Origin: Candidatus Paceibacter sp.
Lineage (GTDB): Bacteria > Patescibacteriota > Minisyncoccia > Phycocordibacterales > GCA-2747955
DNA length: 32,497 bases
Direction: 5' to 3'
Assembly (NCBI GenBank): GCA_014237915.1
Contig: JABACC010000011.1
Coordinates: forward strand, 1 to 32,497
Part shown: positions 1-32,497 of the stretch, piece after piece
How positions within the stretch are numbered: position 1 is the first letter of the stretch
Layout of the letters: each line of letters starts with the position of its first letter
Translations under genes and position numbers: made by a program
The notes under the pieces: generated by a model
Seen by the model: only the letters and a program-made list of their open reading frames with translations
Told to the model about the DNA's origin: nothing
The model's database searches: none

Positions 1-1313
1 ATTGAAAAGTCTCCTGCTGTTGCTGAGTTGGTTACTACGTTTTCTGAGAAAGTAACTTCTATTTCTGTTTGTGAGGTTGTTTCGGCTGAGACGAATGTTG
101 GAGGGGTTGAGTCTATTAAATTATTGGTGGCAAGTACTATTATTTCAATAATATCATAGCTCGTGTTTCCATCGTTGTCTGTGGCTGTTAGTGTAAATTC
201 AAAAGTTGTTTCTGAAGAAACTGTTGGTGCGGTGAAGGTTGGGTCTTCTGCATTTATAGAATCTAAGGTAAAGGTTGTTCTTGTTGAGTCTGTTTGAGCC
301 CAAGAGTATGATGAGATTGTTCCGTCTTCATCTGTTACTGTAGCATCTATACTTCCTTTTTCTCCCGAACTCACTGTTTGATCTGACCCTGCATCAACTA
401 CCGGAGGGAACGAGACAGCTAGATTTCCTAGGATTGTTCCATCTGTATCATCTAGTTTTTCTATTTTAAAGCTCTTTAGAAAATTTCCATTATTTTTTGA
501 TATTATTCCGTTTACCCCTGCTAATTTTGAATCGTATCGAGCAAAAGCATATTTATCATTTGAAATATTTCCTCCAACATTTAAAACTAAAATATTGTTA
601 GTTAAGCTTCCATCTTCTAATGTCACACTCGTAATTGCTTTTTCAGAATCTGTTTGAATTTTTGTATCATTAACATCTCCATAAAAACCATCAACTGAAA
701 CAGATTTTGAGTCTATTTCTTCATCAAAAACAACTCTAAGAGTTTCTCCACTACTAACTGAATTTAAATTGTCTATTTCTAAAATACCATCAGCATAACT
801 AATATCTTGGATTATGGTAATTATTGAAGGATCGTTGTCGTCTTCTTTTTTAACCTCAAAGCTTCCAAGGTAATTTCCTGATTCTGCTTTTATTCCGTTT
901 AAACCTGAAGTTTCTGAATTATAAGAAACAACCATAATCTTATTTTGAGTAACAGGTGTTCCTGTGAGGGTTATTAATAGTGCGTCGTTATTTACAGAAC
1001 CCTCTACTAACGTTATGGATTCAATTAAGCTTGCTCCATTTAAAGAGTTGTCGCCTGTTGCAGATTCTCCAAAAAAACCAGAAAATCCTGCTAAAACATT
1101 TGCATCAACAGATGATGAATCTATTTCTTCGTCAAAATAAATAGTCATTGTTTTTCCTGAAACAAACGAAGAAGAAATATCTAACTCTAAATATCCATCT
1201 CCTGAGGCAGCAAAAGTTATAGAATTTTGGAAAAAAATATTTATTAAAAAACCTATAAAAATAAATAAAAAGATTTTATAGATTAAATTTTTTTTTAAAA
1301 AAGAACAAAACAT
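1..1313 (-). CDS. Secreted/surface protein, N-terminal part (runs off window start): signal peptide, two related ~115-aa repeats, then PKD/REJ-like Ig-fold region
   Basis: Open minus-strand frame from ATG at 1313 (MFCSFLKKNLIYKIFLFIFIGFLINIFFQNSITFAASGDGYLELD...); contains PPVVDAGSDQTVSSGEKGSIDATVTDEDGTISSYSW. Not in supplied ORF track because open at the edge. Confidence 0.8.
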   Translation of the reverse strand, partial: MFCSFLKKNLIYKIFLFIFIGFLINIFFQNSITFAASGDGYLELDISSSFVSGKTMTIYFDEEIDSSSVDANVLAGFSGFFGESATGDNSLNGASLIESITLVEGSVNNDALLITLTGTPVTQNKIMVVSYNSETSGLNGIKAESGNYLGSFEVKKEDDNDPSIITIIQDISYADGILEIDNLNSVSSGETLRVVFDEEIDSKSVSVDGFYGDVNDTKIQTDSEKAITSVTLEDGSLTNNILVLNVGGNISNDKYAFARYDSKLAGVNGIISKNNGNFLKSFKIEKLDDTDGTILGNLAVSFPPVVDAGSDQTVSSGEKGSIDATVTDEDGTISSYSWAQTDSTRTTFTLDSINAEDPTFTAPTVSSETTFEFTLTATDNDGNTSYDIIEIIVLATNNLIDSTPPTFVSAETTSQTEIEVTFSENVVTNSATAGDFS

Positions 1314-1421
1314 ATTTAAGTAAAAAGAATTAATATAAATATATTAACAAAATAATATTTTTTTGCAAGTACATTTAATTTTAAAAAAAAATAAAAAATA
1401 TTATGTTATAATAAAATTATT

Positions 1422-2417
1422 ATGTCATCTATAAATACTTCTCTTGATAATCTCTTAAGACCTAAAGAGTGGAAAAATTATATTGGGCAAGAAAATATAA
1501 AAAAAAATTTAGAAATTTTACTTGAAGCAGCAAAAAAAAGAGAAGAGATGCCAGAACATTTACTTTTTTACGGCCCTCCCGGACTTGGTAAAACAACAAT
1601 TTCACATCTTATTGCTTTGCAAATTGGAGCAAATATTAGAGTAACTTCGGGGCCTGCAATTGATAAAGTGGCTGATCTTGCTAGCGTTTTATCTAACTTA
1701 AATTCTGGTGATGTTTTATTTATAGATGAAATACATCGCTTGAATAAAAATATTGAAGAAGTTTTATATCCCGCGATGGAAAACGGAACTTTAGATATTA
1801 TTGTTGGAAAAGGCCCGTCTGCTAGAACAGTGCAGATTGATCTTGAAAATTTTTCTCTTATTGGAGCAACAACAAAAATTTCGATGCTCTCTGCCCCACT
1901 TCGCTCAAGATTTTCTGGTGGAGTTTTTAGGCTTGAATTTTATTCTGATGAAGAATTAGCGAAAATTATTTTAGGTTCTGCTTTAAAACTTGATATAAAA
2001 ATAGAAAACGATGCTTGTTTGGAAATTGCAAAAAGAGCAAGATTTACGCCCCGAACTGCAAATTATTTTCTAAAAAGATCTAGGGATCTGGCTCTTATTG
2101 AAAATGAAAAAATAATAAATAAAGAAGTGGTGAAAAAAACTCTAGAAATGATTGGGATAGACAAACTTGGACTTTCTGATCTTGATAGAAAAATTCTAAA
2201 AACTATTATAGAAAATTTTTCTGGAGGACCTGTGGGTCTTTCAACAATTGCAGCCTCAATTTCTGAAGAACAATCAACGGTTGAAGAAGTAAATGAACCC
2301 TATCTTTTACAAACTGGAATGATTTCAAAAACTCCTAAAGGAAGAGTGGTGACCGAAAAAGCTTTTGCTCATATGGAAATAAATATTCCAGAAAAATTTA
2401 TGAACTTAAAAAATTAA
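1422..2417 (+). CDS. ruvB: Holliday junction branch migration ATPase RuvB
   Basis: LRPKEWKNYIGQE, Walker A GPPGLGKTT, Walker B FIDEIHRL, C-terminal RuvB winged-helix (GGPVGLSTIAASISEE). Confidence 0.96.
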   Translation: MSSINTSLDNLLRPKEWKNYIGQENIKKNLEILLEAAKKREEMPEHLLFYGPPGLGKTTISHLIALQIGANIRVTSGPAIDKVADLASVLSNLNSGDVLFIDEIHRLNKNIEEVLYPAMENGTLDIIVGKGPSARTVQIDLENFSLIGATTKISMLSAPLRSRFSGGVFRLEFYSDEELAKIILGSALKLDIKIENDACLEIAKRARFTPRTANYFLKRSRDLALIENEKIINKEVVKKTLEMIGIDKLGLSDLDRKILKTIIENFSGGPVGLSTIAASISEEQSTVEEVNEPYLLQTGMISKTPKGRVVTEKAFAHMEINIPEKFMNLKN

Positions 2418-2419
2418 AA

Positions 2420-2908
2420 ATGTTTTTCAAGTTTCAAGAAAAAGAAGACGATAAATTTAGAGCTAGCTGCGGAGCTTTTATTGTTAATAAAAATAGAGGT
2501 GCTGTTTTGTCTTTTGAAAGGAAAGAAAATCGTGGTTCAAGGCAACTTCCACAAGGTGGGGTAAAAATTGGAGAAGATCCAAACGAAGGAGTTTATAGAG
2601 AATTATACGAAGAAACGGGAATTAAAAAAGATGATTTGAATTTTTTAGGCTCTTACCCTGCTTGGTTAATTTACGAGCTTCCAGAAGAATTTCAATCAAA
2701 AAAACATGGAAGAGGGCAAGCTCAAAAATTTTTTTATTTTGAATTTTCTGGTGATGAAAATAACATAAATTTAAAAGATGTTAAAGACAATGAATTTTCA
2801 AATTTTTATTGGTCTGATTTTAAAATTTTTTTAGACAGAACTGTTTTTTTTAGGAAGAAAAATTATACAAAACTCGTAGATTATTTTTTAGAAAATTTTC
2901 AAAAATAA
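2420..2908 (+). CDS. Nudix hydrolase (RppH/Ap4A-hydrolase-like)
   Basis: Nudix box GGVKIGEDPNEGVYRELYEETGI. Confidence 0.9.
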   Translation: MFFKFQEKEDDKFRASCGAFIVNKNRGAVLSFERKENRGSRQLPQGGVKIGEDPNEGVYRELYEETGIKKDDLNFLGSYPAWLIYELPEEFQSKKHGRGQAQKFFYFEFSGDENNINLKDVKDNEFSNFYWSDFKIFLDRTVFFRKKNYTKLVDYFLENFQK

Positions 2909-2923
2909 AAAATTTAAATTTTA

Positions 2924-2956
2924 AAAGCAAAAAACCCCGAAGGGGTTTTTTGCTTT
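2924..2956. terminator. Bidirectional terminator hairpin, 15-bp perfect stem, GAA loop
   Basis: AAAGCAAAAAACCCC-GAA-GGGGTTTTTTGCTTT between convergent genes. Confidence 0.85.
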
Positions 2957-2985
2957 AAATATTATTTTTAATAAAAAATTTTAAA

Positions 2986-5648
<2,663 letters not shown>

Positions 5649-5717
5649 AATTTTTAATAAATTTATTTTAATAATTTTTTTCGATTATAACACAAAAACA
5701 AAGAGAAAAAATAATTT

Positions 5718-6839
5718 TTATCTAACCGATTCGTATCCGCCTTTTTTTTTACCTTTTGTTAAAACAAATTGCCAAAGTTGAATATTTCGAGCTCTAAAAC
5801 CTCCAGCAAAAGAAGATAGGTAGTAATCCCACATTCTATAAAACCTATTATTGTAGTTATCTTTTATTTCTGGCCAACCTTTTATAAAATTATCTCTCCA
5901 AGCTTTTAAAGTTTTATTGTAGTCACTTCCAAAATTTTCTAAATCTTCAATTATGAAAAGATTTCTTACTTTTTTTTCTACTTGAGAAATTGAAGGCAGT
6001 ACTCCGTTTGGAAAAATATATTTATCAGTCCAAGCATCACTTCCTCTTTTGTCTACACTCCCTCCGATTGTGTGTAATAAAAATATTCCTCCTTCGTCTA
6101 AACACCTGTTTGCCACTTTAAAATATTCTCTGTAATTTTTTGGGCCAACATGTTCAAACATTCCGATAGATACAATAGCATCAAATTTTTCATTTACATC
6201 ACGATAGTCTTGAAAACGTATCTCAACTGGTAATCCCTCACATAATTTATTTCCAAGCTCAACTTGCTCTTTAGAGATTGTAATTCCCACAACTGAAACC
6301 CCGTATTTTTCAGCGGCAAATTTTGCAAAAGAACCCCAACCACAACCAATATCTAAAATTTTCATTCCTGCTTTTAATTTCATTTTTCTACAAATAAGAT
6401 CTAATTTATTTTCTTGAGCTTCATCTAAATTATTTGCATTTTTCCAATATCCGCAAGTATAAACCATTCTTTTGTCGAGCATTTTTTTATATAAATCATT
6501 TCCTGCATCGTAATGCTGCTCTCCCACTTCTAATGCTTTTGTTTTATTTTGTAAATTAAAAATTTTTGTTTTTAAAAAAAATATTAGATTTCCAAAAGTT
6601 TTTACTTTTTTATTTAAATCAGTCTTTAGTATTCTGTAGAAAAAACCTTCAAGATCTTGGCATTCCCATGCACCGTCCATGTATGACTCTCCTAGTGCCA
6701 ATGATCCTCCAGATATTGCTCTACTATAAAAAGAATTTTCTTTTATTTGCGGATCCCAAGGATTTTTTCCGTTTATCTCTACCCCTGTTTCTTCTAATAA
6801 TTTTTTTATTTTTTGTTCTGATTGTTTGTTTATATTCAT
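5718..6839 (-). CDS. cfa: Cyclopropane-fatty-acyl-phospholipid synthase family methyltransferase
   Basis: GESYMDGAWEC, EQHYDAGNDLYKKML, SAM motif ILDIGCGWGSFAKFAAEKYGV. Confidence 0.92.
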   Translation of the reverse strand: MNINKQSEQKIKKLLEETGVEINGKNPWDPQIKENSFYSRAISGGSLALGESYMDGAWECQDLEGFFYRILKTDLNKKVKTFGNLIFFLKTKIFNLQNKTKALEVGEQHYDAGNDLYKKMLDKRMVYTCGYWKNANNLDEAQENKLDLICRKMKLKAGMKILDIGCGWGSFAKFAAEKYGVSVVGITISKEQVELGNKLCEGLPVEIRFQDYRDVNEKFDAIVSIGMFEHVGPKNYREYFKVANRCLDEGGIFLLHTIGGSVDKRGSDAWTDKYIFPNGVLPSISQVEKKVRNLFIIEDLENFGSDYNKTLKAWRDNFIKGWPEIKDNYNNRFYRMWDYYLSSFAGGFRARNIQLWQFVLTKGKKKGGYESVR

Positions 6840-6877
6840 TTAGTTTTTATAAAATTTAATAACTATAAATTATATGC

Positions 6878-7327
6878 TTAAAATTTTATTTGTCTAGTAT
6901 TTTCATCTAAAAATTTAAATGAAATTTTTTCTGTTTTTTTTGGAAAAAATTTTCCCATTGATTCTGCCCATTCCACAAAAATAATATTTTCAGGATTTTT
7001 AATTTCTTCTTCAAGATTTAAAAAAGAAAAATCTTTTCCTTCAAGTCTGTAAGCATCAATGTGGATTAAATTTTTCCAAGGAAAATTTTTATTTTTTATT
7101 TTATATCTTTTTTCAATAACAAAAGTTGGAGAAATAACATCTTCTTTTATTTTAAAAATTTTTGCAATTTTTTTTACAAAAGCAGTTTTTCCAGAACCCA
7201 AATCGCCAGAAAGATGAACGAGTGTGGCTTTTTTTTCTTGGTTTTTGGTGGCGGATTTTTTTCTGCTTCGCAGAAAAAAATCCGCCACCTCACAAAGCTC
7301 ATCTAAGTTTTTAACTTTTTTTAACAT
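6878..7327 (-). CDS. tsaE: tRNA threonylcarbamoyladenosine biosynthesis ATPase TsaE, with palindrome-encoded segment near N-terminus
   Basis: LSGDLGSGKTAFVKKIA, SPTFVIEKRY, HIDAYRLE, FVEWAE. Confidence 0.92.
   Translation of the reverse strand: MLKKVKNLDELCEVADFFLRSRKKSATKNQEKKATLVHLSGDLGSGKTAFVKKIAKIFKIKEDVISPTFVIEKRYKIKNKNFPWKNLIHIDAYRLEGKDFSFLNLEEEIKNPENIIFVEWAESMGKFFPKKTEKISFKFLDENTRQIKF
7247..7289. repeat. Perfect 20-bp-stem palindrome inside tsaE reading frame
   Basis: GGTGGCGGATTTTTTTCTGC-TTC-GCAGAAAAAAATCCGCCACC. Confidence 0.9.
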
Positions 7328-7377
7328 TAAAAAAATTATAACAAAATTAAAAAATTTTAATTAAAATCTTTTCAAGA

Positions 7378-7440
7378 TTTTTCAGCGGTTTGGTTTTTTG
7401 GAAAAACTTCGTTTTTCCAAAAAATCAAACCGTTGAAAAA
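7378..7440. terminator. Long hairpin between tsaE and rsmI (few mismatches)
   Basis: TTTTTCAGCGGTTTGGTTTTTTGGAAAAAC-TTC-GTTTTTCCAAAAAATCAAACCGTTGAAAAA. Confidence 0.75.
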
Positions 7441-8127
7441 CTAAACTCCTTCCACCACCAAACAAAACTCCCCTCTTATTTTTTCTGGATTTTCTAAAAA
7501 ATAATTTTTAACTTCAAAAATATTTCCTCTTTTTTTTTCTTCATAAATTTTTGTAAGCTCTCTTGCTACAAAAATTTTTCTGTTTTTTTCACAAAATTTT
7601 TCAAGACTTTCCAAAGCTTTTAAAAGCCTGTGTGGTGATTCGTAAAAAACTGAAGTTTTTTCATTTTGAGAAATTTCTTTAAAAATTTTTTCTCTGCCTT
7701 TTTTGTGTGGTAAAAATCCATAAAAAATAAATTCCGACGAGCTAAATCCAGAAACAGACAAAGCTGAAACAAAAGCTGCAGGGCCTGGAATTGGAATTAT
7801 TTCAAATTCAGATTCTGAAAAATTCTCATAAATTTGTGAAATTATTTTTACCCCCGGATCGGAAATAGTGGGGGTTCCAGCATCTGAAATGAAAGCTAAA
7901 TTTTTTTCCTCTTTAATAAAAGAAAAAACTTTTTCTTTTTTCTTTTCTGTGGAGTGAGAATTATAAGAGTCATAATTTGTTTTTATATCAAATTTTTCAA
8001 AAAGTTTTCTTGAAACCCTTGTATCTTCGCAAAAAATAAAATCAGCTTCTTTTAGAGTTTCAATTGCTCTTTTTGAAAAATCATCCAAATTTCCAATGGG
8101 TGTTGCTACGATAAAAATTTTTGACAT
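7441..8127 (-). CDS. rsmI: 16S rRNA (cytidine(1402)-2'-O)-methyltransferase RsmI
   Basis: IVATPIGNLDDFSKRAIETL, EDTRVSRKL, ISDAGTPTISDPG, ESPHRLLKAL. Confidence 0.95.
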   Translation of the reverse strand: MSKIFIVATPIGNLDDFSKRAIETLKEADFIFCEDTRVSRKLFEKFDIKTNYDSYNSHSTEKKKEKVFSFIKEEKNLAFISDAGTPTISDPGVKIISQIYENFSESEFEIIPIPGPAAFVSALSVSGFSSSEFIFYGFLPHKKGREKIFKEISQNEKTSVFYESPHRLLKALESLEKFCEKNRKIFVARELTKIYEEKKRGNIFEVKNYFLENPEKIRGEFCLVVEGV

Positions 8128-8149
8128 TTTTTAATTATATCAAAGTAAA

Positions 8150-8204
8150 AATTTTTGGTGCAAAAAATCTTCCCATTCTGGGAAGATTTTTTGCACCAAA
8201 AATT
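8150..8204. terminator. Perfect 26-bp-stem hairpin with TTC loop
   Basis: AATTTTTGGTGCAAAAAATCTTCCCA-TTC-TGGGAAGATTTTTTGCACCAAAAATT. Confidence 0.85.
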
Positions 8205-8222
8205 GCGGAAAATTTTTAAAAA

Positions 8223-8822
8223 CTATTCTAAAATTCCATCTAAATTTATATCGTATAAAATTTTTTCTAAAACATGGGTGTAATTTACAATTTCAGATTC
8301 ATCAAACCATAAAGAAATTTCTCTTTGCGCATCTTCTTCGTTTTCTGAGGTGTGCAACATATTTCTTAATCCTCGATTATCTTGAACTGCGCATAAATCA
8401 AAAGAATCAACTCCATAATCTCCCCTAATTGAACCAATATCTGCAGAAACTGGCTCTGTAATTCCTCCAATTTTTCGAATAACATCAATTGCTCTGTGTC
8501 CTTCGTAAACTAAAAAAATACAAGGGCCTGCAGTCATATATTTTGAAATTGATCTGATTATATCTTTTCCGTATTCTAAAGGCTCTTTTTCAATTTCTTT
8601 TCCTGCTGTTTTTAAAGCTTCAACAACCCCTTCTCCTTTTTTTAAAAACCATTCATCATTTTTATCGTAATGTTCAAAAACTTTTTCTTCCGAAGGAACA
8701 ATCATTTTTATTCCAACAATTTTTAAACCTCTGTTTTCAAATCTTTTAATAATTTCTCCTATTAAATTTCTTTGGATTGTATCTGGTTTTAAAATAACCA
8801 GTGATCTTTCTTGTGTTTTCAT
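8223..8822 (-). CDS. ndk: Nucleoside-diphosphate kinase (long form, ~199 aa)
   Basis: ERSLVILKPDTIQRNLIGEII; active site NMLHTSENEEDA. ORF track start (8909) reads through a palindrome; ATG at 8822 (MKTQERSL) preferred. Confidence 0.93.
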   Translation of the reverse strand: MKTQERSLVILKPDTIQRNLIGEIIKRFENRGLKIVGIKMIVPSEEKVFEHYDKNDEWFLKKGEGVVEALKTAGKEIEKEPLEYGKDIIRSISKYMTAGPCIFLVYEGHRAIDVIRKIGGITEPVSADIGSIRGDYGVDSFDLCAVQDNRGLRNMLHTSENEEDAQREISLWFDESEIVNYTHVLEKILYDINLDGILE

Positions 8823-8870
8823 TTTTGTAAAATTAAAATTATAATAAAAAACATTATAGCAAATTTTTAT

Positions 8871-8913
8871 TTTTTTGTGGCGGATTTTGCTTCGCAAAAT
8901 CCGCCACAAAAAA
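8871..8913. terminator. GTGGCGGATTTTGC-family palindrome between murA and ndk
   Basis: TTTTTTGTGGCGGATTTTGC-TTC-GCAAAATCCGCCACAAAAAA. Confidence 0.85.
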
Positions 8914-8974
8914 AGAAAAATTTAAAATATTTTTAGAAAAAAGATTACAAAAAAAATAAAAATATAAATATCTT

Positions 8975-10261
8975 TTATTTTTCTTCAACATCCAAACCAA
9001 TTTTTTTTAATTTATTAAAAACATTTTCATAACCTCTTTTTATTAAATACGTGTGTGAAATTTTAGTTTCTTCAGAAGCCAAAGCTCCGGCAATTATATA
9101 AGAAAACCCAGCCCTTAAATCAGAAGCTACTAATTTTTTTCCATATAATTTAGTTTTTCCTTTTATTGTTGCTTTGTGTAAATCTTGAACATTAATTTCA
9201 GCTCCCATTTTTTTAAGGCCAAAAAGAGCCTCTAATCTTCCATCAAAAATTGTTTCAAAAATATTTGATTCTCCTCCAGCTTGAGTCATAAAAACTGCTA
9301 TTTGTGATTGTAAGTCTGTGGGAAATCCCGGATATTCATGAGTTTTTACAGAAATTTCTCTAAATGTTTTTTTATTTTTAATGGCTGAAATTTTTAAAAA
9401 ATTTTTTCCTATTTCAAAAAAAGCTCCAGATTTTTTTAAAGAGAAAAATAAAGCTTCATTATGCTCTGGAATAATATTTTTTATCAAAATATTTTTTCCA
9501 CATAGAATTGCCAAAATTAAAACACTCCCTGTTTCGATTCTGTCTGGAATATTTACAAACTTTTTTCCTTTTGTTTTCAGTTTTTTATTTCCCAAACCAT
9601 CAATGGAAATTTTTGTTGTTCCAATTCCCTTAATTTTTACTCCGATTTTTTTTAAATATTCACATAAAACCACAACCTCTGGCTCCATGGCACAATTTTT
9701 TATAGTGGTTCTCCCTTTGGCTAAAACAGCTGCTAAAATTATACTTTCTGTTGCAGTAACTGAAACTTTATTTAAAAAAATTTCAGCTCCTTTTAGTTTT
9801 CCATTTTTTGTCTCAATTTCTATTTTTCCATTTTTCTTTTCTGTAATACTGGCTCCCATTTTTTTATAAGCATCTAAAAAAATATCAATTGCTCTATCGC
9901 CGATTGAACATCCTCCAGGAGCAAAAAAAGAAACTTTTCCAAACCTCGCTAAAATAGGGCCTGTTAAAATAACAGACGATCTCATTGAATAAGAATTTTT
10001 TTTAGAAATTTCAAAACTCATCTTTTTCTGAGGAATTATCTCAACATTATTTTTATTTTTTTTAAAAGAAAATCCTAAATCTTCCAAACATTCCGACATT
10101 CTAAAAACATCTTCAATATCTGGAATATTTTTTAAATAAAAATTATCTGAAAACAAAACAGACATCGCAAGAGCTGGCAGAGCAGAATTTTTAGCTCCAG
10201 AAACTTCCCAAACTCCTTCTAATTTTTTTCTACCTCCAAGGCCTTTAATTACAAAACTCAT
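8975..10261 (-). CDS. murA: UDP-N-acetylglucosamine 1-carboxyvinyltransferase
   Basis: SGAKNSALPALAMSVL, catalytic-Cys motif APGGCSIGDRAIDIFL, HEYPGFPTDLQSQ. Confidence 0.94.
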   Translation of the reverse strand: MSFVIKGLGGRKKLEGVWEVSGAKNSALPALAMSVLFSDNFYLKNIPDIEDVFRMSECLEDLGFSFKKNKNNVEIIPQKKMSFEISKKNSYSMRSSVILTGPILARFGKVSFFAPGGCSIGDRAIDIFLDAYKKMGASITEKKNGKIEIETKNGKLKGAEIFLNKVSVTATESIILAAVLAKGRTTIKNCAMEPEVVVLCEYLKKIGVKIKGIGTTKISIDGLGNKKLKTKGKKFVNIPDRIETGSVLILAILCGKNILIKNIIPEHNEALFFSLKKSGAFFEIGKNFLKISAIKNKKTFREISVKTHEYPGFPTDLQSQIAVFMTQAGGESNIFETIFDGRLEALFGLKKMGAEINVQDLHKATIKGKTKLYGKKLVASDLRAGFSYIIAGALASEETKISHTYLIKRGYENVFNKLKKIGLDVEEK

Positions 10262-10275
10262 AAAATTTATTAAAT

Positions 10276-11412
10276 TTAGTTACAGGTGCTATGAGTGTAA
10301 TTATTATCTCCAGACAAAACTCCGTCTTCACAATATCTGTTTTGAGCGTAGGCCACACAAATTCCCCCCTCTGCATTTTCTTGAGAATAAAAAACTTTCG
10401 AAGATCCAGACGCAATTTCTTCCCCTTTAACAAAACAATTTTCAGCTTTTTTTACTTCACAAGAAGAATGGGAATAAGAATTTGAGCCAGACAAAAATCC
10501 GTTTGAACAAGTTCTGACTTGAGAAATATTTTGACAATTTTCAGTGTAAGAAAGAAAATCATCTGTGTAAAAATCGGCACTTTGGCCGTGCTCTAGAAAA
10601 ACTCCATCGATAGAGCAGCCCGAAGCTCCTTCTGTTTTGCAAGATCCTTTATTGTAGATATCGTCTCCCATAAAAACTCCGCCCGTACAGGTTTTTAGTT
10701 GAAAATTATCAGAACAAAATTCTCCGTAAGGCAAAGAATCTTTTGAATAAAATCCTCTTGAAGTTCCTTCTGAAAAATATTCTCCATCAAATAAACACCC
10801 TGATTGTTCATCAAGCTGGCAGGTTAAAAAATTATATTCTGAATTTCCAGAAAAAATTCCATCAGCGCAGGTTCTAACTTGGCTATAATTTTTACAATCC
10901 AAACCGTGAGGGACTTTTGCCTCAGAATAAAAAGTTACAGATCTTCCATTTTCAAAAACCTTGCCGCTTTCGCTAACACAACTATTACTTTCTATACAAT
11001 TTTCATAAGGATAAGAAACATCGCCCAACAAAAAACCTTTATCGCAAGTTCTTTCTTTTGCAAAATAATTACATTTTTCTCCCATCGGAACGGAATTTTT
11101 TGAATAAAAAAGTTTTGTTTTTCCGTGATCTAAATCGTATCCTAAAATTTGACACCCCGGAAGTGAGATTTTATTTTCTTCTTCTTCTTCTGAAAAATTT
11201 TTAAGTTTTTTTTCTTCTTCTAAAAATTTATCAACAATATCATTTTCTAATAAAAGAAAATTTCCAGATGAATTATCTTCATAAAAAATATCGTCTAAAT
11301 TGCTTTCATCTGAGCTTAAAAAATCTTTTGTTAGGAAAAAAACAAAAATCAAAATAGCTACTACCGAAAAAAAAGAAATAATTGTTTTTATAATTTTTGA
11401 ATTGGGGTTCAT
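10276..11412 (-). CDS. Secreted/membrane-anchored protein with five ~53-aa, four-Cys repeats
   Basis: N-terminal TM; repeats of C-x(n)-G-x-S-x2-FYS...G-x2-C...QxRTCxxGxxxGxxxYxxxxC. Confidence 0.8.
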   Translation of the reverse strand: MNPNSKIIKTIISFFSVVAILIFVFFLTKDFLSSDESNLDDIFYEDNSSGNFLLLENDIVDKFLEEEKKLKNFSEEEEENKISLPGCQILGYDLDHGKTKLFYSKNSVPMGEKCNYFAKERTCDKGFLLGDVSYPYENCIESNSCVSESGKVFENGRSVTFYSEAKVPHGLDCKNYSQVRTCADGIFSGNSEYNFLTCQLDEQSGCLFDGEYFSEGTSRGFYSKDSLPYGEFCSDNFQLKTCTGGVFMGDDIYNKGSCKTEGASGCSIDGVFLEHGQSADFYTDDFLSYTENCQNISQVRTCSNGFLSGSNSYSHSSCEVKKAENCFVKGEEIASGSSKVFYSQENAEGGICVAYAQNRYCEDGVLSGDNNYTHSTCN

Positions 11413-11436
11413 TTTTTTATTATATCAAAAAAAAAT

Positions 11437-11475
11437 TTAAATGGCGGATTTGGCGAAGCCAAATCCGCCATTTAA
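11437..11475. terminator. ATGGCGGATTTGGC-family palindrome, 18-bp stem
   Basis: TTAAATGGCGGATTTGGC-GAA-GCCAAATCCGCCATTTAA. Confidence 0.85.
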
Positions 11476-11509
11476 TTTTTTGTAAAATATTGAAAAATAT
11501 AAAATAAAT

Positions 11510-11719
11510 TTAATCTTCAATCGTTGCCGGGCTTTTTAAAAAAAGATAATTTTTATCAACCGGAATTTCTTCTCCCTGAATTTCTAAATTATTTTGCGAC
11601 TCTTGTTCGGCAGCAATTTTTGCTTCCCACCTTGCAGGCCCACCCATAAAAATCCAAAGTAAAAACAAAACTCCAAAACCTCCTAAAAATTTTAATAAAA
11701 TATCTTTTGCATCTTCCAT
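11510..11719 (-). CDS. Small single-TM hypothetical protein
   Basis: 69 aa with TM segment ILLKFLGGFGVLFLLWIFMGG; short gap downstream of mutM. Confidence 0.55.
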   Translation of the reverse strand: MEDAKDILLKFLGGFGVLFLLWIFMGGPARWEAKIAAEQESQNNLEIQGEEIPVDKNYLFLKSPATIED

Positions 11720-11727
11720 TTTGTTTT

Positions 11728-12669
11728 TTATTTATATAAAATTTGGTGTTTTTTACAAAATCTTCCCACTCTTCCACCAATTAATTTTTTTTCTATTATA
11801 CCAGAACAATTCTTTAAAGAACATTTTTCTCCTTCTTTTTTATAAGCTTTATGAAAATTTTGAAAGTCTCCTCTTTTTCCTTCGATGTTTCTAAAATCTG
11901 ACATTGAATCCCCTCCAACTTTTAAAGATTTTTCTAAGATTTTTTTAGAATTTTTCAAAATCTCAGAAAATTTTTTTTCTGGAATTTTTGAAATTATACT
12001 TTCTGGGTGAATTTTTGATGAAAATAAAATTTCATCAGAATAAATATTTCCAATTCCTGCCACAATTTCTGGGTTCATTAAAACTGATTTTATTTTTCCA
12101 TTTTTTTGCAAAAAAAGTCTTTCTTTTAAATTTTTTGCTGAAAAATCTTTTGGCAAAATTTCAGGCCCCGTTTTTTCTAAATATTTATCTAAATTTTCTT
12201 TTTTTATTAAACAAATTTTTGCAAATTTTCGCATATCAGAAAGTGCTAAAAATTTTTCGTCATCAAGTTTAAAAATTAAATGAATAAATCTGTTAAAAGT
12301 GTTTTGTAATGGGGATTTTTCTTTTGCGGATTTGCCTTCGGCAAATCCGCCATCCGGCTCCCAAATTTTTTCTTTTTTGTTCCAAAAATATTTTCCGTAA
12401 AGCAAATGCCCCGTCATTTTCAAATGAATTAAAACAACAAAATCTGAATCAGTAAAAATTAAAATATTTTTTGCTCTTCTTTGGGCTTTTAAAATTTTCT
12501 TTCCTGCAAAGCTTTTTTTAAAAAAAGAAAAATATTTTGGATCTTTTATATTTTCTTTTCCACAAAAATAAGGGCTTTCATAATCTGTCCAAATATCTAA
12601 AATTTTTTTTCCTTTAACTTTTTTATTAATTCCGTCAACGACTGTTTGTACTTCTGGTAATTCAGGCAT
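11728..12669 (-). CDS. mutM: Formamidopyrimidine-DNA glycosylase with palindrome-encoded loop insertion
   Basis: N-terminal MPELPEVQTVV, VAGIGNIYSDEILF, GGDSMSDFRN, C-terminal Cys/His zinc-finger-like end. Confidence 0.93.
   Translation of the reverse strand: MPELPEVQTVVDGINKKVKGKKILDIWTDYESPYFCGKENIKDPKYFSFFKKSFAGKKILKAQRRAKNILIFTDSDFVVLIHLKMTGHLLYGKYFWNKKEKIWEPDGGFAEGKSAKEKSPLQNTFNRFIHLIFKLDDEKFLALSDMRKFAKICLIKKENLDKYLEKTGPEILPKDFSAKNLKERLFLQKNGKIKSVLMNPEIVAGIGNIYSDEILFSSKIHPESIISKIPEKKFSEILKNSKKILEKSLKVGGDSMSDFRNIEGKRGDFQNFHKAYKKEGEKCSLKNCSGIIEKKLIGGRVGRFCKKHQILYK
12326..12350. repeat. Palindrome inside mutM reading frame
   Basis: GCGGATTTGCC-TTC-GGCAAATCCGC, same core as intergenic palindromes. 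Confidence 0.85.
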
Positions 12670-12736
12670 AATAAATAATTATACTAAAACGAAAAAAATT
12701 TTGAAATTTAAAATCATTTTTTAATTTCTTAAACTT

Positions 12737-12762
12737 AACGGAAAACCTTCAGGTTTTCCGTT
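12737..12762. terminator. Hairpin upstream of mutM
   Basis: AACGGAAAACCT-TC-AGGTTTTCCGTT. Confidence 0.75.
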
Positions 12763-12774
12763 TTCTTTGTTTAA

Positions 12775-12815
12775 TTTTTTGGTGGATTTTGCCTTCGGCA
12801 AAATCCACCAAAAAA
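12775..12815. terminator. GGTGGATTTTGCC-family palindrome downstream of uvrC
   Basis: TTTTTTGGTGGATTTTGCC-TTC-GGCAAAATCCACCAAAAAA. Confidence 0.85.
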
Positions 12816-12825
12816 ATAAAAAACC

Positions 12826-14046
12826 CTACTTCCCTAAAAAATTCTTACCCCTTAATTTTTTATGATAAGAAAGAGCAAAACGATGAACTTCTGAATTTGC
12901 AAGCAAAATTTCTTTTTTATATTTTTCAATTATTTTTCTTTCTCCTAAAATTTTTTCCACTTTATGTTTTTTGTTTTTTAAACAAGAAACAACTTTTATA
13001 TTTTCTAATTTATTTTCTTTTAAAAATTTTTCCACTACCCTTTTTTGCGCCACTCCTCCGTCGGAAACTATTAAATCTGGAAATTTCCATTCAAAATGTG
13101 AAAATCTTCTCTCTAAAATTTCCCGCAAGGCTCCTGTGTCGTTTGAATTTTGAAATTCTTTTATTTTAAATTTTCTATATTCGCTTTTTAAAGCCTCGCC
13201 TGAAAAAACAACGGAAAAAGCTCCCACAATTTCTTTACCGGCTGTATGAGAAATATCATAAGCTTCAATACGAAAATCTTCCATACCCTTTTTTTCTTTT
13301 TCTTCTGCAAAAATTAAAGAGCTATCTTTAATATGTTTTAGAGAGTTTATTTTATTTCTAATCTCAGCTGCTTTTTCAAATTCTTCTTTTTTTGAAAACT
13401 CTTTCATTTTTTTTTCTAGAGATTTTAAAATTTTTTCTTTTTTGCCTTCAAAAAAATATTTTATATTTAAAATATTTTTTCCATATTCTTTTTTTGAAAT
13501 TCCTAAATTTGGAGCAAGACCGAGTTGTTTGTAAAAAGGAGTTTTTTCAGCAATAGTTTTTTTTTGAGAAAAAAAGGGAAAAATTTTTCGAATTATTTTT
13601 AGAGCTTCTTCTAAATTTTTTCTTGAAGTGTAGGGGCCGAAAGAATATTTTATTTTTTCTTTAATTTTTTTTTCCATTAAATCTTTATGTCTTTTAATAA
13701 AAATTCTTGGATATTCTTCGTCGGAAATAATTAAATAACAAAAAGATTTATCTGATTTTTCTTTTGTGTTGTATTTTGGCTGGTGCTTTTTTATTAAATT
13801 GGCTTCTAAAATTAGAGCTTCCAAAACAGAATCTGTTTTTTCAAAAACTAAGTCGTTTACCTCTTCCATCATTTTTTCTAAAAGTGGGCCTCTTTTTTGA
13901 TATAACTCTTTTGAAAAATAAGAAAGTGTTCTGTTTTTTAAAGAAGTTGCTTTTCCGATATACAAAAATTCTTTATTTTTTTTAAAAAAATAAACACCGG
14001 ATGATTCTGGAAAATTTTGAGCAAGCTTTTTAAGATTTTTTTTCAT
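12826..14046 (-). CDS. uvrC: UvrC-like GIY-YIG excinuclease subunit, C-terminally short
   Basis: GVYFFKKNKEFLYIGKATSLKNR (GIY-YIG), UVR motif FEKAAEIRNKINSL, UvrC endonuclease domain (IEAYDISHTAG, LIVSDGG); ends before the usual HhH region. Confidence 0.9.
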   Translation of the reverse strand: MKKNLKKLAQNFPESSGVYFFKKNKEFLYIGKATSLKNRTLSYFSKELYQKRGPLLEKMMEEVNDLVFEKTDSVLEALILEANLIKKHQPKYNTKEKSDKSFCYLIISDEEYPRIFIKRHKDLMEKKIKEKIKYSFGPYTSRKNLEEALKIIRKIFPFFSQKKTIAEKTPFYKQLGLAPNLGISKKEYGKNILNIKYFFEGKKEKILKSLEKKMKEFSKKEEFEKAAEIRNKINSLKHIKDSSLIFAEEKEKKGMEDFRIEAYDISHTAGKEIVGAFSVVFSGEALKSEYRKFKIKEFQNSNDTGALREILERRFSHFEWKFPDLIVSDGGVAQKRVVEKFLKENKLENIKVVSCLKNKKHKVEKILGERKIIEKYKKEILLANSEVHRFALSYHKKLRGKNFLGK

Positions 14047-14096
14047 TGCCTTATTTTAACAAAATATTTTTTGAAAAATTTAATCTTTTGTGTTTG

Positions 14097-14139
14097 TTTT
14101 TTGAGTGGATTTTGGCTTCGCCAAAATCCACTCAAAAAA
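14097..14139. repeat. 43-bp palindrome, left copy
   Basis: TTTTTTGAGTGGATTTTGGC-TTC-GCCAAAATCCACTCAAAAAA; exact reverse complement of 15033-15075. Confidence 0.92.
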
Positions 14140-14219
14140 AATTTGACATTAATTATCTTTATGATAAAAATAAAACTAGACTTTGACAAAATTTAAACAA
14201 ACATAGAAAGGAACACAAA

Positions 14220-14954
14220 ATGATAAATATTTTTAAACTTATTTATTCTTATATAACCATAGGGGTAACTGCTAAAAAATATCTTAGTAAAGGTTTAAAT
14301 TTCGCTTTAGAAAAAATCATTACTCAAGATATAAGAATTCAAATAATGATTTTGGAAAAACTTCATAAAATAAACCCTGTCTTTGTGGCAAATGTTTTAT
14401 GTAAACTCTTTGAAAATGGAGGAAATAAAAACCTAAAAAAAATGTTTGAATTAAAAAAACCTGAAATCCTTAAAGAACTTTTAGGTTTTTTATTCTCAGA
14501 AAAATCAGAAAAAAGGGAAGATACTGCAATTAAAATTATCACCATTTTTCCGATCTTGATTAAAGAACTGGAGGAAGAATGTTTTGGAAAAAAAATAATC
14601 AGTATTTCGGGTAAATCAACGAAGAATGTTTTGGAAAAAATCTTGGATCGTTTAAAATTGGATCTTTTAAAAGATGGCTGTCTTTTAAAAACTCTAAGTT
14701 CTGAAAAGATTAATGCTCTAATAGCTAAGTGTCTTGAGCAGGGAGTTTCTCCATACGAGTTATCTTCTATTTTTGGTCCAGAAAAAGTTGGAGAAAAAAT
14801 TAAATCATCGTCTAAAAAGACAAAAGACTCGGCTCTCAAAACCCTAGAACACTTGAGAACAACTTGTTCCGCGGCTTACCAAAAAATAATGGCGATAGTT
14901 GACGAGAAAAAAACTCGAGAAGAAAAAGTTTTTCATATAGGTGCGAAAGTTTAA
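14220..14954 (+). CDS. Hypothetical alpha-helical protein
   Basis: 244 aa, good upstream AGAAAGGA ribosome-binding site, no recognised domain. Confidence 0.75.
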   Translation: MINIFKLIYSYITIGVTAKKYLSKGLNFALEKIITQDIRIQIMILEKLHKINPVFVANVLCKLFENGGNKNLKKMFELKKPEILKELLGFLFSEKSEKREDTAIKIITIFPILIKELEEECFGKKIISISGKSTKNVLEKILDRLKLDLLKDGCLLKTLSSEKINALIAKCLEQGVSPYELSSIFGPEKVGEKIKSSSKKTKDSALKTLEHLRTTCSAAYQKIMAIVDEKKTREEKVFHIGAKV

Positions 14955-15032
14955 TCTCTCTTGCTCTTTTAATTTAAAGCCGCGGAAAAATTTTCTGCGG
15001 TTTTCTTTTTTTCTTTTAAAATTTTGTTTTTG

Positions 15033-15075
15033 TTTTTTGAGTGGATTTTGGCGAAGCCAAAATCCACTCAAAAAA
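15033..15075. repeat. 43-bp palindrome, right copy (loop GAA)
   Basis: TTTTTTGAGTGGATTTTGGC-GAA-GCCAAAATCCACTCAAAAAA. Confidence 0.92.
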
Positions 15076-15131
15076 AGCTTGTAAAAATAAAAAATATCTA
15101 TATAATAAATCTTAGTCAGAAAGGGAAATTC

Positions 15132-15308
15132 ATGATTAAAAATTAACAATCTTGCCAATCTTCTATTGGCAATCGTAACTCCGAAAGAGAGAGAAGAGGG
15201 GCTACTATTATTGAGCAGTGGGCTGATAAGGATGACCGCCAAAGAGATGCTTCTACTCCAACAAAACCTGAAAGTGAGTCATTGAACTTACTTGCTGGTA
15301 AAAAATAA
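15132..15308 (+). pseudogene. Small ORF interrupted by an in-frame TAA at codon 5
   Basis: AGAAAGGG upstream, then MIKN*QSCQSSIGNRNSERERRGATIIEQWADKDDRQRDASTPTKPESESLNLLAGKK*; hairpin-like terminator follows at ~15317. Confidence 0.45.
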
Positions 15309-15374
15309 AATGATTTTAATCGCGCTCAAAAGGCGCGGTTTAACTTTTCCCAAAAATTTTATATAATCTAAACA

Positions 15375-16250
15375 ATGCAAGAAAAAGAAAAAAAAGAAAT
15401 TGTTGAAAAACTCTCTATTTTAAAAAGCAAAACCTACTCTTCAGATTTTTGGAAAAATTCTCAAAAAGCTCAGGAGATTTTAAAAGAAATTGAATTTTTA
15501 AATAAAAAATTAAAAGGTGGCGGAAAATATGATCATCTTCCCTCTTTGGTGGCTATTTTTTCTGGTGTTGGCGGCGAAGACTCTGAAGATTTTGTAAAAA
15601 TTTTATTTGAAATGTATTTGGCTTTTTGCAACAAAAATAATTTTGATCTTTATGTTTTAGATGAGACAAAAAACTCAAAAGGTGGTTATAAAAATATTCA
15701 TTTTGAAATTAAAAATAAAAAATCTTACGGAAAATTAAAAAAGCAAAACGGAGTTCACCGAATGATTAGAAAATCTCCTTTCAATGCTAAAAATAAAAGG
15801 CAAACAAGTTTTGCTTTAGTGGAAGTTTTGCCAAAAATTCCAAAAACAGATTTTCATTTTAATGAAGAAAATCTTGAAATTTCTTTTTCAAAATCTGGCG
15901 GAGCCGGCGGTCAAAATGTAAACAAAAGAGATACGGCGGTAAGGCTGACTGACCCTGAAACTGAAATTTCTGTTTCTGTCTCTTCTGAGCGCTCGCAAGA
16001 GCAAAACAGAGAAATTACTTTAGAGCTTTTAAGGGCCAAACTTTTCAAAAAACACCGCGAAGACGAAAAGAAAAAAAAAGAAGGTTTACAAATTGATAAA
16101 AAATTAAAAATTGATTGGGGAAAACAAATTCGATCTTACATTTTTGATCCTTATAAAATGGTTAAAAATCATAAAACAGGAGAAGAGGTAAATAAACTTG
16201 AAGAAGTTTTAGAGGGAAATTTAAATATTTTTGAAAAAGAAAAAAAATAA
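15375..16250 (+). CDS. prfB: Peptide chain release factor 2 (N-terminally short)
   Basis: GGQ motif SGGAGGQNVNK; SPF tripeptide (GVHRMIRKSPFNAKNKRQTSFA) indicates RF2 rather than RF1. Confidence 0.9.
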   Translation: MQEKEKKEIVEKLSILKSKTYSSDFWKNSQKAQEILKEIEFLNKKLKGGGKYDHLPSLVAIFSGVGGEDSEDFVKILFEMYLAFCNKNNFDLYVLDETKNSKGGYKNIHFEIKNKKSYGKLKKQNGVHRMIRKSPFNAKNKRQTSFALVEVLPKIPKTDFHFNEENLEISFSKSGGAGGQNVNKRDTAVRLTDPETEISVSVSSERSQEQNREITLELLRAKLFKKHREDEKKKKEGLQIDKKLKIDWGKQIRSYIFDPYKMVKNHKTGEEVNKLEEVLEGNLNIFEKEKK

Positions 16251-16254
16251 TTTT

Positions 16255-17232
16255 TTAAATTATTCCAAAAATTTTGAAAAGAAAAAAAGCATAAAAAAGA
16301 ATAAACATTAAACCTTCCCAAATATAAATTTTTTGCGACAAAACAGAAACTAAAAAAATAAAAGTAGAAACAGCTAAAAAAGGAATTCCTACAGAAAGAG
16401 TTTTTTCATCAACAGAAAGATTTGTGAAAATTCCAATTGAGCCGGCAATCATTAGCATATTGAAAACATTTGATCCAAAAATATTTCCAAAGGCTACATC
16501 TGATTTTCCTTTAAAAACGGCTGAAACAGAAACTAAAATTTCAGGCAAAGAAGTTCCGATGGCGATGGCTGAAATAGAAATAAGTTCTGGGTTTATCTGC
16601 CAAATTTGAGAAAGTGAAATAACCGCTTCAATTAAATAATTTGCTCCCAAAGAAAGTATCAACCCTCCCCCAATTAAATATAAAAAATCTTTTGCAGAAA
16701 TTTTTTTTACAATATCTTTTTTTGAAATTTTTGATGTTTCCTCTTCTTTGTTAAAAAGTAAATAAGAAAGATAAATAAAAAAAGCAATAAAAATAAAAAA
16801 AGCTTCTGCTTTAAAAATTATTCCGTCATAGGTAATTACAATAAAAAGTAGAGTTGATAAAATTAAAAGTGGAGCTTCTGTGTTTAATAGATTTTTAGTG
16901 GAAATTATTCTGTTTTCCACAAAAGAAGTTTTTTTTCTTTCTAAAATTTTTTTTCCAAAAATTGCCGAAAGTCCTGCAACCAAAAGAATGTTGGCAATAT
17001 TTGAGCCAACAGCGTTTGAAACTACAATGCTATTTTCTCCAGAAAGTGTGGCCGCAATTGAAGAAGCAAGCTCTGGGAGCGAAGTTCCAATTCCCACAAT
17101 AAGCGCCCCAATTATAAAAGGTTGAAGTTTAAAAAATTTTCCAATTTTCTCAGCTCCAACAAGTAAATAATCAGCTCCTTTAGCAAGAGCTACTATTGAA
17201 ATTAAAAATATAAAAATCCAAAAAATTGTCAT
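16255..17232 (-). CDS. Calcium/sodium antiporter (CaCA family, YrbG-like)
   Basis: Two alpha-repeats GALIVGIGTSLPELASSIAA and SAIAIGTSLPEILVSVSAVFKG; multiple TM helices. Confidence 0.92.
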   Translation of the reverse strand: MTIFWIFIFLISIVALAKGADYLLVGAEKIGKFFKLQPFIIGALIVGIGTSLPELASSIAATLSGENSIVVSNAVGSNIANILLVAGLSAIFGKKILERKKTSFVENRIISTKNLLNTEAPLLILSTLLFIVITYDGIIFKAEAFFIFIAFFIYLSYLLFNKEEETSKISKKDIVKKISAKDFLYLIGGGLILSLGANYLIEAVISLSQIWQINPELISISAIAIGTSLPEILVSVSAVFKGKSDVAFGNIFGSNVFNMLMIAGSIGIFTNLSVDEKTLSVGIPFLAVSTFIFLVSVLSQKIYIWEGLMFILFYAFFLFKIFGII

Positions 17233-17265
17233 ATGTTTGTTTTATATATTGTAGCAAAGTTTTGT

Positions 17266-17271
17266 TATAAT
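17266..17271 (+). promoter_or_regulatory. Candidate -10 element for tRNA-Ser transcript
   Basis: TATAAT 15 bp before a copy of the tRNA-Ser 5' end. Confidence 0.4.
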
Positions 17272-17285
17272 TTCTAAATTGAATT

Positions 17286-17297
17286 GGAGATGTGTCT
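17286..17297 (+). repeat. Extra copy of tRNA-Ser 5' end
   Basis: GGAGATGTGTCT identical to 17405-17416 (ATTGGAGATGTGTCT shared). Confidence 0.8.
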
Positions 17298-17404
17298 CTG
17301 GTGGGAAAATTTTAAATTTATGCGAATTTTCGAGAATGAAATGAACGGAAGCACGAAGACACATTTCCCGCAAGGGCTCCAATTTGAGTGAAACGAAATA
17401 TATT

Positions 17405-17489
17405 GGAGATGTGTCTGAGTGGTTTAAGGTGCATCGTTGGAAACGATGTGTGCGGCAACGCACCGCAGGTTCGAATCCTGTCATCTCCG
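17405..17489 (+). tRNA. tRNA-Ser(GGA)
   Basis: Acceptor GGAGATG/CATCTCC, anticodon stem-loop CATCG-TTGGAAA-CGATG, long variable arm, T-arm GCAGG-TTCGAAT-CCTGT. Confidence 0.95.
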
Positions 17490-17535
17490 CAAAAATAGAA
17501 AATCAAAATTTATTTTGATTTTTTTAATTTTTTCA

Positions 17536-17630
17536 GGAGATGACAGGATTCGAAAAAAGCGAAATATATTTTTTCAAACAAAGTGAGAAAAAATTTGAGC
17601 GTCGGGGCAGCGAGTACTTAAATTTTTGAG
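17536..17630 (+). repeat. tRNA-associated repeat, copy 1
   Basis: GGAGATGACAGGATTCGAA (antisense of tRNA-Ser 3' end, 19 nt exact) followed by AAAAAGCGAAATATATTTTTTCAAACAAAGTGAGAAAAAATTTGAGCGTCGGGGCAGCGAGTACTTAAATTTTTG. Confidence 0.85.
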
Positions 17631-17788
17631 CCACAAAGTGGTGATAAAAATTTTATTACTGGCGCCGAATCCACTACATCTTCCGCAAAAATAGAAATTA
17701 TATGTGTCTCACACATATGTTTTTGAGATATTCTAGATGCAGTTATAGAAGAAAAGTTGACACATAGAAGAAACGTTTATTATTTATT

Positions 17789-19255
17789 TTAGGTAAGGAT
17801 AGGAGTAGTGTAAAAATCTCTGAGCCCCTCCTTATCTTTAAACATTTTAAGTCTTTTTCCCACTCTTTCAAGCCTCTTGTCTGAGCAGACTGCCTTATCT
17901 ACCCAAATACGTAAAACCTCTAAACCTCCTTGTTCTCCAAGAGGGGTAACTAGTAGGTTATATTTTTTATTTTTTAAAACAGCGAGTACTTGATCAAAAT
18001 TACTAATTTGTAAATCTTTATTCCATTCTTTGTCTGAAGGATCCGTTAAGTGTTTAATATATGGAGCAAAAAGTGGATCTGACCATGCAAGTATTGGGTC
18101 ACCCATCACATTATCAATTCCTACTATTTGTTTCCAACCATCATATTTATGAGCGAACTTATACATTCCTGAATACATCTGTAAAGCTTCTACCACTCCT
18201 CTTTCAATTGCAGTATTCCAAGAAAACCCTGTGCCAACACCATGAGTAAATGCAGGTATGCGTCCTTCTTTATCAACCAAAACAACATGTGCTATTGGTA
18301 TTCCCCAATCAAGAGACATATCTTTAACAAATAATTCAAAACCCTTGCTTTCTAATTCATTTTTAATATTTAAAATATTTTCATCCAAATATCTAACTTC
18401 GTTAAATTTAATATCTGGATGGTTCATGTGGGTACGCATAGTAATCCAGTATGCATCTCTCTCTAATACCTCAAACAAACCACTAATTATTGCTTCTTCT
18501 TTAGAACTTCCAGCAGCGAGCCCTGTTGTATGAGAAAATCCAAATAACTTCAAGCCTATTTTCTGTGTCTCATATTGATAATATGCTAGATCCGCTGGAA
18601 AGTATGTTGCTTCTTTGCTAAATAAGTCATATGAGGGAACCCATTCAGTCACAGTATCATCTGAATATGTATCTCTTGGTCCTAATTCTTGATCAAAAAA
18701 GTATTTTTTATTTTTAAATAAATCCTTAGCAGTATTTAAAATAATTTTCTCAGGAGCAGATATTGCAACGATTCTTTCAACGGCTTCAGCGAGTGCCGAT
18801 CTTTGAGCCTGCGTATCATTCAACCCCTTTCCTTCTGAGATCACCTCTCCTTCATTACTAAGTACTTCATATACGTGACATAAATCACTTAATTTTTTTG
18901 AAATGTACTCTCGTTTTTTTAAAACATAACCCTTACTGGAAACAAATGACTCTATGTTTTTCCAATCTAAATTCTTTGAGTTAGAAAAAATACGAGTTCC
19001 TTTTACTTCTGTCTTCTTAAAATCTAACTCTGTCCTCTTTGGGTCAAGAGGAATTGAAAGTGAAACTGCTTCATGGCTATCCATCATTTCACTTACTATT
19101 TCTTCATCTTGTTCTAAAAAATCACCTACCAATTTTTTTGAAAACATAGAAAAAACACGTTTTGTTTTCTCTAATGAATAGGTTGAGTATATTTTTGATG
19201 ACTTTATGTCATATATACCAATACCTGGGAGAAAGGTGTAAACGTGCTTATTCAT
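17789..19255 (-). CDS. YcaO-family ATP-dependent cyclodehydratase-like protein (putative RiPP maturase)
   Basis: YcaO signatures ALAEAVERIVA, SGLFEVLERDAYW, NTAIERGVVEALQ; ~130-aa N-terminal extension; C-terminus YTTPILT lacks a PxPxP tail. Confidence 0.9.
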   Translation of the reverse strand: MNKHVYTFLPGIGIYDIKSSKIYSTYSLEKTKRVFSMFSKKLVGDFLEQDEEIVSEMMDSHEAVSLSIPLDPKRTELDFKKTEVKGTRIFSNSKNLDWKNIESFVSSKGYVLKKREYISKKLSDLCHVYEVLSNEGEVISEGKGLNDTQAQRSALAEAVERIVAISAPEKIILNTAKDLFKNKKYFFDQELGPRDTYSDDTVTEWVPSYDLFSKEATYFPADLAYYQYETQKIGLKLFGFSHTTGLAAGSSKEEAIISGLFEVLERDAYWITMRTHMNHPDIKFNEVRYLDENILNIKNELESKGFELFVKDMSLDWGIPIAHVVLVDKEGRIPAFTHGVGTGFSWNTAIERGVVEALQMYSGMYKFAHKYDGWKQIVGIDNVMGDPILAWSDPLFAPYIKHLTDPSDKEWNKDLQISNFDQVLAVLKNKKYNLLVTPLGEQGGLEVLRIWVDKAVCSDKRLERVGKRLKMFKDKEGLRDFYTTPILT

Positions 19256-19276
19256 AATTATTTTATTTTATTGATA

Positions 19277-19483
19277 TTATAGCGCAAAAGTTGCTAATGA
19301 AGATCCTTGTCCTGCAAATACACCAAGGTTGATTTTCTTTGGGGTTTTCACAGTAGCCTCTTCCTTGCCTTGTCCAGCTAAAACATTCTTAACCAATAAT
19401 GAAGCTGTTGCCTTACCTTTTCCCTGTCCTGCAAAGAATGAGCCTGTTGCATAACTTCTGGTTCGTATTGTTTTTATATTCAT
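19277..19483 (-). CDS. Putative RiPP precursor peptide, three AGQGxxxAT repeats
   Basis: MNIKTIRTRSYATGSFFAGQGKGKATASLLVKNVLAGQGKEEATVKTPKKINLGVFAGQGSSLATFAL; 21 bp upstream of the YcaO gene, same strand. Confidence 0.8.
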   Translation of the reverse strand: MNIKTIRTRSYATGSFFAGQGKGKATASLLVKNVLAGQGKEEATVKTPKKINLGVFAGQGSSLATFAL

Positions 19484-19542
19484 AAATATTTATATATTTA
19501 ACTAATAATGGTTATATGATATACCTTTTTATAATTTTTGTC

Positions 19543-19557
19543 ATATTTGTCAAATAT
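19543..19557. promoter_or_regulatory. 15-bp palindrome, candidate operator
   Basis: ATATTTG-T-CAAATAT in the divergent intergenic region. Confidence 0.55.
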
Positions 19558-19600
19558 ATTTGCTATTTTAACTAAAAAAGTATATATTTATATATACATT

Positions 19601-19611
19601 ATTTGTCAAAT
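19601..19611. promoter_or_regulatory. 11-bp palindrome, candidate second operator
   Basis: ATTTG-T-CAAAT, same core as 19543-19557, centres 56 bp apart. Confidence 0.5.
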
Positions 19612-19614
19612 CAT

Positions 19615-20367
19615 ATGACTTATTCAAAAAATAAAGAAAATTTACTTAAAATATTAGAAAAAATAGGACTCTCGGAGAACGAATCAGCAGTCTATCTCTC
19701 CTCCTTGTCTCTTGGTCCAGCCAAGGTTGTTGATATTGCAAAAAACTCTGAAGTAAAAAGAACTACTGTGTATGCAGTTATTGAATCGCTACAACAAAAA
19801 GGACTTGTCCGTAAAGACATAGAAGGTTTTAAGAATATTTTTATACCTGAAGATCCTCTAAGGCTTGAAACAATCCTAGAGGAACGAAACAAAGAATTTC
19901 ATAATCTTTTACCAGAGCTTAAATCTTTATATAACTTGGAAGGATCTGATGCGATTATTAAATATTACGATACTCCAGAGGGAGTAAGAAATGTTTGGAG
20001 ACAAGTATTGAGTGAACTAAAAAATACGGATGATTATTTTGTAATTGGTGATCCTGAAATATATGCATCTGGAAACGAAAAATTCTTTAAAGATTTTATT
20101 AAAAAACGTATTCGCAAAAAATTAAATGCAAAACTACTATTAACTGAATCTGATCTTGCACGAGAATACCAAAAATACCAAGATAATTATAGTGAGGAGG
20201 TGAAGATACTGCCACATAATGTTTCAATTGATACAAATGTACTTATTACTAATAAACGAATAATTATTCAACAAATTATTGACCCTCATATGACAATTGT
20301 TATTGAAAATAAAAGTATTGTGGATCTTCAAAAGACTCTTTTCAATCTCCTATGGGAAAAATATTAA
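19615..20367 (+). CDS. TrmB-family transcriptional regulator
   Basis: N-terminal HTH (IGLSENESAVYLSSLSLGPAKVVDIAKNSEVKRTTVYAVIESLQQKGLV) and TrmB-like C-terminal domain; ATG at 19615 preferred over TTG at 19603, which lies in the palindrome. Confidence 0.88.
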   Translation: MTYSKNKENLLKILEKIGLSENESAVYLSSLSLGPAKVVDIAKNSEVKRTTVYAVIESLQQKGLVRKDIEGFKNIFIPEDPLRLETILEERNKEFHNLLPELKSLYNLEGSDAIIKYYDTPEGVRNVWRQVLSELKNTDDYFVIGDPEIYASGNEKFFKDFIKKRIRKKLNAKLLLTESDLAREYQKYQDNYSEEVKILPHNVSIDTNVLITNKRIIIQQIIDPHMTIVIENKSIVDLQKTLFNLLWEKY

Positions 20368-20368
20368 T

Positions 20369-21982
20369 ATGATATTAAAATATTCACAATTAAATAAATA
20401 CAAAAAAATAGTGGGAAATAAAGCTTATAATTTTTCTATGATTCCAAAAAGATTAACCCCAAAAGGTATAATAATTTATGAAGAAGAAAAAAAACTGAAT
20501 AATAAAGATATTAGAAAAATAAAAAAATGGACAGAAAAAATAAATATTAATGCAAAATATGCTGTAAGATCCTCAACTAAAAAAGAGGATGCTAGGAAGA
20601 GTGCTGCAGCTGGACTAAGTGATTCTTTTATATCTGTTTCAAAAGATGCCATTTTTAAAAAAATAGATTTATGCTTGAAAAAAACTAACACTGTCATTGT
20701 TCAAGAGATGGTTAACGCAAAAATTTCTGGAGTTTGTTTCACTGACATAAAAATAGATAAAAAACCCAGAATGTATGCTGAATTAAATGAGGGCTTTTGT
20801 GACAAAGTTGTTTTGGGAGATATTAAAGAAAAAATATATTTAAGAAAAGATATTGACTTACCTGATTGTTTTTCGAAACTGTTAACATTAAAACAGCAAA
20901 TGAATCTAAAAAAAGAATGTTTGTTTTTAGAAAAATTATTTAAATTTAAGCAAGATATAGAATTTTCTTTTGATGAAAAAGGTAAACTATATATTTTGCA
21001 ATCTAGAGATATAACCAAAAAATTAGAAATTCCAAACTATTTATTTTTAAGCCATAGTAGAAAAAATTCTTTCTTAAAAATTCTCTTAAATGAGAGCTTG
21101 CACTTGAAAAATACTTTTTTAAAAGAAAATAACTTGGCTTTAGAAACTTTCTGTATGAAAGATAAAAAAACAGGATATTTTGATTTTTATATAAGGCAAA
21201 TGGATATGTTGGATGTTTGCAACCAAAGAGCTGTTTTGGCTGAAAAAAAAATATTTTTAAAAAAAATATTAAAAAATTTTGATATAAGTATCGACAAAAT
21301 CAAAGAACTAGAAATAAATTTAGAAAATAATTATTTTAATAAAAAAAATTTTTTTGAAACATTGTTAAATTTTTTACTTTATTCTGATCTTTTTTTAACA
21401 TTTTGCTATTCTACAAAAGATAAAGAATTTTCAAAAATTTTTGCAGAAAAAAGAAAAAAAACAGAAGAATATTCTTCTGTTCCTGACAAGCTTATAGATT
21501 TAGCTTATGAAAAAAAATTTTTGACCAAGGAAAATATGAATCTTTTTTATGTTTATTATAAAAGAAAATTTTTTAACAAAGTTTTATTTGAAAAATACAT
21601 GAAAGAAAATAATTTATTTTTTTACAAAGAAACATTTTTTTTACAAAAAAATAATATACTTTTTAGTCACTTTGTATTTCCGAAAAAAATAAAGGGAGTT
21701 ATTCAATTTGTTTATAACAAAAAAGATATGGTTAATTTTAAAAAAGGAAATATATTGGTAACAACAATGACAAGTCCAAATTTTTATGAATGTATGAATA
21801 AATCAAAAGGAATAATAACTGAAGAAGGAGGTTTTTTATCGCATGCATCCATAACCGCAAGAGAAAAAGAAATTCCTTGCATTATTGGAGTTGGGAGGAA
21901 AATAAGAAAATTTAAAAATGGAGACGTTGTTTCCTTTAACCCTAAAAAAGGTAATATAGAAATAATTTCTCAAAAAAAATAG
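20369..21982 (+). CDS. Compact PEP-synthase/rifampin-phosphotransferase-like enzyme
   Basis: N-terminal PPDK/ATP-binding signatures (KYAVRSSTKKEDARKSAAAGLSDSF, VIVQEMV, LYILQSRDI); C-terminal swivelling His domain EEGGFLSHASITAREKEIPCIIGVG. Starts 1 bp after the TrmB stop. Confidence 0.85.
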   Translation: MILKYSQLNKYKKIVGNKAYNFSMIPKRLTPKGIIIYEEEKKLNNKDIRKIKKWTEKININAKYAVRSSTKKEDARKSAAAGLSDSFISVSKDAIFKKIDLCLKKTNTVIVQEMVNAKISGVCFTDIKIDKKPRMYAELNEGFCDKVVLGDIKEKIYLRKDIDLPDCFSKLLTLKQQMNLKKECLFLEKLFKFKQDIEFSFDEKGKLYILQSRDITKKLEIPNYLFLSHSRKNSFLKILLNESLHLKNTFLKENNLALETFCMKDKKTGYFDFYIRQMDMLDVCNQRAVLAEKKIFLKKILKNFDISIDKIKELEINLENNYFNKKNFFETLLNFLLYSDLFLTFCYSTKDKEFSKIFAEKRKKTEEYSSVPDKLIDLAYEKKFLTKENMNLFYVYYKRKFFNKVLFEKYMKENNLFFYKETFFLQKNNILFSHFVFPKKIKGVIQFVYNKKDMVNFKKGNILVTTMTSPNFYECMNKSKGIITEEGGFLSHASITAREKEIPCIIGVGRKIRKFKNGDVVSFNPKKGNIEIISQKK

Positions 21983-22004
21983 AAATAAAATTTAGATTTT
22001 AAAG

Positions 22005-22037
22005 AAAAAGGATTTTGCCGAAGGCAAAATCCTTTTT
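22005..22037. terminator. GGATTTTGCC-family palindrome
   Basis: AAAAAGGATTTTGCC-GAA-GGCAAAATCCTTTTT. Confidence 0.85.
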
Positions 22038-22062
22038 GTTTTTATTTTAAAAATAAATTTTA

Positions 22063-22101
22063 AAATAAAGAGTGCGGGCCGAAGGCCCGCACTCTTTATT
22101 T
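22063..22101. terminator. GC-rich palindrome
   Basis: AAATAAAGAGTGCGGGCC-GAA-GGCCCGCACTCTTTATTT. Confidence 0.85.
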
Positions 22102-22128
22102 TTTTTAAATTTCCTTAATTTTAAAAAA

Positions 22129-22887
22129 TTAACTTTCTAAAAATTGATCAATAGCATTTTTCAAAATATTGTAATCTGCAATTGCTTTTATTGATTCCCC
22201 GTCTGCTGTTTGTGCAAAAACAGTTGGTGTTCCGTTTACACCCGCTCCTGCTCCTTCAGCGAAAGCTTCGTCAATAATTGGTCTTGTTTCCTCGTTTTGG
22301 TAACAAGTTGTGAATTTTTCTCTATCTACTCCTAAATCTTCAGCAATGTCTGGAAGTTTTGAAAGGTCGTATCTTCCGTCGGAAGATGTGGTTGCAAAAG
22401 TATGGTCAACAAATTCAAAAAACTTTTCCTCACCTCCGTATTTTGCAATACATTCAGCTGCAACTGCTTGCTCGTCGGCTGAAGCGTGAAGCTCTCTTGA
22501 AATATAAGGAACGGCTAATGGAAAGTGTCTGAAAACAAAAGCTACCCTTTCATCGTTTTGGTAATCTTCTTTTAACAGGGTAAGTGCGGTGTCGTGATAT
22601 CTTTTACAAAAAGGACATTCTAAATCAGAATATTCAACTATAAAAATTTCAGCATCTAAACTTCCGATAATATGATCGTCTTTTGAAACTCTTTTTGGTG
22701 GTAAAATTTCTGGCTCGTATTCTTCTTGGAAAGAGTTTAGTCCTCTACTGCTTTGGTTTTCTTCTGCTCTGTTGTGGCTACTTGAATTTGCTTGATCAGA
22801 ACTTCCCGGATTTGAAAAAATGACAGCAAGAGCAATAATAACTCCAGCGATGACAATAGCTATTGGTAACAAAATATTGTTTTTCAT
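22129..22887 (-). CDS. DsbA-like thiol:disulfide oxidoreductase, membrane-anchored
   Basis: N-terminal TM (MKNNILLPIAIVIAGVIIALAVIF), EYSDLECPFCKRYH, GVNGTPTVF. ATG at 22887 preferred over 22986. Confidence 0.9.
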   Translation of the reverse strand: MKNNILLPIAIVIAGVIIALAVIFSNPGSSDQANSSSHNRAEENQSSRGLNSFQEEYEPEILPPKRVSKDDHIIGSLDAEIFIVEYSDLECPFCKRYHDTALTLLKEDYQNDERVAFVFRHFPLAVPYISRELHASADEQAVAAECIAKYGGEEKFFEFVDHTFATTSSDGRYDLSKLPDIAEDLGVDREKFTTCYQNEETRPIIDEAFAEGAGAGVNGTPTVFAQTADGESIKAIADYNILKNAIDQFLES

Positions 22888-22966
22888 AAATATAAATTTA
22901 ATTATTAATGGAAAAATTATAGCATTTTGAAAAATTTTAAAAAAATAAATTTTTTGGGTTTTGGGC

Positions 22967-22995
22967 GGGTGGATTTTGCGAAGCAAAATCCACCC
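22967..22995. terminator. GGGTGGATTTTGC-family palindrome
   Basis: GGGTGGATTTTGC-GAA-GCAAAATCCACCC. Confidence 0.8.
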
Positions 22996-23012
22996 AAAAA
23001 AAAATTCCTTTC

Positions 23013-23105
23013 AGTCAAAATTTTAAGTGGCCGCTGCCCCGCCGTTCAAATTTTTCTCACTTTGTTCGAAAAATATATTTCACTTTTTTCGATTCCTGCC
23101 AAATT
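23013..23105 (-). repeat. tRNA-associated repeat, copy 2
   Basis: Minus strand TTTGGCAGGAATCGAA (antisense of tRNA-Arg 3' part, 16 nt exact) then AAAAGTGAAATATATTTTTCGAACAAAGTGAGAAAAATTTGAACGGCGGGGCAGCGGCCACTTAAAATTTTGAC. Confidence 0.85.
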
Positions 23106-23151
23106 CGAAAAAATATAAAAACAAAATATTAATTTGGTTTTTTATTTTTTG

Positions 23152-23223
23152 TCTCTTTGGCAGGAATCGAACCTACATTTTAGCTTCCGCAAAGCCATGT
23201 TCTATCCGTTGAACTACAAAGAG
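23152..23223 (-). tRNA. tRNA-Arg(GCG)
   Basis: Acceptor CTCTTTG/CAAAGAG, D-arm GTTC/GAAC, anticodon arm TGGCT-TTGCGGA-AGCTA, T-arm GTAGG-TTCGATT-CCTGC. Confidence 0.9.
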
Positions 23224-23276
23224 TTTTTGAATAAAAATTATAACAAAAAATAAAAAATTTCCCTTCGGGAAATTTT

Positions 23277-23537
23277 TTAGATTTTGTTAACTGATGTTGA
23301 AAGTCTTGATTTTTTTCTTGAAGCTGTATTTTTTTTAATAACTCCTTTTTTTGCAGCTTTATCAATTGCTTTGTAAACTTTTGACATAAGTTTTTCCGCT
23401 TCCGGTTTTTTCTTTTCTTGAACTAAAGTATTTAAATCTTTTACATTTTTTCTCATTTCACGAATTTTTCTTAAATTAAAAACTTTTTTCCTTTCAGAAC
23501 TTCTTATTCTTTTTTTAGCTGATTTTGTAATTGCCAT
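23277..23537 (-). CDS. rpsT: 30S ribosomal protein S20
   Basis: MAITKSAKKRIRSSERKKVFN...KGVIKKNTASRKKSRLS. Confidence 0.93.
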   Translation of the reverse strand: MAITKSAKKRIRSSERKKVFNLRKIREMRKNVKDLNTLVQEKKKPEAEKLMSKVYKAIDKAAKKGVIKKNTASRKKSRLSTSVNKI

Positions 23538-23604
23538 AATATTTTGGTATATTATATCAATTAGAGTAAAATTGCAAGAAAAATCTTAATTAAAATTATA
23601 AAAA

Positions 23605-24162
23605 ATGATTAAAAAAATAAAAGGAAAAATAGATGAAATTGAAAAAAAATATATTATTTTAGATGTTGCTGGAATTGGTTATGAAATTTTTTTGGGCCCT
23701 GAAATTTTAACTTTCTCTTTGGGGGCAGAAAAAAGTTTTTATACTCACTTAGCAATTCGTGAAAATTCTTGGCAAATTTATGGTTTTTCAACAATTCAAG
23801 AATTATTGGTTTTTGAACTTCTTTTGGGAATTTCTGGAGTGGGACCAAAAGCTGCTCGAGGAATTTTAGATATTACAACTCCAGAAAGTTTAAAAAGAGC
23901 GGTGGTTACCGGAAATTCAGACGAGCTCACAAAAGTTTCTGGGATTGGGAAAAAAAATGCAGACAAAATTATTTTAGAACTTAGAAATAAAATTGAAAAA
24001 CTAAACATTAAAGATTCTGGAAATATTGATATTGAAGTTTATGAAACACTTGGAGAGCTTGGGTTTGAAAGATCAAAAATAAGAGAAGCTTTGGAGGATG
24101 TAAAAAGTGAAAAAATAGACGAGAAAATAAAAGAGGCTCTGAAAATTTTAAGTAAAAAATAA
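23605..24162 (+). CDS. ruvA: Holliday junction DNA helicase subunit RuvA
   Basis: MIKKIKGKIDEIEKKYIILDVAGIGYEIF, HhH GISGVGPKAARGIL and VSGIGKKNADKIILEL. Confidence 0.95.
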   Translation: MIKKIKGKIDEIEKKYIILDVAGIGYEIFLGPEILTFSLGAEKSFYTHLAIRENSWQIYGFSTIQELLVFELLLGISGVGPKAARGILDITTPESLKRAVVTGNSDELTKVSGIGKKNADKIILELRNKIEKLNIKDSGNIDIEVYETLGELGFERSKIREALEDVKSEKIDEKIKEALKILSKK

Positions 24163-24195
24163 AAAATTTAATATTTAAAAATTTTTTAAATTAAA

Positions 24196-24234
24196 GAAAG
24201 GGTGAAAAATTGCTTCGCAATTTTTCACCCTTTC
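24196..24234. terminator. Perfect palindrome, 18-bp stem
   Basis: GAAAGGGTGAAAAATTGC-TTC-GCAATTTTTCACCCTTTC. Confidence 0.85.
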
Positions 24235-24282
24235 GCTCTGTCAAAACCAAAATTAAAACAAATTTTTTGCTATAATAAAAAT

Positions 24283-25323
24283 ATGAAAAAAATTATTTTA
24301 CTCGACTCACACGCTATCATTCACCGAGCTTATCACGGGCTTCCCGATTTTTCGACAAAATCCGGAATTCCTACAGGCGGACTTTTTGGTCTTTCTTCAA
24401 TGTTGATAAAAATAATTTCAGATTTAAAACCAGATTATTTAATCGCCTGTTACGATCTTCCTAAGCCAACTTTTCGCCACTTAGCATACGAAGGATACAA
24501 AGGCGGACGCGCCAAAACTGATGAAGAATTAATTTCTCAAATAAAATCTTCTCGCGAAATTTTTAAAGCTTTTTCAATTCCAGTTTATGAAGCAGAAGGT
24601 TTTGAAGCCGACGATCTTTTGGGAACTTTTTCAGAAATTTTAAAAAAAGATAAAAAAAATAAAATAATTATTGCTTCTGGAGATATGGACACATTGCAAC
24701 TTGTTGATAAAAACCAAGTTGTTGTTTTCACTTTAAAAAAAGGAATTAACGACACAATTATTTATGACGAAGAAAAAGTTTTTGAAAGATTTGGTTTTGG
24801 GCCAGAAAATATTATTGATTTTAAAGGTCTTTCAGGAGACCCTTCCGACAATATTATTGGAATTTCTGGAATTGGGGAAAAAACAGCCACAAAACTTATT
24901 TTAAATTTTGGAAATATTGAAAATATTTATAAAAAATTAAAAAAATCTGAAAAAGATTTTGAAGAAAAAGGATTTAAACCAAGAATGATTAATCTTTTAA
25001 AGGAAGGCGAAGAAGAAGCTCTTTTTTCGAAAGAATTAGCCACAATAAAAAAAGATGTGGAAACAAATTTTTCCCTGCCAGAGCAAAATTTTAATGAATC
25101 TTTGGATCTTTCAAAAATTGGAGAAGTTTTTAGAAAATATGAATTTAGAAATTTACTTGAAAGATTACAAAAAAACCTCGGCCTTGAAAAAAAAGAGGAA
25201 GACTTAGCAGATGGAGAAGAGGAAATTTCAAAAGAAAAATTAAAAGAATTGAAATTGGCAGTTCATCTTTTAAACCCAAATATTTCAGAGCCTACATTGG
25301 ATGATTTAAAAAATTTTGAATAA
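24283..25323 (+). CDS. Stand-alone 5'-3' exonuclease (DNA polymerase I N-terminal domain-like)
   Basis: LLDSHAIIHRAYHGLP, AEGFEADDLLGTF, IIASGDMDTLQLV, GLSGDPSDNIIGISGIGEKTA; no polymerase domain. ATG at 24283 preferred. Confidence 0.92.
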   Translation: MKKIILLDSHAIIHRAYHGLPDFSTKSGIPTGGLFGLSSMLIKIISDLKPDYLIACYDLPKPTFRHLAYEGYKGGRAKTDEELISQIKSSREIFKAFSIPVYEAEGFEADDLLGTFSEILKKDKKNKIIIASGDMDTLQLVDKNQVVVFTLKKGINDTIIYDEEKVFERFGFGPENIIDFKGLSGDPSDNIIGISGIGEKTATKLILNFGNIENIYKKLKKSEKDFEEKGFKPRMINLLKEGEEEALFSKELATIKKDVETNFSLPEQNFNESLDLSKIGEVFRKYEFRNLLERLQKNLGLEKKEEDLADGEEEISKEKLKELKLAVHLLNPNISEPTLDDLKNFE

Positions 25324-25375
25324 AACAAAAAAGGTGGTATAGTAAAGTTAGTTGAAACATAACAGGGAGAGGGAG

Positions 25376-25585
25376 ATGTTAAACATTTTTAAATCAACGG
25401 CCTTAACTACAATTCTAGTTTTTGGATTTTCAGCGCCGAGTTTTGCTGAAAATTTGGATCTTTCTTCGATGAAGACAGCAGATCTTTTGCTTACTTCTGC
25501 TCAAAGTGAGGAGGTCAAATTATGTAGATTCGGTATTAGGTGCTCAGACCACTTTAACAAAAAAAGCTATAAAAAAATAACCTGA
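25376..25585 (+). CDS. Small secreted protein, possibly frame-disrupted
   Basis: Strong SD (GGGAGAGGGAG), signal peptide MLNIFKSTALTTILVFGFSAPSFA; -1 frame continues to 25665. Confidence 0.65.
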   Translation: MLNIFKSTALTTILVFGFSAPSFAENLDLSSMKTADLLLTSAQSEEVKLCRFGIRCSDHFNKKSYKKIT

Positions 25586-25672
25586 AAGATATATTGTGTG
25601 AAAAAGTTGGTTTGACTCAATATTGTTTTGTTGGGGTTTATATGGTTGGAACAATAGGATGGTGAAAAATCC

Positions 25673-25705
25673 AAAGGCGCAAAAAGTGAAGCTTTTTGCG
25701 CCTTT
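25673..25705. terminator. Rho-independent-like hairpin
   Basis: AAAGGCGCAAAAAG-TGAAG-CTTTTTGCGCCTTT then T-rich. Confidence 0.85.
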
Positions 25706-25732
25706 CTATTTTAAAAATTTTTTCTTGTTTTT

Positions 25733-28700
25733 TTAAATTTTCTCTATCTCAAAATCTTCTGGAAAATTTTCTTTATATTCTAAAATTTCAACTCCTGCTG
25801 TTTTTTTAAATTCATCTTCAAAATTTTCTAAAAAATCTTTTTTCTCTTTTGAAATAAATATTTTAATATCTTCATCTGGAAAAAGTCCTAAATTTTTTCT
25901 TTCTGCTTGCACTAATCTTAAAAAATCTCTAAACTCGCCTTCTTTTTTTAAATCATCTGTTAAATTAAAATCAAAATCTATTTTTATTTCTTGGTTTTTT
26001 ATTTCCTGAACTAAAACTTTTTTTACATTTAATTCTTCTTCCAAAATTTGGAAAAAATTATGCTTTTTTAAAAAATTCACTCCTTTTCCTGAAATAGAAA
26101 TTGAAGCTAGCGGCTGCCTAACTTTTGCTTTGTTTTCAGAGCGAACCTCTAAAGCTTTTGAAACAATCGCTCGAAGGCCGTCCATTTCTGAGAGAACAAC
26201 GCCGCCAGAGCTTCCATAAACCGACCTAAAAACTTTCTGAAAAGATGAATTTTTATTTTTTGGCCAATCTTCAAGATGAACTGATTTTTCATCATTTTTA
26301 TTTTTTATTTTTTGCCAAATAAAGTCAGAAACAAAAGGTGCAAAAGGTGCAATTGTTTTTGAAAAATTTTTCAAAATAAATTTTGTAGTTTCAAGAGCAA
26401 AAGCTTTGTCTTCAGAATTTTCATCATTTTTAAATCTATCTCTGGATCTTCTAATATACCAAGTTGAAAAATCATCAATAAAAGCAAAAAGTGGCCTGAC
26501 CGCTCGGTCTAGCTCAAAATTTTCCAAACCTTCTTCTACTTCCTCTAAAATTCTATAAAATCTTTCAATAATCCAAATATCTAAAATGTTTTTTGATTTT
26601 CTAGGATCTACGTTTTTGTATGAAATTTCTTTATAAAGCTCGTAAATAGTTAAAACATTTTTTAATCTTAAAATATTTTTTTTCAAAATCTCATCGACTC
26701 CAGAGTCGAGAAAAGAAACATTTTCTCCTTTAACAAGCGGTAAGGAAAGCATGTAAAGCCTCATCGCGTCAGCTCCGTATTTATCAATAATTTCTTCTGG
26801 CGGAGTAAAGTTCTCTTTTGATTTTGACATTTTTTTTCCGTCTTCTGCCATAATCATTCCGTTAACAACAACATTTTTAAAAGCTGTTTTTCCATAAACA
26901 AGCGAGCTTATTGTTAAAAGAGAGTTAAACCAGCCTCTTGTTTGGTCTGCTCCTTCTGCTATAAATTCGGCTGGAAACCCAACATTTTTTTCTGGAGAAA
27001 AATTGTTTTCTGAAAAAGGATAGCCTGCAGAGCCGTAAGGCATTGACCCAGATTCAAACCAACAATCAAAAATGAGTTCACAAAATCTCATCTGTTCTCC
27101 ATTTTCATTTTTCCAAGAAATTTTGTCTACATAAGGCCTGTGCAGATCAAGCTCAAAATTTTCGTCATGTGGAATTTTTGCAAAATCTAAAAAAAATGGA
27201 AAGGCATTTTTTGGAACTCCCCAATTTTTTCTTTTTTCATATGATTGTTTTACAGAAAGTCCATCTGCTCCAAAAATAGCATTCCAAACAACAGAAAAAT
27301 GAGTAACTATCAAAATATTTTTTCCACTATATTTTTCATCTATTTCGTAAAGTGCTTCCATCATTCTTTTTTTTACATCTACTGTTGATTCCCCTCCCGG
27401 AATTTTTTCCAAAAGACTTTCCTCAGTCCAAGAATTTCCAATATGATCCCAATAATTTTGCAAATCTTTTCCGTCAAAAACTCCAAATTCTCGCTCTTTT
27501 AATTTCTCCTCAAAAATAATTTCTTCAGGTTTTATAGAAAAAGATTTTGCTAAATTTTCTGCTGTTTTTCTTGTTCTCACGAATGGTGAAGAAATAATTA
27601 AATCAATTTTTTCTCCATTATTATTTTTTACTTCTGTATTTAAAATTTTTTTAACTTTATTCCCCGCTTCTCTTGCTTGTTTTTCTCCTTTTTCTGTTAA
27701 ATCATCGTTTAAATCTCCCGCTGTTGAAGAGACAACTTTTTTAATATTTGAAAGAGATTCTCCATGACGGATAATGATAAAATTGTTTTTTGAACGAGTT
27801 TTTTCTTTTATATCTTTTATGCTTCCCAAAACGTCCACATCTCCTTTTTCTGATTTCCAAATTGGCACTGGAGTTCCCCAATACCTTGTTCTAGAAAAAG
27901 CCCAATCCGGCCCTTCTTTAATCCAGTTATGAAATCTTTTTTCTCCTAAATTTTTTGGCACCCAATTTATTTTTTTGTTTAACTCGACCATTTTTTTTCT
28001 AACTTCTTGAGTAGAAATAAACCAAGAAGAGGTGGCGAAATTTAAAAGTGGCGTTTCACACCTCCAGCAAGTTGGGTAGGAATGTTCGATTTTTTCTTTA
28101 GAAAATAAAAAATTATTTTTTGCTAAATATTTTATTATTTCAATATCTGTTGAAATGTTGTCGTCTTTTGTTTTTATCATTCCATTTATTTCTGGAAAGT
28201 CAGTAACTTCTTTTTTAAATTTTCCAGACATTGAAATGTGTTGAATAAAAGGAATTTTTTTCTCTAAAGATAAATTTAAATCGTCCGCTCCAAAAGCTGG
28301 CGCAATATGCACAATTCCTGTTCCAGAATCTGAGCTCACAAAAGAAGCTCCGTAAACCTTCCAACCATTTTCTCTGTTTTCTAAATCTTTATTTTGAAAA
28401 TAATATGGAAAAACTGGCTCATAATTTTTTCCCACAAGATCACTTCCTTTAAAATTTTCAATCACTGAAATTTCTTTTCTATTTTTAAAAATTTCTTCCA
28501 CCCTCTGTTTTGCTAAAATGTAAAAATTTTCTCCGTCTTCATCTTTTAAAGAAATTTTTTGATATTCTAAATTTTCTCCCACAGCAAGAGCTGTGTTTGC
28601 TGGTAGCGTCCACGGAGTTGTTGTCCAAGCTAGAAAAAATGTATTTTTTTCGTCTGTTAATTTAAATTTAACAACAGCAGAAAGATCTTTTAAATCTTTG

Positions 28701-29287
28701 TATCCTTCAGAAACTTCGTTGTTTGAAAGTGTTGTTTCGCATCTTGGGCAAATATGCATCGGTTTAAAACCTTCATAAACAAGGCCTTTTTTGTGAATTT
28801 TCTTAAAAATATTCCAAACAGAAAGCATAAAAGAAGGATCCATTGTTTTGTAATCTTTGTCCATATCAACAAATCTTCCAGTTCTGGGAATTATTTTTTT
28901 CCAAGAATCTCTGTAAGTAAAAATTTGCTCGCGAGCTTTTTCGTTAAAATTTCCTATCCCATATTTTTCAATTGCTTCTCTTCCTGAAATTCCAAGGTTT
29001 TTTTCAACTTTTTCTTCAATTGGCAGCCCGTGGCAATCCCACCCCCAAACTCTTGGCACATGAAAACCTTTCATTGTTTTATATCTTGGAATGACGTCTT
29101 TTATTGTTCCGGCTAAAATATGGCCGTGGTGAGGAAGGCCTGTTGCAAAAGGTGGTCCATCGTAAAAAATATAATCTTTTTTATTTTTATTTAAAGATAA
29201 TTGAAAAATATTTTCTTTTTGCCAAAAAGAAAGGATTTGTTCTTCATCAAGCGAAGTTTGTGATTTTTTAAAATTTTTTTCTTCCAT
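25733..29287 (-). CDS. ileS: Isoleucyl-tRNA synthetase with inserted histidine-phosphatase domain
   Basis: DGPPFATGLPHHGHILAG, GWDCHGLPIE, AWTTTPWTLPAN, KMSKS (AEDGKKMSKSKENF); internal RHGES...SPFVRTRKTAE...EREFG...VTHFS between WGTPVPIW and DLHRPYVD. Confidence 0.95.
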   Translation of the reverse strand: MEEKNFKKSQTSLDEEQILSFWQKENIFQLSLNKNKKDYIFYDGPPFATGLPHHGHILAGTIKDVIPRYKTMKGFHVPRVWGWDCHGLPIEEKVEKNLGISGREAIEKYGIGNFNEKAREQIFTYRDSWKKIIPRTGRFVDMDKDYKTMDPSFMLSVWNIFKKIHKKGLVYEGFKPMHICPRCETTLSNNEVSEGYKDLKDLSAVVKFKLTDEKNTFFLAWTTTPWTLPANTALAVGENLEYQKISLKDEDGENFYILAKQRVEEIFKNRKEISVIENFKGSDLVGKNYEPVFPYYFQNKDLENRENGWKVYGASFVSSDSGTGIVHIAPAFGADDLNLSLEKKIPFIQHISMSGKFKKEVTDFPEINGMIKTKDDNISTDIEIIKYLAKNNFLFSKEKIEHSYPTCWRCETPLLNFATSSWFISTQEVRKKMVELNKKINWVPKNLGEKRFHNWIKEGPDWAFSRTRYWGTPVPIWKSEKGDVDVLGSIKDIKEKTRSKNNFIIIRHGESLSNIKKVVSSTAGDLNDDLTEKGEKQAREAGNKVKKILNTEVKNNNGEKIDLIISSPFVRTRKTAENLAKSFSIKPEEIIFEEKLKEREFGVFDGKDLQNYWDHIGNSWTEESLLEKIPGGESTVDVKKRMMEALYEIDEKYSGKNILIVTHFSVVWNAIFGADGLSVKQSYEKRKNWGVPKNAFPFFLDFAKIPHDENFELDLHRPYVDKISWKNENGEQMRFCELIFDCWFESGSMPYGSAGYPFSENNFSPEKNVGFPAEFIAEGADQTRGWFNSLLTISSLVYGKTAFKNVVVNGMIMAEDGKKMSKSKENFTPPEEIIDKYGADAMRLYMLSLPLVKGENVSFLDSGVDEILKKNILRLKNVLTIYELYKEISYKNVDPRKSKNILDIWIIERFYRILEEVEEGLENFELDRAVRPLFAFIDDFSTWYIRRSRDRFKNDENSEDKAFALETTKFILKNFSKTIAPFAPFVSDFIWQKIKNKNDEKSVHLEDWPKNKNSSFQKVFRSVYGSSGGVVLSEMDGLRAIVSKALEVRSENKAKVRQPLASISISGKGVNFLKKHNFFQILEEELNVKKVLVQEIKNQEIKIDFDFNLTDDLKKEGEFRDFLRLVQAERKNLGLFPDEDIKIFISKEKKDFLENFEDEFKKTAGVEILEYKENFPEDFEIEKI

Positions 29288-29325
29288 TTTTAATTTCTTA
29301 AAATATATTATACCAAAAATAAAAC

Positions 29326-29365
29326 AGGCGGCTAAAAATTTTCCTTGGAAAATTTTTAGCCGCCT
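29326..29365. repeat. 40-bp palindrome, left copy
   Basis: AGGCGGCTAAAAATTTTCC-TT-GGAAAATTTTTAGCCGCCT; exact reverse complement of 30883-30922. Confidence 0.9.
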
Positions 29366-29465
29366 CTTTTATTTTTTAATCTTATTGTAAATAAAAAACC
29401 TCCCTTCTTTGGGGGTAGAGGGAGACATATATTATTTATATAATCTCTCCTCTCTGGGCTGATGA

Positions 29466-29617
29466 TTATTTTACATTCTTATTTTCCTCCCCATCTTTCT
29501 TGTCTGGTGATGCCGTCGGTTTTTTCAACATATTTAATATATGATTAACTATCTCCGCTCTTTATTTGTAGTTAGGGTTCTAAGAAGTTTTTTGTTTTTA
29601 AAAATTGGTTTTTTCAT
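29466..29617 (-). other. Candidate small gene made of two overlapping frames
   Basis: SD AAAGGAG then MKKPIFKNKKLLRTLTTNKERR*; -1 frame continues RAEIVNHILNMLKKPTASPDKKDGEENKNVK*. Confidence 0.35.
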
Positions 29618-29716
29618 TTATTTTCTCCTTTCAATTAATTTTAATCCATAATTATTTTTTGCAAATTTTTTTGTGGAAAACTTTTTCCGTTGCCAGAAAA
29701 TGCTAAAATAAAATAA

Positions 29717-30286
29717 ATGAAAAAAAAAAATTTTAAAGAATTTAATAACAAACAATCAAAAAATCCAACTCCTTATTTAAAAAAAATCTTAAAATTTATA
29801 TCAGAAAAAGATCATGCGCTAGATTTAGGTTGTGGAAACTTAAGAGACTCTATTTTTTTAATTGATAATAAATTTAAAAAAGTTACTGCTTTGGATGTTG
29901 AAAATCAAAAATTATCAGAAAAATACTCTAAAAATATATTTTTTATAAAAAACAAAATAGAAGATTTTGAATATAAAAAAAATCAATACGATTTAATAAA
30001 CGCACAATTTTCTCTACAATTTATTTCTCAAAAAAAATTTACAAAATTGTTTAAAAAAATACTAAAATCATTAAAAAAAGATGGAATTTTTGTTGGACAA
30101 ATATTTGGTCAAAAAGATGGTTGGGCTCCAAACGAAAAAATGAATTTTTTCTCAAAAGAAGAAATTTTGGAAATGCTAAAATCAGAAAATCTTATCTTGT
30201 TAAAAGAGATAGAAAAAGATGAAATGACTGCTCTGAAAAAGAAAAAACATTGGCACTTTTTTAACTTAATAATAAAAAAACAATAG
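29717..30286 (+). CDS. Class I SAM-dependent methyltransferase
   Basis: ALDLGCGNLRDSIFLIDN motif I, YDLINAQFSLQFI. Confidence 0.85.
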   Translation: MKKKNFKEFNNKQSKNPTPYLKKILKFISEKDHALDLGCGNLRDSIFLIDNKFKKVTALDVENQKLSEKYSKNIFFIKNKIEDFEYKKNQYDLINAQFSLQFISQKKFTKLFKKILKSLKKDGIFVGQIFGQKDGWAPNEKMNFFSKEEILEMLKSENLILLKEIEKDEMTALKKKKHWHFFNLIIKKQ

Positions 30287-30317
30287 AAATATAAAATTTC
30301 TATTGTTTTTGATTATA

Positions 30318-30785
30318 CTAAGAGGTGCATGATGCGCATCCACCCGCATGACAGGTGCATTCCTTACAACACTGATAATTCCATATTACAGGATCTGGAT
30401 CACCAAAGTTATCACTATATAAATTCCATATTTTTTTAAAAGGAATCTCAAGAGATTGAAGATTATTCCCTAAAGCGGGTAAGTGATGTAAAAACCTCCC
30501 TGCAACATGATCACAAAAAATTGAGTAGTCTTTAGTGTGAAGTATATGAGTATGCCAAAACGGATCAATTTTTTGAGCTATAGGAAAAGATTCTTTGTAA
30601 TTAATGCAGATAGCTAAATACCGAGCATACTCCAAATGCATAGCGCTAATTGTCTCCTGATTATTGTATACATACTTATCTAACATGTATGATTTTATTT
30701 CACTAAAATTCCAATCAAGAATTTTTTCAACAGTTGACTGAATTGAGAAATCAGGTTGATCAAATTTTAATACAGACGATTTCAT
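30318..30785 (-). CDS. GRDP-like (glycine-rich-domain-containing-protein-like) protein with Cys-rich C-terminal tail
   Basis: IDPFWHTHILHTKDYSIFCDHVAGRFLHHLP motif; ends QCCKECTCHAGGCASCTS. ATG at 30785 (SD AGAGG) preferred over track start 30863. Confidence 0.7.
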   Translation of the reverse strand: MKSSVLKFDQPDFSIQSTVEKILDWNFSEIKSYMLDKYVYNNQETISAMHLEYARYLAICINYKESFPIAQKIDPFWHTHILHTKDYSIFCDHVAGRFLHHLPALGNNLQSLEIPFKKIWNLYSDNFGDPDPVIWNYQCCKECTCHAGGCASCTS

Positions 30786-30803
30786 AATTATTACCTCTTT
30801 TTG

Positions 30804-30883
30804 AAAGAACGATTGTGCGAAATTGCACAATTTAAATCTTATATTGTTTTTTTTTTTTTGCAAATTGTTGTAAAAATAAAAGA
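30804..30883 (-). promoter_or_regulatory. 80-bp repeated leader/promoter, copy A
   Basis: Identical to 32418-32497; contains ATTGTGC-N6-GCACAAT (30812-30831), a 13-nt A/T run and TATAAG. Confidence 0.85.
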
Positions 30884-30922
30884 GGCGGCTAAAAATTTTC
30901 CAAGGAAAATTTTTAGCCGCCT
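30883..30922. repeat. 40-bp palindrome, right copy (loop AA)
   Basis: AGGCGGCTAAAAATTTTCC-AA-GGAAAATTTTTAGCCGCCT. Confidence 0.9.
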
Positions 30923-30936
30923 ATTTTATTTTTTAA

Positions 30937-32178
30937 TTATAAAATTACTATTCCTGCTTTTTTAAAATTTATATTTTTTTTAATAAATTTTATTATATCA
31001 GTATTTTTTAAGCCTCTAAGTTCTTTAAGATACTCTTTCTTGTTGGGTAATGGGTAGTGGTTTAAAATTGAATCTTCATATCTTTCAAAAACTTCAAAAA
31101 CATTATCTTCTTTAGACAAAACGATTTTTTTAATCTCTTTTTTTAAAGACTCACAAAAACCCTTTTCTGAAAACTTTTTTTCTAAAAATATTAAAACTTC
31201 TTCAATTTCATTTAAGCTCTTTTTAACTTTTTCTCTTTGAGTTGAATACTGAATATTAATTTCTATATAATCATAATTTTTGGTGACTTCAGAGTCTATA
31301 TGATAAACCAATTTTTTATCTTTTTTTAATTTTTCATAAAGAAGATTATTTTCTCTTCCAGATAAGTAAAAATTTATCATGTCCAAAACAAGTATTTTTT
31401 TTAAATCTGCCTTACCTCTTTCTATATTAAAATGTATTAAAATATTAGAAAAATCCTTCCCTTTTTCCTCGTTAATAACTTTTGGTTTAAAATCTACAGA
31501 AGAATTCTTTTTTTTAATTAACTTTCTATTTTTTTTATCTTTTTTGATTATATTAAGATTATTTTTGGTAAAAGTTTTTACGATGTCTCTTTTTTTGAAA
31601 TCACCTATTAAAAAAAATGATGTGTTCTTAAAAATATACTTTTTTCTATATAAATTTTCTAAATCATTAATAGATATATTTTTCAATGTTTCTTTTTTCC
31701 CTAATATGTTATTTGAGATTGTTGTTTTATTATAAAATGAATTTACTAAAATATCTGATATGTTATCGGATATTTCCTTGTTTGAATTATAAAAATTTAT
31801 TTCATTAAAAATGTCTATTTTTTCCCCTTGAAGTCTCTCTTTAGAAATCAAAGCTTTATCTATTTTCAAACTTTTTAAATAAAAATTAATAACATCCTCT
31901 AAATATTTTTTTTCATGTTTAAAAGAGAAGACGGTATTGTCTCCGTTTGTGTAAAAATCTAAGTTTTTAATTTTTTTTTCTAAAAATTTTTTATTATCGT
32001 TAGAGCTGGAAATTAATTCGAAAAAAATATGTTCGGCAAGATGAGCAAGTCCTTGTTTGCTAACCGAATCCTCTCTGCTTCCTGAATGCACAACGAATCC
32101 AGAGAGCAAATATTTAGTTTTTACATTATTTAAAACAATAATCCTCAGGCCGTTCTCTAAATAAAATTCATCTACCAT
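30937..32178 (-). CDS. M16-family zinc metallopeptidase
   Basis: HxxEH motif GLAHLAEHIFFE with downstream Glu region NEINFYN; N-terminal LENGLRIIVLNN. Confidence 0.88.
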   Translation of the reverse strand: MVDEFYLENGLRIIVLNNVKTKYLLSGFVVHSGSREDSVSKQGLAHLAEHIFFELISSSNDNKKFLEKKIKNLDFYTNGDNTVFSFKHEKKYLEDVINFYLKSLKIDKALISKERLQGEKIDIFNEINFYNSNKEISDNISDILVNSFYNKTTISNNILGKKETLKNISINDLENLYRKKYIFKNTSFFLIGDFKKRDIVKTFTKNNLNIIKKDKKNRKLIKKKNSSVDFKPKVINEEKGKDFSNILIHFNIERGKADLKKILVLDMINFYLSGRENNLLYEKLKKDKKLVYHIDSEVTKNYDYIEINIQYSTQREKVKKSLNEIEEVLIFLEKKFSEKGFCESLKKEIKKIVLSKEDNVFEVFERYEDSILNHYPLPNKKEYLKELRGLKNTDIIKFIKKNINFKKAGIVIL

Positions 32179-32200
32179 GAAAAAATTATACCATGAAAAA

Positions 32201-32225
32201 AACCGCCGTTTTTTATACGGCGGTT
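32201..32225. terminator. Hairpin between basic small peptide gene and M16 peptidase
   Basis: AACCGCCGT-TTTTTAT-ACGGCGGTT. Confidence 0.75.
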
Positions 32226-32243
32226 GTTAGGGAGAGATAGAAT

Positions 32244-32399
32244 TTATTTTCTATTTTTTCGACCAACATTTTTCATAGATTTTGAGGGTTTTCCTTTCGA
32301 CGATGATGAACCATAGACGGTTCTATGTCTACTTTTGCTTGTTCCCGCTACAGGAGTTTTTTTACTTTTACTTGAAGAGCCTTTTTTAAACCAAGACAT
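32244..32399 (-). CDS. Small basic Ser/Lys-rich peptide (51 aa)
   Basis: MSWFKKGSSSKSKKTPVAGTSKSRHRTVYGSSSSKGKPSKSMKNVGRKNRK; SD AAAGGGA; ATG at 32399 preferred over track start 32477. Confidence 0.6.
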   Translation of the reverse strand: MSWFKKGSSSKSKKTPVAGTSKSRHRTVYGSSSSKGKPSKSMKNVGRKNRK

Positions 32400-32417
32400 T
32401 AGTTTGTTTCCCTTTAT

Positions 32418-32497
32418 AAAGAACGATTGTGCGAAATTGCACAATTTAAATCTTATATTGTTTTTTTTTTTTTGCAAATTGTTGTAAAAATAAAAGA
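32418..32497 (-). promoter_or_regulatory. 80-bp repeated leader/promoter, copy B (runs to window end)
   Basis: Base-for-base identical to 30804-30883; inverted repeat at 32426-32445. Confidence 0.85.

Follow-up and report, generated by a model that had tools for sequence, protein, structure and literature searches.

A peptide carrying three copies of the unit AGQGxxxAT, together with the co-oriented YcaO-family gene that follows it and a divergently transcribed regulator, is best explained, with a probability of roughly 0.6, as a small YcaO cassette of the RiPP type, in which the peptide would be a three-core precursor and the YcaO would modify each AGQGxxxAT unit. The peptide is thus probably a multi-core precursor, hitherto undescribed, from which a modified peptide is made. 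In the window (the whole stretch of DNA that was analysed, 32,497 nucleotides), the repeats, their constraint at the protein level, the adjacency to an intact YcaO gene and a unique pair of palindromes are directly observed (Table 1). CPR YcaO clusters (LAP) and YcaO precursors with repeats (thiovarsolin) have both been described already, and it is their combination here that looks new.

Table 1. Features of the putative cassette and its surroundings, in window coordinates.
Feature	Position	Strand	Basis
YcaO-family enzyme, 488 aa	17789..19255	-	Pfam PF02624, 8.2e-49 over residues 142-452
Putative multi-core precursor, 68 aa, Cys-free, three AGQGxxxAT copies	19277..19483	-	ORF list; shuffle and codon tests
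Repeat 3, AGQGSSLAT, residues 57-65	19289..19315	-	Motif search
Repeat 2, AGQGKEEAT, residues 36-44	19352..19378	-	Motif search
Repeat 1, AGQGKGKAT, residues 18-26	19406..19432	-	Motif search
Divergent promoter region, peptide/regulator interval, 131 nt	19484..19614	.	Sequence
Palindrome ATTTGTCAAAT, putative operator 1, immediately adjacent to the peptide's -35-like hexamer	19545..19555	.	Exact-site search
Palindrome ATTTGTCAAAT, putative operator 2, just 5' of the regulator's likely ATG	19601..19611	.	Exact-site search
TrmB-like winged-helix regulator, likely ATG at 19615	19603..20367	+	Pfam TrmB, 2.2e-15
PEP-synthase-like protein, 537 aa	20369..21982	+	Pfam PPDK_N and PEP-utilizers; PDB matches to PEP synthase

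The repeated peptide and its conservation

The original prediction had placed a Cys-free peptide with three AGQGxxxAT repeats at this locus, and both the coordinates and the three exact copies are borne out by the ORF list, with the reading frame located on the minus strand; the plus strand of the same interval is full of stops. The peptide (MNIKTIRTRSYATGSFFAGQGKGKATASLLVKNVLAGQGKEEATVKTPKKINLGVFAGQGSSLATFAL) runs from an ATG start to a TAA stop, contains no Cys, and has a computed pI of about 10.5. Its repeats are separated by the spacers ASLLVKNVL and VKTPKKINLGVF, and only FAL remains between the third copy and the C-terminus. The residue preceding AGQG, which had been described as hydrophobic and aromatic, is F, L and F in the successive copies, hence always hydrophobic but not always aromatic. 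The first 15 residues would be the leader, at a length that is very short for such a role. The peptide has no match in Pfam, NCBIfam, PADLOC or PHROGs.

Could such a repeat arise by chance, or from a recent duplication of DNA in an ORF that is not translated? Spurious ORFs of 50-90 aa are indeed frequent in this AT-rich window, but in 3000 composition-preserving shuffles no more than four shared positions were reached, in seven of them, as against six for the three 9-mers of the peptide, and the ORF occupies a promoter-proximal place ahead of the YcaO gene. As DNA, the repeats are three 18-nt copies with an identity of 78-83%. Between these copies, motif codons display no difference at first and second positions (0/36) and 10 differences at the 18 third positions (about 56%), a comparison that does not test conservation independently, since the motif columns were chosen for agreement. 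Outside the motif, first- and second-position differences amount to 14/18 in the x3 segment, and to 14/24 and 14/18 in the flanks. The absence of change at first and second positions, combined with frequent change at third ones, implies that conservation acts on the amino acids. The third-position divergence indicates that the copies either have a long history or were coded independently, and are held at the protein level. The motif is thus constant while the spacers vary, as had been proposed, and the codon pattern supports protein-level selection on the motif between the three copies. Chance or recent duplication in an untranslated frame is therefore very improbable, and the peptide, real and non-random, is very likely functional and paired with the YcaO.

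The peptide had no homologue in about 85,000 species genomes, in viral, plasmid and phage sets, or in about 500 sampled relatives, and its orphan status holds within these collections, which include no second genome of the genus. A degenerate DNA motif hits just the three sites of the peptide in the whole 567-kb genome, and gives one single chance-level match in 198 relatives; in a scan of the genome contig collection, it returned 50 single matches and no multi-copy small ORF. A looser motif, applied to 367 genomes from across the class (with the window's own genome among them), yielded only scattered single matches elsewhere. Viral matches to the degenerate motif were set aside as collagen-like GxT repeat proteins or chance. 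The AGQG repeat is present in none of the YcaO loci read in relatives. Another YcaO gene lacking a PHPF[PL] end, at L032 6580-7803 in a genome of the same family (G299), has a Gly/Ser-containing ORF of 45 aa just upstream on the same strand (6401-6538); this ORF was rejected as a relative of the peptide, its similarity not going beyond that of shuffles. The cassette is detectable solely through its internal repeats and gene order, and so shows the limit of homology.

The YcaO enzyme and its possible chemistry

The YcaO gene starts 21 nt past the stop codon of the peptide, and the two genes are probably co-transcribed. That the peptide adjoins a genuine YcaO gene, another element of the original prediction, is upheld by the PF02624 match and by conserved catalytic positions: seven columns are invariant in an alignment of 19 divergent YcaOs, including E157, E160, E262, R266 and E356, so the enzyme looks intact. 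In a sequence search of the PDB, the M. jannaschii YcaO comes first (2.8e-17), followed by MusD, TruD, LynD and the M. kandleri YcaO. A fold search with an AlphaFold model (mean pLDDT 74, below 50 for residues 1-94, built on a shallow 19-sequence alignment) also matched LynD, MusD and archaeal YcaO, with LynD and MusD ranking above the archaeal enzymes. Among NCBIfam models, SagD scores 127 bits and McrA-glycine thioamidation (TIGR03266) 117 of 365 bits, both under cut-off.

Residues 1-95 form an N-terminal region without domain match, whose first 70 residues are predicted, at low confidence, to form three strands followed by three helices and a further strand. An RRE (PqqD-like winged helix) was considered for this region and is not supported: the order of elements is RRE-like, with neither a Pfam nor a fold match. 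At its other end, the protein terminates in FYTTPILT, and the PHPF[PL] ending of most aligned CPR YcaOs is absent. That ending is of the PxPxP type, a motif described as canonical for azoline-forming YcaOs (PMC12338566).

The role of the precursor, the site and chemistry of its modification, its processing and its regulation are what we infer from this arrangement. The 68-aa peptide would be a precursor with three cores; the YcaO, using ATP, would activate an amide of the backbone within every AGQGxxxAT unit and install an identical modification three times. At one of the Gly residues of AGQG, we favour a thioamide or some other backbone change that is not an azoline; this preference rests on the lack of a PxPxP-type end, of Cys, of a nitroreductase and of an E1 partner, together with the archaeal-type similarity of the enzyme. 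Release by cellular proteases would then give three short products, each with its own x3 and flanking residues.

The main alternative chemistry leaves the precursor role unchanged, and consists of the cyclodehydration of the conserved Thr, giving a methyloxazoline at the A-T of each unit and thus a Cys-free linear azoline peptide. This outcome is possible, if clearly the less probable one: A-T is present in all three copies, the SagD-type model has slightly the top score and azoline-type clusters are frequent in CPR (PMC7298704), but the C-terminus is not of the PxPxP type, and neither a nitroreductase nor an E1/ThiF partner adjoins the YcaO. In the ORF list and by Pfam, no SagB-type nitroreductase was found beside the YcaO, and the cassette likewise includes no E1/ThiF partner, protease or exporter; a search for TfuA (PF07812) across the genome, 96% complete, gave no match.

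Should the cores instead be sought in the variable spacers, with AGQGxxxAT acting as a recognition and cleavage element, as in cyanobactin precursors? The constancy of the motif, set against spacers that differ in length and sequence, would fit such an arrangement, and the cyanobactin heterocyclases LynD and TruD, as well as MusD, are among the folds nearest to that of the YcaO. Nevertheless, nucleophiles for a YcaO are few in the two spacers (no Cys, one Ser, one Thr), and repeat 3 lies at the C-terminus with FAL alone behind it, so that the third copy flanks no further core. We regard spacer cores as unlikely.

It is also rather improbable that the peptide is a small protein of ordinary type rather than a precursor, and that the target of the YcaO lies elsewhere, for example in a ribosomal protein. 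YcaOs with non-RiPP targets are known, the E. coli YcaO being a factor for S12 methylthiolation, and the lack of homologues, of a known leader family and of processing genes would agree with this explanation. Against it stand the constraint on the repeats and the order of peptide and YcaO, and the S12-type YcaO model, whose score of 41 bits lies far below its cut-off (700).

Divergent regulator and neighbouring genes

In the preferred three-core reading, the TrmB-like regulator would control the peptide-YcaO pair through two palindromic operators. Exact ATTTGWCAAAT sites number only two in the 567-kb genome, and both fall in the peptide/regulator interval. From composition, 2.1-2.9 sites would be expected in the genome as a whole; the probability that both lie in this interval, about 1e-7, is a guide only, the pattern having been picked post hoc. 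This placement is what operators of a regulator transcribed divergently would be expected to show, and the TrmB-like protein may bind them. Promoter-like hexamers of the peptide lie at 19544-19516 on the minus strand, with 10/12 matches, in an interval that is not richer in such sites than shuffles are.

The PEP-synthase-like protein encoded after the regulator combines ATP-binding fragments with a phosphohistidine mobile domain, and its middle part has no assignment; a PEP/pyruvate domain was not found in it. Its domain order recalls rifampin phosphotransferase, and it is sparse in relatives (5/119, including its own genome). A role of the gene in tailoring or immunity is possible; in the relatives seen, it is unlinked to YcaO. 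On the YcaO side, the 3' end of a tRNA-Ser occurs at 17470-17488 and 17536-17554, as an inverted copy about 50 nt downstream. An origin of the locus from a mobile element at this tRNA-Ser was discarded, because only the 3' end is copied, in inverted orientation, and no direct repeat of it lies in the window.

Further away in the window, 30318-30863 encodes a protein of 181 aa whose tail, CCKECTCHAGGCASCTS, is Cys-rich, next to an M16-family peptidase gene (30937-32178); the two could be another modified-peptide pair. A near-identical 85-nt repeat occurs upstream of two unrelated genes (30799-30883 and 32413-32497), and a near-perfect 66-nt hairpin is duplicated at 29315-29380 and 30872-30937.

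Related loci and known systems

YcaOs of relatives in the same order, class and phylum share 25-30% identity with the window enzyme in their matched parts, and searches of the genome, viral, plasmid and phage collections brought up no closer YcaO. The YcaOs of relatives mostly adjoin a SagB-type nitroreductase, and small proteins rich in Gly/Cys/Ser or in Pro/Cys are often encoded close by, which agrees with the CPR LAP clusters reported previously (PMC7298704); LAP-type loci were seen among relatives at L018-L030 and L036-L038. Several loci of the same order (L018, L020, L025, L028, L030 and others) encode a different YcaO type of about 490-515 aa with a PHPF[PL] C-terminus, which adjoins SagB-type nitroreductases; small proteins with Gly/Cys/Ser-rich tails are found close to it (e.g. 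L020 5146-5547, L025 9059-9400). In L114 and L124 (genomes G880 and G919), YcaO, SagB and M16 peptidase genes stand in a row, and the small Pro/Cys-rich peptides upstream share an ADAKEF segment. Gene neighbours differ between relatives, as read on short contigs.

Relatives also provide an observation on the genetic code. In L148/L138 (G189) and L149/L139 (G222), from the family of the window, an in-frame TGA aligns with Trp, as in KIYI*EGLMF versus KIYIWEGLMF; the in-frame TGA positions that fall in good alignments comprise 5 Trp and 3 Phe, suggesting that UGA may be read as Trp in these two genomes. UGA=Trp, with RF2 absent, has been described for the patescibacterial family JAKLIH01 (PMC13092985), with which the family of the window is not equated here. 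The window genome keeps RF2 (15375-16250), and a TGA stop ends just one of the 30 listed ORFs, a doubtful one. Set against the possible UGA=Trp in its relatives, this RF2 and the rarity of TGA stops imply that the family may be midway through the change.

Among characterized systems, the CPR LAP clusters likewise combine a patescibacterial YcaO with a small precursor. However, a nitroreductase adjoins YcaO in 89/110 of them and their precursors contain Cys/Ser (PMC7298704), neither of which holds for the window cassette, and the LAP-type YcaOs aligned mostly bear the PHPF[PL] end that the window YcaO lacks, the latter being 17-22% identical to them in the full alignment. The thiovarsolin system of Streptomyces varsoviensis resembles the cassette in its YcaO adjoining a precursor, VarA, of several (up to five) imperfect repeats. 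These repeats release short linear peptides, as is proposed here, and a cluster-specific protease is absent in both cases; varA, varY (YcaO) and varT (TfuA) are enough for thiovarsolin B (PMC6511847). By contrast, the cores of VarA are APR/GPR and its system includes TfuA, while the window peptide carries AGQGxxxAT units in a genome without TfuA.

A subset of archaeal YcaOs thioamidates without TfuA (PMC6511847). These enzymes (M. jannaschii MJ1094, M. kandleri) are stand-alone like the window YcaO, provide its closest solved structure by sequence, and act on a backbone Gly (McrA glycine thioamidation), the same type of site as proposed for the window YcaO; their substrate is McrA and no repeat peptide, though, and the window enzyme carries about 95 additional residues at its N-terminus. 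LynD, TruD and MusD, the top fold matches, are also comparable in that cyanobactin precursors can be multi-core. At about 640-780 aa they are larger, and they contain a further, N-terminal partner domain that the window YcaO lacks; the cores they act on are flanked by defined recognition sequences.

More speculatively, AGQGxxxAT could be a self-contained recognition-plus-core unit, and the Cys-free precursor could be backbone-modified threefold by a stand-alone, partner-free CPR YcaO under its own TrmB-type switch, which would constitute a new class of YcaO product; we hold this extended proposal only tentatively. If the peptide is modified, a peptide pathway of no more than two genes and a regulator would persist in CPR bacteria, whose genomes are near 0.6 Mb, and it would be distinct from the LAP type with linked nitroreductase that has been reported for these organisms. 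A substrate that is short, repeated and poor in leader, paired with a single enzyme, would moreover be handy for asking two questions: how does a stand-alone YcaO recognize its substrate, and which atom does it install?
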